Below, in pieces: positions 1-64,000 of a DNA stretch of 64,000 nt. A model generated the notes under the pieces. It had not been told where the DNA came from. It worked only from the letters and a program-made list of their open reading frames with translations, and did not search any database. Within the stretch, counting starts at the first letter, position 1; every line of letters starts with the position of its first letter. The stretch comes from Hydrogenophaga sp. IBVHS1 (GTDB taxonomy: Bacteria; Pseudomonadota; Gammaproteobacteria; Burkholderiales; Burkholderiaceae_C): the NCBI RefSeq assembly GCF_002127265.1, contig NZ_NFUU01000003.1, forward strand, positions 124,001 to 188,000, read 5' to 3'. The position numbers and the translations under genes are program-made.

Positions 1-315
1 AGATTGCACTCGGGCGACAACAGTTAATGTTGGCTGAGATGCGATAAGTTTTGTGCTTATTCGCTGAACGAGGTGAATAGAACCGACCAAAACTCTGTTG
101 GGAAATGTACTGCTGAACTCTAAATGCCCCTCCCATGCAGGTGAATCTCTGTTTTGCATTTGATAAGTCTTCTGGCAAGTCCCGAACCGAGAAAGCAGGG
201 GGTGCCGCCCACCCTCTTTGGAAATTGCTGGGCAGCATCAACGGCGTTTTTGCTGCGCTGCAGCCAGCAATCCGGGGATGGGCGCTAAGCTTTCGCTGAA
301 CCACCCGACTCCTCC
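1..315. other. Upstream region without a recognised gene
   Basis: This stretch precedes the response regulator gene. I see no convincing coding frame. A weak hairpin (41-48 with 56-64, one bulge) has no T-run after it. The base composition is AT-richer than the coding regions, as expected for a promoter region. The ATG at 316 has a pyrimidine-rich sequence rather than a good Shine-Dalgarno site in front of it, so its translation may depend on other features. Confidence 0.5.
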
Positions 316-981
316 ATGCAGCCAAGTCCCTACGTCATCGTGCTCGACGACCACCCTCTGGTGGGCCGCGGCATGGCGCAGTACCTGCAGTCCATCCACC
401 CCGCTCTGACGGTGTGCGTGGCCGCCAGCTGGGACGAGGTGCAAGCGCTCCTGCGATCAAGCGGCTGCCCGCTGATGCTGGTGGCCGACGTCTGGCTGGC
501 CGATAGCAGCAGCCTGGGCTCGCTGGCGCAGTGGCGCTTGCATTGTGGTGAAACGCCGTGGCTGGCCATGAGCGGCGACGATGACCCCTCCGTGCAGCAA
601 CGCGTGCGGGATTCAGGCGCGCAGGGCTTCGTGCACAAACAGGCCACGCCCGAGTTGTTTGGTCGCGCATTTGCAGCCTTGCTGGCGGGTCAGCGCTGGT
701 TCGAGTCCGATGCATCGCACTCCGGCTCTGCACCCCGCTCGCGCGAATGGGAAGTTACGCCCGCTGAACTGGGCCTGACGCCGCGACAGGGCGAGATCCT
801 GGCCCTGGTGCTGCGCGGCCTGCCCAACAAGCGCATTGCGTTGACGCTTGATCTGTCTGAAAGCACGGTGAAAGAACACCTCACCGGCATTCTGGAACGC
901 CTGGGGGTGAAAACCCGGGTCGAGATACTGACCCACCTGCGTGGACGGCGGCTGGTTCTGGAGCCACCGCCGTGCGCATGA
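316..981 (+). CDS. LuxR/NarL-family response regulator
   Basis: A 221-residue two-component response regulator. The receiver domain (about residues 6-120) has the acidic pair D11-D12, the probable phosphoacceptor D58 in LVADVWL and the conserved K108. A LuxR-type helix-turn-helix follows at about 153-210 (LTPRQGEIL, then SESTVKEHL). The length is normal for the family. Its stop overlaps the start of the hybrid histidine kinase as ATGA, so the two are almost certainly cognate. The target genes are not evident; the ankyrin and BamE-like genes downstream belong to the same transcription unit. Confidence 0.9.
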   Translation: MQPSPYVIVLDDHPLVGRGMAQYLQSIHPALTVCVAASWDEVQALLRSSGCPLMLVADVWLADSSSLGSLAQWRLHCGETPWLAMSGDDDPSVQQRVRDSGAQGFVHKQATPELFGRAFAALLAGQRWFESDASHSGSAPRSREWEVTPAELGLTPRQGEILALVLRGLPNKRIALTLDLSESTVKEHLTGILERLGVKTRVEILTHLRGRRLVLEPPPCA

Positions 982-2747
982 CCGAAACCTTCGGTCCAAT
1001 GCTGCCCGTCGACACCGGCGATCTGTCGGCCACCGGCAGGGTCCAGATGCTGGATCTGACCTTCGCCCGTCACCGTCTCGGCATTGCGATCATGCCGTTC
1101 GTGGCTGTGCCGCTGGTGTGGTTCCTGTCGCGGCTGCAGGACGCCACATGGTTGGCCGTATGGGCCGGATTCTTCGTTGTGTTTGCGCTGGCGATGCTGG
1201 TCATCGGGCGGCGCTTTGCGCGCGACCTGAAAACGCTCGACGCCGGGTGTGTACTGCGCAAGTGGCAGCACCGCATCGAGCACATCGCGCTGTTGCATGG
1301 AGCGGGTCTGAGCGCGTCCGTGGTGCTCACGGCGGGGCGAGCTCCTTATGAGTTCGAGTTGTTGCTGTTTGCGTCGATGGCCTGCATCGCAGCAGCCAAT
1401 GCCACCCATCAGAACGCGACGATGAGCGTCTTTCTGCGCTTCTTCTTCGCCGGCTGGGTCACATGCACCTTGCTAAGCGTCTGGGCGTTTCCGGCGCATT
1501 GGCCGTATGTATTACCGCTGTGTGTGCTGTTCACCTTTGGGGTGTACCGGGACGCCCTCATCGCCCACCGCTTCTTCGTGGACCAGGTGCGGCTGGAGGA
1601 ACGCAGTCAGCAGCTGATCGAACAGCTCAAGGCAGCTCGGCAAGGCGCCGAGCTTGCACTGCAGGAGAAAAACCTCTTCCTGTCCACCGCCAGCCACGAC
1701 CTGCGTCAGCCGATTCACGCCATGTCCTTGCTGGTGGAAGCCATTGCCCAGCGCAACCGGGAGCCGGGGCTCATGCCGCTGCTGGCCGATCTGAAGACCG
1801 GCATGGATTCGATGAATTTCATGTTCACCTCCTTGCTCGATCTGACCCGGCTGGAGAACGGCATCGTCGAGCAGCGTGCGGCCCCGGTGGCACTCAAGGG
1901 TTTGCTGCGCGACACCGCAACTCTGTTCAGGGAGCAGGCGGGCCAGCGCGGTCTGGCGCTGCGCATTCGGTTGCCGCGTCAGGAAGCCCACGTGTGGGCC
2001 GATCCGAGCCTGCTGCGCCAGGCGCTGGTCAACCTGGTGCACAACGCGCTGCGCTACACCGAGCGGGGTGGCATCCTGATCGGCTTGCGGCGGCGCGATT
2101 CGCATTGGCAGGTCGAGGTTTGGGATACAGGCGTGGGCATCGCAGAAGCCGACGGGCCACAGATCTTTTCCCCGTACTTCCGCAACGAGCACGCCTGGCG
2201 CCTGGACAGTGCAGGTCATGGCCTGGGGCTGGCGGTGGTGGCGCGCTGCGCGAGACTCATGGATGCGACCTTGGGTTTTCAGTCGCACCTCGGCCGGGGC
2301 TCGCGGTTCTGGCTGCGGCTGCCGGTGCATGTGGCGCCGGCCCATCGGAATCAGCCTGAAGTGGAGACATCGACACCGTTGCCACAGCTGGATGGTTGCT
2401 GCCTGGTGCTCGATGACGACCCTCAAGTGCTGACCGCCTGGAAGGCCTTACTGGAAGGGTGGGGCGTGAGCGGCCGATTCGCCACCACAGCCGGGGATGC
2501 GCTGCAACACTTGGACGCCGGCTTCATCCCCGATGCGGTGTTTTGCGACCAGCGACTTCGCTCGGGTGAAAGCGGGTTCGAGATCCTCAAGATGGTGCTG
2601 GCCCGCTGCCCACAGGCCGGGGGGGCCATGGTCAGCGGGGAGTTTTCATCACCGGACTTGCAGGAGGCCGAACGGGAGGGCTATCTGGTGCTATACAAAC
2701 CCCTCGATCCTGTTGTGCTGCACGCCTTGTTATCAACGTGGCTCTGA
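978..2747 (+). CDS. Membrane hybrid sensor histidine kinase
   Basis: About 589 residues. The ATG at 978 overlaps the previous stop as ATGA and is preferred over an in-frame GTG at 972. The first ~195 residues hold about six hydrophobic segments and no obvious periplasmic sensor domain. A short linker leads to a HisKA box with the phosphoryl-accepting H240 in ASHDLRQP, then an HATPase_c domain (N-box LVNLVHNALRYT, G-boxes DTGVGI and GHGLGLAV). A C-terminal receiver starts near residue 474, with DDD, phosphoacceptor D524 in FCDQRL and K574. The architecture (membrane input, kinase, attached receiver) is that of an RpfC-like or orphan hybrid kinase. The signal is unknown. Confidence 0.9.
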   Translation: MTETFGPMLPVDTGDLSATGRVQMLDLTFARHRLGIAIMPFVAVPLVWFLSRLQDATWLAVWAGFFVVFALAMLVIGRRFARDLKTLDAGCVLRKWQHRIEHIALLHGAGLSASVVLTAGRAPYEFELLLFASMACIAAANATHQNATMSVFLRFFFAGWVTCTLLSVWAFPAHWPYVLPLCVLFTFGVYRDALIAHRFFVDQVRLEERSQQLIEQLKAARQGAELALQEKNLFLSTASHDLRQPIHAMSLLVEAIAQRNREPGLMPLLADLKTGMDSMNFMFTSLLDLTRLENGIVEQRAAPVALKGLLRDTATLFREQAGQRGLALRIRLPRQEAHVWADPSLLRQALVNLVHNALRYTERGGILIGLRRRDSHWQVEVWDTGVGIAEADGPQIFSPYFRNEHAWRLDSAGHGLGLAVVARCARLMDATLGFQSHLGRGSRFWLRLPVHVAPAHRNQPEVETSTPLPQLDGCCLVLDDDPQVLTAWKALLEGWGVSGRFATTAGDALQHLDAGFIPDAVFCDQRLRSGESGFEILKMVLARCPQAGGAMVSGEFSSPDLQEAEREGYLVLYKPLDPVVLHALLSTWL

Positions 2748-2763
2748 TCTGACTGGAGGACCT

Positions 2764-3123
2764 ATGGATGGAGGCAACTGGAAAGAGATGTTTGCAGCCG
2801 CTGAAGAGGGTGATCTAGCTTTGCTCAAGTACCACGTCAGCCGCGGTGTCGATGTGAACTATGCCCATCCCGAATTTCTGTCCACGCCTTTGGTGGCGAC
2901 CATCCTCGCTGGACAGGAGGAGGTTGCCCATTTTTTGCTGGCTGCCGGGGCCGACCCCACCTTGCATTCCGAGTTTGATGGCCTGACTCCTGTGCAAGCA
3001 GCGCGGCGTGTCGGCTGGACGGGGCTGGAGGACAAGCTGGTGGCTCTCGGAGCCCAGTCTCTTCCTCGCGCGGCGGCGGGCAAGAGTTGGTTCGGCAGGC
3101 TATTCAGCCGGTCTGACTCATGA
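2764..3123 (+). CDS. Small ankyrin-repeat protein
   Basis: A 119-residue protein. The start is fixed by GGAGG a few bases before the ATG at 2764. About three ankyrin units are readable: an N-terminal one (MFAAAEEGDLALLKYHVSRG), a second (TPLVATILAGQEEVAHFLLAAGADP) written here only in outline, and a third (GLTPVQAARRVGWTGLEDKL). There is no signal peptide or membrane segment, so it is probably a cytoplasmic protein-binding module. It lies 16 bp after the kinase and overlaps the next gene as ATGA, so it is likely co-expressed with the two-component system. Its partner is unknown. Confidence 0.8.
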   Translation: MDGGNWKEMFAAAEEGDLALLKYHVSRGVDVNYAHPEFLSTPLVATILAGQEEVAHFLLAAGADPTLHSEFDGLTPVQAARRVGWTGLEDKLVALGAQSLPRAAAGKSWFGRLFSRSDS

Positions 3124-3446
3124 AGACAACTTCGATCGAAAGGTTCAACTTGAAACCCATGACCTCACTCGAATGTGTCGGTGTGTGTCTGCTCGCGTTG
3201 GCCAGCACATCGAGCTTGGCCGCGGACGCCGGAGAACGCAGGTTCATTCGGAAAGGCATGGACGAGGGGGAGGTGGTGCTGAAGATCGGCAAGCCCGACC
3301 ACGAAGCTTTCCAACGTGTTGTCAGAGGTCAACCCGAAGAAATAATCTGGACTTACTTTCCCCACGCGCGAGACCCTCAGACCATGACGATCATCACCTT
3401 TCATGGGGGCATGGTTACACGCGTCGACCGCAAGATTGCCAGGTGA
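3120..3446 (+). CDS. Exported BamE/DUF2845-like small protein
   Basis: 108 residues from the ATG that overlaps the ankyrin stop as ATGA. An internal ATG (residue 14) would give a more typical signal peptide, MTSLECVGVCLLALASTSSL, cleaved near LAADA. The mature part resembles the SmpA/OmlA/BamE-type fold: RFIRKGMDEGEVVLKIGKPD followed by IIWTYFP. Such domains are usually periplasmic or outer-membrane associated. It has no lipobox cysteine at the cleavage site, so it is probably a soluble periplasmic protein. It ends the four-gene chain that starts with the response regulator. The function is not known. Confidence 0.7.
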   Translation: MKTTSIERFNLKPMTSLECVGVCLLALASTSSLAADAGERRFIRKGMDEGEVVLKIGKPDHEAFQRVVRGQPEEIIWTYFPHARDPQTMTIITFHGGMVTRVDRKIAR

Positions 3447-3537
3447 TGTGATAGTGCACACGGTGAGATGGTCAGCGAGTCCACCCCCACTCCCGCCAGT
3501 CTTCATTAGCCCATGTCCCGTGCTCCAACCCAGTGAG

Positions 3538-4461
3538 TCAAAACACGGCTTGGAGACCGGTGCGGTATGAGGTTGCCACAGCGCCAAAGGCCGCAGTCAT
3601 CCTCGCGCTGCTGAACACATAAGGTCGCTCGAACTGGTACATCATTTCCTGGTTCTCCCGGAAGACGGGCTGGTACATCGCCATGATCTTCAAGATCCAG
3701 CGTGGCGCCACCTGTAGCCTGAAAGGCCGTCCTGTTGCATGGCATGCAAGGGCGACGAACTCGTTCCCTGTCAGGAGTTCGGCGCTGGTCAATGCGTGCC
3801 AGGTATGACCCCAGGCAGTGGGACTGTCGACCAACATCGCCAGCGAACGAGCAATGTCCGGCAGGTATGAAAACGAATGCAATCTGCCTGGATCACCCAG
3901 CCACTGTGGGGTTTTCCCTTGGCGCAGACGATTGAGTACGGCCGTGTCGAAGAACGCATGATTGGGTAAAGTCCCATCGATCCCGTAAAAATCAGCCGAG
4001 CGGACTATTTGCGCCACGATCTGATCGGTTCGCATCGCTGACAGCAGTGTGGTGGCAACCGTGGCACGTACCTCCCCCTTGCGACTGCACGGATTGAACG
4101 GTGTGTGCTCCGTCATCGGACCCTCGACCAGTCCGTAGGCATACACGTTGTCCAAGAACACCAGCCGGGCCTTGTGCTGGATACAGGCGTCAATCACATT
4201 GGCCATCACCCTTGGCCATTGCTCCTTCCACGTCCGCGTGTCGTAAGGCAGTCCGGCGACCAAGTAGGCAACGTCGCTTCCCTCGACTGCACGAGCAGTC
4301 GCGCGAGCGTCCAGCAAATCTGCTGTCATGCAGGAATCAGTGGCGTTCACTTTCCTGGGTGAGCGGCTAACCTGGCGAATCTGAATACTGGCAGAAAAGA
4401 GCTGCCGCGACAGTACGACAGCCAGCGGTCCATTGGCCCCAAGGATGGTGTGTAACGTCAT
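3538..4461 (-). CDS. NAD(P)-dependent epimerase/dehydratase-like protein
   Basis: A 307-residue extended short-chain dehydrogenase. The N-terminal Rossmann motif is GANGPLA, where the last Gly of GxxGxxG is replaced by Ala. A sheet with VAYLVAGLPYDTRTW follows, then the region LVFLDNVYAYG, whose Tyr is a candidate catalytic residue. The middle part (IVRSADFYG, LHSFSYLPDIARSLAML) matches the NmrA/epimerase type acting on an NAD(P) cofactor. The substrate is unknown. It is transcribed divergently from the AraC regulator at 4979 with a 517-bp gap, so control by that regulator is possible but unproven. Confidence 0.75.
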   Translation of the reverse strand: MTLHTILGANGPLAVVLSRQLFSASIQIRQVSRSPRKVNATDSCMTADLLDARATARAVEGSDVAYLVAGLPYDTRTWKEQWPRVMANVIDACIQHKARLVFLDNVYAYGLVEGPMTEHTPFNPCSRKGEVRATVATTLLSAMRTDQIVAQIVRSADFYGIDGTLPNHAFFDTAVLNRLRQGKTPQWLGDPGRLHSFSYLPDIARSLAMLVDSPTAWGHTWHALTSAELLTGNEFVALACHATGRPFRLQVAPRWILKIMAMYQPVFRENQEMMYQFERPYVFSSARMTAAFGAVATSYRTGLQAVF

Positions 4462-4978
4462 GGAAATAATTGAAGCGCAACACTCGTATCTGCGCGGGTT
4501 GGAGAGTCAAACGCAAGCAGCTGGTACTCAGTTGCGATGACATTGAATCTTGCCCAGCCCGGTGCAATCCATGAACCCTCCTTAAGTAGGGAGAGATTGG
4601 GCACTTCAGCAGAGGCTCAGTTCGGGATATCGTTTCAGTTCTGGAAATGCACTTTTGGCCTCAAGACACACTGTCAGGCCGATTTCTTTCACAAGACGGC
4701 AATGACGAGCTCTAAGCTCAATGCCTCCAACCGGTCAGGATGCGGGTGCATGGCGGTTCGCACAGGTAGCCTGAGAACCCGCTCGATGAGCGGCACCACG
4801 CGCCGCCACTCTCATAGCCATTGGCAGAGGAACGGCGGCGACAATGCAAAAGACTTGAGCTGTTCGGGTCCTACAGCGACAGGCTTGCGGAATAGCGCCG
4901 GTGGCGCACTCTCGGCCCAGATGTCCATCACGAAAAACCGACCTCCGAACGCAGCCGTGGGCTGCCCTGAGGAAGACC
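4462..4978. other. Long divergent intergenic region
   Basis: 517 bp between the epimerase-like gene and the AraC gene. It must hold both promoters. I see no RNA gene. On the minus strand at 4689-4811 a 40-codon stop-to-stop frame without a start has a protein-like composition (EWRRVVPLIERVLRLPVRTA at its beginning), which could be a decayed 3' gene end; this is weak. A small imperfect inverted repeat (CTCC and GGGAG) lies near 4577-4593. Confidence 0.4.
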
Positions 4979-5764
4979 ATGAAGTCCGCTCCCTACTCCC
5001 CTGTCATCGACGGCTTCTCCCAGCGCGGTGCAGCGGTGCGCTACGCCGAGCAGCCGCCAACGCAAGACCTTGCCGACGTGGTACACGTTTTCTGGCAATT
5101 GCGCACGCTTGCTCCGTTGCCTGCTGACTTCTACTACCACGCAGTGCCGGACGCGTGCGTGAACCTGCTGTTCAACCAGATCGATACCGAAGTGGCCGGG
5201 GTCACGGCTCTGCACACCGAGGCCATCACGCTCAACCTGGGAACCGTTTTCCACTACGTCGGGGTGCAATTCTTTCCCGGTGCGTGGCAAGGTGATCGCG
5301 ATGAGATCCAAGACCGCTACGTGGGGACCGCCTACCAGGGCGTCCTGCCCCTGGTGCGCATCAACCGGCAACTCGCGGGGCTGGACTTCGACGCAATGGG
5401 TCCGGTGCTGGCCGACCTAGTGAGGTGGTGCATCGCAAAGGGACTGGTAAGAGGCCATCCGCTGACGACCGCTATTCTGTCGCGGCTTGACGCCATTCGC
5501 ACGGTGGCTGACATGGCGGCGCTGGCGGGCTTGTCGACGCGGCAGCTGCAGCGCACGCTGAGGCAGATCACTGGGTTTGCACCCCACGATCTGCTCAAAG
5601 TGCTGCGGCTGCAGCAATCCTTTCGGCGCCATCATCTCGACCTGTATGCCGATCAATCGCACTTCACCCATGCCTTCCGAGACGCCATCGGCTACACGCC
5701 TGGCCAATACCGTAAGGCCTTTGGCGTCCGATTTCTACAAGACGGCAACGAGCGCAGTGACTAG
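4979..5764 (+). CDS. AraC-family transcriptional regulator
   Basis: 261 residues from the ATG at 4979, which has GAGGA about 8 bases upstream; a longer frame from 4901 has no such site. The N-terminal ~150 residues form the DUF6597-type sensor domain seen in many AraC proteins (FYYHAVPDACVNLLF, VGVQFFPGAW). The C-terminal ~100 residues carry two helix-turn-helix units (MAALAGLSTRQLQRTLRQIT, and YADQSHFTHAFRDAIGYTPG). The VOC protein gene lies 33 bp downstream on the same strand and is probably co-transcribed. The effector is unknown. Confidence 0.85.
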   Translation: MKSAPYSPVIDGFSQRGAAVRYAEQPPTQDLADVVHVFWQLRTLAPLPADFYYHAVPDACVNLLFNQIDTEVAGVTALHTEAITLNLGTVFHYVGVQFFPGAWQGDRDEIQDRYVGTAYQGVLPLVRINRQLAGLDFDAMGPVLADLVRWCIAKGLVRGHPLTTAILSRLDAIRTVADMAALAGLSTRQLQRTLRQITGFAPHDLLKVLRLQQSFRRHHLDLYADQSHFTHAFRDAIGYTPGQYRKAFGVRFLQDGNERSD

Positions 5765-5797
5765 TCTGGCAGCTCCCTTTTCATTCAGGAGCATGCG

Positions 5798-6178
5798 ATG
5801 CAAAAGCCCAACGCAATTGGCTGGTTCGACCTCTACGTAGACGACATGGGTCGCGCCACTACCTTCTACGAGACCGTCTTCCAGCGCCGGCTGGACCCCA
5901 TCGGGGACCCGACCGGCGAAACGGTTATGCATAGCTTTCCAGCCGACATGGGCGTCTACGGCGCTGGCGGCGCACTGGTGCGTTCGCCGCATGGCCGCCC
6001 GGGCTCGGGGGGCACCATGATCTATTTCAGCGTGGACGACTGCGCGATAGAGGCTGACCGCGTGTCGGAGGCCGGCGGGCGATTGCTGCGCCCCAAGTTC
6101 TCTATCGGCGAATTCGGCTGGGTTGCCCTGTGCGCCGACACCGAAGGTAATCCGTTCGGGCTGAGCTCGATGCGCTGA
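5798..6178 (+). CDS. VOC-family (glyoxalase-like) protein
   Basis: 126 residues, with CAGGAG upstream of the ATG. The opening NAIGWFDLYVDDMGRATTFY and the close of the fold, FGWVALCADTEGNPFGLSS, are typical of the single-domain vicinal oxygen chelate family (PhnB/glyoxalase subgroup). Members bind a metal and act as dioxygenases, isomerases or resistance proteins; the substrate cannot be read from the sequence. It follows the AraC regulator closely, a common pair in Burkholderiales. Confidence 0.8.
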   Translation: MQKPNAIGWFDLYVDDMGRATTFYETVFQRRLDPIGDPTGETVMHSFPADMGVYGAGGALVRSPHGRPGSGGTMIYFSVDDCAIEADRVSEAGGRLLRPKFSIGEFGWVALCADTEGNPFGLSSMR

Positions 6179-6562
6179 GAGTCGGCGGCCTGATTCTTCA
6201 CCGCCGCGGACTGCCTGCGGTAGGCTGCGGTGCAGCGGTCAATGAGGAGTACCCGCTCTTGGCCCAATCGAGAAGTCTAGCCATGCTCATCGCAGGTTGC
6301 TACCCATCAAGTGAGTAGCAACAAGGGTTGCCAGCTGGTTGGGTGGCCGGTCTTGGTGGTACAGCTGCCGTGCGGATGGAGGCAATTGAACGGCTGGTGA
6401 TGGCCGCTGCGATCTTTCAAAGCGATGCGCCCGAATGACTCAGTTCAGTCTGAAGCAGCCTTCCGATCACCCCACCCCCGACACATTCCATCCGAAAATA
6501 AAGGCCCTGGAAGCATCACTTCCAGGGCCTTCGCTCTTCTCCCCCTACTCGTCAACCGAAGA
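6179..6562. other. Intergenic region with a hairpin and a terminator
   Basis: 384 bp between convergent genes. It holds a perfect 8-bp stem with an 11-nt loop (6296-6303 with 6315-6322, arm GTTGCTAC) with no T-run, and the strong terminator at 6501-6531. I see no gene in it; the open frames are short and lack start signals. Confidence 0.5.
6501..6531 (-). terminator. Intrinsic terminator of the transporter/aldehyde dehydrogenase operon
   Basis: Perfect 13-bp stem (6501-6513 with 6519-6531, arm AAGGCCCTGGAAG) and a 5-nt loop. On the minus strand it is followed by a T-rich tract (TTTATTTT when read into the stem's last bases). It lies about 30 bp after the aldehyde dehydrogenase stop. Confidence 0.9.
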
Positions 6563-8017
6563 TCAGAACGGGTAGTGCCTCGGCGTCGTCTGCAACGTGA
6601 TCCACCGCAGTTCGGTGAACTCGGCAATTCCCGCCTTGCCGCCGAAGCGGCCGATGCCTGAGCCCTTCACGCCGCCAAACGGCATCTGCGCTTCGTCGTG
6701 CACGGTGGGGCCGTTCACGTGGCAGATGCCGGAGTCGATCTTGCGAGCGACGTTGAAGGCGCGGGCGATGTCGCCGCCGAACACGGCGGCGCTCAGGCCG
6801 TATTCGTTGTCGTTGGCGCAGGCAATGGCTTCTTCCACGCCCTTCACGCGCACCACGCATTTCACCGGGCCGAAGGTTTCTTCGTGGTAGATGCGCATGG
6901 CGGGGGTCACATGGTCGAGCACGGTGGCGGGCATCAGGGTGGTGTCGGCCTTGCCGCCGCACACCAGCTTGGCGCCCTTGGCCAGCGCGTCGTCGATCAG
7001 CGCGTTGCAGTGGTCCACCGTGCTCATGCCGATCACGGAGCCGAGCACCACGGGCTCGGGCTTGCGCGGGTCGCCGAGCGGCAGGGCCTTGGCTTTGTCG
7101 CTGAACTTTTTCACGAATTCGTCGGCGATTTTTTCGTCGACGATGAGGCGCTCGGTGCTCATGCAGATCTGGCCGCTGTTGGCGAAGCAGCCGAAGGCCG
7201 CGCCGTTGACGGCGTCTTCAATGTTGGCGTCGTCCAGAATCACCATGGGTGCCTTGCCGCCGAGTTCGAGCACCACGGGTTTCAAGTATTTCGCGCAGGT
7301 CATGGCAATGATCTTGCCGACCTTGGTGGACCCGGTGAAGTTCACGCGGCGCACGGCCGGGTGCGCCACCATGGCTTCCACCACGGCACCAGCATCGGCC
7401 GGGGCGTTGGTGATGTAGTTCACCACGCCGGGCGGAAAGCCGGCTTCCTGAAAGGCTTCGATGATGAGCTGGTGCGTGCGCGGGCAGTTCTCGCTGCCTT
7501 TCAGAATGACGGTGTTGCCACACGCGAGCGGCACGCAGATGGCGCGCACACCCAGGATGATGGGCGCGTTCCACGGCGCAATGCCCAGCACCACGCCGGC
7601 GGGCTGGCGCACGCCCATGGCCAGAGACCCGGGGACGTCCGAAGGAATCACTTCGCCCGCCACCTGCGTTGTGAGCGCGGCGGCCTCGCGGATCATGCCG
7701 GCGGCAAGGAACACGTTGAACCCGCCCCACATGCCGGTGGCACCGGTCTCGGCAGACACGGCTTCAATGAAAGCGGGCGTCTTGGCTTCCAGTGCATCGG
7801 CCGCTTTCAGCAGCAGCGCGCGGCGTTCGCCGGGGCCGGTCTCGCTCCAGGTGCGGAAGGCTTCGGCGGCGGCTTCCACCGCCATCACGGCGTCGGCTGG
7901 CGAGGCGGCGGGTGCGCGTGTGGCCACGCTGCCGTCGAGCGGGTTGCGGCGTTCGAAGGTGGCGCCTTTTTCGGCGGTGACCTTCAGGCCGTTGATGAGC
8001 ATGGACATGTCGGACAT
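6563..8017 (-). CDS. NAD(P)-dependent aldehyde dehydrogenase, salicylaldehyde/vanillin type
   Basis: 484 residues, full length for the family, with AAGGAG 8 bp before the ATG. It oxidises an aldehyde to the acid. Visible active-site features are PWN (N150), the general base E251 in ELGGKAP and the nucleophile C285 in NSGQICMS, which together are like the salicylaldehyde/vanillin dehydrogenase branch that acts on aromatic aldehydes. It is the last gene of the Liv-type transporter operon, 22 bp after the livF stop, and is followed by a terminator. The link to an imported aromatic compound is an inference from this position. Confidence 0.88.
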   Translation of the reverse strand: MSDMSMLINGLKVTAEKGATFERRNPLDGSVATRAPAASPADAVMAVEAAAEAFRTWSETGPGERRALLLKAADALEAKTPAFIEAVSAETGATGMWGGFNVFLAAGMIREAAALTTQVAGEVIPSDVPGSLAMGVRQPAGVVLGIAPWNAPIILGVRAICVPLACGNTVILKGSENCPRTHQLIIEAFQEAGFPPGVVNYITNAPADAGAVVEAMVAHPAVRRVNFTGSTKVGKIIAMTCAKYLKPVVLELGGKAPMVILDDANIEDAVNGAAFGCFANSGQICMSTERLIVDEKIADEFVKKFSDKAKALPLGDPRKPEPVVLGSVIGMSTVDHCNALIDDALAKGAKLVCGGKADTTLMPATVLDHVTPAMRIYHEETFGPVKCVVRVKGVEEAIACANDNEYGLSAAVFGGDIARAFNVARKIDSGICHVNGPTVHDEAQMPFGGVKGSGIGRFGGKAGIAEFTELRWITLQTTPRHYPF

Positions 8018-8039
8018 GGTGTTTTCTCCTTGGGATTTT

Positions 8040-9644
<1,605 letters not shown>

Positions 9645-9655
<11 letters not shown>

Positions 9656-10673
9656 TGCGGCGCTCCCGAAGTTGCTTCTCTCGCTGTTCGCGCCGCCTGG
9701 TTTCGCCGCTCAGGTCGTCCTTGATGTCCTTCCACCAGAGCTTGAAGCTGTCGCGCCAGGCGCGGAAGGTTTCGGTGCGCAGCGAAGCGAGGCCACCCGG
9801 CAGGTACAGCACCGAGAGAATCAGCAGCAGGCCGAGCGACATCATGTAGACCTGCGGCACCTGCAGGCGCAGCGTCTCGGCCAGCACGCTGAACACAATG
9901 GCCGCAATGAGCGGGCCCCAGAGCGTCATGGCGCCGCCAATCAGCGCGATCAACACAGTCTGGAAACCAATGAAGGGGTTGAACACGGTGTGCGGGTCGA
10001 TGTAGGTCCAGCGCACCGACATGGCTGCGCCCACGGCACCGGCCACAGCGGCCGTCAGCGCGAAGCCGGCGATCTTCACCAGGCGCGTGTTCACGCCCAG
10101 CGTCTGCGCGCGCTGCTCGTCGGCCCCGATGCCGAGCATGGCCAGGCCGAAGCGCGTGCGGCGGATGCCGATGGACAGCGCCACGGTGACCACCGCGAGG
10201 GTGAGCACGGTGAAGTAGATGGTGTCGCGATCGGGCACCACCATGAGCACGCGGCCCACGGTGCCGGTGACGCTCTTCTCGAAGTAGCTGATGGCGTGGC
10301 GGATCAGCTCGGTCATGCCGAAGGTGAGCACCGCAAAGTAGGTGCCGCGCAGGTGCAGCACGGCCGCGCCCATGACCACCGCCACGGCAGCGGCGATGAG
10401 TGCGCCCAGCCCAATGGCCTGAACCCACGGCACCGTTTCCAGCAGCAGCGCGCTGGTGTAGGCGCCAATGCCGAAGAAGGCCGAGGTGGCCAGCGAGAGG
10501 TAACGCGTGGTGCCGCAGAACAGCGCCCAGCTCGACGACAGCGCCACATACATCAGGCAGGTGAGCGCCATCGACACGACGAACTCGCTGGCGAAGCCCG
10601 GCAACGCGATGCACCAGCCGGTGAAGCCGAAAAGGACCAACAGGTCGCGGATGAGGAATTGACGCGAGTTCAT
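9645..10673 (-). CDS. livM: Branched-chain-amino-acid-type ABC permease LivM
   Basis: 342 residues from the ATG at 10673, one base after the livH stop; a TTG at 10700 would add nine charged residues and is less likely. The protein is a multi-spanning inner-membrane permease with the family sequence YLSLATSAFFGIGAYT and the LRGTYFAVLTFGMTEL block. It forms the pore with LivH. The C-terminal tail of ~40 residues is very basic and acidic (KLWWKDIKDDLSGETRRREQ) and longer than usual. Confidence 0.9.
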
Positions 10674-10674
10674 C

Positions 10675-11577
10675 TCAGGCTTTTCTTGTTTTTCTGGCAA
10701 AGAGGCCTTCGGGTCGAAGCAGCAACACGCCGATGAAGACCACGTAACTCAACAAGGCCTTGAGCGAAGGGTTGGTGAAATGCATGCCGATGGCTTCAAT
10801 GACGCCGAGCAGCAGACCGCCAGCGAGCGCGCCACCCATGCTGCCGAAGCCACCGAGCGTGATGACGATGAGCGCGGTGACGGTGTAGGGCTCGCCCATG
10901 GATGGGCTGATGGTGTACGCCATCGAGAGCAGGCAACCCGCCACGCCCGAGAGGCCGAGGCCAATGCCGAACATGAGCGGATGCAGGCGTTTGGTGTCGA
11001 TGCCCACAAGCTGCGCGCCGGTGGGCGACTGCATGAGCGCGCGCACGCCCTTGCCGAGCAGCGTCATGCGCAGCAGCACGATGAGTGCGCCGGAAAACAG
11101 CAGCGCCAGCGCAAACACCAACAGCTTGTTGACCGCGAACTGCGCGTCGCCGCCAGGCAGCGGGATGGCCAGCGGCTGCGTGAGGTAGTCGTAACCCCGC
11201 AGATCGCCGCCCCACACATACGAGATGAAGTTCTGCACCAGGAACATGAGTCCGAAGGCCACCATGAGGCCGCGCGCCTCGAACACATCGAGGTTGGGCG
11301 AAGTGGCCGTGAGCCGGCGGAAACACAGCCAGTGCACCGCCACGCCCAGCGCCATGAGCAGCCCGAACGACACCGGAATCATCCACAGCGGCGAGAGGCC
11401 GAAGGAGGTCTGCACCATCCAGGTGACGAAGGCACCCACCATCAAAAACTCGCCATGCGCGATGTTGAGGATGCGCATCAAGCCGTACTGCAGGTTCAGC
11501 CCGAGCGCGACGAGTGCGTAGATGCCGCCGGTGATGAGACCGGAGGCGATGAGTTCGAGCCAGGAGGAGAAGGACAT
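10675..11577 (-). CDS. livH: Branched-chain-amino-acid-type ABC permease LivH
   Basis: 300 residues with about eight hydrophobic segments and the typical start GLITGGIYALVALGLNLQYG followed by NIAHGEFLMVGAF. This is the permease partner of LivM. It is separated from the substrate-binding-protein gene by 112 bp that contain two adjacent GC hairpins (11625-11684), which could lower the expression of the pore relative to the binding protein. Confidence 0.9.
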   Translation of the reverse strand: MSFSSWLELIASGLITGGIYALVALGLNLQYGLMRILNIAHGEFLMVGAFVTWMVQTSFGLSPLWMIPVSFGLLMALGVAVHWLCFRRLTATSPNLDVFEARGLMVAFGLMFLVQNFISYVWGGDLRGYDYLTQPLAIPLPGGDAQFAVNKLLVFALALLFSGALIVLLRMTLLGKGVRALMQSPTGAQLVGIDTKRLHPLMFGIGLGLSGVAGCLLSMAYTISPSMGEPYTVTALIVITLGGFGSMGGALAGGLLLGVIEAIGMHFTNPSLKALLSYVVFIGVLLLRPEGLFARKTRKA

Positions 11578-11624
11578 GCGAGAGAGTGGGTGTTATCCAG
11601 GAGCACGGCGGAACCGGCTTTGCC

Positions 11625-11684
11625 GGGCCGCACGTGCTGCCCCCTTGAGGGGGTGACGCGCCGCAGGCGCGGCGCGGGGGTGGG
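11625..11684. repeat. GC-rich double-hairpin intergenic repeat (copy 1, divergent)
   Basis: Two adjacent perfect stems: CCCCCT (11640-11645) with AGGGGG (11648-11653), and CGCGCCGC (11657-11664) with GCGGCGCG (11669-11676), ending in GGGGGTGGG. It sits between the binding-protein and livH genes. It resembles the copies at 18903, 22606 and 59371 in the C5-G5 core and the terminal G-run, but the flanks differ, so it may be a related subtype. There is no T-run, so it is not a classical terminator. Confidence 0.6.
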
Positions 11685-11689
11685 TCAAA

Positions 11690-12886
11690 TCACTTCCAGG
11701 CGGGCTTCGCGGGATTGAGTTTCGCCGTGGCCACCTTCTGCGGCCACACCACTTCAAACTCGCCGTTCTGCCACTGGCCCACCGTGCCCGGCGTGCCCAC
11801 GTTCTCGCTGCCGCTGAACTTGATGTCGCCGATGATGGTCTTGTGCGTGGTGTTGGCCACGTAGTCGCGGATCGCCTTGCGGTCCAGGCCTTGCGCTTTC
11901 ACCGCAGCGGTGAGAATCTCCAGGCCGGCCCAGCAGGCGCCGCTGGCCCAGCGATCGGGTTCCTTCTTCTGGCTCGCCACGTGGGCATCGAAGTAGGCCT
12001 TGGCGGCCGGGCTGGTCTTGCCGTTCCACGAGCCCATGCCGAGCACGCCTTCGGCGCCGGCCGGCGTCATCACGTTTTTGTACAGCGGGAAAGCGGTGCC
12101 CACCGAGGCGTAGAAGAATTTCGGGTTGAAGCCGATCTCCTTGCTCTGGCGGCTGGCCAGGATGGTGTCGGGCGGGTAGGTGAAGCCCACGAACGCATCG
12201 GGGTTCTTGTCCTTGATGCTGCGCAGCGTGGGGCCGAGGTCTTTCACGCCACCGGGGTAGCTGGTGTCCTGCACCAGGCTGATGCCGCTGCCCTGCAGCG
12301 CCACCTTGAGCGCGGCGTAGTTCTCCAGACCAAACAGGTCGTCCACGTACACCACCGCGAGGCTCTTGGCGCCGTTGGCCTTCAGCATGTCCACAAGCGC
12401 ATCGCACATGGGCTTGGGCTGCTGCAGCAGCAGGAAGAAGTAGGGCAGCTTCATCTCGGCCAGGCGGCGCGAGAGCGCGGTGGGCGCGAGGAAGGGGTAG
12501 CCGAAACGGTTGGCGAGCGGTGCCACGCCGAAGTTGGCGTTGCTGCCCCAGGGCGGCAGCACCAGATCCACCTTGTCGCTGCCCATGAGTTTTTCGTAGG
12601 TGCGCACCACGGTTTCCATGTCGCTGCGGTCGTCGCTGCTGATGAGCTCGATCTTGCGGCGCGTGCCTTTCACATCCAGACCGCCCGCCGCGTTCTGCTG
12701 CTCGGCCCACAACAGGTAGTTGGGCTCCTGGCTCACCTGTGCGCCACCGGTCCAAGGCCCGGTGCGAGACATCGAATAACCGATGCGAACGGGCGCCGTC
12801 TGCGCCAGCAAGTGAGGAGCGACGGACATGGCGCCCACCGTGGCGGCGGCGCTCTTGATGACCAGACGTCGAGTGGGATGGACCAT
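11690..12886 (-). CDS. ABC transporter substrate-binding protein, Liv type
   Basis: 398 residues from the ATG at 12886; the frame is open further up to 12925, but the internal start gives a proper signal. The N-terminus MVHPTRRLVIKSAAATVGAM has twin arginines and a hydrophobic stretch, ending near LLAQTAP, which suggests Tat or Sec export. The mature part is a periplasmic binding protein of type I (peripla_BP_6): VRIGYSMSRTGPWTGGAQ, then ELISSDDRSDMETVVRTYE. It is the first gene of the operon with livH, livM, livG, livF and the aldehyde dehydrogenase. The ligand is unknown; an aromatic compound is plausible. Confidence 0.88.
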   Translation of the reverse strand: MVHPTRRLVIKSAAATVGAMSVAPHLLAQTAPVRIGYSMSRTGPWTGGAQVSQEPNYLLWAEQQNAAGGLDVKGTRRKIELISSDDRSDMETVVRTYEKLMGSDKVDLVLPPWGSNANFGVAPLANRFGYPFLAPTALSRRLAEMKLPYFFLLLQQPKPMCDALVDMLKANGAKSLAVVYVDDLFGLENYAALKVALQGSGISLVQDTSYPGGVKDLGPTLRSIKDKNPDAFVGFTYPPDTILASRQSKEIGFNPKFFYASVGTAFPLYKNVMTPAGAEGVLGMGSWNGKTSPAAKAYFDAHVASQKKEPDRWASGACWAGLEILTAAVKAQGLDRKAIRDYVANTTHKTIIGDIKFSGSENVGTPGTVGQWQNGEFEVVWPQKVATAKLNPAKPAWK

Positions 12887-12952
12887 GGTTTGTCTCCTGG
12901 CGTTGTGGGTTGACCGAGCCCTCATGCTAAGCAGAACCGGCGCCGCACGCTA

Positions 12953-13007
12953 TGCCGGCGGTGCACTGGGGGCTTGCCGGAGCGTGCACGGCGGTGCGGG
13001 TTAACCC
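12953..13007. promoter_or_regulatory. Direct repeats and palindrome in the divergent liv/AraC promoter region
   Basis: TGCCGG-N2-GTGCAC (12953-12966) and TGCCGG-N3-GTGCAC (12975-12989) are direct repeats spaced about 22-23 bp, two helical turns apart, which is the usual geometry of AraC-family half-sites. A perfect 10-bp palindrome GGGTTAACCC follows at 12998-13007. All lie between the two divergent starts. That the AraC regulator binds here is inference. Confidence 0.55.
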
Positions 13008-13076
13008 TTGAAATCGCCCACTGCGCAGCTCGACCACGGCCCCGATAATTTGGTTTCCCCCTTCCAGGCACTCCAC

Positions 13077-14036
13077 ATGACTTCCTCTTCCGTGATGAGC
13101 ACCGACATCGTCGCCCCGGGCGAGCGTGCGGCGATCTGGCGCGACTGGGTGTGGACGCATTTCGGCGGGCTGGAATCCGACCTGTACGGCGACACGCTGT
13201 TCGACGGGCACATGTCGGCCTCGCACGCGGGCGACGTGGTCCTGACCAAGCTGGAGGCCAACCGCCACCGCGTGCTGCGCAGCCAGAAGCTGGCGCGCGG
13301 CAGCGAGCGCGCCTACCTGAAGATCGTGGCACCGTGGCAGGGCAGTGCGGCGGTGCAGCAGCAAGGCCGCGAGGCCTGGGTGCGCCCGGGCGGCTGGGCC
13401 ATCTACGACACCACGGGCAGCTACGAAATTGCCAACCCCGAGCGGGTGGAGCACCTGATCGTGATGCTGCCGAAGGACCAGCTCACCGAACGCGGGCTTC
13501 GGCTGGAGCCGCTGATGGCGCGACACGTGGGCGGCGTGAGCGGCATTGCGCGCGTGGCGCTGGAAACCATGCGCACCACCTACCAGGAGTTGCCGGGCAT
13601 GAGCGAGAACGCGGCGCGGGGTGCGGGCGAGCTCATCGTGGAACTGGTGCGGCTTTCGCTGCAGGAGCTGGCGGGCAAGGGCAACGCCACCACGCAGCTC
13701 GAGGCGTTTCGCGACCGCATCCGCGAACACATCGGCCAGCACCTGCGCGACCCTTCACTGTCGCTGGATCACATCGCGCAAGCGCTGAATTGCAGCAAGC
13801 GCCACCTGCACAACGCGTTCAGCGCAGAAGACGACACGCTGGCCCACTACATCCAGCGCCAGCGCATCCAGGCCTGCATGCGCGAACTCTCCAACCCTGC
13901 ACGTTCGCAGCGAACGATCACGGAGATTGCGTTCTCCTGGGGTTTCAACAACGGAGCACATTTCAGCCGGGTTTTCCGGGAGCACACCGGGCAATCGCCC
14001 AGCGATTTCCGGGAAGCTGCTTTGCGTCTGGTTTAG
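13077..14036 (+). CDS. AraC-family regulator of the divergent transporter operon
   Basis: 319 residues from the ATG at 13077; M7 at the codon for MSTDIV is an alternative. The N-terminal two thirds match the AraC_binding_2 type sensor domain (ERAAIWRDWVWTHFGGLESD). The C-terminal HTH_18 has LDHIAQALNCSKRHLHNAF and ITEIAFSWGFNNGAHFSRVF. Regulators of this kind control aromatic degradation genes in many proteobacteria (established for the family). It is divergent from the Liv-type operon with a 190-bp gap holding direct repeats, so it probably controls that operon. Confidence 0.87.
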   Translation: MTSSSVMSTDIVAPGERAAIWRDWVWTHFGGLESDLYGDTLFDGHMSASHAGDVVLTKLEANRHRVLRSQKLARGSERAYLKIVAPWQGSAAVQQQGREAWVRPGGWAIYDTTGSYEIANPERVEHLIVMLPKDQLTERGLRLEPLMARHVGGVSGIARVALETMRTTYQELPGMSENAARGAGELIVELVRLSLQELAGKGNATTQLEAFRDRIREHIGQHLRDPSLSLDHIAQALNCSKRHLHNAFSAEDDTLAHYIQRQRIQACMRELSNPARSQRTITEIAFSWGFNNGAHFSRVFREHTGQSPSDFREAALRLV

Positions 14037-14056
14037 TCGCTGGTTTTCGCTCGCCG

Positions 14057-15109
14057 TCAGCGAACCGAGCAGGCCAGGGAAACCTTCAGCGCCAACTGCT
14101 GCAAAGCCTGCCAGGGGTCTGCAGGCCAGGTGGGCACCTTGAGACCCTTCACGATCCCATCCACGGTGTGAGCATCGTCCAGCCAGCGAGACAGCGTGGC
14201 CAGGTTCAACAAAGGCAAGGCCCGCTCCATGAGCTTTTCCTTCACGCCCCACACCCGGTTCTCGCGCAACGCCATTGGCAGCGGCCGGCCCGCGTCCAGC
14301 GCCGTGCGCACCCGGTGCAGCGTGCGAATGTCTTCCGACAGCGCCCAGTGCACCAGCACCGGCGCCTCGCCTTCGGCCTGCAAGCCCGCCAGCATGCGCT
14401 GCACCCGCTGCACCTGCCCGCCCAGCACCGCCTCGGCCAGCTTGAAGGCGTCGTAGCGCGCCACATTCAGCACCGCCGCCTCCACCTGATCGAACGACAG
14501 CTCGCCCGCCGGGTGCAGCAGCGCCAGCTTCTGGATTTCCTGGTGCGCGGCCAGCAGGTTGCCCTCCACCCGATCGGAGAAAAACTGCAACGTGCGCTGG
14601 CCCTCTTCACCCGCCGCCACGCGCTGGCCCTGTTGCTGCAGGCGTTGCGCGATCCAGGCTGGCAGTGCCTTGCGGTCCACGGGATCGAACTTGATGGTGG
14701 CGCCAAAACTCTCCAGCGCCGCAAACCACGCACCCTTCTGCGTGGCCATGTCCAGGCGCGGCAAGATCACCAGCGTGAGTGTGCTGTCGTTGTCCTGCGC
14801 GTTCTCGGCGATGCGCTGCAGCGCCTGCGAGCCCTCCTTGCCGGGCTTGCCGGAGGGCACGCGAATCTCGATGAGCTGCTTGTCGGCGAAGAGGCTCATG
14901 GAGCCGCCGCTGGCCAGCACCTCGCCCCAGTCGAAGTGGGCGCCGGCCACGGTGTGCACGGTGCGCTCGGTGTAGCCCTGCTCGCGCGCCGTGGCGCGAA
15001 TGGTGTCGGCGGCTTCCTGCACCAGCAGCGGTTCGTCACCGTGCAGGGTGTAGAGGCTCCTCAGGCCACGCTGCAGCTGGGCGGCAAGTTGCGGCGCGGC
15101 AATCTGCAT
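14057..15109 (-). CDS. holA: DNA polymerase III subunit delta
   Basis: 350 residues, the normal length. HolA opens the beta clamp as part of the clamp loader. The N-terminal LRSLYTLHGDEPLLVQEAAD is the family signature, and the AAA+-like domains follow without a functional Walker site, as expected. It is the last gene of leuS-lptE-holA, 13 bp after lptE, an order conserved in beta- and gammaproteobacteria. Its stop is 20 bp from the convergent AraC gene. Confidence 0.95.
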   Translation of the reverse strand: MQIAAPQLAAQLQRGLRSLYTLHGDEPLLVQEAADTIRATAREQGYTERTVHTVAGAHFDWGEVLASGGSMSLFADKQLIEIRVPSGKPGKEGSQALQRIAENAQDNDSTLTLVILPRLDMATQKGAWFAALESFGATIKFDPVDRKALPAWIAQRLQQQGQRVAAGEEGQRTLQFFSDRVEGNLLAAHQEIQKLALLHPAGELSFDQVEAAVLNVARYDAFKLAEAVLGGQVQRVQRMLAGLQAEGEAPVLVHWALSEDIRTLHRVRTALDAGRPLPMALRENRVWGVKEKLMERALPLLNLATLSRWLDDAHTVDGIVKGLKVPTWPADPWQALQQLALKVSLACSVR

Positions 15110-15122
15110 GGGCCTGCGGTCC

Positions 15123-15662
15123 TCAGAGCGATTTCACCGCCGCGAGCCGGCGCAGCACCTGCTGCACGATGTCGCCCTGCATGTCGCGGTACAGCATGGC
15201 TTCTTCGGCGTCCTTGGAGAGCACTGCCGTTTCGGTGAAGCTGATGTCGCGTTCGAGCAGCAGCTCGGTGTCGTCGATCAGGGTTTTTTCGTTGGCGGTG
15301 CGCAGGCGGAAAACGAAACGCGTGCGCAATTGCAGTTCGCGCACCTGGCCCGCCGCCGTCTGCCCCACCACGGCGCGCTCACGCTGGTCGGTCACCACCG
15401 TCAGCACCACCTGCGCCGGCTGGGTAGCCGGCGTGGTGGTGGAGGTCAGCACCTGCAGACCGTTGGCCTGCAGCGCCTCGCGCAGCTCACGCGCCACCGC
15501 CGTGCCTTCATTGCCTTGCAGGCGAATGGACTGAAAAGCAAACGTGGGCGCCTTGCGCAGCGCGAAGCCACAGCCCGTTAGCCCCACCGCAGTCAGGCCG
15601 GCAGCCACAAGCCGCAGGACGCGGCGCCGGGGCAGAGAGTCGGGGCGGGCAATGGCATTCAT
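15123..15662 (-). CDS. lptE: LPS-assembly lipoprotein LptE
   Basis: 179 residues from the ATG at 15662. The signal MNAIARPDSLPRRRVLRLVA leads to the lipobox LTGC with lipidated C31, then GFALRKAP. LptE plugs the LptD barrel in the outer membrane and helps insert lipopolysaccharide. The remaining sequence (FQSIRLQGNEGTAVARELRE) fits the family. It starts 10 bp after leuS. Confidence 0.93.
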   Translation of the reverse strand: MNAIARPDSLPRRRVLRLVAAGLTAVGLTGCGFALRKAPTFAFQSIRLQGNEGTAVARELREALQANGLQVLTSTTTPATQPAQVVLTVVTDQRERAVVGQTAAGQVRELQLRTRFVFRLRTANEKTLIDDTELLLERDISFTETAVLSKDAEEAMLYRDMQGDIVQQVLRRLAAVKSL

Positions 15663-15672
15663 GGGTCGCACC

Positions 15673-18354
15673 TCAGACAACAATGTTGACCAGCCGGCCC
15701 GGCACCACGATCACCTTCTTGGGCGCGGCGCCTGCCGCCTGCTTGATGAAGGCATCGTTGGCCAGCGCGGCGGCCTCGATGGCGGCCTTGTCGGCCCCGG
15801 CGGGCACGGTCACGCTGCCGCGCAGCTTGCCATTGATCTGCAGCACGAGTTCGATTTCATCGCGCTGCAGGGCCGATTCGTCGGCCTGCGGCCACGGGGC
15901 ATCGAGCAGCTCGCCGCTGTAACCCAGCTCGCTCCACAGCGTGTGCGTGACATGCGGAGTGGCCGGATAAAGCACGCGCAGCAGGATGCCGAAGCCTTCG
16001 GCCTGCGCGGCGCTGTCGCCTGCGCTGCCATCGCCCTTGAAATCTTCCAGCGCGTTGAGCATCTTCATGGCGCCCGACACCACGGTGTTGTATTGCATGC
16101 GCTGGTAGTCGTAATCCACCTGCTTGAGCACAGTGTGGATCTCCAGCCGTAAGGCCTTGGCGGGCTTGGACAGCGGTTGCTTCGCCACGCCCGCCGCCAG
16201 CGCCCCCATGCCACCGGCGGCTGAGAGCTTCACGCCGAACGCCCACACGCGGCGCAGGAAACGGTAACTGCCTTCCACCGCCGCGTCGTTCCACTCCAGC
16301 GTGGCTTCGGGCGGCGCCGTGAACATGGTGTACAGGCGCGCGGTGTCGGCGCCGTACTTCTCGATCAGGTCCTGCGGATCGACACCGTTGTTCTTGGACT
16401 TGGACATGGTGCCCACGCCCTCGTAGTCAATCGGGGTGCCCACGGGCAACTGGCCATCGCCACTGGTGGCCGGGTTTTTCAGCTTCGCGCCCACCACCTT
16501 GCCGGCTTCATCGAGCACGTTCTCCACGTCGTGGGGCCAGAAATAATCCTTGCCCCCCTTGGCCGTGCGGCGGCTGTAGATGTGGTTGAGCACCATGCCC
16601 TGCGTGAGCAGGTGCGTGAAGGGTTCGTCGATCTTCACCAGCCCGAGGTCGCGCATGACCTTGGTCCAGAAGCGCGCGTAAAGCAGGTGCAGGATGGCAT
16701 GCTCGATGCCACCGATGTACTGGTCCATCGGCATCCAGTAGTCGGCGCCCTCGGCAACCATCTTCTCGCTGTTGGTCGGATCGCAGTAGCGCATGAAGTA
16801 CCAGGCCGAATCCACGAACGTGTCCATGGTGTCGGTCTCGCGCCGCGCCGCCTTGCCGCACACGGGGCACACCACGCCGGCATGAAAGCCTTCGTGGTGG
16901 TTGAGCGGGTTGCCGGAGCCATCGGGAATGCAGTCCTGGGGCAGCGTGACCGGCAGGTCCTTTTCGGGCACTGGCACCGCGCCGTGTTCAGCGCAGTGAA
17001 TGATGGGAATGGGCGTGCCCCAGTAGCGCTGGCGGCTCACGCCCCAGTCGCGCAGGCGGAAGGTGGTTTTCTTCTCGCCCATGCCCTTGTCGGCCAGCAG
17101 GGCAGACACCTTGTCGACAGCGGCCTTGTAGCCAAGGCCATCGAGAGCGCCGGAGTTCACGCAGACGCCGCGCTGCTTGTCGCCGTACCAGTCAGCCCAG
17201 ACGGTGTTGCTGAAGGCCTCGCCTTCAACCGACACCACCTGCTGGATGCGCAGACCGTACTTGTTGGCAAACGCGAAGTCGCGCTCGTCGTGCGCGGGCA
17301 CCCCCATCACCGCGCCGTCGCCGTAGCTCATCAGCACGTAGTTGCCCACCCACACCGCCACTTCCTCACCGGTGAGCGGGTGCGTGACGGTCAGGCCCGT
17401 GGTCATGCCCTTCTTTTCCTGCGTGGCCAGCTCGGCCTCGGTGGTGCCGCCGGTCTTGCACTCTTCGATGAACGCGGCCAGTGCAGGGTTGCTCGCGGCG
17501 GCGTGCGTGGCCAAGGGGTGCTCGGGCGCCACGGCGCAGAAGGTCACGCCCATGATGGTGTCGGCACGCGTGGTGAAGACATACATCCGGCCGCCACCGA
17601 TCGGCGATCCGCCTTCGTCCTGGATCGTGTGCGGAAAAGCGAAGCGCACGCCTTCGCTCTTGCCGATCCAGTTCTCCTGCATCAGCCGCACCTTGTCGGG
17701 CCAGCCGTTGAGCGTGGCCTTGGGATTGCCGATCTGCACATGCTCCAGCAGTTCTTCGGCGTACGCGGTGATGTTCAGGTAGTAGCCCGGAATCTCGCGC
17801 TTTTCCACCACCGCACCGGTGCGCCAGCCCTTGCCGTCGATCACCTGCTCGTTGGCCAGCACCGTCTGGTCCACCGGGTCCCAGTTGACCACCTGGGTCT
17901 TGCGGTAGGCAATGCCCTTCTCGAGCATCTTGAGGAACAGCCACTGGTTCCACCGGTAGTAGTCGGGGTTGCAGGTGGTGACCTCGCGGCTCCAGTCGAT
18001 GGCCAGCCCCATGGCCTGCATCTGCTGCTTCATGTAGGCGATGTTGTCGTAGGTCCACTTCGCCGGTGGCACACCGTTCTTGATCGCCGCGTTTTCGGCC
18101 GGCAGGCCGAAGGCGTCCCAGCCCATGGGCATGAGCACGTTGTGGCCCGCCATGCGCAACTGGCGGGCCAGCATGTCGTTGATGGTGTAGTTGCGCACGT
18201 GGCCCATGTGCAGCTTGCCGCTGGGGTAGGGCAGCATCGAGCAGGCGTAGAACTTCTTTTTGCCCTCGACTTCGCTCACCCGGTAGGCATCGGTGGCGTT
18301 CCAGTGGGCGTGCGCTGCGCGCTCGACATCTTGGTGGGCGTACTTTTCTTGCAT
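15673..18354 (-). CDS. leuS: Leucyl-tRNA synthetase
   Basis: 893 residues, within the usual range for the bacterial enzyme. It charges tRNA-Leu. The class I motifs are the HIGH-type [16 protein letters not shown] near residue 41 and the KMSKS-type [10 protein letters not shown] in the C-terminal half. The inserted editing domain includes [14 protein letters not shown]. The leuS-lptE-holA order is conserved. A 113-bp gap to exbD may contain its promoter. Confidence 0.97.
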
Positions 18355-18467
18355 GAACCAGGATCCGGACGGGCCGGGGACAGTGTGTAGAGGGGAGTCG
18401 GCGCGCAGCGGCGCGGGGAGATGCCGGATTTTAGGCCTTGGGCCGCTCGCCGACCCCGCAGTGGCTT

Positions 18468-18902
18468 TCAGCGCGCGGGAGCTGGCGAAGCCTCGGCCAC
18501 GAACCCGATGCGCGAAAGCCCGACGGACTGCGCCAGACCGATGAGTTGCACCACCTGGCCGTAGGGGACGCTGGCATCGGCACGCAACTGCAGCTCGGTG
18601 GCGGGATTGCGCCGGGCGGTCTCTTCGAAGCGATCGCGCAAGGCCGCTTGAGACACAGGCTGACCGTCCCAGTGAATCTGGCCCCGGGCATCAACCTCGA
18701 CCGACACAAAGGCCTCGCCGCCTGCCTGCGCGGTGGTGGGCGCCTCGGCCTGCGGCAAATCCAGCGCGAGGCGGCCCGCCATCACGGGCGCAGCGATGAT
18801 GAAAATGACCAGCAGCACCAGCATCACGTCCACCAGCGGCGTGACGTTGATCTCGCTCATGGGCTGGTGCCCGACTGGTTTCTCCAACCCACCGAAACTC
18901 AT
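18468..18902 (-). CDS. exbD: Biopolymer transporter ExbD/TolR family
   Basis: 144 residues: a short cytoplasmic start, one membrane helix ([19 protein letters not shown], with the proton-path Asp in PLVDV) and a periplasmic domain. With the ExbB/TolQ-like protein it forms a proton-driven motor that energises outer-membrane functions; TonB or TolA partners are not in the window, so the choice between ExbD and TolR is open. Its ATG overlaps the stop of a mini-ORF that spans the repeat in front of it. Confidence 0.88.
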
Positions 18903-18985
18903 GCCCCCACGCTCCGCCGCTGGCGCGGGTCGCTGCCCCCCGGGGGGGCTGACCCGCCTTGGGGCGGCCCGGCGGCGGGCCTCAT
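18899..18985 (-). other. 28-codon mini-ORF bridging exbB and exbD through a repeat
   Basis: The start ATG overlaps the exbB stop as ATGA (18985-18982), and the stop TGA overlaps the exbD start as ATGA (18902-18899). The frame runs through the whole repeat without a stop and would encode a Gly/Pro/Arg-rich peptide beginning [16 protein letters not shown]. It has no Shine-Dalgarno site of its own beyond the end of exbB. It may act as a translational bridge rather than as a functional peptide (inference). Confidence 0.35.
18903..18970 (-). repeat. Palindromic intergenic repeat (copy 2)
   Basis: Read on the minus strand it starts GGGCCGCCCCAAGGCGGGTC, has a core palindrome of six to seven Cs and Gs (AGCCCCCCCGGGGGGC), and ends GCGGAGCGTGGGGGC directly at the exbD ATG. 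It matches the copy at 22606-22671 over its whole length with a handful of changes. It fills nearly the whole exbB-exbD gap. Confidence 0.8.
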
Positions 18986-19659
18986 TTCGCCGACTCCTTG
19001 TGCAGCAGCAACTCGCGCAGGTCCCGCGCGAAGCCTTCCAGATCGGCCTCGATGCGCGCGATGCTGCGGCCGAGCACGTTGTAGGCGAGCACGGCGGGAA
19101 TCGCCACCGCCAGGCCGGCGGCGGTCATCACCAGGGCTTCGCCCACCGGGCCGGACACCTGTTCGATTCGAAAGCGGCCGTCTTGCCCGATGCCGGTGAG
19201 CGCGTGGTAAATGCCCCAGACCGTGCCGAGCAAACCCACGAAGGGCGAGGTGGAGCCCACAGTGGCCAGCAGAACCTGGCCGAACTGCAGGCGGTGCAGC
19301 ACAGCATGCAGGGCGCCGCGGAGCACGCGCGTGAGTTGTTGTGATCGGTCGGCTGCGGTAGCCAGCGTGCGGGGTGCGGCGTCGTCCAGCCCACGCGCGG
19401 CCTGCAGCAGGGGCAGCACGATGCGCTGGGGATCGAAAGCCGCCAGGCGACGCTGCGCGTCGTCCAGATCGCTGGATTGCCAGAACGCTGCCGTGCTGAG
19501 GCCCACATCTTTCGCGGCGCGGCGCAGCAACCAGGCCTTCCAGACAATCACCACCCAGCTCGATACCGACATGGCCAGCAGAAGCAGCGCGACCACGCGG
19601 CCCAGCGCATCCGCCTGGGCCAGCGTCTGCAGGAGCCCCTGGCCCGCGCTGTCGGTCAT
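18982..19659 (-). CDS. exbB: MotA/TolQ/ExbB proton-channel family protein
   Basis: 225 residues with three membrane helices: near the N-terminus ([20 protein letters not shown]), and the pair [20 protein letters not shown] and [20 protein letters not shown], which hold the conserved channel residues. It forms the stator-like motor with ExbD. Its ATG overlaps the dapB stop as ATGA. ExbB versus TolQ cannot be decided without the partner genes. Confidence 0.9.
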
Positions 19660-20465
19660 TTCAGGTTGAGCACGTCGAACATGTCGTACAGCCCGGCCGG
19701 CTTGTCGGCCAGGAAACGCACCGCGCGCAGGCTGCCCTGCGCGTAGGTGGCGCGGCTGCTCGACTTGTGCGTGATCTCGATGCGCTCGCCCGTGCCGGCA
19801 AAAAGCACCGTGTGGTCGCCCACGATGTCGCCACCGCGGATGGTGGCGAAACCGATGCTGGAGGGGTCGCGCTCGCCGGTCACGCCTTCACGCGCGTACA
19901 CCGCGCACTCCTTGAGATCGCGGCCCAGTGCGTCGGCGATCACCTCGCCCATCTTGAGCGCGGTCCCGCTGGGCGCATCCACCTTGTGGCGGTGGTGGGC
20001 TTCAATGATCTCGATGTCGTAGCCGGTGGACATCGCTTTGGCGGCCATCTCCAGCAATTTGAGCGTGACATTGACGCCGACGCTCATGTTGGGCGCCATG
20101 ACGACGGGAATCTGCTTCGCGATCTGCGCGATTTCGGCCTTCTCGTCGTCAGAAAATCCCGTGGTGCCGATGACCACCGCCACACCCTGCCTTGCGCACT
20201 CGCGCAGGTGTGCCATGGTGCCTTCAGGGCGGGTGAAGTCGATCAGGAACTGGCTGCCCGCAAGGCCCTGCGACAGGTCGGCCGTGATGTTCACGCCCGT
20301 GGCATGGCCAGCAAAGGCGCCTGCGTCCTGACCCAGCGCAGGGCTGCTGGCGATGTCGAGCGCGCCCGAGAGCGCGCAATCGCCGCTGGCCCGCACGGCT
20401 TCCACCAGCATCTGGCCCATGCGCCCGCTGGCGCCGGCCACGCAGACCCGCAAGGGAGCGCTCAT
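19656..20465 (-). CDS. dapB: 4-hydroxy-tetrahydrodipicolinate reductase
   Basis: 269 residues, normal length. It reduces the dihydrodipicolinate-type intermediate in diaminopimelate and lysine synthesis. The nucleotide-binding loop is [10 protein letters not shown], and the catalytic block is [18 protein letters not shown], with the His-His and Lys of the family. It overlaps bamE upstream and exbB downstream by ATGA, so the cluster is a tightly coupled operon. Confidence 0.96.
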
Positions 20466-21043
20466 CGAGTAACTCCGGCGCCCTCCAGGGGCGGATAGTT
20501 CGCATTGGCGGGGGCGCTTGGCGGGGGCGTGACCGGGGTTCCGGGATTGCGCTCCTGAAACGCCTTGAGCTGCTCGGGCGTGGCCTCCAGTGGCAACACC
20601 TTGCCAGGCTTGCGGCGCGAATCGAGCGAGGCCACGAATTCGGTTTCGGAGGGCAGCTCATCGGCTTCGATGCGATCCAGCACGTCGCCCTTGAAGAAGG
20701 CAGTGAGTTTGCGGCGCTGCGGCTCCTGCCCCTGGCGCTTGTAGGTGAACACGTAATCCCAGCGTTCGGCGTGGAATACGCTGGTGAGCAGTGGCGAGCC
20801 CAGCACATCGCGCACTTGAGGGCGGGTCATGCCCGGCTTGAGCAGCTGCGACTGTTCGCGCGTGACCACATTGCCCTGAAGGATGTCGATCTTGTAGGGC
20901 GTGACCAGGCTGGTGAGGCCGTAGGTGCCGTCGCCGTAGCCGGAGCAGGCACCCAGGCCCACCAGTGCCAGCGCGCAGGCGAAGACCCGCAACGGGCGGG
21001 AGCGATTCTGGGCGGGGATGCCGTGATGACCGGATGGGTGCAT
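20462..21043 (-). CDS. bamE: Outer-membrane assembly lipoprotein BamE
   Basis: 193 residues from the ATG at 21043; the frame is open further upstream but runs into the fur promoter region. The signal ends in VGLGAC with lipidated C33. The BamE core follows ([38 protein letters not shown]). A Pro-rich C-terminal tail is longer than in E. coli. It is a small member of the BAM complex. It is divergent from fur, with a 148-bp gap, and the bamE/fur pairing is conserved in betaproteobacteria. Confidence 0.94.
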
Positions 21044-21191
21044 GAGAACTGGCCTTGTGAGCGCGGCGCTCCATGTGCGAACCGACGGAAATTGCGGCGT
21101 GTGCAGGGCGCTGGCGATATGATCCGAACATTGTAGTCCCGGGCCTCCCACGCCCCGGATCAGCCCTTGCAACCGCTCGCCGTTCACTGCC

Positions 21192-21632
21192 ATGACCAAC
21201 ATCGAAGAACTCAAGAGCACGGGGCTCAAGGCCACCCTGCCCCGGCTGAAGATTCTGGAGGTGTTCCAGAACGCGAAGCAACGCCACATGACGGCGGAAG
21301 ACGTGTTCCGCGTGTTGCTGGAGGAGCGCTCCGACATCGGCCTGGCCACGGTCTACCGCGTGCTGATGCAGTTCGAGCAGGCCAGCCTGCTCACCCGCAG
21401 CAATTTCGAGTCGGGCAAGGCGGTCTACGAACTCAACGAAGGCCAGCACCACGACCACCTGGTCTGCCTCGACTGCGGCCGGGTGGAGGAGTTCTACGAC
21501 GCGGAAATCGAAAAGCGGCAGCACATGGTGGCCAAGACCCGGGGCTTCGCCCTGCAGGAACACGCGCTTTCGCTCTACGCCAACTGCACCAAGACGGACT
21601 GCCCGCACAAAGGGCAGTCGCACAGGGCCTGA
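21192..21632 (+). CDS. fur: Ferric uptake regulator Fur
   Basis: 146 residues. It represses iron uptake genes when loaded with Fe2+. The N-terminal winged helix starts [17 protein letters not shown], the metal-binding part contains [18 protein letters not shown], and a second Cys pair is in NCTKTDCPH. It is divergent from bamE. I did not see a good Fur box in the shared promoter region. Confidence 0.96.
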
Positions 21633-21636
21633 GCGC

Positions 21637-22584
21637 TTACTCGCCGCGCGACATGGCCGCGCGGTGGCGCGAAACGAATTCCTGGTAGGTGTCGATGCCG
21701 CGCAGTTGCAGGATGGTGTTGCGCACGGCCGCTTCCACCAGCACGGCGATGTTGCGACCTGCCACCACCTGAATCACCGCCTTGCGCACCGGCACGCCCA
21801 GCACGTCCTGGTACAGCGGCTCGTGGGGCATGCGCTCATAGTCGCGTTCCATGGTCTCCCGGCGCACCAGATGCACGATGAGTGAGAGCCGCATCTTGCG
21901 CCGCACTGCGGTCTCGCCAAAGATGGCCTTGATGTCGAGCAGGCCGATACCGCGCACTTCCAGCAGGTTCTGCAGCAGCTCGGGGCAGCGACCCTCGATG
22001 CTGGTCTGGTTGATGCGGTAAAGGTCCACGGCGTCGTCGGCCACCAGGCCGTGGCCGCGCGAGATCAGTTCCAGGCCGAGCTCGCTCTTGCCCAGACCCG
22101 ATTCGCCGGTGATGAGCACGCCCATGCCCAGGATGTCCATGAACACGCCGTGCATGGAAGCACGGTCGGCGAAATGGCGCGAGAGGTAGGCGCGCAGCAC
22201 GTCGATGACGAAGGCCGCCGACTCGTGCGTGGCAAACATCGGGATCTGCGCACGCTCGCACATCGCGGTAAGAGCGTCGGGCGCGGTCTGGCCATCGGCC
22301 ACCACCAGCACCGGCGGTTCCAGCGTGACGATGCGCGAGACCCGACGTTTGTTGTCGTCTTCGCTCGGGCTGGTGAGGTAGGCCACCTCTCGCTCGCCAA
22401 ACACCTGCACCCGGTAGGGGTGGATGTAGTTGAGGTAACCGACCAGGTCGGCACCCGAGCGTGCGGCGCGGATCGCGACTTCGTCAAAACGCCGCTCGGA
22501 AGCGCCCAGGCCAGCAATCCATTGCCACTTCAGGGCATCCCGATGGTCCTCGAAGAGGACATCGGCGCTGACGACGGTGGGTTT
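21637..22584 (-). CDS. hprK: HPr kinase/phosphorylase
   Basis: 315 residues from a TTG at 22584. The family usually begins (M)[18 protein letters not shown], which here follows the TTG directly; a second TTG at 22617 lies inside the repeat and is less likely. Walker A is GESGLGKS, followed by the signature [15 protein letters not shown]. It phosphorylates HPr on serine and removes the phosphate. It follows ptsN across a 97-bp gap that contains the repeat at 22606. Weak initiation at TTG without a clear Shine-Dalgarno site suggests low expression. Confidence 0.93.
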
Positions 22585-22605
22585 CAAACGGGACGACCGG
22601 CCGCA

Positions 22606-22671
22606 GGGCCGCCCCAAGGCTGGTCAGCCCCCTCGGGGGGCAGTGACCCGTGAAACGGTGGAGCGTGGGGG
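22606..22671 (+). repeat. Palindromic intergenic repeat (copy 3)
   Basis: It starts GGGCCGCCCCAAGGCTGGTC, has the core AGCCCCCTCGGGGGGC and ends GTGGAGCGTGGGGGA, 10 bp from the ptsN stop. It matches the copy at 18903-18970 in reverse orientation. It separates ptsN from hprK and sits just upstream of the hprK TTG start. Confidence 0.8.
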
Positions 22672-22680
22672 ACCAAAATT

Positions 22681-23151
22681 TCAGGCGGCGGCGTGCGCCG
22701 ATTGCCAGGAGGTGATGAGCTTGTGCAATGCAGCGGCATCGCCGGAGTTCTTCATCTGCTCGCGCAGCGCGCTGTCGCTCAGCAGCTCGGCGATCTCGGA
22801 GAGGATTTCCAGGTGCTTCTGCGTCGCCGCTTCGGGCACCAGCAGGAAAATCATGAGCTGCACGGGCTGCTCGTCGGGCGCATCGAAACCGATGGGGTTG
22901 CCCAACTGGAACACGGCAGCCAGCGGCTGCTTGAGCCCCTTGATGCGGCCATGGGGAATGGCGACGCCGTGACCCAGGCCGGTGGAGCCCAGTCGCTCGC
23001 GGGCGAACAGGCTGTCGGTGATGAGGGCGCGGTTGAGTCCGTGAAGGGTTTCGAAGAGCAGGCCCGCTTCTTCAAATGCGCGTTTCTTGCTGGTCGCGTC
23101 CACGCTGACGAGCACTTGCGCGGCGGGCAATATGGCGGAGAGTCGGTTCAT
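22681..23151 (-). CDS. ptsN: Nitrogen PTS enzyme IIA (PtsN)
   Basis: 156 residues from the ATG at 23151; the frame is open further but enters the terminator region. The phosphorylated histidine is H67 in GVAIPHGRI. It is the terminal phosphate acceptor of the regulatory PTS-Ntr and works with HPr; HprK is encoded next to it. An intrinsic terminator separates it from hpf, so it likely has its own promoter at 23152-23216. Confidence 0.95.
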   Translation of the reverse strand: MNRLSAILPAAQVLVSVDATSKKRAFEEAGLLFETLHGLNRALITDSLFARERLGSTGLGHGVAIPHGRIKGLKQPLAAVFQLGNPIGFDAPDEQPVQLMIFLLVPEAATQKHLEILSEIAELLSDSALREQMKNSGDAAALHKLITSWQSAHAAA

Positions 23152-23216
23152 GTGAGCCCTTTCGGACCGCAAATTATGCCGAGTTGGGCTGTCTTGAATA
23201 GACCGAAGGAACAAAA

Positions 23217-23242
23217 AAGCCGCTTGACAATTCAAGCGGCTT
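23217..23242 (-). terminator. Intrinsic terminator after hpf
   Basis: Perfect 11-bp stem (23217-23227 with 23232-23242, arm AAGCCGCTTGA) and a CAAT loop. On the minus strand it is followed by a run of six Ts. It lies about 50 bp after the hpf stop and insulates ptsN-hprK from hpf. Confidence 0.92.
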
Positions 23243-23293
23243 GCTGCATTGCAACATTCGTTACGGCCTGATCCAGGCAGGCCGTGAAGTGCT

Positions 23294-23623
23294 TCACATG
23301 ACGCGTTTGACGGTCTCGTGGTGGTGGTCCTGCGCCTTGCCTTTGTAGGTCAGCACCTGACGATCCATGATGTCGGCCAGTTTGTCCACGGCCGCGTACA
23401 TGTCGGCATGCACGGTCTCGGCAAACAGGTCGCGCCCCTTGACGTGAATCTTGCACTCGGCCTTTTGTCTCAGGTCCTTTTCTTTGAGCTTGTCGACGGA
23501 TAGCAGCACCTTGATGTCGACCACCTGGTCGAAGTGTCGGGAGATGCGTGCGAGTTTGTCGGTGACGTAGCCGTGCATGGCGGGCGTGACATCGATGTGG
23601 TGACCGCTGATCGTCAAATTCAT
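23294..23623 (-). CDS. hpf: Ribosome hibernation promoting factor, short form
   Basis: 109 residues from the ATG at 23623, which has GGAGG 9 bp upstream. It binds the decoding region of idle 30S subunits and helps form 100S dimers in stationary phase. The fold is recognised by MNLTISGHHIDVTPAMHGYV and the basic helices. The C-terminal domain of the long form is absent. In this order the gene normally follows rpoN, which is not here; an MFS gene takes its place. Confidence 0.93.
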   Translation of the reverse strand: MNLTISGHHIDVTPAMHGYVTDKLARISRHFDQVVDIKVLLSVDKLKEKDLRQKAECKIHVKGRDLFAETVHADMYAAVDKLADIMDRQVLTYKGKAQDHHHETVKRVM

Positions 23624-23656
23624 ACTTGAACCTCCAATTGCTCCGGGTTGACAAAA

Positions 23657-23683
23657 GCCGCCGGGGGCGAAACCCCCTGCGGC
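23657..23683 (-). terminator. Probable terminator after the MFS gene
   Basis: An 11-bp stem with one mismatch (23657-23667 with 23673-23683, arm GCCGCCGGGGG on the plus strand) and a 5-nt loop. On the minus strand it is followed by TTTTG. It lies about 85 bp after the MFS stop and 34 bp before the hpf start, so it could also act as an attenuator in the hpf leader. Confidence 0.6.
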
Positions 23684-23768
23684 CACGGGGATGTCTTGAA
23701 CCCACTATGCCCATGAAAGGCGCCCGGCGCAAGCCGATACCCTGACAAAGAATGTAAAAAAATGGTGT

Positions 23769-25028
23769 TCATACCCCTGGGGGGAGCACGGGTTCAGGCG
23801 CGCCTGGCACCGCGCTCGCCTTGCCATCGTGCAGGTGCAACCGCCGCGCCATGAAGATGGCGGCGAAGCTGGCACACACACTGAACAGGCCGGCGACCCA
23901 GTAGTGCTGCACCTGACCGGCGGCATCGCGGCTGATGATGAATCCGCCCAGCAGCGAGGCCAGGCCCATGGCACCCGATTGCACAGAAGCGTTGAGCGCC
24001 ATGAAGGTGCCGCGCAAAGGTGGGTATGCGGCGGACGTGACGAGCGCCATGCCCGGGATCATGCGGCCACTCAAGAAGACGAACAGGCAGGAGGCGATGA
24101 TCAGCACCACCCACAACGGCAACCGGGGCGCCAGCGTGGTGGCCATGATGGGGAACATGACGGCGATGCCGAGCCAGTTGAAGGTGCGCACCTTGCCGTA
24201 CCGATCGGTCATGCGCCCGAACAGGCGCGCGCTCACGAGCGTGGCCAGGCCGCCGCAGAGGTAGAGGTACGGAATCTGCTCGTCGACCAGACCCACATTG
24301 GCCTGCATGTAGATAGTGACGAAGGGAATGATGGTGAATCCGGTGAGCATGAGCATGGCGGTGAAACCGAACGCGCGCCGGTGATTGCGATCGGCCAGCA
24401 CCATGCCGATGCCACGCCAGATGGAGGGGCGGTCGCGCTGAAGCAGGTGGTGGTCGAGCCGCGGCAGCGTCAGGCCTGCGCCCACCGCCAGCACCCCACT
24501 GAGGAAAGCAATGCCGATGAACGGGGCCTGCCAGCTCAGGTGCGAGGCGAGGAACAGGCCGATCGGCACACCGGCCACCGTGGAAAACGAAAATGACGAC
24601 ATCACAATGCCCATGGCGCGCCCGCGGCGCTCGAACGGCACCACGTCGGCCACGATGGTTTGTGAAAGGGCGGAGAGCACACCGCCGAACATGCCGGCCG
24701 CAATTCGGGCGGCCATGAGGAATCCGTAGCCCGGTGCGAGCCCGCAGGCCAGCGTGGCGAGGGCAAACAGCACATACAGCGTGAGCAGCAGGCGCTTGCG
24801 ATCGAAGCGGTCCACATACGTGGCTGCAGCCAGACCAGACACACCAGCCGACAGCGTGTAGGCCGATACCAGCAGGCCAAACTGGGCGTCGCTGATGCCG
24901 AAGAGCCGCGTGAACTGCGGCCCCAGGGGCATCATGATCATGAAATCCAGGATGTGCGTGAACTGGATGCCAGCGATGGTGAGCAAGAGCCAGAGCTCGC
25001 GCCGAGGTGAGAGGGTGGGATGTGTCAT
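23769..25028 (-). CDS. MFS transporter (arabinose-efflux/drug-efflux type)
   Basis: 419 residues from the ATG at 25028. About twelve membrane helices are visible. The first loop carries AATYVDRFDRKRLLL, the MFS signature between helices 2 and 3, and a related motif follows later (GRMTDRYGKVRTFNWLG). The sequence IQFTHILDFMIMMPLGPQF near the start is typical of AraJ-like efflux proteins. The substrate is unknown. It is divergent from the patatin gene, only 40 bp away, so the two promoters must overlap. Confidence 0.85.
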   Translation of the reverse strand: MTHPTLSPRRELWLLLTIAGIQFTHILDFMIMMPLGPQFTRLFGISDAQFGLLVSAYTLSAGVSGLAAATYVDRFDRKRLLLTLYVLFALATLACGLAPGYGFLMAARIAAGMFGGVLSALSQTIVADVVPFERRGRAMGIVMSSFSFSTVAGVPIGLFLASHLSWQAPFIGIAFLSGVLAVGAGLTLPRLDHHLLQRDRPSIWRGIGMVLADRNHRRAFGFTAMLMLTGFTIIPFVTIYMQANVGLVDEQIPYLYLCGGLATLVSARLFGRMTDRYGKVRTFNWLGIAVMFPIMATTLAPRLPLWVVLIIASCLFVFLSGRMIPGMALVTSAAYPPLRGTFMALNASVQSGAMGLASLLGGFIISRDAAGQVQHYWVAGLFSVCASFAAIFMARRLHLHDGKASAVPGAPEPVLPPGV

Positions 25029-25068
25029 GATTTTGGGCAGCCCGCCAATGTAAACGCAGCACTTCCCC

Positions 25069-26346
25069 TTGTCGCTCGACACCCTGATCACCCACAACAC
25101 CCTGCTGCCCGCCACCCCCGATGCGCAGCCCGACGCCTGCGCCCTGGTGCTCATGGGGGGCGGCGCCCGCACGGCCTACCAGGTTGGCGTGCTCAAGGCG
25201 ATCGCGGCGATGCTGATTGCGCGGCTGCCCGCCAAGGCACACCCGCCTGCGCCGCCACCGGCCTTTCCGTTTCAGTGGCTGTTCGGCACCTCGGCTGGCG
25301 CACTCAACGCCACCTACCTGGCCAGCCAGGCGGTGCATGGCCTGGAGGCGCTGCCGCGCCTGGCCACTTTCTGGAGCGCGCTGCGCTCGGAGAGCGTCTA
25401 CCGGCTGGAGGCTCCGGGCTGGGTGCGGGCCAACCGCATCGTGGCGGGTCTCACGCTGGCGCGCCAGGTGCGGCGGCATCGCGCCCTGCTCGACACCCTG
25501 CCCCTGGTGGACACGCTGCACCGCGCCATCGATCTGGACGCGCTCGAGCGTGCGCTGGCGCAGCGGATCATCCACGTGCTGGGCGTCACCGCGTCGAGCT
25601 ACACCACAGGAGAGCACTGGACTTTCTGCCAGACGCGCGCCAACCATCCGGTGCAGCCCTGGCACCGGCCTGGCCGCCGGTCCGAATTTCAGCCCATCAC
25701 CATCGAACACCTGATGGCGTCGAGCGCGATCCCGTTCCTGTTTCCCGCCGTGCCGCTGTGGGTCGATGGACACAAGGAACATTTCGGCGATGGGTCCATG
25801 CGCCAGCTTTCGCCGCTGTCGCCCGCCATCCAGTTCGGTGCGCGCCGGGTGCTGGTGATCGGGGTGGGGCAGCCCCAGCGCTCGGGCATGAGCGCGCGCA
25901 ACAGCGGGGACCCCACGGCCGGCACCATCGCGGGCCATGCCATGGCCAGTGTGTTCCACGACACGCTGCAGGCCGATGTGGAGCAGGCCCAGCGCGTGAG
26001 CCAGACACTGGCGCGCCTGCCGCCCGCCCTGGCGGCTGCGTTGCCCTACCGGCCCGTGGACGTGATGTCGATCCAGCCCAGTTTTTCCCTCGACGAGCTG
26101 GCCCACAAGCACATGCGCGAGCTGCCGGCGCCCACGCGCAACACGCTGGTTGGCCTGGGCGCACTGGACACAGCGCGCAGCGCCGCAGGCAGCGCAGCGG
26201 CACTGGCGAGCTACCTGCTGTTCGAACCGGGTTTCGTCAACGCGCTGATCGAGTTGGGCGAACACGACGCCTGGCGGAAAAAGGACGAATTGATGGGTTT
26301 CCTGGGCACGCCAGCGGCGCTCGGCCCGCAGGTCGCGGTGCCATAA
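25069..26346 (+). CDS. Patatin-like phospholipase
   Basis: 425 residues if it starts at the TTG at 25069; there is no good ribosome site, and no earlier ATG is available. The oxyanion loop is LMGGGARTAYQVG, the nucleophile is S75 in FGTSAGALNA, and the dyad Asp lies in GDGSMRQLSPLSP. The family hydrolyses acyl ester bonds of phospholipids. The Pro-rich insertion KAHPPAPPPAFPF between the oxyanion loop and GTSAG is longer than usual. No signal peptide is seen, so it is probably cytoplasmic or membrane-associated. Confidence 0.82.
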   Translation: MSLDTLITHNTLLPATPDAQPDACALVLMGGGARTAYQVGVLKAIAAMLIARLPAKAHPPAPPPAFPFQWLFGTSAGALNATYLASQAVHGLEALPRLATFWSALRSESVYRLEAPGWVRANRIVAGLTLARQVRRHRALLDTLPLVDTLHRAIDLDALERALAQRIIHVLGVTASSYTTGEHWTFCQTRANHPVQPWHRPGRRSEFQPITIEHLMASSAIPFLFPAVPLWVDGHKEHFGDGSMRQLSPLSPAIQFGARRVLVIGVGQPQRSGMSARNSGDPTAGTIAGHAMASVFHDTLQADVEQAQRVSQTLARLPPALAAALPYRPVDVMSIQPSFSLDELAHKHMRELPAPTRNTLVGLGALDTARSAAGSAAALASYLLFEPGFVNALIELGEHDAWRKKDELMGFLGTPAALGPQVAVP

Positions 26347-26375
26347 TCCGCCCAGTCCTTCACTTGGAGAGCCTC

Positions 26376-26429
26376 ATGGAAAGCACGCCACCCAGTTGTG
26401 TGCTTTCAGCTGCCCCCGCGATCGTCTGA
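26376..26429 (+). CDS. 17-residue leader peptide upstream of corA
   Basis: The ATG at 26376 has GGAG six bases upstream. The reading frame is MESTPPSCVLSAAPAIV followed by TGA. Two alternative RNA pairings involve this ORF (see the regulatory feature). In Salmonella, short Pro-containing leader ORFs in front of mgtA and corA (mgtL, corL) sense cytosolic Mg2+ (established). This sequence is not homologous by eye, so the assignment rests on position and architecture. Confidence 0.5.
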   Translation: MESTPPSCVLSAAPAIV

Positions 26430-26529
26430 CCGCCGCGCACCGCGCGGCACCTGGGTCGGGCGACCGGCCGGCTGAAAGCACCGCCCGAAACGCCCTTCGT
26501 CAGAACACCCAACCGCCGGGAGCGCTCCC
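26379..26529 (+). promoter_or_regulatory. corA leader with mutually exclusive hairpins
   Basis: Segment 1 (26379-26388) pairs with segment 2 (26398-26407; GAAAGCAC with GTGCTTTC, extended by a G-U and a C-G). Segment 2 extended (GTGCTTTCAGC, 26400-26410) pairs perfectly over 11 bp with segment 3 (GCTGAAAGCAC, 26471-26481). These pairings exclude each other. The intervening loop contains a 7-bp hairpin (26432-26438 with 26442-26448) and GGTCG/CGACC. Segment 3 is followed by a C-rich, G-poor stretch (26481-26517, 19 C and 6 G in 37 nt) that could bind Rho, then the corA ribosome site. Confidence 0.6.
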
Positions 26530-27516
26530 ATGCTCAACGTATTCACCCTGGCCAACGGCCGCCTGTTCCAGGAAGAAATCGAATCGCTCGAAGAACTCGC
26601 GCAATTCAAACCCATCTGGGTCGACCTGGAAGACCCCACGCCCGAAGAGCGCCGCTGGGTCAAACAACACTTCGGCCTGTCCATCCCTGAAGACGCGATG
26701 GACGAGGACATCGAGGAATCCGCGCGGTTCTTCGAGGAAGACAACGGCGAGCTGCATGTGCGCTCGGACTTCCTGATCGACGACGACGAGGACCCGCGCG
26801 CCGTGCGCGTGGCCTTCATCCTCAACGAGCACAACGACACCCTGAAAAGCCAGGGCGTGCTGTTCTCCATTCACGACGAAGACGTGCCGGTGTTCCGGCT
26901 GCTGCGGATGCGTGCGCGCCGCATGCCCGGGCTGATCGAAGACGCCAAGGACGTGCTGCTCATGCTGTTCGATGCCGACGCCGAGTACTGCGCCGACACG
27001 CTGGAAGACATCTACGACGAGATCGAGACCGTGAGCAAGCAGGTGCTCAACAGCAACGCATCGGACAACCTGCTGAGCGAGGCGCTCTCGGCGATTGCGC
27101 GGCACGAAGACATGTCAGGCCGCATCCGTCGCAATGTGATGGACACGCGCCGCGCGGTCAGCTTCATGATGCGCAGCCGCCTGCTGAATTCCGAGCAGTT
27201 CGAAGACGCGCGCCAGATTCTGCGCGATCTGGATTCGCTCGACAGCCACACCGCTTTCCTGTTCGACAAGATCAACTTCCTGATGGACGCCACGGTCGGT
27301 TTCATCAACATCAACCAGAACAAGATCATCAAGATCTTCTCGGTGGCCAGCGTTTCGCTGCTGCCGCCTACATTGGTGGCCAGCAGCTACGGCATGAACT
27401 TCGCTTTCATGCCCGAGCTGCAATGGCACTACGGCTATCCGCTGGCACTGGTGCTGATGGTGATGTCGGCGGTGGTGCCGATGCTCTACTTCCGCAAGCG
27501 CGGATGGTTGAGGTAA
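26530..27516 (+). CDS. corA: Magnesium/cobalt transporter CorA
   Basis: 328 residues. This pentameric channel takes up Mg2+ across the inner membrane. The selectivity motif GMNF occurs in LVASSYGMNFAFMPELQW, between the last two helices (FSVASVSLLPPTLVA and LALVLMVMSAVVPMLYF), and the C-terminus is basic (RKRGWLR). The N-terminal cytoplasmic domain is very acidic, typical for Mg2+ sensing. The ATG is preceded by GGGAG. A 183-bp leader precedes it with an ORF and alternative hairpins. Confidence 0.95.
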   Translation: MLNVFTLANGRLFQEEIESLEELAQFKPIWVDLEDPTPEERRWVKQHFGLSIPEDAMDEDIEESARFFEEDNGELHVRSDFLIDDDEDPRAVRVAFILNEHNDTLKSQGVLFSIHDEDVPVFRLLRMRARRMPGLIEDAKDVLLMLFDADAEYCADTLEDIYDEIETVSKQVLNSNASDNLLSEALSAIARHEDMSGRIRRNVMDTRRAVSFMMRSRLLNSEQFEDARQILRDLDSLDSHTAFLFDKINFLMDATVGFININQNKIIKIFSVASVSLLPPTLVASSYGMNFAFMPELQWHYGYPLALVLMVMSAVVPMLYFRKRGWLR

Positions 27517-27520
27517 CGCT

Positions 27521-28273
27521 TCAGCCTCGCAGCAGCGCCTCGACGATGGCCGCGCTGTAGCGGCTCGCCACCTCGCGCAGGAAGCGCGGAAAGTCCACGT
27601 GGGCCGCGTCGTCGGCTCGGTCGGAGATGGTGCGCACCACGGCCAGCGGTATCCCGTAGTCGTGACACACCTGGGCAAAGGCGGCGCCTTCCATCTCTAC
27701 CGCCAGCGCTTCGGGCAAGGCTGCGCGCAGGGCTGCGCTTTCTGCAGTGGTGGAAACAAAACGGTCACCACTGACGAGCAAGCCCTGGTGGCAGCGCGGC
27801 GATTGCAGGCCGAAGGCGTGCACCACCTCATTGCCGAGAGCAGCCGGTAGCTCGCGCAGCACCTTGTCGCTCACCTGCGTGAGGTGCGCGGTCAGCGTAG
27901 CGTCGGCATCGAAGGTGGCGCGTCCATAGCCCGGCACTTCGTGGCGAGGGAAGATGGGCGAGGCGTCCATGTCATGCTGCAGGAACTGCCGCGCCACCAC
28001 CACGTCGCCCACGCGCACGCCCGGTGCGAGGCCGCCGGCCACGCCGGTGAACACGATGCGCTGCACGCCGAAACGTTCGATGAGTGCCGTGGCGGTGGTG
28101 GCCGCAGCCACCTTGCCGATGCCCGAGAGCACCCCCACCACGTCGTGTCCATGCAGATGACCTCGCCAGAAAGTGCGTCCGCCGGACATCTGCTGTTGCT
28201 CGTCGGGCATGAGCCCGAGCACGGCGGCCAGCTCTTCGTGCAGCGCGCTGACGAGGGCGGTGGGGCCTGCCAC
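27521..28273 (-). CDS. mtnN: 5'-methylthioadenosine/S-adenosylhomocysteine nucleosidase
   Basis: 250 residues from a GTG at 28273, which shares its G with the TAG of fadD; the frame is open further up but only inside fadD. It cleaves MTA and SAH for methionine salvage. Visible are SALHEEL at the start, SGIGKVAAA, FTGVAGGL, VEMEGAAFAQV (purine/ribose site Glu) and VRTISDRAD (catalytic Asp region). It is convergent with corA, with only 4 bp between stops. Confidence 0.9.
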   Translation of the reverse strand: MAGPTALVSALHEELAAVLGLMPDEQQQMSGGRTFWRGHLHGHDVVGVLSGIGKVAAATTATALIERFGVQRIVFTGVAGGLAPGVRVGDVVVARQFLQHDMDASPIFPRHEVPGYGRATFDADATLTAHLTQVSDKVLRELPAALGNEVVHAFGLQSPRCHQGLLVSGDRFVSTTAESAALRAALPEALAVEMEGAAFAQVCHDYGIPLAVVRTISDRADDAAHVDFPRFLREVASRYSAAIVEALLRG

Positions 28274-29961
28274 TACTTCTTGTCGCGCAACTCGCGCCGC
28301 AGGATCTTGCCCACCGGCGTCTTGGGCAGCTCGGTGCGGAACTCCACCACCTTGGGCTGCTTGTAACCCGTGAGGTTGGTCTTGCAGTAGTCGCGCACCT
28401 GGGCTTCGGTCAGGGCCTGGTCTTTCTTGACGATGACCAGCTTGACCGCCTCGCCAGACTTGTCGTCCGGCACGCCCACCACGGCGCACTCCATCACGCC
28501 GTCGAGCTGGGCCACCACGTCTTCCACCTCATTGGGGTAGACGTTGAAGCCGCTCACCAGCACCATGTCCTTTTTGCGGTCCACGATGCGGAAATAGCCG
28601 CGCGGGTCCATCACGCCCACGTCGCCGGACTTGAAGTACCCATCGGGTGTCATGACCTTGGCGGTCTCGTCCGGCCGCTGCCAGTAGCCGGCCATCACCT
28701 GCGGCCCCTTGATGGCGATCTCGCCCGGCTGGCCCTGCGGCACTTCCACACCGTCGTCGTCCAGGCATTTCATCCAGGTGTTGGGCAACGGCACGCCGAT
28801 GGTGCCGCTGTATTCGGTGCTGGTGGTGGGGTTGCAGCTGGCCGATGGGCTGGTTTCCGAAAGCCCATAGCCTTCGCAGATGGGGCAACCGGTCTTCTCC
28901 AGCCAGAGTTTCGCCACCGCGCTCTGCACCGCCATGCCGCCGCCCACAGACACCTTGAGGTTGCGCCAGTTCACGGTGTTGAAATCAGGGTGGTTGGCCA
29001 GCCCGTTGAACAACGTGTTGACGGCAGGGAAGCTGTGAAAGGTGTGCTTGCTCAGCTCTTTCAGGACCGCCGGCAGGTCGCGCGGATTGGGAATGAGAAT
29101 GGTCTTGCCGCCGGTTCGCATGGACAGCATCATGTTCACCGTGAAGGCGAAGATGTGGTACAGCGGCAGCGCGCAGACGCTGGTGGGCTGCTCGCCAGCC
29201 GGCACCTGCTTCATCACGGGGTTGTTCCAGGCCTCGGACTGCAACACGTTGGCGATCACATTGCGGTGCTGCAGCACCGCGCCCTTGCTCACACCGGTGG
29301 TACCACCGGTGTATTGCAGAACCGCCATGTCGTCGGGCTTGATCTCGGGTCGCTTGAGCGTGCCTCGAGTTCCTTTGGCGATGGCGTCGTTGAAGCGCAC
29401 AGCCTGCGGCAGATTGAACGCCGGCACCATCTTCTTGACGTTGCGGACCACATAGTTCACCAGCGCGCCCTTGAGCAGGCCCAGCTGGTCGCCCATGGCC
29501 GCGAGCACCACGTGCTTGACCGGTGTGTTGGCGATGCACTGCTCCAGCGTGTGCGCAAAGTTCTCGATGATGACAATGGCCTTGGCGCCAGAGTCTTTCA
29601 GTTGATGTTCGAGTTCGCGCGGCGTGTACAGCGGGTTGACATTGACCACCACCAGACCGGCCCGCAGGATGCCAGCCACGGCCACCGGGTACTGCGGCAC
29701 ATTGGGCATCATGATCGCAACACGATCACCCTTGACCAGGCCTTTGCCCTGCAGGTAGGCCGCGAACGCCTGGGACAGGCTGTCCGTCTGCGCGAAGCTC
29801 ACGTCCTTGCCCATGAAGCTGTAGGCGGTGCGGCCTGCGTGCTTCTGGAAACTCTCTTCCATCAGATGAACGAGCGAGTCGTACTGGGCCACGTCGATGT
29901 CGGCCGGCACCCCTTCGGGGTACGCACTCAGCCAGGGACGTTGTGCCGTTGGGTCGGTCAT
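28273..29961 (-). CDS. fadD: Long-chain fatty acid-CoA ligase
   Basis: 562 residues from the ATG at 29961 with GAGGAGA upstream. It activates fatty acids to acyl-CoA via an acyl-adenylate. The AMP-binding motif is YTGGTTGVSKGA, followed by EGYGLSETSPS and YFKSGDVGVMD. The C-terminal catalytic lysine is in PKTPVGKILRREL. It overlaps the mtnN start by one base, so the two are co-expressed. Confidence 0.93.
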   Translation of the reverse strand: MTDPTAQRPWLSAYPEGVPADIDVAQYDSLVHLMEESFQKHAGRTAYSFMGKDVSFAQTDSLSQAFAAYLQGKGLVKGDRVAIMMPNVPQYPVAVAGILRAGLVVVNVNPLYTPRELEHQLKDSGAKAIVIIENFAHTLEQCIANTPVKHVVLAAMGDQLGLLKGALVNYVVRNVKKMVPAFNLPQAVRFNDAIAKGTRGTLKRPEIKPDDMAVLQYTGGTTGVSKGAVLQHRNVIANVLQSEAWNNPVMKQVPAGEQPTSVCALPLYHIFAFTVNMMLSMRTGGKTILIPNPRDLPAVLKELSKHTFHSFPAVNTLFNGLANHPDFNTVNWRNLKVSVGGGMAVQSAVAKLWLEKTGCPICEGYGLSETSPSASCNPTTSTEYSGTIGVPLPNTWMKCLDDDGVEVPQGQPGEIAIKGPQVMAGYWQRPDETAKVMTPDGYFKSGDVGVMDPRGYFRIVDRKKDMVLVSGFNVYPNEVEDVVAQLDGVMECAVVGVPDDKSGEAVKLVIVKKDQALTEAQVRDYCKTNLTGYKQPKVVEFRTELPKTPVGKILRRELRDKK

Positions 29962-30081
29962 TGGGTATCTCCTCGTCTTTGTGGTGGATGCGGTCACGCC
30001 CTGTTTGAGACAAGACGATCAAGCACCCCTATTTCTGACTGACGCGATTCTGACAGGCTGCAGCTGGCTTCGGCAGCCCGC

Positions 30082-31260
30082 CTACCGGCCCGCCCCCTGC
30101 GCATCGCCCACCATGGCATCCAGGGCTTCGTGGTGGAACAGATCCAGATAGGGCTGGTACCGCCAGAACCGGTTGCGACCATAGCCGGTCATTTCCTTCA
30201 GCCATCCGCGCGCTTCAAAATCGGTCACCAGTTTCGACGCCGTGGGAAAGGTGCATGACATCAGCCTGGCCACACTGCTGACCGAGACGCCAGGCTGCTT
30301 GAACAGATGATCCAGCAACACCAGCGCCTTGGCATTCCGGGCGACGGCCGACCGATGCTTGTCGCGCAGGGCCACAATGTTCTGCGCGGTCTTCGTCGCC
30401 GCTTGTGCGGTCGCGCTGACACCGCGCAGGAAAAACATCAACCATGGCTCCCAATGGCCTTGCGAGCGTATGGCGGTCAGTCGATCGTAGTACTCTGCAC
30501 GGTGCGCCTTGAGATAGAGCGACAGGTACAGCAGAGGACGTGAGAGCGCACGCTCCTCGCAGAGCATGAGGGTGATCAGCAGCCTGCCCACCCGCCCGTT
30601 GCCATCCAGAAAGGGATGAATGGTTTCGAACTGAGCGTGAGCCAAGCCGCAACGAACCAGCAAGGGCACGCTCTCCCGGCCACTGTGCAGGAACGTCTCC
30701 AGCTGGCCCAACGCATTCATGAGTTCGTGCGGCGGCGGTGGAATGAACGCCGCGTCACGCAGCGTGCTGCCGCGCCCACCAATCCAGTTTTGCGACGTGC
30801 GGAATTCGCCGGGAGACTTCTCCCCGCCTCGCACGCCTTTCATCAGTTCGGCATGAATTTCGCGCAGCAAGCGCAGCGACAAGGGCAGTTCAGACAAACG
30901 CTCCAGACCATGGTTCATGGCGCGCACATAGTTGACGACTTCCTCCACATCCTTGGGAGTGTCATCGCGCGAAGCATCGGCTTCAAAGGCCAGCACATCC
31001 TCCAGGGTGCTCTGCGTGCCTTCGATCTGGGAAGAAAGGACGGCCTCATGCCGCACGTACATGGCGACGAAAAGATCCGGGTTGGGCAGCATGGATGCCA
31101 AGGCGTCCAGACGACCGATGTGGCGATCGGCCTGCGACAGCAGCGTCTGGAGCGGCCCGCTGTAAGCCACAGGCGGTTCCGGCGGGAGAGGGGCCGGAAT
31201 GAAGGCTTTGTAGCCCGAGGACTGCTGAATGTAGCGGCCCGCGCGTTGAGCGTCGTCCAT
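30082..31260 (-). CDS. Fic-family protein with N-terminal inhibitory motif and C-terminal winged helix
   Basis: 392 residues from the ATG at 31260 (AAAGGA upstream). A Fic_N-type domain includes the inhibitory motif SSQIEG, which fits [ST]xxxE[GN] and marks a class II Fic with the inhibitor in cis. The catalytic loop is HPFLDGNGRVGR, complete, so it should be an active AMP-transferase once released. The C-terminal part (about 320-380) looks like a winged helix (VSVSSVARLMSCTFPTASKL). The family transfers AMP to target proteins; the target here is unknown. The promoter has a 14-bp inverted repeat. Confidence 0.88.
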   Translation of the reverse strand: MDDAQRAGRYIQQSSGYKAFIPAPLPPEPPVAYSGPLQTLLSQADRHIGRLDALASMLPNPDLFVAMYVRHEAVLSSQIEGTQSTLEDVLAFEADASRDDTPKDVEEVVNYVRAMNHGLERLSELPLSLRLLREIHAELMKGVRGGEKSPGEFRTSQNWIGGRGSTLRDAAFIPPPPHELMNALGQLETFLHSGRESVPLLVRCGLAHAQFETIHPFLDGNGRVGRLLITLMLCEERALSRPLLYLSLYLKAHRAEYYDRLTAIRSQGHWEPWLMFFLRGVSATAQAATKTAQNIVALRDKHRSAVARNAKALVLLDHLFKQPGVSVSSVARLMSCTFPTASKLVTDFEARGWLKEMTGYGRNRFWRYQPYLDLFHHEALDAMVGDAQGAGR

Positions 31261-31265
31261 CAATG

Positions 31266-31309
31266 ATTCCTTTAACAAGCCGTGTATTTTACGATCTTGT
31301 TAAAGGAAT
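31266..31309 (-). promoter_or_regulatory. 14-bp inverted repeat in the fic promoter
   Basis: ATTCCTTTAACAAG (31266-31279) and CTTGTTAAAGGAAT (31296-31309) are perfect arms with a 16-nt spacer. On the minus strand a -10-like TAAAAT (31291-31286) lies in the spacer, and the downstream arm contains the AAAGGA ribosome site of fic. A protein bound here would block both transcription and translation. Autoregulation through the protein's own winged helix is inference. Confidence 0.65.
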
Positions 31310-31423
31310 TTGCCGATTATTTTAATAAAATGGCGCGCGCTGGGCCATGTCAAAGAACGACCTGCCTCAGCGCCGTGTACGCACCAGCCTGCCCGGCTGG
31401 GAGATGAACGGGGCCGAGGCGGC

Positions 31424-32848
31424 TTACTCGATCGCTTTGGTCATGTCCTCGACGACCTTCTTGGCGTCACCGAACACCATCATGGTCTTGTCCATGTAGA
31501 ACAGCTCGTTGTCCAGGCCGGCATAGCCTGCGGCCATGCTGCGCTTGTTCACGATCACCGTCTTGGCTTTGTAGGCTTCCAGAATCGGCATGCCGTAGAT
31601 GGCGCTGCCCTTCTGCAAGGCGGCCGGGTTCACCACGTCGTTGGCACCCAGGATGATGGCCACGTCGGCCTGACCGAATTCGCCGTTGATGTCTTCCATT
31701 TCGAACACCTGGTCGTACGGCACCTCGGCTTCGGCCAGCAGCACGTTCATGTGCCCCGGCATGCGCCCGGCCACCGGGTGAATGGCGTACTTCACGGTGA
31801 TGCCCTTCTCGGTCAGCTTGTGGGCCAGCTCCTTCACCGCGTGCTGTGCACGCGCCACCGCCAGGCCATAGCCCGGCACGATCACCACCGTCTCGGCGTT
31901 GCCCAGCACGAAGGCCGCGTCGTCGGCGCTGCCGCTCTTCACCGGCCGTGCCTCGGCCTTCGCGCCACCGGCGGCGGCGGCATCGCCACCGAAGCCGCCC
32001 AGGATGACGTTGAAGAACGAGCGGTTCATGGCCTTGCACATGATGTAGCTCAGGATGGCACCCGAGGAGCCCACCAGCGAGCCCGCGATAATCAGCATGG
32101 AGTTGTTCAGGCTGAAGCCGATGCCTGCGGCCGCCCAGCCCGAGTAGCTGTTGAGCATGGACACCACCACCGGCATGTCGGCGCCGCCGATGGGGATGAT
32201 GATGAGCACGCCAAGCAGGAAACCGAGCGCGATCACCAGCACGATGTCGATCCAGCTCTGCGAATGCCAGAAGCCGAAAATGAAGAACACGGTGGCCAGG
32301 CCCAGCAACAGGTTGAGCTTGTGCTGGCCTGCAAAGGTGACCGGTGCGCCCTGGAACAGGCGGAACTTGTACTTGCCCGAGAGCTTGCCGAAGGCAATCA
32401 CCGAGCCGCTGAAGGTGACCGCACCGATGAAGGCGCCGAGTGCCAGTTCGATGCGGTTGCCGCCCGGAATGGGTTCACCCTTGGCCACGATGGCAAACGC
32501 CCAGGGCTCGGCCACCACGGCCACGGCAATGCACACCGCCGCCAGGCCGATCATGCTGTGCATGAAGGCCACGAGCTCGGGCATCTTGGTCATTTCGACC
32601 CGGTTGGCCATGATGGCGCCAATGGCACCACCTACCACCAGCCCGCCCAGCACCCAGACCATGCCCAAGGCCTTGCCGCCAGAGAGCTCCACGATGAGCG
32701 CTGCGGTGGTGAGCACGGCAATCGCCATGCCGGTCATGCCGAAGACGTTGCCGCGGATGGACGTGGTGGGATGGCTCAGCCCTTTGAGGGCCTGGATGAA
32801 ACAGACGCTGGCGACGAGGTACAGCAGCGTGACGAGGTTCATGCTCAT
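31424..32848 (-). CDS. pntB: NAD(P) transhydrogenase subunit beta
   Basis: 474 residues from the ATG at 32848, which overlaps the pntAb stop as ATGA. The N-terminal half has about nine membrane helices of the proton channel (domain II). The C-terminal half is the NADP(H)-binding domain III (VVIVPGYGLAVARAQHAVKE, RMPGHMNVLLAEAEVPYD, GANDVVNPAA, IVNKRSMAAGYAG). The complex couples proton entry to NADPH formation from NADH. The subunit is full length. Confidence 0.96.
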   Translation of the reverse strand: MSMNLVTLLYLVASVCFIQALKGLSHPTTSIRGNVFGMTGMAIAVLTTAALIVELSGGKALGMVWVLGGLVVGGAIGAIMANRVEMTKMPELVAFMHSMIGLAAVCIAVAVVAEPWAFAIVAKGEPIPGGNRIELALGAFIGAVTFSGSVIAFGKLSGKYKFRLFQGAPVTFAGQHKLNLLLGLATVFFIFGFWHSQSWIDIVLVIALGFLLGVLIIIPIGGADMPVVVSMLNSYSGWAAAGIGFSLNNSMLIIAGSLVGSSGAILSYIMCKAMNRSFFNVILGGFGGDAAAAGGAKAEARPVKSGSADDAAFVLGNAETVVIVPGYGLAVARAQHAVKELAHKLTEKGITVKYAIHPVAGRMPGHMNVLLAEAEVPYDQVFEMEDINGEFGQADVAIILGANDVVNPAALQKGSAIYGMPILEAYKAKTVIVNKRSMAAGYAGLDNELFYMDKTMMVFGDAKKVVEDMTKAIE

Positions 32849-33171
32849 TTGGCAGCCCCTTCGGAGGCCGCCGGTGCTTTCCGTTCCTTCTTCTTGAACA
32901 TCTCCAGCATGCGCCGCGTGACGAGGAAACCACCGAAGACGTTCACCGCTGCCAGCGCCACGGCCAGCACGCCCATGGTCTTGCCCAGGTTCGTCTCGGT
33001 CAGCGCGGCGGCGAGCATGGCGCCCACGATCACGATGGCCGAGATGGCGTTGGTCACCGCCATCAGCGGCGTGTGCAGCGCAGGCGTGACGTTCCACACC
33101 ACGTGGTAACCCACGTAGATGGCCAGCACGAAGATGATGAGGTTGAGGATGGTGGGGGATACGGCTTCCAT
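32845..33171 (-). CDS. pntAb: NAD(P) transhydrogenase subunit alpha, part 2
   Basis: 108 residues with three hydrophobic segments (LNLIIFVLAIYVGYHVVW, LMAVTNAISAIVIVGAMLAA, MGVLAVALAAVNVFGGFLVT). It is the membrane part of the alpha subunit in bacteria where PntA is split. It starts 3 bp after pntAa and overlaps pntB by ATGA. The charged C-terminus KKKERKAPAASEG is a cytoplasmic tail. Confidence 0.95.
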   Translation of the reverse strand: MEAVSPTILNLIIFVLAIYVGYHVVWNVTPALHTPLMAVTNAISAIVIVGAMLAAALTETNLGKTMGVLAVALAAVNVFGGFLVTRRMLEMFKKKERKAPAASEGAAK

Positions 33172-33174
33172 GGC

Positions 33175-34308
33175 TTACTTCCTTTTCACTTCACCACTCT
33201 GGGTCATGAGGCACGCGGCCACGATGTCGTCGTCCATCGGCACCTGAACGGCCGTGGCGTCTTTGGGCAGCACGAGCTTGAGGAAGTCGAGCACGTTGCG
33301 CGCGTACAGCGCCGAGGCGTCAGCGCCCACCAGCGCGGCCAGGTTGGTCTCGCCAATGATCGTCACGCCGTGCTTGACCACGGTGCGATCGGTCTCGGTG
33401 AGCGGGCAGTTGCCGCCCACGCCGTTGGCGCCTTTGCCAGCTGCAATGTCCACGATCACGCTGCCCGGCTTCATGGACTTGACCATGTCTTCGGTGATGA
33501 GCACCGGCGCGGCTCGTCCGGGGATGAGTGCGGTGGAGATCACCACGTCGGCCAGCGCCACGCGTTTGGCCACCTCCAGCTTCTGGCGCTCAAGCCACGA
33601 AGGTGGCATGGGCCGGGCGTAACCGCCCACGCCCTCGGCGGCTTCTTTTTCCTCGGCGGTTTCGTAGGGCACGTCGATGAACTTGCCGCCCAGCGACTCC
33701 ACCTGCTCCTTCACGCTGGGTCGCACGTCGCTGGCTTCAATCACCGCACCCAGGCGCTTGGCGGTGGCAATGGCCTGCAGACCCGCCACGCCCACACCCA
33801 GAATCACCACGCGCGCGGCCTTCACCGTGCCGGCTGCCGTCATGAGCATGGGGAAGAAGCGCTGGTACTTGTCGGCCGCCATCATCACGGCCTTGTAACC
33901 GGCGATGTTGGCCTGGCTGGAGAGCACGTCCATGCTCTGCGCGCGCGTGGTGCGCGGCGCGGCTTCCAGTGCAAAGGCCGTGAGGCCGGCGCTCGCCATG
34001 CGCTGCAGTCCGGCGGCATCGAAGGGGTTGAGCATGCCGACCACGGTGGCGCCGGGCTTCATGAGGGCGAGCTCGTTGTCGAACGGGGTGCGCACCTTGA
34101 GCACCAGATCGCAGCCCAGCGCGCCTGCGGCATCGGTGATCTCGGCGCCCACGGCCGTGTAGGCGGCATCGGGTGCGCTGGCGGCCAGGCCGGCACCGCT
34201 CTGCACCCGCACCGCATGACCCTGGGCCACGTATTTTTTCGCCGTCTCGGGCGTGACCGCCACTCGGGATTCGCCCACTGTCGTCTCAGCGGGAACGCCT
34301 ATCAGCAT
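33175..34308 (-). CDS. pntAa: NAD(P) transhydrogenase subunit alpha, part 1
   Basis: 377 residues from the ATG at 34308, with GAGGAGA upstream. It is the NAD(H)-binding domain I, soluble. Signatures are LIGVPAETTVGESRVAVTPE, AAGTVKAARVVILGVGVAG (dinucleotide fold) and GGNCPLTETDRTV. The split pntAa-pntAb-pntB order is common in Alpha- and Betaproteobacteria. The 102-bp gap to the divergent Nudix gene holds the promoter. Confidence 0.95.
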   Translation of the reverse strand: MLIGVPAETTVGESRVAVTPETAKKYVAQGHAVRVQSGAGLAASAPDAAYTAVGAEITDAAGALGCDLVLKVRTPFDNELALMKPGATVVGMLNPFDAAGLQRMASAGLTAFALEAAPRTTRAQSMDVLSSQANIAGYKAVMMAADKYQRFFPMLMTAAGTVKAARVVILGVGVAGLQAIATAKRLGAVIEASDVRPSVKEQVESLGGKFIDVPYETAEEKEAAEGVGGYARPMPPSWLERQKLEVAKRVALADVVISTALIPGRAAPVLITEDMVKSMKPGSVIVDIAAGKGANGVGGNCPLTETDRTVVKHGVTIIGETNLAALVGADASALYARNVLDFLKLVLPKDATAVQVPMDDDIVAACLMTQSGEVKRK

Positions 34309-34410
34309 GAGGGTCTCCTCACTCACGGGGTTGGTATGAAAGTCGGGGCGAGCTTACCTGAAACAGGCCCTTTGGCCCATGGGATGGCCACCGGCACAGA
34401 TAATGCCCCG

Positions 34411-34917
34411 ATGGACAACCGATGGAAACCCAGCGTCACCGTGGCCGCCGTCATCGAGCGCGAAGGGCGCTTCCTGCTGGTGGAAGAACACACGCCCGAA
34501 GGTCTGCGGTTGAACAACCCGGCCGGCCATCTGGACCCGGGCGAGAGCCCGGCCGAAGGCGTGGCCCGCGAGGCGCTGGAGGAAACCACCCATCGCTTCC
34601 AGCCGACCGCGCTGGTGGGGGTGTACCTCTCGCGCTTTCAGCGACCGGCGCGCGAAGGGCGGGCCGCTGAAGACGTGACCTACCTGCGCTTCGCCTTCTG
34701 CGGCGAACTGGGCGATGTGGTTGCGGGGCGAACCCTGGACACCGGCATCGTGCGCACGCTGTGGATGACACCCGATGAAGTGCGAGCCAGCGCGGCGCGG
34801 CACCGCAGCCCGCTGGTGGTTCGCTGCATGGAAGACCATCTGGCCGGGCAGCGTTTTCCGCTGGAGCTGATCCAGACCGACGCCTCGGTGCTGCAACCCT
34901 GGACTCCCACACCGTGA
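34411..34917 (+). CDS. Nudix hydrolase (NudJ-like)
   Basis: 168 residues from the ATG at 34411; an in-frame ATG at 34384 would add nine residues. The Nudix box is GHLDPGESPAEGVAREALEE, which fits GX5EX7REUXEE and binds the metal. The sequence KPSVTVAAVIEREGRFLLVE near the start is typical of NudJ-type phosphatases acting on thiamine pyrophosphates or nucleotides. Its stop overlaps the DUF3422 start as GTGA. Confidence 0.87.
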   Translation: MDNRWKPSVTVAAVIEREGRFLLVEEHTPEGLRLNNPAGHLDPGESPAEGVAREALEETTHRFQPTALVGVYLSRFQRPAREGRAAEDVTYLRFAFCGELGDVVAGRTLDTGIVRTLWMTPDEVRASAARHRSPLVVRCMEDHLAGQRFPLELIQTDASVLQPWTPTP

Positions 34918-36272
34918 CGCCAACCCCTGAACCCTCCCTGCGGGTGCTGCCACCCGACGACGTGCTGCGCGAGGACTTGCACAACGAGGTGCACGCACGG
35001 CCTTCGGCGCGCATCGATCTGCCGGCGCTGGTGGTGTTCGTGGCCGTGCTCAACGAGGGCGTAAGCCGCGAGCAGGAATGCGATCACCTGCGCCGCCTGC
35101 CCGGCCAGCAGGCGCTCAGCCCTGATCAGATGCGCGGCAACTTTCTCCGGCTGCGCTTCGATGAATACACCCTGAAATGGGAGCGCCACACCGAGTTCAC
35201 CCGCTACTCCATCGTGCAGCCGCTGCCCGAGGGTTGCGGGCTTGGTGCGACCGATCCGCCCCTGCAGAATTTTCTGGTGACGCCACCGGGGTGGCTGGGC
35301 GAGATCCCGGGGCGCACCGTGGCCGCCATTCAGCTGGTGATGCTGCAGGCCGAACTGCCCGAGCCAACGCCCAAGGCACAGGCCACGCTGATGGCACAGG
35401 CGCAGCAATGGTTTGGCCATCGGACCGTGGTGGCCTCACAGCTCGGCGGCGGCCACTCCTGGGCGGCCACCGACTTCCTGATTCAGCCTTCGGGTTTCGA
35501 ACACCTGCTGGTGATCACCCCACCGGGCACCAGCGACACGCGCGCCGGGCGCATTTCGCAGCGCCTGCTGGAACTGGAGACCTACCGCCTCATGGCCCTG
35601 CGCGGCCTGCCCGTGGCCAAGGCGCTCTCGCCCACGCTGGCCCAGGCCGAAGCACAGCTGGCCGGCATCACCGCACAGATGGAAAACAAGGCGGCATCCG
35701 AACAGGGCCTGCTCGATCAGTTGATTTCACTGGCTGCCCGCGTGGAACGCGCCACCGCAGAAAACACCTACCGCTTCGGCGCCACGCGTGCCTACGATTC
35801 GCTGGTGACACAACGCATTGCCGAGTTGCGGGAAAAGCCGATTCCCGGGACGCAGACGATCGGTGAATTCATGCAGCGGCGTCTGTCACCCGCCATGGCC
35901 ACAGTGGCCGCCACCGAACAGCGCCTCACCTCGCTGTCGGAACGTGTCGCCCGCACCAGTGCCCTGCTGCGCACGCGGGTTGACATCGCCACCGAAGCGC
36001 AGAACCAGCAGTTGCTGGCCAAGCTCACGCGCGGCCAGGAACTGCAGCTGCACCTGCAGACCACGGTGGAGGGTCTGTCGATCGCGGCGATTTCGTATTA
36101 CGTGATCAGCCTGCTGCTGTACCTGGGCAAGGCAGGCAAGGCCGCCGGCCTGCCCATCCACCCGGAAATCGCCGCCGGCGCAATGATCCCGCTGGTGTTG
36201 TGGGTGGTGTGGCGCGCCACGCGACGGATTCACGCGAAGCTGGACGCGACGACGCTCAAGCCACCCGTTTAG
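34914..36272 (+). CDS. DUF3422 membrane-anchored protein
   Basis: 452 residues from a GTG that overlaps the Nudix stop. The DUF3422 family is found mainly in Alpha- and Betaproteobacteria; its function is unknown. The cytoplasmic part is recognised by EDLHNEVHARPSARIDLPAL. The middle has coiled-coil-like stretches (TLAQAEAQLAGITAQMENKA). Two C-terminal helices (IAAISYYVISLLLYLG and AAGAMIPLVLWVVW) anchor it. It is convergent with the YCII gene, overlapping by 4 bp. Confidence 0.85.
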   Translation: MTPTPEPSLRVLPPDDVLREDLHNEVHARPSARIDLPALVVFVAVLNEGVSREQECDHLRRLPGQQALSPDQMRGNFLRLRFDEYTLKWERHTEFTRYSIVQPLPEGCGLGATDPPLQNFLVTPPGWLGEIPGRTVAAIQLVMLQAELPEPTPKAQATLMAQAQQWFGHRTVVASQLGGGHSWAATDFLIQPSGFEHLLVITPPGTSDTRAGRISQRLLELETYRLMALRGLPVAKALSPTLAQAEAQLAGITAQMENKAASEQGLLDQLISLAARVERATAENTYRFGATRAYDSLVTQRIAELREKPIPGTQTIGEFMQRRLSPAMATVAATEQRLTSLSERVARTSALLRTRVDIATEAQNQQLLAKLTRGQELQLHLQTTVEGLSIAAISYYVISLLLYLGKAGKAAGLPIHPEIAAGAMIPLVLWVVWRATRRIHAKLDATTLKPPV

Positions 36273-36697
36273 CGCGACGCCTGGTTCAGCTCGTCGCGCA
36301 GACGGTCTTCCTGCGCGCGCAATTCGGGCGTGTACGCCTCGCCAAAATCTTCGGCTTCAAACAGCGGGCGGATTTCGATCTCGGAGTCTTCCGGCATCGG
36401 GTTCGGGCAGCGCTTGACCCAATCCACCGCCTCGTCGAGGGACTTCACCTGCCAGATCCAGAAGCCGGCCACCAGCTCGTTGGTCTCTGAGAACGGGCCA
36501 TCGACCACGGTTCGCGCTGCACCTGAAAAACGCACCCGTTTGCCCCGCATGCTGGGGTGCAGGCCGTCACCAGACACCAGCACACCCGCCTTCATGAGTT
36601 CTTCATTGAACTGGCCCATGGCCGCCATGTCCTCCGTGCGCGGCATCAAACCCGCTTCGGACGATGGGGTGGCTTTCACGATCACCATGACACGCAT
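36269..36697 (-). CDS. YCII-related (DGPF-type) protein
   Basis: 142 residues. The fold is recognised by MRVMVIVKATPSSEAG at the start and VVDGPFSETNELVAGFWIWQ, the DGPF motif. Such proteins are dimeric alpha+beta barrels of uncertain function, often near sigma factors of the ECF type; none is near here. The start is supported by AAGGAG 10 bp upstream. Confidence 0.85.
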   Translation of the reverse strand: MRVMVIVKATPSSEAGLMPRTEDMAAMGQFNEELMKAGVLVSGDGLHPSMRGKRVRFSGAARTVVDGPFSETNELVAGFWIWQVKSLDEAVDWVKRCPNPMPEDSEIEIRPLFEAEDFGEAYTPELRAQEDRLRDELNQASR

Positions 36698-36794
36698 CTC
36701 GGTTCTCCTTCATGTGTGGGTTGAGGGAGCCGGCGACAACCGCCGGCTCTGCAGACACGACGAACCAGAAGCGCGGAAATCGACAGAATGCCGG

Positions 36795-37946
36795 TCAGGC
36801 TTGCAGCAGCGCGCCGCCCCGGCTGGTTGCTCGCGGTGACTCCGCGCTGGTGGTGATCACGCCGCCGCCCAGACACACTTCGCCGTCGTAGAGCACGGCG
36901 CTTTGTCCCGGCGTCACCGCCCATTGCGGCTCGGCGAAGTCCAGCGCGAAACCGGCATCGCCTTCGGCCTGGAACTGGCAAGGCGCGTCGGCCTGGCGGT
37001 AGCGGGTCTTGGCGGCCAGGTCTGCCGTGTCGGGTGCGTGGCCGGCCACCCAGCTGGCGTCGTGCGCGCGCAGGTGCGGTGTGAGCAACCAGGGGTGGTC
37101 GTGGCCCTGTACCACCCACAAGGTGTTCTTCTCGATGTCCTTGCGCGCCACGAACCAGGGCGCGTGTTCGTTGCCGCCCTTCTGCGCGCCCTTTTCCCGC
37201 ACGCCACCGATGCCCAGTCCCTGGCGCTGCCCCAGCGTGTAGAAACTCAGGCCCACATGCTGGCCGAGCACCCGGCCCTTGTGGTCCTTGATGGGACCGG
37301 GCTCCTTGGCGATGTAGCGGTTGAGGAAATCGCGGAAGGGCCGTTCGCCAATGAAGCAGATGCCGGTGGAATCCTTCTTTTTCGCGTTCGGTAAACCGAT
37401 ATCGGCGGCGATGCGGCGCACCTCGGTCTTGGGCAGCTCACCGACCGGAAACAGGGTCTTGCTCAGCTGCGCCTGGTTCAGCCGGTGCAGAAAATAGCTC
37501 TGGTCCTTCAGTGGGTCCTTGCCCTTGAGCAGCTCGAAGGCGCCGTGGCGCTCGCGCACGCGGGCGTAGTGGCCGGTGGCGATCTTCTCGGCGCCCAGGC
37601 GCATGGCGTGGTCGAGGAAGGCCTTGAACTTGATCTCTGCGTTGCAGAGGATGTCGGGGTTGGGCGTGCGCCCGGCCTGGTATTCGCGCAGGAATTCAGC
37701 GAACACGCGGTCTTTGTACTCGGCGGCAAAGTTCACGTGTTCGATCTCGATGCCGAGCACGTCGGCCACGCTGGCCGCGTCCAGGAAGTCCTGTCGCGTC
37801 GAGCAGTATTCGCTGTCGTCGTCGTCTTCCCAGTTCTTCATGAAGATGCCGATGACCTCGTATCCCTGCTCCTTGAGCAGGTGCGCGCTCACCGCAGAGT
37901 CCACGCCCCCGCTCAATCCCACCACCACACGCTGTTTGCTTGCCAT
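36795..37946 (-). CDS. mnmA: tRNA 2-thiouridylase MnmA
   Basis: 383 residues. It adds the 2-thio group to wobble U34 in tRNAs for Lys, Glu and Gln. The ATP-binding PP-loop is [12 protein letters not shown]. The two catalytic cysteines are in [12 protein letters not shown] and STGICFIGE. The C-terminal beta-barrel ends with an extended, less conserved tail. It is divergent from eutB with a 41-bp gap. A 9-bp hairpin at 36727-36749 lies downstream without a T-run. Confidence 0.95.
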
Positions 37947-37987
37947 GGCGCGATTATCCCAGCGCCTTGCAGATTACAGTGCGGCAC

Positions 37988-39373
37988 ATGGGCTTTCACC
38001 ACACCGTCGGCACGCAGCGCTTCGCGTTCGCCGACCTGCGCAGCCTTCTTGCGCGCGCCTCGCCCCGGCGCTCGGGCGACGAGCTGGCCGGCGTGGCGGC
38101 ACACAGCAGCCAGGAGCGCGTGGCCGCGCAGATGGCGCTGGCCGATCTGCCGCTGGCGCACTTTCTGAACGAGGCGGTGGTGCCCTACGAAGACGACGAA
38201 GTGACGCGCCTGATCGTGGACACACACGATGCGGCCGCTTTTTCGCCGGTGGCTCACCTCACCGTGGGCGATTTCCGCAACTGGTTGCTCGGCGATGGTG
38301 CAGACACCGCAGCGCTCACGGCGCTCGCGCCCGGTCTGACGCCCGAGATGGTGGCTGCGGTGAGCAAGCTCTGCCGCGTGCAGGATCTGGCGCTGATCGC
38401 GCGCAAGTGCCAGGTGGTCACGCGGTTTCGCGGCACGCTTGGCCTGCCCGGGCGGCTGGCCACCCGCCTGCAGCCCAACCACCCGACCGACGACCTGGCC
38501 GGCATTGCGGCGAGCCTGCTCGACGGCCTGTTGCACGGCTGTGGCGATGCGGTGATCGGCATCAACCCCGCCACCGACAACGTGCCGCAGGTGATGCGCT
38601 TGCTGACGATGCTGGACGAACTGATCGCCCGCTACGACATGCCCACGCAGAGCTGTGTGCTCACCCACGTGACGAACACGCTGCAGGCGATCGAGCGCGG
38701 CGCGCCGGTCGACCTGGTGTTCCAGTCCATCGCCGGCACCGAGGCGGCCAACCGCAGCTTCGGCATCGACCTGGCGCTGCTGACGCAAGCGCGCGCGGCG
38801 GCACTCTCCCTGCAACGCGGCGAGCACGTGATGTATTTCGAGACCGGTCAGGGCAGCGCGCTGTCGGCCGGCGCGCACCATGGCTGCGACCAGCAGACCA
38901 TCGAATCGCGTGCCTACGCGGTGGCGCGCCAGTTTCACCCGCTGCTGGTGAACACGGTGGTGGGGTTCATCGGGCCGGAGTACCTGTACGACGGCAAACA
39001 GATCCTGCGCGCCGGCATGGAAGACCATTTCTGCGGCAAGCTGCTGGGCCTGCCCATGGGCTGCGATGTGTGCTTCACCAACCACGCCGAGGCCGACGCC
39101 GACGACATGGACGCGCTGCTCACGCTGCTGTGCACCGCAGGCGTCAACTTCATCATGGGCGTGCCGGGGGCCGACGACATCATGCTGAACTACCAGAGCA
39201 CTTCTTTTCATGATGCGCTGGCCATGCGCCAGTTGCTCGGACTGCGGCCCGCCCCCGAGTTTGAAGCCTGGCTGCAGCGCATGGGCGTTACCGAGCCGGG
39301 CGAAGGCCTTCGTCTGGCGACCAACTTGCCGGCTGCGTTTGCCCCCGCCATCGCGCGGCTGACAGCGTCATGA
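37988..39373 (+). CDS. eutB: Ethanolamine ammonia-lyase large subunit
   Basis: 461 residues from the ATG at 37988; the frame is open from 37940, but that part lies in the mnmA start region. With EutC and adenosylcobalamin it converts ethanolamine to acetaldehyde and ammonia. Typical blocks are [56 protein letters not shown] and [18 protein letters not shown]. No microcompartment genes are present, so it probably works as a free enzyme for nitrogen supply. Confidence 0.96.
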
Positions 39374-40152
39374 ACGAGCCCGTGATTCCTGCCGGGTGGC
39401 AGGAACTCCGGCGCTTCACCGACGCGCGCATTGCCCTCGGCCGCGCCGGGCACAGCCAGCCCACGGCGGCGCATCTGGCCTTTCAGCTCGCTCACGCCCA
39501 GGCGCGCGATGCCGTGCACCTCGCCTTCGACCCGACCCACCTGGCCACGGAGCTCCAGTCGCTCGGCCTGCAGACGGTGCACCTGCACAGCGCAGCCGCC
39601 GACCGCGCCACCTACCTGCAGCGGCCAGACCATGGCCGGCGCCTGAGCGCCGCTTCGCGCGAGGCGCTGCAAGGCACGCCCAGGCCCACACCGCCGCCCG
39701 ATCTCGCTTTCGTGATTGCCGATGGGCTCTCTGCGCTGGCGGTGATGCGCCATGCCGCCCCGCTGCTGGCGGAACTGCTGCCGCGGCTGAGAGACGATCC
39801 CCGGCAAACATGGCTCATCGCACCCGTGGCACTGGTCGAGCAAGGCCGTGTGGCCATCGGCGATGAAGTGGGCCATCTCCTTCAGGCGCGCACGGTGGTG
39901 GTGCTGATCGGGGAGCGACCGGGCCTCAGCTCGCCCGACAGTCTGGGCGTCTATTTCACCTGGGCGCCGCGTGTGGGACGCACCGACGCCGAACGCAATT
40001 GCATCTCCAACGTCCGAGACGCCGGCCTGCCGCCCGCGCGCGCCGCAAAGCGCCTGCACGCGCTGCTTTCGCAGGCGCGGCAGCGTCAGCAAAGCGGCAT
40101 CGGCCTGAAGGACGAAACCGACGGCGCGCGCGACGCTCTCCCGAGCGACTGA
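39370..40152 (+). CDS. eutC: Ethanolamine ammonia-lyase small subunit
   Basis: 260 residues, overlapping eutB as ATGA. It binds adenosylcobalamin together with EutB. Family blocks: [37 protein letters not shown] and [20 protein letters not shown]. No ethanolamine permease, EutR regulator or B12 riboswitch is visible nearby. Confidence 0.96.
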
Positions 40153-40218
40153 CGCGGCGCGTTACCTCTGCTGACATCGGTCACAACCCGGCTTAAGGTT
40201 CACTTCAAGCTGGAGGGT

Positions 40219-40258
40219 TGCAATGCCTTCACCCGCACTTTTCGCGGGGTTCATTGCA
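40219..40258 (+). promoter_or_regulatory. Hairpin in the PepSY gene leader
   Basis: TGCAATG (40219-40225) pairs with CATTGCA (40252-40258), and inside it CCCGC (40232-40236) pairs with GCGGG (40244-40248). It ends 13 bp before the ATG at 40272, so it may affect translation. No function is known. Confidence 0.4.
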
Positions 40259-40271
40259 CAGGACCTCCCTC

Positions 40272-40526
40272 ATGAAATCACTCGTTGTCTCCGCACTGCT
40301 GATCGCCGCCGCTGGCGCTGCCATGGCCTCCCCCACCTGCACCGCCCCCAAGGACAGCTGGAAACCGGAAGCTTCCTTCAAGAAAGAACTTGAAGCCCAG
40401 GGTTACCAGATCAAGAACTTCAAAGTCACCAAGGGCAACTGCTACGAAATCTACGGCACCGACAAGGCAGGCAAGAAGGTCGAGATCTATTTCGACCCGG
40501 TCAGCGGCAAGGCGCTGGAACAGAAG
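40272..40526 (+). CDS. Exported PepSY-domain protein
   Basis: 84 residues from the ATG at 40272 (coding to 40526, stop at 40527-40529). A signal peptide, MKSLVVSALLIAAAGAAMAS, is cleaved after AMA-S. The mature part is a short PepSY unit (SFKKELEAQGYQIKNFKVTK, GKKVEIYFDPVSGKALEQ). It overlaps the cytochrome b gene as GTGA. PepSY proteins of this kind are often next to cytochrome b561-type genes in betaproteobacteria. Confidence 0.88.
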
Positions 40527-41062
40527 TGAGCACACGCCCGGTCGCAGAATCGAGGCCGGTGTGGGACCCGCTGATTCGGGTCTTTCACTGGTCGCTGGTG
40601 GTCTGCGTGCTGCTGAACCTCTTCGTGGTGGACGACGAAGAGGCCTTGCACCAGTGGCTGGGCTACGCCGCCACCGCCTGGGTGGGCGTGCGTGTGCTGT
40701 GGGGCTTCGTTGGCCCGCGCCACGCGCGTTTTGCCGATTTTTTCCCCACCCCCGCGCGGCTGGCGCGCCACGTGCGCGCCCTGCTGCAGGGCAAGCCGGA
40801 GCACCACTGGGGTCACAACCCGCTGGGCGGCCTGATGGTGCTGGGCCTCATGGCCATGGTGCTCGGCCTGGGGCTCACCGGCTGGATGCAGACCACCGAC
40901 ACCTTCTGGGGCGTGGGCTGGGTGGAGGAACTTCATGAAGGTCTGGCCGAGTGGCTCCTGCCGCTGGTGGGACTGCACGCGGTGGCCGCGCTGGTGATGG
41001 GCCGCATTGAACGGACGCGCCTGGTGAAGGCCATGGTGACCGGTACCAAGGAACGCTACTGA
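40526..41062 (+). CDS. Cytochrome b561-type membrane protein
   Basis: 178 residues from a GTG that overlaps the previous stop. Four membrane helices with heme-ligand histidines are seen: LIRVFHWSLVVCVLLNLFVV, the second with WLGYAATAWVGVRVLWGFVG, the third in LGGLMVLGLMAMVLGLGLTG and the last in LLPLVGLHAVAALVMG. The family transfers electrons in the inner membrane. The partner is probably a soluble cytochrome, not in the window. Confidence 0.87.
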   Translation: MSTRPVAESRPVWDPLIRVFHWSLVVCVLLNLFVVDDEEALHQWLGYAATAWVGVRVLWGFVGPRHARFADFFPTPARLARHVRALLQGKPEHHWGHNPLGGLMVLGLMAMVLGLGLTGWMQTTDTFWGVGWVEELHEGLAEWLLPLVGLHAVAALVMGRIERTRLVKAMVTGTKERY

Positions 41063-41094
41063 ATCGGCCGCGAGGAGCATGGCACACTGCCGCC

Positions 41095-41499
41095 ATGTCC
41101 ATCCAAGTCGATCCCGCCGAGGTGGAGTTCACCGCCATCCGCGCCCAGGGCGCGGGTGGGCAAAACGTGAACAAGGTCTCCAACGCGGTGCACCTGCGCT
41201 TCGCCATCCACAGCTCTTCGTTGCCCGAGCCGGTGCGCGCCCGCCTGCTGGCGCTGAGCGACCAGCGCATCACCACCGAGGGCGTGGTGGTGATCAAGGC
41301 GCAGACCAGCCGCAGCCTGGAGCAGAACAAGGCCGAAGCGCTGGAACGGCTGCAGGCGCTGGTGGACAGCGTGGCCACCCTGCCCAAAGCGCGCAAGCCC
41401 ACCAAGCCCACCTTTGGGTCCAAACAGCGCCGGCTCGAAGGCAAGGCCACGCGCTCGACCGTCAAGCAGTTGCGAGGGCCCGTGCGCGGTCATGACTGA
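41095..41499 (+). CDS. arfB: Alternative ribosome-rescue factor ArfB
   Basis: 134 residues. It hydrolyses peptidyl-tRNA on stalled ribosomes. The catalytic GGQ is in AQGAGGQNVNKVSNAVHLRF, and the basic C-terminal tail (PTKPTFGSKQRRLEGKATRS) enters the mRNA channel of the ribosome. The length is normal. Confidence 0.94.
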   Translation: MSIQVDPAEVEFTAIRAQGAGGQNVNKVSNAVHLRFAIHSSSLPEPVRARLLALSDQRITTEGVVVIKAQTSRSLEQNKAEALERLQALVDSVATLPKARKPTKPTFGSKQRRLEGKATRSTVKQLRGPVRGHD

Positions 41500-41666
41500 G
41501 CAAACCGCCATCTGTTTCGTTTAAGGTTTTTTTACGGTTCCTTTAAGCGCTATTTAGCAGCGCGCGCTGCACTGGATTTCTAGACTTGCCCTCCATGACT
41601 CGCAGCACATGGGGTGTTGCAGTCATCCAGAGTCTCGCCGGGCGCCGCCCGCCAAAAGGAATCACC

Positions 41667-42410
41667 ATGCAATCCCACGCTCTCGAACTGGCCCAGGTGG
41701 CCGCCACCGCCCGCACCGGCCTCGGCCGCTTCAATCTGTACGCCGGCATCCACAAGGCCTTGCGCGCCTTCATGGCCGACACACTGCTCACGGTCGGCCG
41801 CGCCGACCCCACGGACGTTGCCGATGTGGGCCGTGCCATGGCCCAGGTGGATGAGCTCCTGGAGCTGTGTGCCGGCCATGTCGCGCATGAAAATACCTTC
41901 GTCCACCCCGCGCTTGAAGCCCGCTGTCCCGGCGTCGCTCAGCCGGTAGCGCACGACCACGAAGATCACTTGCGCCACATTGCCCACCTGCGCGATGCTG
42001 CCCGCGCCGTGACCACCCTGGAAGTCCGTGAGCGCGAGCCTGCGCTGCAGGCGCTGTATCTGGCGCTCGCCCTGTTTGTGGCCGACAACTTCCAGCACAT
42101 GCATGTGGAAGAGACCGTGCACAACACCGCGCTCTGGTCCGCCTACAGCGACGTTGAACTGCTCCAGATTCACGACGCCCTGCTGGCCACCATTGCGCCG
42201 GCCGAGATGATGCTGGTGATGCGCTGGATGCTGCCGCAACTGAACGCACCCGAGCGACTGGACGTGATGCAGGGCATGCGTGCGGGTGCGCCTGCCCCCG
42301 TGTTCGAAGGCATGCTCACGGGCACCAAGGGGCTGCTCAAGCCGCGTGACTGGGCCAAGCTCGCGCGCGGCCTGGGTCTGCCGCCCGAGCCGGGCCTCGT
42401 GGCCGCTTAA
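41667..42410 (+). CDS. Hemerythrin-domain protein
   Basis: 247 residues from the ATG at 41667, with AAAAGGA upstream. Di-iron ligand candidates are in HVAHENTFVHPALE, HDHEDHLRHI and FVADNFQHMHVEETVHN. Beyond ~150 residues a helical C-terminal half (MLVMRWMLPQLNAPERLDVM) is not part of a simple hemerythrin, so it resembles longer bacterial members. It may sense or store O2 or NO. It is convergent with, and overlaps by 4 bp, the GAF-protein gene. Confidence 0.82.
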   Translation: MQSHALELAQVAATARTGLGRFNLYAGIHKALRAFMADTLLTVGRADPTDVADVGRAMAQVDELLELCAGHVAHENTFVHPALEARCPGVAQPVAHDHEDHLRHIAHLRDAARAVTTLEVREREPALQALYLALALFVADNFQHMHVEETVHNTALWSAYSDVELLQIHDALLATIAPAEMMLVMRWMLPQLNAPERLDVMQGMRAGAPAPVFEGMLTGTKGLLKPRDWAKLARGLGLPPEPGLVAA

Positions 42411-43756
42411 GCCGCCACGTCCTCCAGCTCGACCGGGCCGCTCGCTTCGAAGCGAAAGCAACCGCGGCCGGTCTTCTGGATGCGCAGATGCGGGCACTGC
42501 TCCGCCAGCCGGCGGTGCAGCAGCAGCAGGCGGGCTTCAAGGTTGTCGGCCACGTCGGGCAGCCGAAGGGAGGCGTCCAGTCGCAATTCGCGGTTGGTGA
42601 ACTCACTGCGTCCCTGGCGCTGTCGGTCCTGAAGCAGCTTCCACAGAATGGCGCCCGCCACGCCCTTGATGAGGTAGGTGTCGTTGACGAACACGCTGTG
42701 GTTGCTGCGGTAGTGGCGCACGCGCAGGGCCGGCCCGGCCTTGTGCGCCGCCAGCGCGGAGTCTGCGGGCGGCGGCGCCTGCACCGGTGGCTCGGCGCTT
42801 TCCTGCATCAGGTCGATGGCCGCCGCCAGCTGGCCCGCCAGGGTGACCAGCAGGTCTTCGTCTTCGAAACCAAAGCGCATGTCCTGCGGGCTTTCCACAA
42901 ACAACACGCCGAGCAGCCGGCCGGCTGAGAGCAGCGGCACCGCGAGCTGGCTGTGCGGTTCGGCAAGGCCCGGGTAAGGGATGTCGGTGCCCGGCGGCGC
43001 GCCCTTGCCACCCGGCAGACTTTCCCGCATGGCGCGGCTGTAGAGGTAGGCGTTGGTCATGTGCATGATCCGCACCGGTGTTCGCTCTCGCGCGGCCACG
43101 CCGATGACACCGTCGCCCAAGGCAATCTCGGACCCCACGCCCGACCAGGGGTAGCCCCGGCTGGCCACCGTGTAGAGGCGCTGCGTGGCGGGGTCGAGAA
43201 TGAGCAGCATCGCGTGGTCGATGCCCAGATCCCAGCCCAGCGTGGCCATGGTCGCGTCCAGCAGAGCGCCCAGCGAATCGCACTGGGCCAGCCTTGCACT
43301 GCCACGGCGCAACGCGCCCAGCATGCTGCAGCGCGGTGGCGGTTCAGGCAGCGGATCGCCGCTCACCCGCTCCACCTCCAGCACCTCGTGAATGTCCGAG
43401 CCGAGCAGGCGGAACACGCCGCTCATACCGCTGTGCGACGCAATGCTGGCGAGTTGCGCCTTCATGCTCTCGAAGACCGCGCCGGATTCTTCGGTGCGCC
43501 GGTAACGCAAGTGCAGGCGGTAGAAGCGGGCGGTCAACGGGTGCAGCAGCAGCACCGTGGAGCGCGGGTTGGCCATGAGGTTCTGGCGCGTCTTGTTGAA
43601 GAACTGGAAAGACAGCGCCACGTGCTGCTCATCCACGTAGAACACCTGCGAGATGTAGGCCACGTTCGGCGTGCCATCGGCTGCGCAGGTGGCCATGATG
43701 GCCGGGATCACGCCCTCCAGGCAGGGCCGCACCTCCGCCAGATCGGCCGTGTTCAA
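42407..43756 (-). CDS. Flavin-fold / GAF / winged-helix fusion protein
   Basis: 449 residues from a TTG that overlaps the previous stop as TTGA. The N-terminal ~130 residues have the pyridoxamine 5'-phosphate oxidase fold (MATCAADGTPNVAYISQVFY). A GAF domain follows at about 165-315 (DHAMLLILDPATQRLYTVAS, LAVPLLSAGRLLGVLFVESP). The C-terminal ~95 residues (KGVAGAILWKLLQ, RLPDVADNLEARLLLLHRRL) resemble an OmpR-type winged helix. The three parts suggest a cytoplasmic one-component sensor, possibly flavin- or heme-based. The target is unknown. Confidence 0.75.
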   Translation of the reverse strand: MNTADLAEVRPCLEGVIPAIMATCAADGTPNVAYISQVFYVDEQHVALSFQFFNKTRQNLMANPRSTVLLLHPLTARFYRLHLRYRRTEESGAVFESMKAQLASIASHSGMSGVFRLLGSDIHEVLEVERVSGDPLPEPPPRCSMLGALRRGSARLAQCDSLGALLDATMATLGWDLGIDHAMLLILDPATQRLYTVASRGYPWSGVGSEIALGDGVIGVAARERTPVRIMHMTNAYLYSRAMRESLPGGKGAPPGTDIPYPGLAEPHSQLAVPLLSAGRLLGVLFVESPQDMRFGFEDEDLLVTLAGQLAAAIDLMQESAEPPVQAPPPADSALAAHKAGPALRVRHYRSNHSVFVNDTYLIKGVAGAILWKLLQDRQRQGRSEFTNRELRLDASLRLPDVADNLEARLLLLHRRLAEQCPHLRIQKTGRGCFRFEASGPVELEDVAA

Positions 43757-44253
43757 GCGGCCCTCGCGATCGGCTGACCCGCGCGTGGGCCTGGCGTCTG
43801 GTCGAAGGCTTCTTCCGGGCTGAACTCCAGCGCCACCACATCCTCGAGGCGGTAGGCCAGCATGGCGGCCACCAGCGTGGGTCCGATTCCGATCTTCCCC
43901 AGCTCGACGGTCATCGAGGCGAGGTATGCCTGCAGCGCAGGCACATCGGCATCACTGGCCTCGCGGACGCGCACACCCCGCGCCTTGAGCTGCACGGTGC
44001 GATGGGTACTGGGTTCGCTGAACACCACCGCCAGACGATCGGTGGTGGCCACGTTGCGGAGCAGTTGTTTCGACTGTGATCGATTGAGGTACACGGTGAC
44101 GTGTTCGCCATCGGTTCGTACCTGGCTGCCGACGGCGCGCATCACGCTGGGCACGAGCTCGGCATCGCTCGCGCCCACAATCACCGAGACGCCCCGCACC
44201 ATGATGGCCAGGAAGTCGGCGTTCAACTGAGGTCTGGTTCGGGGTTGGGCCAC
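43753..44253 (-). CDS. Pyridoxamine 5'-phosphate oxidase-like flavin-fold protein
   Basis: 166 residues from a GTG. Its sequence VRGVSVIVGASDAELVPSVM and the strands LAVVFSEPSTHRTVQLKARG fit the FMN-binding split barrel. It overlaps the GAF fusion as TTGA, so the two are coupled, and both share a split-barrel domain. It is divergent from the TetR gene by 115 bp. The substrate or cofactor is not clear. Confidence 0.72.
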   Translation of the reverse strand: MAQPRTRPQLNADFLAIMVRGVSVIVGASDAELVPSVMRAVGSQVRTDGEHVTVYLNRSQSKQLLRNVATTDRLAVVFSEPSTHRTVQLKARGVRVREASDADVPALQAYLASMTVELGKIGIGPTLVAAMLAYRLEDVVALEFSPEEAFDQTPGPRAGQPIARAA

Positions 44254-44334
44254 GGTCGTGAAGCTGAGCGCCTGCGATCATAGCCAGCGTCCCGCTTTCG
44301 GCCAATAGCCGAGAGCCTCGCGGGTGTCACGGCT

Positions 44335-44364
44335 TGCACTTTCGCACAATCGTGCTAAAGTGCA
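44335..44364. promoter_or_regulatory. TetR operator 1 with the tetR promoter inside
   Basis: TGCACTTTCGCAC (44335-44347) and GTGCTAAAGTGCA (44352-44364) are inverted with one mismatch around AATC. A promoter, TTGCAC (44334-44339) with a 16-bp spacer and TAAAGT (44356-44361), lies inside. The ATG at 44369 is only 7 bp after the -10 box, so the mRNA would be nearly leaderless. Confidence 0.7.
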
Positions 44365-44368
44365 GCCC

Positions 44369-44971
44369 ATGGACGCCCGCACACAGAAAAGCGAAATGAC
44401 CCGCGCCGCCATTGTGGGCGCGGCGCTGGACCTGGCCGCATCGGATGGTCTTGAGGCCATCACGCTGCAGGCGGTGGCGGATCGCATTGGCGTTTCCAAG
44501 AGCGGTGTGTTCTCCCGCGTCGGATCGCGCGAGGCCTTGCAGCTGGCGGTCATCGAGGAGTTCGGGCGCCGTTTCATTGCCGACGTGTTTGTGCCCGCCA
44601 TGCAGGTGCCCAAGGGCCTGCCGCGCCTGAGAGAAATCGTGCGGCGCTGGCTGATGCGCCTGCGCGAAGTGGAAGCCCACACCGGCTGCCTCTACACCTC
44701 CGGTGCCTTCGAGCTGGACGACCGCGAGGGCGAGCTGCGCGATCTGCTGCTGGGCGAGGTGACGCGATGGCGCGCGGCCTTGCGGCGCACGGTGCTGCAG
44801 GCCATTGAGGCCGGGCACCTCCAGGCCGATACCGACCCCGAACAACTGGTGGGTGAAATCTGCAGCCTGATGATCGGGCTGGTTCACGACGTCCGTTTTC
44901 TGCGCGACCCCCGGGCCGCCGAGCGGGCCGAGGCCACCTGGACACGCCTGGTCAGGACGTACGAGACCTGA
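44369..44971 (+). CDS. TetR-family regulator
   Basis: 200 residues. The helix-turn-helix is LQAVADRIGVSKSGVFSRVG (residues ~31-50). The C-terminal part has DREGELRDLLLGEVTRWRAA of the TetR_C type. The autoregulatory operator overlaps its promoter, and a second copy lies in front of the hydrolase. The ligand is unknown. Confidence 0.88.
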   Translation: MDARTQKSEMTRAAIVGAALDLAASDGLEAITLQAVADRIGVSKSGVFSRVGSREALQLAVIEEFGRRFIADVFVPAMQVPKGLPRLREIVRRWLMRLREVEAHTGCLYTSGAFELDDREGELRDLLLGEVTRWRAALRRTVLQAIEAGHLQADTDPEQLVGEICSLMIGLVHDVRFLRDPRAAERAEATWTRLVRTYET

Positions 44972-45003
44972 ACACCTGTCCACCGCCTTTTTTTGCCCTC
45001 ATT

Positions 45004-45019
45004 TCGCACAGTTGTGCGA
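45004..45019. promoter_or_regulatory. TetR operator 2 before the hydrolase
   Basis: TCGCACAGTTGTGCGA, a palindrome with a GT centre. The same 16 positions in operator 1 read TCGCACAATCGTGCTA, 13 of 16 identical. It lies 15 bp before the ATG of the hydrolase and overlaps the likely leader. Confidence 0.65.
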
Positions 45020-45034
45020 TTACCGGAGAAAGAC

Positions 45035-45922
45035 ATGAGCACCGTCCCCCTTCACACCGCCTCCACCTACTACCAGGCCAGCCCGGGCACGCGCTGGCTG
45101 CGCTGGGGCCTGGGGCTTTCTGAACGCCTGTGGCCGGCGCTGGCCGTGCGCGGCGCCTATCGGCTGTTCGGCACGCCTTTGCCCCCCAAGTGGATCCACC
45201 GCAACTCGACAGCGCTGGCAGGCTGGCAAGCCACGCCCTGGGCGTTCGAGCAGGCCAGCGTGACGCTCTACCAGCCACCACCCGGCCCGCACGGCCCCGT
45301 GGTGCTGCTGCTGCACGGCTGGGGAGGCCACGCCGCGCAGCTGCTGCCGCTGGCGCAGGCGCTGGCAGCGCAGGGGTTTCGCCCCATGCTGGTGGATCTG
45401 CCGGCCCACGGCAACAGCCTGGGCAGCACCAGCAACCTGCCGCAGTTCGCTCGCGCCATCGAGTACCTGAACGCCCGCCTGCAACAGCAGGGCCACGAAG
45501 TTCGAGCCGTCGTGGCGCACTCGCTGGCGGCCAATGCGCTGGCCTTCGCCGCCGCGCGTGGCCTGCCGGCGAAGCGCCTGGTGTTGCTGGCGCCACCCGC
45601 CTCGCCGCACGAATACACGCGCCTGTTCGCTCAGGTTTTCGGTCTGAGCGAACACACCCGCATCCGCATGCAGCAAAGGGTGGAGGCGCGCGAGGGCATC
45701 CTCATGCGCCAGTTTGAACCCGATGCGGTGGGGCCGCGCGTGTCGGCAGCCACCCTGATCGTGCACGACCGGGAAGACCGCATCAACCGCTTCGCCGATG
45801 CCGAAGCCTACCGGGATGCCATCGCTGGCGCGCGCCTGCTCGAGACAAGCGGCCTCGGCCACACCCGTCTGCTGCGCGACGGCCAGGTGCTGGCGGCGGT
45901 GGTGGCGCATCTGCGGGACTGA
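45035..45922 (+). CDS. Alpha/beta hydrolase
   Basis: 295 residues from the ATG at 45035, with GGAGAA upstream. The oxyanion motif is LLLHGWGGH, the nucleophile S is in VVAHSLAANA (where GxSxG is replaced by AHSLA), the Asp is in VHDREDRI and the His is in SGLGHTRLL. The substrate is unknown; the replaced Gly residues are seen in some esterase families. It is probably repressed by the TetR protein. Confidence 0.82.
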   Translation: MSTVPLHTASTYYQASPGTRWLRWGLGLSERLWPALAVRGAYRLFGTPLPPKWIHRNSTALAGWQATPWAFEQASVTLYQPPPGPHGPVVLLLHGWGGHAAQLLPLAQALAAQGFRPMLVDLPAHGNSLGSTSNLPQFARAIEYLNARLQQQGHEVRAVVAHSLAANALAFAAARGLPAKRLVLLAPPASPHEYTRLFAQVFGLSEHTRIRMQQRVEAREGILMRQFEPDAVGPRVSAATLIVHDREDRINRFADAEAYRDAIAGARLLETSGLGHTRLLRDGQVLAAVVAHLRD

Positions 45923-45937
45923 GCAGGCGCACTCACT

Positions 45938-46414
45938 TCACTTCATCGATTCGCTGGGCGCGCGGCTGTGTTCGTTGTTGGTGTTGACCAGCAGGCGCAG
46001 CAGCTTCATGAATTCGGTGCGCTGGCGCTCGCTGAGCGGGCCCAGGATCTGGTCCTGCGCGCGCAGCATGGCGGGCACGGCCTCCAGGAGCGCCTTGTGG
46101 CCATCGTCGGTGAGAAAGAGCTGGCGGGCGCGCCGGTCTTCGGGTGAGGTCCGGCGCTCCACACAGCCGCGCGCTTCCAGTCGATCCACCACGCCACCGG
46201 TGGTGGACGTGTCGAGTGCGATGGTGCGCGCCAGCGTGCGCTGGTCGATGCCCGGATGGTTGGCCACGGTCTGCAAGGCAGCGTACTGCACCGGGGTAAT
46301 CCCCATTTCGCCGAGTTCCTGAAGGAAGATGCCAACCGAAATCTGGTGCAGGCGGCGGATGTTGTGTCCGGGCTGGTCGTCGATGTCGATGGCCGGGGTC
46401 TGACTGCGTTTCAT
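45938..46414 (-). CDS. MarR-family regulator
   Basis: 158 residues from the ATG at 46414. The winged helix is LARTIALDTSTTGGVVDRLE, then RTSPEDRRARQLFLTDDG (the wing). Regulators of this type control 3-hydroxybenzoate and gentisate genes in other betaproteobacteria. It is divergent from the hydroxylase gene, and an operator palindrome lies between them. It probably represses the pathway until an aromatic ligand binds. Confidence 0.88.
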   Translation of the reverse strand: MKRSQTPAIDIDDQPGHNIRRLHQISVGIFLQELGEMGITPVQYAALQTVANHPGIDQRTLARTIALDTSTTGGVVDRLEARGCVERRTSPEDRRARQLFLTDDGHKALLEAVPAMLRAQDQILGPLSERQRTEFMKLLRLLVNTNNEHSRAPSESMK

Positions 46415-46449
46415 GGTGGTCGATGGGCTTGGCGAGTGACGAACGGAGC

Positions 46450-46491
46450 TTGCCGGGATGCTAGCACCCGACCTACAATCAGTACACTGAT
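46450..46491 (+). promoter_or_regulatory. Promoter and MarR operator of the 3-hydroxybenzoate operon
   Basis: TTGCCG (46450-46455), an 18-bp spacer and TACAAT (46474-46479) form a sigma70-like promoter. The palindrome ATCAGT-AC-ACTGAT (46478-46491) starts at its -10 box, so bound MarR protein would block RNA polymerase. Confidence 0.65.
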
Positions 46492-46521
46492 CATTAGCAT
46501 ACGGCTGATAAAGGAGACAAC

Positions 46522-47724
46522 ATGGAAGCGACAGCATCCGGCCTGCCCGTTCTGGTGGCGGGGGGTGGCATCGGTGGCCTGGCGGCGGCGCTGGCGCTGG
46601 TGCGCCAGGGCTTTCGTGTGAAGGTGATGGAGCAAGCGCCCGAACTCGGCGAAATCGGCGCCGGCATGCAACTCGGCCCCAACGCTTTTCATGCCTTCGA
46701 CGCGCTGGGTGTGGGCGAACAGGCGCGCAAGCGCGCGGTGTACACCGACTTCATGGTGATGCACGACGCGCTGGACGAATACCAGGTGGGCCGGATTCCC
46801 ACCGGTGAGGCGTTTCGGCAGCGCTTCGGCAACCCATACGCGGTGATCCACCGGGCCGATGCGCACCTCTCTTTGCTGGAGGGTGTGCAGGCGAGTGACC
46901 AGGTGGAATTTCTCACCTCCACGCGTGTCTTGCGCATCGAGCAGGACGCGCAGGGCGTCGCCGTGCACGACCAGCATGGCAACCTCCACCGCGGGCTCGC
47001 GTTGATCGGCGCCGACGGCGTGAAATCGGTGGTGCGCCAGCAGTACGTGGGTGACGAAGCGCGCGTGACCGGCCATGTGGTCTACCGCGCGGTGGTGGAC
47101 AAAGCCGACTTCCCCGAGGACCTGCAATGGAACGCGGCCAGCATCTGGGTGGGGCCGAACTGCCACCTGGTTCATTACCCGCTGCGCGGCGGCGAGCAGT
47201 ACAACGTGGTCGTGACCTTCCACAGCCGGCAGGCCGAAGAATGGGGCGTGACCGAAGGCAGCAAGGAAGAAGTGCAGAGCTACTTCCAGGGCATCTGCCC
47301 CAGGGCGCGCCAGCTCATCGACCTGCCCAAGAGCTGGAAGCGCTGGGCCACCGCCGACCGCGAGCCCATTGGCCAGTGGAGCTTTGGACGCGTCACGCTG
47401 CTGGGCGATGCGGCCCACCCGACCACGCAGTACATGGCACAGGGCGCCTGCATGGCGATCGAGGACGCGGTGACGCTGGGCGAGGCCTTGCGCGTGAACG
47501 GCAACCAGTTTGAAAAGGCGTTTGATCTGTACCAGCGCTCGCGCGTCGCGCGCACCGCGCGCATCGTGCTCAGCTCCCGCGAGATGGGCCGCATCTACCA
47601 CGCGCAGGGCGTGGAGCGGCTGGTGCGCAACGACCTGTGGCGCGGCCGAACGCCCGAGCGTTTCTACGACGCCATGGAATGGCTGTACGGCTGGAACGTC
47701 GAAAACTGCCTCGCCAGGCATTGA
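46522..47724 (+). CDS. 3-hydroxybenzoate 6-monooxygenase
   Basis: 400 residues, with AAGGAG upstream of the ATG. It hydroxylates 3-hydroxybenzoate to gentisate using NADH and O2. The FAD motif VAGGGIGGLAAALALVRQGF is at the start. The second FAD/NADH motif is near LIGADGVKSVVR, and the ribityl motif is GRVTLLGDAAHPTTQYMAQG. The substrate assignment follows from similarity to this subfamily and from the gentisate genes next to it; salicylate 5-hydroxylase types are different enzymes. Confidence 0.88.
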   Translation: MEATASGLPVLVAGGGIGGLAAALALVRQGFRVKVMEQAPELGEIGAGMQLGPNAFHAFDALGVGEQARKRAVYTDFMVMHDALDEYQVGRIPTGEAFRQRFGNPYAVIHRADAHLSLLEGVQASDQVEFLTSTRVLRIEQDAQGVAVHDQHGNLHRGLALIGADGVKSVVRQQYVGDEARVTGHVVYRAVVDKADFPEDLQWNAASIWVGPNCHLVHYPLRGGEQYNVVVTFHSRQAEEWGVTEGSKEEVQSYFQGICPRARQLIDLPKSWKRWATADREPIGQWSFGRVTLLGDAAHPTTQYMAQGACMAIEDAVTLGEALRVNGNQFEKAFDLYQRSRVARTARIVLSSREMGRIYHAQGVERLVRNDLWRGRTPERFYDAMEWLYGWNVENCLARH

Positions 47725-47734
47725 AAGATCTCCC

Positions 47735-48793
47735 ATGAACGACCTCGGAAGAATTGAAGACCTGCCGGCCGACTATGTGGCCGAGCTGCGCGCGCAGAAC
47801 CTGGTGCCGCTGTGGCCCAGCCTGCGTGGCGTGCTGCCGCCCACCATCCCCACGCGCCAGACGCAGGCCACGCACTGGCCCTACAGGACCATCAAGCCGC
47901 TGCTGCTGAAAGCCGGCGAACTCACGCCCATCGAAAAGGCGGAGCGCCGCGTGCTGGTGCTGGCCAACCCGGGCCACACGCTGGAGAAGATGCAGGCCAG
48001 CGCCGCCATGTACCTGGGCATGCAGCTGCTGATGCCGGGCGAATGGGCGCCCAGCCACCGCCACACGCCCAACGCGGTGCGCATGGTGGTGGAGGGCGAG
48101 GGCGCCTGGACCACGGTGGACGGCGAGAAGTGCCCCATGCAACGGGGCGACCTGATCCTCACGCCCACGGGCCTGTGGCACGAGCATGGCCACGACGGCA
48201 CCGAGCCGGTGATCTGGCTCGACGTGCTGGACCTGCCGCTGGCCTACTACCTGGAGGTGAGCTACCACCTGAATGGCTCGCGTCAGGACGTGAAACCGGG
48301 GCAAGGTGAACGCGCCTACGCGCGCGGCGGCCTGGTGCCCACGCCGGTGTTCGGCCGCAGTGGCAGGCGCTACCCCATGCTGCGCTACCCGTGGGCCGAC
48401 GCAAAGGCTTCCCTGGAATCGCTGGCTGCAGACCGCCCCGACATCGATGCCGTGCAGATGACCTACGTGAACCCGGAGACCGGCGAGGACGCGGAAAACA
48501 TCCTGGGTTTTCACGCCCTGATGCTGCGCCCGGGTCAGACACTGAAACTGCCCGCCCGCTCACCGGCCGTGTTGTTCCACGTCATTGAAGGCGGCGCGCG
48601 CGTGGCCACCGCTGCGCAGCCATTCGATCTGGTGGAAGCCGACACCTGCTGCATCCCCGGCTACACCGCCACCACGCTCAGCAACGCTTCGGCCAGCGCG
48701 CCGGCGTTTCTCTTCATCGCCGACGAATCGCCGCTGCACCGCAAGCTCGGCGTCTACGAAGTGCGCCCCGACAACCAGCCCCACATGCCCTGA
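47735..48793 (+). CDS. Gentisate 1,2-dioxygenase
   Basis: 352 residues from the ATG at 47735. It is a bicupin that opens the gentisate ring to maleylpyruvate. The iron ligands are in GEWAPSHRHTPNAVRMVVEG and HEHGHD, and the partner cupin is in LFHVIEGGARVA. It follows the hydroxylase by 10 bp. Confidence 0.93.
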   Translation: MNDLGRIEDLPADYVAELRAQNLVPLWPSLRGVLPPTIPTRQTQATHWPYRTIKPLLLKAGELTPIEKAERRVLVLANPGHTLEKMQASAAMYLGMQLLMPGEWAPSHRHTPNAVRMVVEGEGAWTTVDGEKCPMQRGDLILTPTGLWHEHGHDGTEPVIWLDVLDLPLAYYLEVSYHLNGSRQDVKPGQGERAYARGGLVPTPVFGRSGRRYPMLRYPWADAKASLESLAADRPDIDAVQMTYVNPETGEDAENILGFHALMLRPGQTLKLPARSPAVLFHVIEGGARVATAAQPFDLVEADTCCIPGYTATTLSNASASAPAFLFIADESPLHRKLGVYEVRPDNQPHMP

Positions 48794-48799
48794 CCGCCC

Positions 48800-49501
48800 A
48801 TGCCCACCTACCTCTTCCCGCCCGCCCCCGTCGCTGCCCTGCCCATCCGGGGGCAGACCGAGCAGTTCCCCATTCATCGCCTGTTCTTTGTCGGCCGCAA
48901 CTACCACGCGCACGCGGTGGAAATGGGCAAGCCGGTGGACAAATCGGCGGAGCGGCCGTTCTACTTCACCAAGGCGCCACAGACGCTCACGCTCTCGGGC
49001 GCCACCACGCCCTACCCGAGCGAGACGAACAACTACCATTTCGAGATGGAACTGGTGCTGGCTATCGGCAAGCCGGGTTTTCGCGTGAAGGCCGAGGATG
49101 CGCAAGACCTCATCTACGGCTATGCGGCGGGCCTGGACATGACGCGGCGCGACCTGCAACTGGTGGCGCGCGACAAGGGCCGCCCCTGGGACCTGGGCAA
49201 GGACGTGGAGCACAGCTCGGTGTGCAGCGAGATCGTGCCCATGCCGGGTGTGGTGATCGAGCGCGGCGCGATCGAGCTGTCGGTCAATGGTGCGGTGAAG
49301 CAGAAGTCTGACGTGGACATGCTGATCTGGAACATCCGCGAGATCATCGCGGACCTCTCGCTCTTCTACCACCTGCAACCCGGCGACCTCATCTACACCG
49401 GCACGCCCGAAGGCGTGGGCGCGGTGCTGCCGGGCGACCGGATCACGGGCTCGGTGGAAGGTGTGGGCAGTGTCGCGCTGACCGTGGGACCGAAGGCCTG
49501 A
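48800..49501 (+). CDS. Fumarylacetoacetate hydrolase-family protein (fumarylpyruvate hydrolase)
   Basis: 233 residues. The metal-binding motif of the FAH family appears in YHFEMELVLAIG and LIYGYAAGLDMTRRDLQ. It splits fumarylpyruvate to fumarate and pyruvate. The isomerase step before it (maleylpyruvate isomerase) is not encoded nearby. Confidence 0.85.
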   Translation: MPTYLFPPAPVAALPIRGQTEQFPIHRLFFVGRNYHAHAVEMGKPVDKSAERPFYFTKAPQTLTLSGATTPYPSETNNYHFEMELVLAIGKPGFRVKAEDAQDLIYGYAAGLDMTRRDLQLVARDKGRPWDLGKDVEHSSVCSEIVPMPGVVIERGAIELSVNGAVKQKSDVDMLIWNIREIIADLSLFYHLQPGDLIYTGTPEGVGAVLPGDRITGSVEGVGSVALTVGPKA

Positions 49502-49514
49502 GCACAACGGCGCT

Positions 49515-50090
49515 TCAGCCGGGGTCGAGCCCGCGCCGACGCATCATGTCGGCGCTCATGGCCCGCAGTGCGGCGGGCGACAGGCCCGCCAGCGCGGCCG
49601 GGTAAACGAGCCCGTCCTCATCGCGCAGGTGGCGGTCGTACAACTCGGCGAAACCGGTGAGTGTGGCCGTCTCCTGCGGGCTGAAGTGCACCCATCCCCG
49701 GGGCGGCGCCTGCGCCACCGACGCGAGCACACCGCGCGCCGCCACCCAGGCCGCTTCCATGTCACGGTGGTCCTGCTGCAGGCTCTGCACCAACCGTCGC
49801 AGCACGGCATCACCGCCCTTCAGCAGGGGCGGGAACACGTGCCGTTCCTCGTCTTCATGGTGCAACGGCGCAGCCAGATCGAAATAGCGCATCACGTCGC
49901 GCGCTGCGCTGGCCACGCTTTCGTCCCAACCCTGCGCCTGCACATGCTGCTGCAGGCTGGCCAGCAGGCGCAGCATGCGTTCGACGCGCTCGTGGCAGGC
50001 ACCCAGCATCTCGAACGGCGCCTCGAAGCCCGCCGCAGGCGCTCGGTGCCCGGGCATCGTGATGGAGGTGAGCGGGACCGAACTGGCCAT
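49515..50090 (-). CDS. Hemerythrin-domain protein
   Basis: 191 residues from the ATG at 50090. The canonical di-iron ligand order is visible: CHERVERML, then LHHEDEERHVFPPLL, then QDHRDMEAAW, then ELYDRHLRDEDGLVYP. It starts one base after the small upstream gene. O2/NO binding is expected. It ends the nrdJ-nitroreductase chain and is convergent with the fumarylpyruvate hydrolase. Confidence 0.85.
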   Translation of the reverse strand: MASSVPLTSITMPGHRAPAAGFEAPFEMLGACHERVERMLRLLASLQQHVQAQGWDESVASAARDVMRYFDLAAPLHHEDEERHVFPPLLKGGDAVLRRLVQSLQQDHRDMEAAWVAARGVLASVAQAPPRGWVHFSPQETATLTGFAELYDRHLRDEDGLVYPAALAGLSPAALRAMSADMMRRRGLDPG

Positions 50091-50091
50091 C

Positions 50092-50496
50092 TCAGCCAAG
50101 GGCCACGGCCTGGCCTTGAGGGTCGAACGGAATGAAGGCGTGCAGCTGGCCCTGGCGGATCGCTTCCACCATGTCTTGCAGCGGCTGCTCGGCCTCGGCG
50201 CTCCCGGGCTCGCGGCCCGGTGTACCGGCCAGCGCAGCGGCAAACACCATGCCCCAGGGCTGACCAAACGCTTCGGCCTCCTGCAACAGTTGATCGAACG
50301 AGTGGAGCTCGTCCAGACCCTTGTCCACGCACATCTGCGGCACCAGCGCACCGCCCTCGCCGCGCTCGAATTCGAGGCGCTGGGTCGGTGTGGCGTCGTC
50401 GGGCAGCTCGACGCCGGCGAACACGAACAGCAGGCGCTGCGGCAGCGGCTGGCTGCGCGCGGCGCTCAGCAGGTCGTCAAAGGTTTGTATGTTCAC
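50092..50496 (-). CDS. Small protein of the nrdJ neighbourhood, function unknown
   Basis: 134 residues. It starts MNIQTFDDLLSAARSQPLPQ and contains RLLFVFAGVELPDDATP and GALVPQMCVDKG. No domain of known function is seen, nor a signal peptide. Related proteins are sometimes called ribonucleotide reductase subunit alpha, apparently from context only; it has no RNR motifs. It lies between the nitroreductase (13 bp) and the hemerythrin (1 bp). Confidence 0.7.
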   Translation of the reverse strand: MNIQTFDDLLSAARSQPLPQRLLFVFAGVELPDDATPTQRLEFERGEGGALVPQMCVDKGLDELHSFDQLLQEAEAFGQPWGMVFAAALAGTPGREPGSAEAEQPLQDMVEAIRQGQLHAFIPFDPQGQAVALG

Positions 50497-50509
50497 AGGG
50501 TCTCCAGGG

Positions 50510-51172
50510 TCAGTTGGCGTTGGGTGCCGGCGCGGGGCCGAGCGTGCTGCAGTAGTCGGCCACGGTGGGGCGCGTGCGCGCAGGCCGCCGCGCGGCCACC
50601 GTGCCCACGCTCATGAAACACAGGGCGTGTTCGCCCGCGTGAAGGCCGAAGCGGTGGCGCAGGGCCCGGGAGCCGAGCGCCTTGCCACTTGTAAGCGCCG
50701 AGCCGTAGCCCATGGCGGTGGCCATGAGCAGCATGTTCTGCACCGAGCAACCGGCCGAGAGGATGCGCTCGTGCAGATCCACCGCCGGATCACCGCGCTG
50801 CCCGTCGACCACCACCAGCAGCAGCAAGGGCGCGCGGTGCGCTTTCTCGCGCGCCTGGTCCAGTTGCTCGGGTGTGGCGCTGGCGTCGCGCTCGCGCAGG
50901 GCTTGCGCGAACACCTCAGCCAGCGACGCACGCTCGGTGCGGGGCACGATCACGAAGCGCCAGGGCAGCAGCTGCCCATGGTCGGGCGCGGCGGCAGCCG
51001 CACCCAGCAGGGCCTGCAGTTGGTCTGCATCAGGACCAGGTGCCAGCAGGCGTTTGGGCAACACAGTCTGGCGCGCGTGGATCAGGTCGGCCGCGGCACG
51101 GGCGCATTCGCGCTCCACCGCATCTGCCTCGCAGGCCATCGGCGGCATTCGCGTGAGCAGGGCGGTGTTCAT
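50510..51172 (-). CDS. Nitroreductase-family protein
   Basis: 220 residues from the ATG that overlaps the nrdJ stop as ATGA. It has an FMN-binding fold (RQTVLPKRLLAPGPDADQLQ, LLPWRFVIVPR, SAGCSVQNMLLMATAMGYGS). Bacterial nitroreductases use NAD(P)H. The substrate is unknown. Translational coupling to nrdJ suggests a shared role. Confidence 0.85.
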   Translation of the reverse strand: MNTALLTRMPPMACEADAVERECARAAADLIHARQTVLPKRLLAPGPDADQLQALLGAAAAAPDHGQLLPWRFVIVPRTERASLAEVFAQALRERDASATPEQLDQAREKAHRAPLLLLVVVDGQRGDPAVDLHERILSAGCSVQNMLLMATAMGYGSALTSGKALGSRALRHRFGLHAGEHALCFMSVGTVAARRPARTRPTVADYCSTLGPAPAPNAN

Positions 51173-54100
51173 CCACACACCCCGAGATGGCCGCACTGCG
51201 TGCAGTAGTCGCAGCCATCCTTGCGGATCACCGCGTGCGCACCGCACTCGCTGCACTTCTTGCCCGGCATCATGCCGGGCGTGGCCTGCACCAGCACCGG
51301 TGAAGGTTGTGTCGACGCGGTGGTCACACCGGCGCGCTGGGCAATCAGCGTCTGCACCGCATAGGCAATGGCCGCCACCACCGAGTCGTGCCACATCGGC
51401 ACGTGCGTGCCGTCGGCCTTCTGGTGCGTGCCCATGCGCACGGGGCCACGGTCCCACACCACCTTGCGCATGTCGCGCAGGGCACGCTCCAGAAAGCCCC
51501 CGCGCGCGGCCAGCGAGAGCAGCCGCATGCTGGACGACACCCACTGCTGTGATTCGCCGCTCTGCCCCACGGGCATGAAGAACTCGATGGCGCGCTCCAC
51601 CGTGCCCGAACCGTCGGCCGTGGGCACCGGCATGAAGGACACCAGCAGGTACAGCGTCTGGTGGCCTTCCTGTGTCCAGTACTCGATCTTGTCGGCCACA
51701 GCGGGCAACGCGCCCTTGGGCCGGCTCTCGATCACCGTGCGCATGGGATCCACGGTGGCCACGCTGGCCGTGGTTTCGGGGGTGGGCCCGGTGTCGAGCA
51801 CCGACCCCAGGATGGCGTTGGGCCGGTAGGTCGCCAGGCCCTTGAGCTGCGCGCGCCAGGCCTGCTGGTACAAGCCCTTGAAGTCGTCGTACGGGTAATC
51901 CGCCGGCACGTTCACGGTTTTGGAGATCGCCGTGTCCACGAAGGGCTGCACCGCCTCCATCATGGCCAGGTGATCGACCGCCGGCATGGACAGCGCGCTC
52001 ACAAAGTACTCGGGCAACTGAGCCATGTCGCCACCCAGCTCGCGGTACAGCCGCCAGGCGTGGTCTTCCACCGCGTAGTCGGTGGTGGTGCCGTCGGCCT
52101 CGCGCTTCTTGCGCCGGTACATCCACGAAAACGGGGGCTCGATGCCGTTCGATGCGTTGTCGGCAAAGGCCAGACTGACCGTGCCGGTGGGCGCGATGGA
52201 GAGCAGGTGGCTGTTGCGGATGCCGTGTGTGCGGATCGCCGTGCGCAGCGACTCGGGCAGGCGACTGGCAAACGTGCCCTCGGCCAGGTAGCCGTCGGCG
52301 TCGAATTTCGGGAACGCACCTTTCTCCCGCGCCAGCGCCACCGAGGCCGTGTAGGCCGCGTCGCGCAGGCGCTCGGCGATCTGTGCCGCCAGCGTTCGGC
52401 CTTCGGCTCGGTCGTAGCGCACGCACAGCATCGCGAGCGCATTGCCCATGCCGGTGAAGCCCACGCCGATGCGCCGCTTGGCCGCCGACTCTTCGCGCTG
52501 CTGCGGCAGCGGCCAGTAGGTCACGTCAAGCACGTTGTCGAGCGCACGCACCTGCAGGGCCACCGCCTGCTCGAAGGCCTCGAAGTCGAAGCTGGGCAGA
52601 CCACCGAAGCCGAACGGGTGGCGCACGAAGCGCGGCAGGATCACCGGGCCGAGGTCGCAGCAGCCGTAGGGGGGCAGGGGCTGCTCACCGCAGTTGTGCA
52701 CCACCAGCCCGTTGGCATCAAAGGCGTGCACGTCATTCACCGTGACGTCATACACCGTCTCCTCACCATCGGCCTGCAACGTGTCCACGGTGGCAACGAA
52801 GCGCTCCCGGTTGGGCGTTCTCTTGTAGTCGCTCAGCATCTGTGCCAGCCGGGCAGCTTTGTCGTTGTCTCGAAAGCCAACGCGTTCTGCAAACACATGC
52901 AGGTTGTCTCCGCTGATCACGAGTTCATGCTGGGCCTGCGTCGCGTAGTCGCTTGAGGCACCTCGACCATTGGGCAGCCTGCTCAGGCCGGCAGGGCGAC
53001 GCTCCCGGTACAAGGTCGAGGCGACGCCCAGACGCAGCAGCATGCGCTGTGCGGTTCGCAACAAGTCTTCGTTGCTTTGAGACAGCCGCACGCTCACGCC
53101 TTTTTCCTGCGAACCCTGCGCACTGCCATCCGCATCAAACAGACCCCCCAGCAGACCTTCCGCGAAGCCGGAGGACTGCCGCTCCATCGCGGGCGTGATC
53201 ATCTTGTTGCCGGGCGACATGCCCAACGAAAACGCGAGGTCGCGCAACGCCGCGCTGGAGAGACGGGCCTCACCCCGTCCGGCCACCGGGCGCTGGAAGC
53301 CACCAAAATCGGCCCGATGCGGCAGGCTTGCCGCTGCGGACTCAGCCGCCTGCACGATGCCAGCCGCGCCGGTGGCTGCAAATGCCACGGTGTTCTGCCC
53401 CACCACCCGCAACTCAGGTGCCCAGACGGACAGCACAGCCTTGTCTGACTTGAGGGTGCCGTCACCGATCAGCAGACCCAGCAGATAGCCCTCTGCACGG
53501 GTGCCTTCACCGTCCCAGCCTCGCAGGGTGCGGTGGTCGCCGATCACGATTTCGTCACCAGGCGTCAGGCGCGCCGCCTCGGTCCAGTCCAGCTCCATGC
53601 TGTAGCGGGTCTTGCGCGCCACCCTGCGCACACGATGATCGGCGGTGAGGCGCAACTCGTGGCCCTCGCGCGTGGTCAGGCGCCACACCGGTTTGATTCC
53701 TGTGGCGAAAAAACCGGCGCTGCGCACGGCGTAGCTCTTGCCATCGACCACCGCATGAAAGGCTTGCCCCACAAGCTCTCCAACCAAGCGTGGTCCATCT
53801 TCCGTCATGACCCACGTGTCCGCCGTCACACAAGGATTCGTCGCCTCGATCGACTCGCAGTAGCGCAGGTTGTTGTCCTGCTGGATGTGGTCCAGGAACA
53901 GGATGCCCGGCTCGGCGAAGTCGTAGGTGGAGCGCATCACCGTGTCCCACAGTTCGCGCGCCTTCAGGCTGCGGTAGACCCACAGGCCGTCGGCGCGCTG
54001 GTGGGCGCCCTGCGCCAGCAGCGCCTCGCCCGGGCGGGCGCGGTGCACCAGGTCCCAAGGCTGGTCGTCGGCCAGCGCGCGCATGAAAGTGTCGCTCACG

Positions 54101-54723
54101 CCCACCGACACGTTGAAGTTGTTCCAGCGCCCCGGTGTGCGTTTGGCGGTGATGAATTCGAGCACGTCGGGGTGGTCGATGCGCAGCACGCCCATCTGCG
54201 CACCGCGGCGCGCGCCCGCGCTCTCCACCGTGGCGCAGGACTGGTCGAACACATTGATGTAGCTGCACGGCCCCGAGGCCAGCGAGGCCATGGTCTTGAC
54301 CGCCGCGCCGCGCGGGCGGATGCGCGAGAAGTCGTAACCCACACCGCCACCCCGGCGCATGGTTTCAGCGGCTTCGCGCAACGCTTCGTAAATGCCCGGG
54401 TAACCCTCGTCGTCCACGCCCTGAATGCAGTCGCCCACCGGCTGCACAAAACAGTTGATGAGCGTGGCCTGGATGGAGGTGCCGGCCGCGCTCATGATGC
54501 GGCCCGCGCCGATGGCGCCGGCCTGCAGGTTGTCGAAGAAGCGCTGTTCCCAGAGAGCGCGGTCCGCTTCGGGCTCCACCGAGGCCAGGGCGCGGGCCAC
54601 GCGGCGGTAGATGTCGTCCTCGCTGGCCTCGCCCTCCTTGAGGTACTTTTCTTGCAGCACGTCCAGGGTGATGGGCTGCTGGCCGATGGCTGTCTGGGCG
54701 GATTTCAGGGCGTCGCGTTTCAT
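51169..54723 (-). CDS. nrdJ: Adenosylcobalamin-dependent (class II) ribonucleotide reductase with intein
   Basis: 1184-residue precursor from the ATG at 54723. The mature enzyme would be about 804 residues. It makes deoxynucleotides without O2. The sequence shows the N-terminal cysteine motif (QATLINCFVQP), the active-site motif TNPCGEQPLPPYG, NSHLLSIAPTGTVSLAFADN and a C-terminal zinc-ribbon-like CSECGAHAVIRKDGCDYCTQ. An intein at 53832-52693 interrupts TNP/CGEQ exactly at the conserved Cys. The extein is intact on both sides. Confidence 0.94.
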   Translation of the reverse strand: MKRDALKSAQTAIGQQPITLDVLQEKYLKEGEASEDDIYRRVARALASVEPEADRALWEQRFFDNLQAGAIGAGRIMSAAGTSIQATLINCFVQPVGDCIQGVDDEGYPGIYEALREAAETMRRGGGVGYDFSRIRPRGAAVKTMASLASGPCSYINVFDQSCATVESAGARRGAQMGVLRIDHPDVLEFITAKRTPGRWNNFNVSVGVSDTFMRALADDQPWDLVHRARPGEALLAQGAHQRADGLWVYRSLKARELWDTVMRSTYDFAEPGILFLDHIQQDNNLRYCESIEATNPCVTADTWVMTEDGPRLVGELVGQAFHAVVDGKSYAVRSAGFFATGIKPVWRLTTREGHELRLTADHRVRRVARKTRYSMELDWTEAARLTPGDEIVIGDHRTLRGWDGEGTRAEGYLLGLLIGDGTLKSDKAVLSVWAPELRVVGQNTVAFAATGAAGIVQAAESAAASLPHRADFGGFQRPVAGRGEARLSSAALRDLAFSLGMSPGNKMITPAMERQSSGFAEGLLGGLFDADGSAQGSQEKGVSVRLSQSNEDLLRTAQRMLLRLGVASTLYRERRPAGLSRLPNGRGASSDYATQAQHELVISGDNLHVFAERVGFRDNDKAARLAQMLSDYKRTPNRERFVATVDTLQADGEETVYDVTVNDVHAFDANGLVVHNCGEQPLPPYGCCDLGPVILPRFVRHPFGFGGLPSFDFEAFEQAVALQVRALDNVLDVTYWPLPQQREESAAKRRIGVGFTGMGNALAMLCVRYDRAEGRTLAAQIAERLRDAAYTASVALAREKGAFPKFDADGYLAEGTFASRLPESLRTAIRTHGIRNSHLLSIAPTGTVSLAFADNASNGIEPPFSWMYRRKKREADGTTTDYAVEDHAWRLYRELGGDMAQLPEYFVSALSMPAVDHLAMMEAVQPFVDTAISKTVNVPADYPYDDFKGLYQQAWRAQLKGLATYRPNAILGSVLDTGPTPETTASVATVDPMRTVIESRPKGALPAVADKIEYWTQEGHQTLYLLVSFMPVPTADGSGTVERAIEFFMPVGQSGESQQWVSSSMRLLSLAARGGFLERALRDMRKVVWDRGPVRMGTHQKADGTHVPMWHDSVVAAIAYAVQTLIAQRAGVTTASTQPSPVLVQATPGMMPGKKCSECGAHAVIRKDGCDYCTQCGHLGVCG
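52693..53832 (-). mobile_element. Intein in nrdJ with LAGLIDADG homing endonuclease
   Basis: 380 residues (C298 to N677 of the precursor). Block A is CVTADTWVMTEDGPRLVGEL, block B contains LTADHRVRRV with the conserved TxxH, and the C-terminal blocks end with DVHAFDANGLVVHN followed by the extein Cys. The endonuclease motifs are GYLLGLLIGDG and GLLGGLFDADG. All residues needed for splicing (Cys1, block B His, penultimate His, terminal Asn, +1 Cys) are present, so splicing should occur. The reading frame is intact. Confidence 0.93.
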
Positions 54724-54828
54724 GGTCGGGGTTACTCCGGTGGGCGGGCAGGGTCGGGGTCGATGGATGCCATGGTGCACCTTTTCCGGGGGCACGCAAG
54801 CGCCTGCCATCGCCGCCGACGCGGGCTT

Positions 54829-55527
54829 TCAATCGACCAGGATCTGACCATCGTGTTCCACATAAGGGGCATACGGCCCTGTGCCGCTGTTGGAGGCCAG
54901 CGAGGCGGCGATGAAATCACCCTGCTGCGCGTCGAACACGTGCACTTCGCCGTCCTCGATCACGTAGTGCCACCCGTGCAGGGTGAGCGCGCCGGCTTCC
55001 ACCTCACGCCGCACCATGGGGTAGCCCATGAGACGTTCGAGCTGCAGCACCACCGCCCGTTGCTCGGTGCGGCGCATCGATTCGGCGCAGGGCTGAACGG
55101 GCAGCAGGGCCTCGTCGATCAGCTTGAGCCACGCGGTGAGCGCCACGGCCTCGGCGGGCGCGCCTTCGTAGGCGGTGCGGATGGCGCCGCAATGGCTGTG
55201 GCCACACACCACGATGCGTTCTACATGCAGGCTGAGCACGGCGAATTCGATGGCGGCCATGGTGCCGTGAAGTCCGTGCGATTGGTCGTAGGGAGGAATC
55301 AGCGCCCCGACATTTCGCACGATGAAGAGCTCACCCGGGCCAGCGCCGGTCAGCAGGTAGGGCACGAGGCGCGAGTCGGAGCAGCCGATGAACAGCGTCT
55401 TGGGGTGCTGGCCCTCGGCCACCAGATCCTGGAAGCGCTGCTGGTGGCGCGGGAAATAGTCGGAGCGGAAATGCCGCAGGCGCAACAGCAGGTCGTCCGC
55501 TGCCGTGACGACGGCGGGGTCACTCAT
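54829..55527 (-). CDS. Beta-class carbonic anhydrase
   Basis: 232 residues. Zn ligands and the Asp-Arg pair are in IGCSDSRLVPYL and CGHSHCGAIRTAY. It interconverts CO2 and bicarbonate. It overlaps the parvulin gene as ATGA and so belongs to the end of the nar operon, a position known in other betaproteobacteria. Confidence 0.92.
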   Translation of the reverse strand: MSDPAVVTAADDLLLRLRHFRSDYFPRHQQRFQDLVAEGQHPKTLFIGCSDSRLVPYLLTGAGPGELFIVRNVGALIPPYDQSHGLHGTMAAIEFAVLSLHVERIVVCGHSHCGAIRTAYEGAPAEAVALTAWLKLIDEALLPVQPCAESMRRTEQRAVVLQLERLMGYPMVRREVEAGALTLHGWHYVIEDGEVHVFDAQQGDFIAASLASNSGTGPYAPYVEHDGQILVD

Positions 55528-56381
55528 TGAACCAGCGGGGTGTCGGCCCCTTCCAGCTCCACGCCCTCCAGCCGCGCCTGCCCCACCAGCAACTGCATGT
55601 ACTGGCGCAGCGCTGTGGCTTCAGACTGAAGGGTCAGTCGCGCACCGATCTGCGCCTGCAGCTCGGCGAACTCGGGCAGACGGCCAGGCTCGCGCTCCAG
55701 CACTTCAATGATGTGCAGGCCAAAGCGGCTGTGCACCAGGCGCGGGTGCAGGCCCACGGCCTGGATGGCATCGTTCTGCAGGAACAGCGCCTTGGCCAGT
55801 TCGGGCGCGCAGTCCTGCGGCGTGATCCAGCCGAGGTCGCCGCCCTGGGCGCTCGATGGGCAGTTGGAGAGCTCCCCCGCGAGCTGCGAGAAACGATCGC
55901 CGGACACCCCCTGACGCGAGAGCTCGAGCAGCGCGGCCTCGGCGCGCTGGGCCAGTGCGTTGACCGGCACGCCCGGCGTGACCGCGAACAGGATGTGCCG
56001 CACGTGCAGCGCCTGACCCACCACAAAGCGCGGCTTGTGGGCCTCGTAGTGGCGACGGCATTCCTCGGTGCCCGGTTCAGGGGAGTGCACCTCGGCTTCG
56101 AGCAGGGCCTCGATCGCGCGGCGCGTATCGTCGCCAGGCTCGGGCGCATTCAGGCCGGTGAATCGCGGCAGCAAGCCCGCGCTCACCGCCTGCTGGCGCA
56201 ACAGCTCGGTGCAGGCGCGCTCGCGCAGGGTCTGCGGGTCGAGCACCTCGCCGGCTTCGTGCAGGGCGATGCCGTTGACGCTGGCGACCGCCACCGGTGC
56301 CGCAGCGGCCTCCGGGCCTTTGCAGGCGCAGGCGCCGCTGCCGCAACCGGTGGAGGACGGTTGGGAAAGTTCCTGGTTCAT
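55524..56381 (-). CDS. Parvulin-type peptidyl-prolyl isomerase of the nar operon
   Basis: 285 residues from the ATG at 56381, with GGAG upstream. The parvulin core is recognised by LHVRHILFAVTPGVPVNALA and NCPSSAQGGDLGWITPQDCA. The Cys-rich N-terminus (TGCGSGACACKGPE) is unusual and could bind metal. It follows narI by 25 bp. Such isomerases accompany narGHJI in many proteobacteria and may help mature the enzyme. Confidence 0.86.
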   Translation of the reverse strand: MNQELSQPSSTGCGSGACACKGPEAAAAPVAVASVNGIALHEAGEVLDPQTLRERACTELLRQQAVSAGLLPRFTGLNAPEPGDDTRRAIEALLEAEVHSPEPGTEECRRHYEAHKPRFVVGQALHVRHILFAVTPGVPVNALAQRAEAALLELSRQGVSGDRFSQLAGELSNCPSSAQGGDLGWITPQDCAPELAKALFLQNDAIQAVGLHPRLVHSRFGLHIIEVLEREPGRLPEFAELQAQIGARLTLQSEATALRQYMQLLVGQARLEGVELEGADTPLVQ

Positions 56382-56406
56382 GGGGGCTCCCGAGATTGAG
56401 TTGGGT

Positions 56407-57111
56407 TCAGCGAGGCTTGGTCGGCACACCCAGACGGCGGCTGCGCACCACCTGGTAGGGCCGCACCAGGTAGGCCGCGCTGGCAAATCCGCTCCACACG
56501 TGCACAAGGCGCGAGAACGGGAACAGCAGGAAGATCGTCATGCCCAGCACCAGATGCACTTTGTAGGGCCAGTCCATGTTGACCAGCCCCGAGGCGTCGG
56601 GGCGGAAGGTCACGATGCGTTGCGCCCACTCGGCCAGCACCAGCATGGCGCTGCCGTCGGCGTGCGAATACGAGTACGGCAATGTGATCAGACCCAGCGT
56701 GAGCTGCACCCAGAGAATGATCAGGATGGCGAGGTCGGTGCGGTGGCTGGTCAGGCGGATGCGCGGATCGAAGATGCGCCGGTGCAGCAGCAGCGACAGG
56801 CCCACGAAGCAGATCACACCGGCAGTACCGCCCGCGTAGATGGCGAGCCGCTGCTTGACCGCCGCATCCATGAAGCCTTCATAGAAAAAGTGCGGTGTCA
56901 GCAGGCCCACGGCGTGGCCAAAGAACAGGAACAGGATGCCGACGTGGAACAGGTTGCTGCCCCAGCGCAACTGGCCCTTGCGCAGCAGCTGCGAGGAATC
57001 GCTTTTCCAGGTGTACTGGTCGCGGTCGAAGCGGGCCAGGCTGCCCATGAGGAAGACCGCCAGGCAGATGTAGGGATAGACGCCGAAGAGGAAGTGGTGC
57101 AGTGAGGTCAT
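56407..57111 (-). CDS. narI: Respiratory nitrate reductase gamma subunit
   Basis: 234 residues with five membrane helices and His ligands for two b hemes (for example VGILFLFFGHAVGLLTPH and FLLFPFSRLVHVWSG). It takes electrons from quinol to NarH. It overlaps narJ as ATGA. Confidence 0.95.
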   Translation of the reverse strand: MTSLHHFLFGVYPYICLAVFLMGSLARFDRDQYTWKSDSSQLLRKGQLRWGSNLFHVGILFLFFGHAVGLLTPHFFYEGFMDAAVKQRLAIYAGGTAGVICFVGLSLLLHRRIFDPRIRLTSHRTDLAILIILWVQLTLGLITLPYSYSHADGSAMLVLAEWAQRIVTFRPDASGLVNMDWPYKVHLVLGMTIFLLFPFSRLVHVWSGFASAAYLVRPYQVVRSRRLGVPTKPR

Positions 57112-57821
57112 GCCTGTGCTCCTGAAGATGAGGAAGGGTGGCGGCCAGGGGTGGTCTTCACGATGCGGATCGGTTGTGGCTGGCCGGGCCGGGCCTGACC
57201 TTCGGTGGAGCAGCCGCCGAACACCGCCGGCTCGGCCCAGCTCTCGTCGATACCGGGGTCGGCGGCCACCGGTACCGGTTCGGCTTTCTCGCCCGCGAGT
57301 TCGAGCACGGCGGCCAGCACGCTGGCGTAAGGGCTCTGCCGCTTCTGCAGCGCGCTGAAAATCACCCGCACGATGTGCGCGCTCTCGCCCAGAAACTCGC
57401 GCGCCACCGCAGCGGGCTGGGTGGAGGCGAATTCAAGCAACACGCTCAGGTGGTCGGGCAGCTCGGCCGGGCCGAAGAATAGGCCTGCCTTCTCGTAGGT
57501 CTGGATCAGGTCGATCATGGCCGGGCCGCGGTCGCGTGAATCGCCGAGCACGTGTTCGAACAGGTGCAGCGCGGTGCTGCGCCCGCGGTCGAACAGCTCG
57601 ACGTAGTCCGCTTCAACATCGAGCGCCGGCTGCTGGCTCAGGTGCACCAGCAGCGCGTCGAGCTCGGTCAGGCGCATGGCCGACAAGGCGGCTTCAGTGC
57701 GCAGCGCGTCGCGCAGTTCACCGGCGTGCTCGCGCAGCTCAGCGGTGGGGTAACGAAGCAGGTGGGCGAGCACGCGCAGGGTGTGCACGGCGGGCTTTGG
57801 GGTGGTGGAAAACAAGCCCAT
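57108..57821 (-). CDS. narJ: Nitrate reductase molybdenum cofactor assembly chaperone
   Basis: 237 residues. NarJ helps insert the cofactor into NarG. Family sequences are LRVLAHLLRYPTAELREHAG, and VEADYVELFDRGRSTALHLF at the conserved centre. It is normal in length. It starts one base after the narH stop. The C-terminal tail is Pro/Gly-rich and not conserved. Confidence 0.94.
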   Translation of the reverse strand: MGLFSTTPKPAVHTLRVLAHLLRYPTAELREHAGELRDALRTEAALSAMRLTELDALLVHLSQQPALDVEADYVELFDRGRSTALHLFEHVLGDSRDRGPAMIDLIQTYEKAGLFFGPAELPDHLSVLLEFASTQPAAVAREFLGESAHIVRVIFSALQKRQSPYASVLAAVLELAGEKAEPVPVAADPGIDESWAEPAVFGGCSTEGQARPGQPQPIRIVKTTPGRHPSSSSGAQA

Positions 57822-57822
57822 G

Positions 57823-59355
57823 TCAGACCCCCGCCTTGATGGGAATCGTTCGTTTCTTCTCGCTGCCGAACAGGCTGGTCTCAGTCTGGCCCTCGGAGCA
57901 GCCGTTGCCGAAGCTGAAGCCGCAGCCGCCCTTGATGTTGAAGGTGTTCTCGGCGTATTCGCGGTGGGTGGTCGGAATCACGAAGCGGTCCTCGTAGTTG
58001 GCGATCGCCATGGTCTGGTACATGTCCTCGACCTCGCGCACGCTCATGCGAACCTGGTCGAGCACGTCCTGGTTGATCACGCCGTCCACGTGTTTGGCGC
58101 GCTGGTAGCTGCGCATGGCCAGCATGCGTTCGAGCGCGCGCACCACCGGCACCGTGTCACCCGCGGTGAGCAGGTTGGCGAGGTACTTCACCGGAATGCG
58201 CAGCTGGCTCACGTCCGGGATCGCGCCGTTGTCGCCGAGATGCCCGGCGTTGGCCGCGGCGGTGATAGGTGAGAGCGGGGGCACGTACCAGACCATGGGC
58301 AGCGTGCGGTACTCGGGGTGCAGCGGTAACGCCACCTTCCAGTCCACCGCCATCTTGTAGACCGGGCTGCGGCGCGCGGCCTCCAGCCAGTTGTCGGGGA
58401 TGCCGTCGGCGCGCGCCTGCTCGATCACGGCCGGATCGTGCGGATCCAGGAAGAGGTCAATCTGGGCCTTGTAGAGGTCCATTTCGTTGGGCACGCTCGC
58501 CGCTTCCTGGATGCGGTCCGCGTCGTACAGCAGCACGCCCAGGTAGCGGATGCGGCCCACACAGGTCTCGCTGCACACGGTGGGCTGGCCGGCCTCGATG
58601 CGCGGGTAGCAAAAAATGCACTTCTCGGCCTTGCCGCTTTTCCAGTTGTAGTAAATCTTCTTGTAGGGGCAGCCGCTCACGCACATGCGCCAGCCGCGGC
58701 ACTTGTCCTGGTCGATCAGCACGATGCCGTCTTCCTCGCGCTTGTAGATCGAGCCCGAGGGGCACGAGGCCACGCACGCCGGGTTGAGGCAGTGCTCGCA
58801 CAGGCGCGGCAGGTACATCATGAAGGTGTTTTCGAACTCCCCCACCATGGCTTTCTGCGCGGCCTCGAAGCCGTTGAAGTTGGCGTCCTTGCTTCGCTTG
58901 GCGAACTCGCCGCCCAGGATCTCTTCCCAGTTCGGGCCCCACTCGATTTTCTCCATGCGCTTGCCCGTGATCAGGCTGCGCGGGCGCGCGGTGGGCGTGT
59001 GCTTCATCTCGGGCGCCGACTGCAGGTGGTCGTAGTCGAAGGTGAAGGGTTCGTAGTAGTCGTCAATCTCCGGCAGGTGCGGGTTGGCGAAGATCTTCAT
59101 GAGCAGCTGCCACTTGCCGCCCTGTTTGGGGACGATGGAACCGTCGGCGCGGCGCGTCCAGCCGCCCTGCCACTTCTCCTGGTTCTCCCACTCCTTCGGG
59201 TAACCGATACCGGGCTTGGTCTCGACGTTGTTGAACCAGGCGTACTCCACGCCGGGGCGGTTGGTCCAGACGTTCTTGCAGGTGACGGAACAGGTGTGGC
59301 AACCGATGCACTTGTCCAGGTTGAGCACCATGCCGATTTGGGCGCGGATCTTCAT
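57823..59355 (-). CDS. narH: Respiratory nitrate reductase beta subunit
   Basis: 510 residues. It carries four Fe-S clusters: CIGCHTCSVTCKNVW, CEHCLNPACVASCPSG, CRGWRMCVSGCPYK (with the Trp that marks a 3Fe-4S cluster) and CIFCYPRIEAGQPTVCSETC. The start has its own GGAGG 8 bp upstream and overlaps the mini-ORF stop as ATGA. It transfers electrons from NarI to NarG. Confidence 0.97.
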   Translation of the reverse strand: MKIRAQIGMVLNLDKCIGCHTCSVTCKNVWTNRPGVEYAWFNNVETKPGIGYPKEWENQEKWQGGWTRRADGSIVPKQGGKWQLLMKIFANPHLPEIDDYYEPFTFDYDHLQSAPEMKHTPTARPRSLITGKRMEKIEWGPNWEEILGGEFAKRSKDANFNGFEAAQKAMVGEFENTFMMYLPRLCEHCLNPACVASCPSGSIYKREEDGIVLIDQDKCRGWRMCVSGCPYKKIYYNWKSGKAEKCIFCYPRIEAGQPTVCSETCVGRIRYLGVLLYDADRIQEAASVPNEMDLYKAQIDLFLDPHDPAVIEQARADGIPDNWLEAARRSPVYKMAVDWKVALPLHPEYRTLPMVWYVPPLSPITAAANAGHLGDNGAIPDVSQLRIPVKYLANLLTAGDTVPVVRALERMLAMRSYQRAKHVDGVINQDVLDQVRMSVREVEDMYQTMAIANYEDRFVIPTTHREYAENTFNIKGGCGFSFGNGCSEGQTETSLFGSEKKRTIPIKAGV

Positions 59356-59435
59356 GATGCCTCCCGCAGAGCCGCCTCAAGGGAGGCATGTACCCCCTTG
59401 GGGGGCAGCGAACGAACGTGAGCGTGGGGGATCAT
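59352..59435 (-). other. 27-codon mini-ORF bridging narG and narH through a repeat
   Basis: The start ATG overlaps the narG stop as ATGA (59435-59432) and has AAGGAG about 10 bases upstream. The stop TGA overlaps the narH start as ATGA (59355-59352). The frame runs through the repeat and reads MIPHAHVRSLPPKGVHASLE onward. The Shine-Dalgarno site suggests real translation. Confidence 0.4.
59371..59431 (+). repeat. Palindromic intergenic repeat (copy 4)
   Basis: It reads GAGCCGCCTCAAGGGAGGC at the start, has the core ACCCCCTTGGGGGGC and ends ACGTGAGCGTGGGGGA at the narG stop. It is a diverged copy of the 18903 and 22606 repeats and lies inside the nar operon between narG and narH. Confidence 0.75.
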
Positions 59436-62400
59436 GGGTTCTCTCCTTGGGATTGGTAGGCACGGATCAGGTGGTCGTCGGCCGGTGTGTCGAGCCAGTC
59501 CACCTTGTCCATCTTGCGCACCACAACGAATTCGTCGCGGTTGGTGCCGATCGTTCCGTAGTAGTTGAAGCCGTAGCTGAGCTGCGCGTAGCCGCCGATC
59601 ATGTGGGTCGGCTTGAGCACGATGCGCGTGACCGAGTTGTGGATGCCGCCGCGCACGCCGGTGATCTCCGAGCCCGGGGTGTTGATGATCTTTTCCTGCG
59701 AGTGGTACATCATCACCATGCCCGGGTTCACACGCTGGCTGACCACCGCGCGCGCAGCCACCGCGCCATTGATGTTGAACAGCTCAACCCAGTCGTTGTC
59801 CTCGATGCCGGCGCTCTTCGCGTCGTCTTCGCTCAACCAGACCACGGTGCCGCCCCGGTTGAGGGTGAGCATCATCAGGTTGTCGCTGTAGGTCGAGTGG
59901 ATGCCCCACTTCTGGTGCGGCGTGATGAAGTTCAGCAGGATCTCGGGGTTGCCGTTGGACTTGATGTTGTGGATGCCTGAGGTCGCCTTCAGGTCCACCG
60001 GTGGGCGGTAGCTGCCCAGGCCTTCGCCGAAGGCAATCATCCAGGGGTGATCCTGGTAGAACTGCTGGCGGCCCGTGAGGGTGCGCCATGGGATGAGTTC
60101 GTGCACGTTGGTGTAGCCGGCGTTGTAGCTCACCGTCTCGCTCTCGATGCCACTCCAGGTCGGGCTGCTGATGATCTTGCGCGGCTGCGCCTGGATGTCG
60201 CGGAAGCGGATCTTCTCGTCCTCGCGGTGAATCGCGAGGTGCGTGTGATCGATGCCGGTCTGTTTGCCGAGCGCGGCCCAGGCTTTCACCGCCACGTGGC
60301 CGTTGGTCTCGGGCGCGAGCTGCAGGATCACCTCGCAGGCGTCGATGTCGGTCACGATCTTCGGCATGCCTTTGGTCACGCCCTCGTCCAGCGTGGTGCC
60401 ATTGAGCTGGCCCAGCTGCTCCACCTCGGTGCCGGTTTTCCAGCCGATGCCCTTGCCGCCGTTGCCCAGCTTGTCGAGCAAGGGGCCCAGCGCGGTAAAG
60501 CGCTTGAAGGTGTTGGGATAGTCGCGCTCCACCACGGTGATCTGCGGCGCGGTCTTGCCGGGGATGAGTTCGCAGTGGCCCTTGCGCCATTCCTTCACGT
60601 CGAACGGCTGCGCGAGTTCGCCGGGGGTGTCGTGCATGATGGGCGTGAGCACCACCTCTTGCTCCACCCCCAGGTGGCCCACGCAGACCTCGCTGAAGGC
60701 CTGCGCAAAACCCTTGTAGATCTCCCAGTCGCTTCGGCTCTGCCACACCGGGTCCACCGCCGCCGAGAGCGGGTGGATGAAGGGGTGCATGTCGCTGGTG
60801 TTGAGGTCGTTCTTCTCGTACCAGCTCGCGGTGGGCAGCACCACGTCGGAGTACAGGCAGGTGGTGCTCATGCGGAAGTCGAGCGTGACCAGCAGGTCGA
60901 GCTTGCCTTGGGGCGCGTGCTCGTGCCACACCACCTCTTCGGGTTTGGCTTCGTCCTTGCCCAGATCCTTGCCCTGCACGCCGTTCTCGGTGCCCAGCAG
61001 GTGCTTGCAGAAGTACTCGTGGCCCTTGCCGCTGGAGCCCAACAAGTTGCTGCGCCACACGAACATGTTGCGCGGCCAGTTCTGCGGCGCGTCCGGGTCT
61101 TCGCAGCTCATGGCCAGCGTGCCATCTTTCAGCGCGCGCACCACGTAGTCCTTGGCGTCGAGCCCGGCGGCGGTGGCGTCTTTCACCACCTGCAGCGGGT
61201 TGGTCTTGAGCTGCGGTGCGCTGGGCAGCCAGCCCATGCGCTCGGCGCGCACGTTGAAGTCGATCATGCTGCCACCGAACGCGGTCTTGTCGGCCAGCGG
61301 GCTCACGATCTCTTCCATGCCAAGCTTCTCGTAGCGCCACTGGTCGGTGTGCGCGTAGAAGAAGCTGGTGCTGTTCATCTGGCGTGGCGGGCGTGACCAG
61401 TCGGTGGCAAACGCCAGCGGCACCCAGCCGGTTTGCGGTCGAAGCTTTTCCTGGCCCACGTAGTGCGCCCAGCCACCACCGCTCTGGCCGATGCAGCCGC
61501 ACATCATCAAGAGGTTGATGACGCCGCGGTAGTTCATGTCCGCGTGGTACCAGTGGTTCATGGCCGCGCCGATGATCACCATGGACTTGCCGTGTGTCTT
61601 GTCGGCGTTGTCGGCGAACTGCTGCGCCACGGTGATGACCTGGTCGCGCGGCACGCCGGTGATGCTCTCCTGCCAGGCGGGCGTGTAGGCGGCGTTGTCG
61701 TCGAAGTTCTTCGCGCCACTGCCCAGACCCCGGTCAATGCCGTACTGCGCGACCTGCAGGTCGAACACGGTGGCCACCATCGCATGGCGCTCTTCGCCGG
61801 CCTTGCCCAGGCGCAGGCGCACGGCCGGCACGCGGGCGTGGTTGATGGCGCCGCTCTGCGCGTTGGCGGTGAAGTGCGGCGCGGCGTTCCCACCGAAGTA
61901 GGGGAAAGCCACGTCCACCACCTGGGTGTCCTGCACGCCGTCCTCGATCACCGAGAGCTTGAGCTTCACGTCGGTGTCGCTGCGCGCTTCTTTCGCCTGC
62001 AGATTCCACTTGCCTTCATCGGCGCGGCCGGCCTCGCCCCAGCGGAAGCCGATCGAGCCGTTGGGCAGCACGGCCTTGCCACCGGTGTCGAAGGCCACCG
62101 TCTTCCACTCGGGGTTGTTCTTCTGGCCGAGCTGGCCGTTGAAGTCGCTGGCGCGCAAATAGCGGTCGGGCACCAGGGTCTTGCTGCCGTCGGCCAGCGT
62201 GTGTTCCTTCAGCATCACCAGCAGCGGCAGATCGGTGTAGCGGCGCGCGTAGTCGTCGAAGTAACTGCTGCGCGGCTTGCCGCCGTCGGGGAAATAGAAG
62301 TTCTTCAGCACCACATGGCCCATGGCCATGGCGAGTGCGGCATCCGTCCCTTGCTTGGGGTGCAGCCAGAGGTCGGAGAGCTTGGCGACCTCGGAGTAGT

Positions 62401-63250
62401 CGGGCGTCACGGCCACCGTCTTGGCGCCCTTGTAGCGCACCTCGGTGAAGAAGTGGGCGTCGGGGGTGCGCGTCTGTGGCACGTTGGAGCCCCAGGCGAT
62501 GATGAACGAGCTGTTGTACCAGTCGGCCGATTCGGGCACGTCGGTCTGCTCACCCCACACCTGCGGGCTGGCCGGCGGCAAGTCGCAGTACCAGTCGTAA
62601 AAGCTCATGCACACGCCGCCGATGAGCGAGAGGTAACGCGAGCCAGCGGCGTAGCTCACCATGCTCATGGCGGGGATGGGGCTGAAGCCGATGATGCGGT
62701 CGGGCCCGTGCTGCTTGATGGTATAGACGTTGGCGGCGGCGATCAGCTGGTTGACCTCGTCCCAGGTGCTGCGAACGAAGCCGCCCATGCCGCGCACCTG
62801 CTGGTAGTCGCGCCGGGCCTCGGGGTTCTCGACGATGCTGGCCCAGGCGTCCACCGGTGTCTTGGCCACATTCAATGCAGCGCGCCAGCGCTCCAGCAGA
62901 CGCCCGCGCACCATGGGGTACTTCACGCGGTTGGCGCTGTAGAGGTACCAGCTGTACGAAGCCCCACGCGCGCAGCCGCGCGGTTCGTGGTTGGGCATGT
63001 CCCAGCGCGTGCGCGGGTAGTCGGTCTGCTGGGTTTCCCAGGTGACGATGCCGCCCTTGACGTAAATTTTCCAGGAGCAGGAACCCGTGCAGTTCACGCC
63101 GTGGGTGCTGCGCACGATCTTGTCGTGCGCCCAGCGGTTGCGGTAGGCGTCTTCCCAGGTGCGGTCTTCGCCGGTGGTCTGGCCGTGGTTACCTGAGAAG
63201 GTTTCCCTGGGCAGAGAGAAGTGGCTCAATCGGTCCAGAAAATGGCTCAT
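59432..63250 (-). CDS. narG: Respiratory nitrate reductase alpha subunit
   Basis: 1272 residues, full length. It reduces nitrate to nitrite at a Mo-bis-MGD site on the cytoplasmic face. The FS0 ligands are His and Cys in HGVNCTGSC and the distal Cys in PRGCARGASYSWYLYSANRV. The molybdenum ligand Asp region is VCMSFYDWYCDLPPASPQ. The start has GGAG upstream. It is preceded by narK and a 364-bp region with two long hairpins. Confidence 0.97.
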   Translation of the reverse strand: MSHFLDRLSHFSLPRETFSGNHGQTTGEDRTWEDAYRNRWAHDKIVRSTHGVNCTGSCSWKIYVKGGIVTWETQQTDYPRTRWDMPNHEPRGCARGASYSWYLYSANRVKYPMVRGRLLERWRAALNVAKTPVDAWASIVENPEARRDYQQVRGMGGFVRSTWDEVNQLIAAANVYTIKQHGPDRIIGFSPIPAMSMVSYAAGSRYLSLIGGVCMSFYDWYCDLPPASPQVWGEQTDVPESADWYNSSFIIAWGSNVPQTRTPDAHFFTEVRYKGAKTVAVTPDYSEVAKLSDLWLHPKQGTDAALAMAMGHVVLKNFYFPDGGKPRSSYFDDYARRYTDLPLLVMLKEHTLADGSKTLVPDRYLRASDFNGQLGQKNNPEWKTVAFDTGGKAVLPNGSIGFRWGEAGRADEGKWNLQAKEARSDTDVKLKLSVIEDGVQDTQVVDVAFPYFGGNAAPHFTANAQSGAINHARVPAVRLRLGKAGEERHAMVATVFDLQVAQYGIDRGLGSGAKNFDDNAAYTPAWQESITGVPRDQVITVAQQFADNADKTHGKSMVIIGAAMNHWYHADMNYRGVINLLMMCGCIGQSGGGWAHYVGQEKLRPQTGWVPLAFATDWSRPPRQMNSTSFFYAHTDQWRYEKLGMEEIVSPLADKTAFGGSMIDFNVRAERMGWLPSAPQLKTNPLQVVKDATAAGLDAKDYVVRALKDGTLAMSCEDPDAPQNWPRNMFVWRSNLLGSSGKGHEYFCKHLLGTENGVQGKDLGKDEAKPEEVVWHEHAPQGKLDLLVTLDFRMSTTCLYSDVVLPTASWYEKNDLNTSDMHPFIHPLSAAVDPVWQSRSDWEIYKGFAQAFSEVCVGHLGVEQEVVLTPIMHDTPGELAQPFDVKEWRKGHCELIPGKTAPQITVVERDYPNTFKRFTALGPLLDKLGNGGKGIGWKTGTEVEQLGQLNGTTLDEGVTKGMPKIVTDIDACEVILQLAPETNGHVAVKAWAALGKQTGIDHTHLAIHREDEKIRFRDIQAQPRKIISSPTWSGIESETVSYNAGYTNVHELIPWRTLTGRQQFYQDHPWMIAFGEGLGSYRPPVDLKATSGIHNIKSNGNPEILLNFITPHQKWGIHSTYSDNLMMLTLNRGGTVVWLSEDDAKSAGIEDNDWVELFNINGAVAARAVVSQRVNPGMVMMYHSQEKIINTPGSEITGVRGGIHNSVTRIVLKPTHMIGGYAQLSYGFNYYGTIGTNRDEFVVVRKMDKVDWLDTPADDHLIRAYQSQGENP

Positions 63251-63344
63251 GGGATGCTCCGGTTGGGGTGTGTTGTTGGGGTCATCTGCCGTCGATTCGG
63301 TTGTTGGTTCGGCTCGGATTGCAGGCCTGCTTTTGTGGGGGCCA

Positions 63345-63430
63345 ATGGCAGTGGGGTGGATGCTTCCGTTCGTGTCCCCCGGCCTGCGGCCTCCTCCTTT
63401 ACCTCACTGCAGCATCCACCCCACTGCCAT
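63345..63430 (+). repeat. Hairpin element A
   Basis: Perfect 20-bp inverted arms (63345-63364 and 63411-63430; left arm ATGGCAGTGGGGTGGATGCT) around a 46-nt loop. The loop contains CGTGTCCCCC, the mini-stem GGCC-TGC-GGCC and TCCTCCTTTACCT. The same loop core, in reverse orientation, is in element B. Confidence 0.9.
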
Positions 63431-63490
63431 CGGCTGGCTGCACGGCTGGGCGCAATGACTGAAGGCTTTTGCGCGCCGACATCGTCTCCA

Positions 63491-63587
63491 GACTCAGGCC
63501 GGCGTGGCGCGCCGCTTCGGTAGGTAAAAGGAGGAGCCCGAAGGGCGGGGGACACGGACGAAGCGGCGCGCCACGCCGGCCTGAGTC
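63491..63587 (-). repeat. Hairpin element B
   Basis: Perfect 29-bp inverted arms (63491-63519 and 63559-63587; left arm begins GACTCAGGCCGGCGTGGCGC) around a 39-nt loop. On the minus strand the loop reads TCCGTGTCCCCC, mini-stem GCCC-TTC-GGGC, TCCTCCTTTTACCT. The arm sequence is unrelated to that of element A. It begins 28 bp after the narK stop. Confidence 0.92.
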
Positions 63588-63614
63588 CTGAAGCAACCGT
63601 GGAGCGAAGTGACT

Positions 63615-64000
63615 TCATGGGTTCTTGATCTCAGCGCCGGCACGCAGGTAGAACCACCAGTTCAAGACCAGGCAGACGGCGTAGAAGATGGCGAAGCCGT
63701 ACATGGCGTATTGCGGGGTGCCGGCCTTGATCTGCGCGCCGATCACCACCGGCGCGATGAAGGCACCGTAGGCGGCCACGGCCGAAGTCCAGCCCAGCAC
63801 GGGGCCGGCCTGCTGGCGGTCGAAGATGACGCCGATGGTGCGGAAGGTCGAGCCGTTGCCGATGCCGCTGGCAAAGAACAGCACGATGAACAGGCCGATG
63901 AAGGCGGGGAAGTACTGCTCGGGTGTGGCCGAGCCGTAGGCCTGCATCATCACGTAGCCCACTGCGGCGGAGGCCAGCACCATCACCGCCGAGATGACCT
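63615..64000 (-). CDS. narK: Nitrate/nitrite transporter NarK, C-terminal part
   Basis: The 3' 128 codons of a gene that continues beyond the window. The last membrane helices are visible (IGLFIVLFFASGIGNGSTFR, AVAAYGAFIAPVVIGAQIKA, FAIFYAVCLVLNWWFYLRAG). GNGSTFRTIGVIF is typical of NarK-type nitrate/nitrite porters. It is upstream of narG on the same strand and probably transcribed with it. Window truncation, not a broken gene. Confidence 0.9.
   Translation of the reverse strand, partial: VISAVMVLASAAVGYVMMQAYGSATPEQYFPAFIGLFIVLFFASGIGNGSTFRTIGVIFDRQQAGPVLGWTSAVAAYGAFIAPVVIGAQIKAGTPQYAMYGFAIFYAVCLVLNWWFYLRAGAEIKNP

Follow-up and report, generated by a model that had tools for sequence, protein, structure and literature searches.

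REPINs and BIMEs are inverted doublets of palindromes in which the doublet with its linker is the repeat unit; singles occur as well, the repeats lie near gene ends and their hairpins are strand-specific. REPs carry a GTAG or CGTC tag, and the bacterial MITE families ERIC, Correia/NEMIS, the Yersinia repeats and CIR are recognised by their whole sequence. The palindromic elements of Rickettsia and Wolbachia (RPE/WPE) are described, in sections of PMC10969869, PMC2229807 and PMC3767692, as repeats of ~100-150 bp with many copies, found in intergenic DNA as well as in frame within conserved genes, where they map to solvent-exposed regions of the proteins. A section of PMC3733652 gives the REP as a palindrome of 20-40 bp. 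In-frame fusions are reported in parts of PMC2229807 and PMC10969869 for ERIC, the 107-bp Correia form and the Yersinia repeats, CIR is described there as two independent stem-loops, and for MITEs in a related genus the same part of PMC10969869 cites the genome paper of Polaromonas JS666.

The locus described here lies between narK and narG in a 64,000-nt stretch of Hydrogenophaga DNA (the window). Its features are given below in window positions; R1 is a covariance model built from 84 copies.

59432..63250, minus strand: narG, downstream of the hairpin pair (TIGR01580)
63341..63434, hairpin element A, core on the plus strand, folded wobble-tolerant strand minus (R1 95.7 bits, A itself being in the R1 training set)
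63371..63404, plus strand: core of A, CGTGTCCCCC-GGCC-TGC-GGCC-TCCTCCTTTACCT
63435..63490, no strand: linker of the head-to-head pair A-B
63491..63587, hairpin element B, core on the minus strand, folded strand plus (R1 90.8 bits, B itself being in the R1 training set)
63527..63556, minus strand: core of B, mini-stem GCCC/GGGC
63615..63998, minus strand: 3' part of narK, upstream of the pair and cut at the window end (TIGR00886, 42.1 bits, below the family cut-off, the gene being partial)

A and B form a single head-to-head pair, and both are copies of a repeat family. The stem of A comprises 24 bp with one mismatch and a longest perfect run of 20 bp, that of B 29 bp, all perfect, and both elements have a mini-hairpin between GTGTCCCCC and TCCTCCTTTACCT within the long stem. 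The perfect arms of 20 and 29 bp given in the earlier note are confirmed, and a search of the window for perfect inverted repeats (arms of at least 16 nt, loop of at most 60) returned A and B only. The further description in that note, namely different arm sequences in A and B, loop cores in opposite orientation (A on plus, pattern match at 63371-63400; B on minus, 63527-63556) and mini-stems GGCC/GGCC in A and GCCC/GGGC in B, also proved correct. RNA folds of the AGGAGGA strands had energies of -60.0 (A) and -75.9 kcal/mol (B), with z values against shuffles of -8.5 and -10.7. None of the seven Rfam matches in 62401-64000 (E up to 1), six of them to microRNA models and one to an antisense RNA, reached the gathering score. 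The same pair is present at narK-narG in the genomes G258, G299, G296 and G273. Relative to the window's genome (G000), these orthologues show one-sided changes (1-5 per hairpin) beside compensated pairs, of which there are 1-4 in A and 2 in B. In G305 a deletion scar fuses the left arm of A with the right arm of B.

Of 250 genomes in the window's family R1 matched 117 (76 of 141 genera, up to 16 candidates scored per genome); the covariance-model search of relatives proposed in the earlier note did find a family of the core. The source copies of R1 had been found through the exact core, so the conservation of those letters is partly imposed. Among 300 genomes drawn from the order, matches occurred in 13 (up to 13 candidates scored per genome) and were confined to three families. 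When up to 150 candidates per genome were scored, 21 copies were counted in the window's genome, 110 in G489, 32 each in G217 and G223, 25 in G174, 22 in G227, 19 in G020, 18 in G172, 15 in G133, 12 in G318 and one in G062. The exact core pattern is found in just two places of the window's genome, A and B, and a looser pattern adds one; most of the 21 copies carry a sister core, ..GAATGTCCYCC..TCCYCCTTTATTTC.. The pattern GTGTCCCCC-N4-34-CCTCCTTT was present in 43 of the 250 family genomes and its reversed control in 3. An exact scan of named genomes gave at least 119 stretches, mostly from Rhodoferax, Hydrogenophaga and other betaproteobacteria; the matches listed also include single MAGs under the labels Pseudoxanthomonas and Gammaproteobacteria. 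The core also occurs in one viral contig (IMG/VR, L407), and two Variovorax plasmid records contain partial matches. Among all fetched loci 287 distinct copies had sufficient flank, and in 280 of them a stem surrounded the core (the seven without a stem were dropped before pairs were counted). The median stem length was 28 bp, and the unit measures ~100 bp. Across the family, one core is set in stems of unrelated sequence, as had been suggested from A and B.

Copies occur singly or as head-to-head pairs: 60 of the 61 neighbours less than 260 bp apart stood head to head, with a median core-to-core distance of 149 bp. The family shares with REPINs and BIMEs the inverted doublets, the singles, the sites at gene ends and the strand-specific hairpins, but differs from them in its longer unit, its constant part at the apex and the lack of a RAYT link. 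Doublets and strand-specific hairpins would follow by the logic of REPINs if the family were REPs or REPINs mobilised by a RAYT (Y1) transposase, and Y1_Tnp genes are common in the window's family (187 of 250 genomes). A unit of ~100 bp with a median stem of 28 bp is not of REP size, however, and neither GTAG nor CGTC is among the conserved columns, GTAG arising in copies with ..ACCTAC. Linkage was rejected, as 31 loci around Y1_Tnp genes gave one weak match (16.7 bits, E 0.12), and so was co-occurrence (90 genomes with both, 27 with the element only, 97 with the gene only and 36 with neither, from lists compiled by hand; Fisher p 0.56). Movement by RAYT is largely refuted and must be regarded as very improbable, in agreement with the earlier note, which had held the hairpins to be unlike a REP.

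In G174 nine X-linker-Y composites were found at nine loci, and in G227 eight near-identical composites. The repetition of composites at different loci indicates that arms were carried along on recent moves. Within one genome the arms form sub-families; at orthologous sites they diverge with partial compensation. The family is similar to ERIC, Correia/NEMIS, the Yersinia repeats and CIR in being short, non-autonomous and present in many copies with long stem-loops, but its stems are rewritten while fold and core stay. Conventional MITEs, moved by DDE transposases through terminal inverted repeats and carrying the hairpins as passengers, would account for the TIR-like ends on copies in G174 and G223 and on the G227 composites, whose outer ends are common to an unrelated ~760-bp repeat. 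The G227 ends are other than those of G174 and G223, and such differences of outer ends between lineages argue against passengers on a MITE. In a test for outer inverted repeats 4 of 44 pairs beat 20 shuffles, the test being ungapped and weak since it missed the G174 ends too. Moreover, one would hardly expect passengers to maintain a core that stays constant and a stem that stays paired, and the single copies in mpl leave little room for ends past the stem. At some G174 ends there are A/T tracts, which are suggestive at most of a target-site duplication. No parent IS of the hairpin family was found, and no autonomous element with G174 or G227 ends was recognised in a search by end patterns, in which the G174 pattern at 3 mismatches matched in all nine genomes (many matches being probably coding) and the G227 pattern was no more frequent than its control. 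We consider the passenger explanation quite unlikely.

Some further repeats were seen at these loci. L393 and L394 (G227) contain the ~760-bp repeat with ends CGGCCCGTTGCGGTCGTT, the same as those of the G227 hairpin composites, and L397 (G143:C43) contains another MITE-like repeat of ~370 bp with inverted ends TTTTCGGCCCTGAGCGGCCGTT. In L167 and L168 (G223) hairpin pairs stand 470-580 bp apart around a longer insert with inverted repeats of its own; the long-spaced pairs of G223, and those of G020, were read by eye. The left hairpin of the composite in L224 (G174) has a 68-column insertion in the alignment.

At 12 of the 15 sites of the window's genome, at least one genome of the same genus has no element and its flank anchors are no more than 25 nt apart, which supports the mobility supposed in the earlier note. 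R1 found no match in the element-free stretches, and 22 of 23 had no inverted repeat with arms of at least 10 nt and a loop of at most 80; in the remaining one, L306, there is an operator palindrome of the GGTACCGGTACC type, which is present also in the left flank of the corresponding site in the window's genome. No clean target-site duplication was established at the compared sites, where the exact junctions are unclear because the flanks of the relatives are just 67-97% alike. Core and stem come and go together. The earlier note had envisaged a mobile core landing in palindromes that were already there. One core in many unrelated stems would fit this idea, as would the copies of the window's genome, most of which share core and inner stem and differ in their outer stems. 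The element-free stretches at the 12 sites, however, lack a comparable palindrome, and recent copies bring their arms along, which makes a landing core hardly credible. According to the same note the idea would fail if other copies had the same arms: recent copies do share arms, as such a failure predicts, whereas old copies do not. It is possible that the palindromes are generated or corrected by template switching.

The core consensus of the folded strand is ..TAAAGGRGGAG-[mini-hairpin]-CGGRGGACA.. In A1 86.3% of the cells were paired, compared with 55.4% after shuffling and 37-44% after sliding, 825 cells were changed on both sides (262 in shuffles) and the covariation score was 0.686 (0.164 in shuffles); none of 500 shuffles reached any of these three values. 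Two other A1 measures were at shuffle level, with two-sided change in 29 of 32 pairs against 27.5, which is no real excess, and 100 further pair types against 100.1. Every one of the 26 outer pairs has a two-sided change somewhere, which is near shuffle level and says little. The mpl hairpin of the congeners G070 and G176 shows change in both arms, and one inner pair is G-C in the window's core type and A-T in the sister core. These results and the compensated pairs at narK-narG support the covariation that the earlier note had read from two mini-stems: the core is constant, and the stem changes its sequence yet stays paired. The middle bases of the two CCYCC runs (GGRGG on the folded strand) covary, the combinations being A-G, G-A or C-G; counted in core-strand letters, there were 56 C/T, 6 T/C, 3 C/G, 1 T/T and 0 C/C (n=78, 12 unparsed; Fisher p 1e-7, kinship ignored). 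Such covariation is compatible with a non-canonical or quadruplex-duplex fold.

Mismatches in the stems are strongly asymmetric. In core-strand letters A-C outnumbered G-T by 522 to 64 over 280 copies, by 166:50 in A1 and by 16:3 and 125:26 in two whole-genome sets. Core-strand A-C mismatches are G-U wobbles on the opposite (AGGAGGA) strand. The ratio was 55:8 in single copies where the mRNA is the core strand and 97:16 where it is the folded strand, and 26:3 and 31:9 in genes of either sense. The copies of one genome are not independent, so that sign-test p values are too small; with one copy per named locus (91 loci) the count was still 181 to 24. On the folded strand purine-purine mismatches exceeded pyrimidine-pyrimidine mismatches by 127 to 43 in the outer A1 pairs (the overall G-A count is inflated by fixed loop bases), an excess that cytosine deamination alone should not give. 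Statistically, the stem mismatches fit folding of a single, fixed strand, irrespective of host-gene orientation. As the wobble bias is independent of that orientation, selection seems to have seen one folded single strand, and this points to a mobility intermediate or a transcript of the element's own, whether RNA or ssDNA. By replication strand the singles of G217 were divided 14 to 8 (hand count, origin position assumed), and no bias is claimed.

By gene calls from a crude codon model, the 141 sites divide into 45 in convergent, 10 in divergent and 67 in tandem gaps and 19 inside ORFs. The folded strand is sense in 21 and antisense in 19 of the single tandem copies; this balance, with the tandem, convergent and in-gene sites, agrees with the view of the earlier note that the hairpins are unlike a simple terminator. 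All 15 sites of the window's genome were intergenic by the gene caller, one with a 15-nt overlap. At the in-gene sites ORFs run through the hairpin, the folded strand being sense in 20 copies and antisense in 11; a tally of frameshifts and stops was confounded by adjacent genes and is disregarded here. Nine of ten hairpin ORFs matched a named NCBIfam family, in one stretch across the hairpin for mpl (five loci), cobB (two) and mutL and in pieces for hrpA; the tenth had no NCBIfam match at 1e-20. In a second set of ten ORFs (one in common with the first) all matched Pfam. The matches flanked the hairpin in seven of them (AraC-type, DNA polymerase III alpha type, PutA/aldehyde dehydrogenase, DEAH helicase, cobB, FtsX and radical SAM), while in the other three they were confined to one side (two GNAT, one histidine kinase). 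These family tests covered the in-ORF sites other than L027, one of the 19. In G217, a single contig, matches flanked the hairpin at 7 of 27 sites (mutL, AraC-type, polymerase, PutA, helicase, cobB, mpl) and were one-sided at a further two.

In mpl, 27 loops were readable in 30 loci and 11 had the hairpin or a remnant, a share that is biased because the loci were the best matches to a hairpin-bearing query. The folded strand was sense in seven (among them a copy with an altered core and another that is half deleted), and the core strand in four. In G117 and G210, which belong to one genus, the mpl hairpin is present in opposite orientations with arms 18 and 19 of 26 alike, so that either the interior was flipped or the site was hit twice. 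Sequence alignment puts an unrelated stretch at the hairpin position in Mpl 3hn7, a solved structure. Like RPE/WPE, the hairpin family comprises many palindromes on the ~100-bp scale, in frame within protein genes as well as intergenic. It differs from them, to which it is likened by description and not by sequence, in occurring in other bacteria, in its free stem and constant core, in its head-to-head pairs and fixed folded strand, and in having both orientations at one gene site.

A structured RNA or DNA element useful to the host (mRNA end protection, regulator, nucleoid or CsrA-type site), kept at each site by selection, would be in keeping with the core conserved across genera, the stem upkeep at orthologous sites, the GGA-rich loop, the preference for convergent over divergent gaps (45 versus 10) and the sense folded strand in 20 of 31 in-gene copies. 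It is, however, difficult to reconcile with the absence of a transcribed-strand bias in single tandem copies (21 versus 19), with a wobble asymmetry that is independent of the mRNA strand, with both orientations at one mpl site and with the absence of the element from many orthologous sites of congeners; nor was there an Rfam family at the gathering score. A host function is in our opinion unlikely to be the explanation.

The elements are probably non-autonomous mobile palindromes of ~100 bp on which selection acts in the form of a folded single strand, always of the same polarity. This reading is favoured by the copy numbers, the covariation, the composites, the element-free sites, the deletion scar, the polarity of 60 of 61 neighbours, the in-gene copies and the strand bias. 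The folded strand would be the substrate of spread, present either as ssDNA during replication or as the element's own RNA. An enzyme acting in trans would recognise the purine-rich internal loop in the folded single strand and copy or paste the element elsewhere, and badly folding copies would leave no offspring. Arm-templated repair may help to keep the arms matched, and within genes an element would survive only in frame and in a tolerant stretch. Several observations count against mobile palindromes of this kind. No mobilising enzyme was found when RAYT association and an autonomous element with G174 or G227 ends were sought, and the compared sites yielded no clean target-site duplication. 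In some lineages the outer ends are TIR-like, differing from one lineage to another, as DDE-type MITEs would show, and the stem upkeep at old orthologous sites (mpl, narK-narG) exceeds that of a purely selfish, decaying element. Two A1 measures are at shuffle level (29 vs 27.5; 100 vs 100.1), and an mRNA role would give the same sense lean (20:11) of the folded strand in genes.

More tentatively, the family could represent a new class of mobile palindrome, which would spread via a folded single strand, either ssDNA or RNA of its own, with a constant polarity and with the purine-rich internal loop read by an enzyme. Only fold and core would be inherited in the long term, leaving the stem sequence free. 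With a habit like that of RPEs and REPINs and no RAYT link, it is called here a new family of mobile palindromes, and its own traits are stem freedom, paired polarity, a fixed folded strand and a partly protein-coding location. There was no earlier description in the literature searched; relevant work may lie outside it, so an earlier description is possible. The core strings retrieved no bacterial repeat, by title, among the literature matches listed, and the available parts of PMC3733652 and PMC12306157 name none of the genera looked for. Protein-coding palindromes, best known from Rickettsia and Wolbachia, would extend to a large free-living group. The system offers hundreds of natural compensated variants together with element-free sites in congeners, and the strand-intrinsic wobble asymmetry makes the molecule through which a palindrome spreads directly testable. 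The insertions in mpl, mutL, cobB and others represent repeated in-frame growth of proteins by a repeat.

Several repeats may land in the mpl loop. Other repeat-like stretches, of the CCCCC(T/G)(C/A)GGGGG type, were seen in it at L417, L420-L422, L424-L426 and L436, with peptides such as APSGGSEPRAAGSVGAP or LPPEGAVPPWGGPA; in L421 and L426 the stretches are duplicated.
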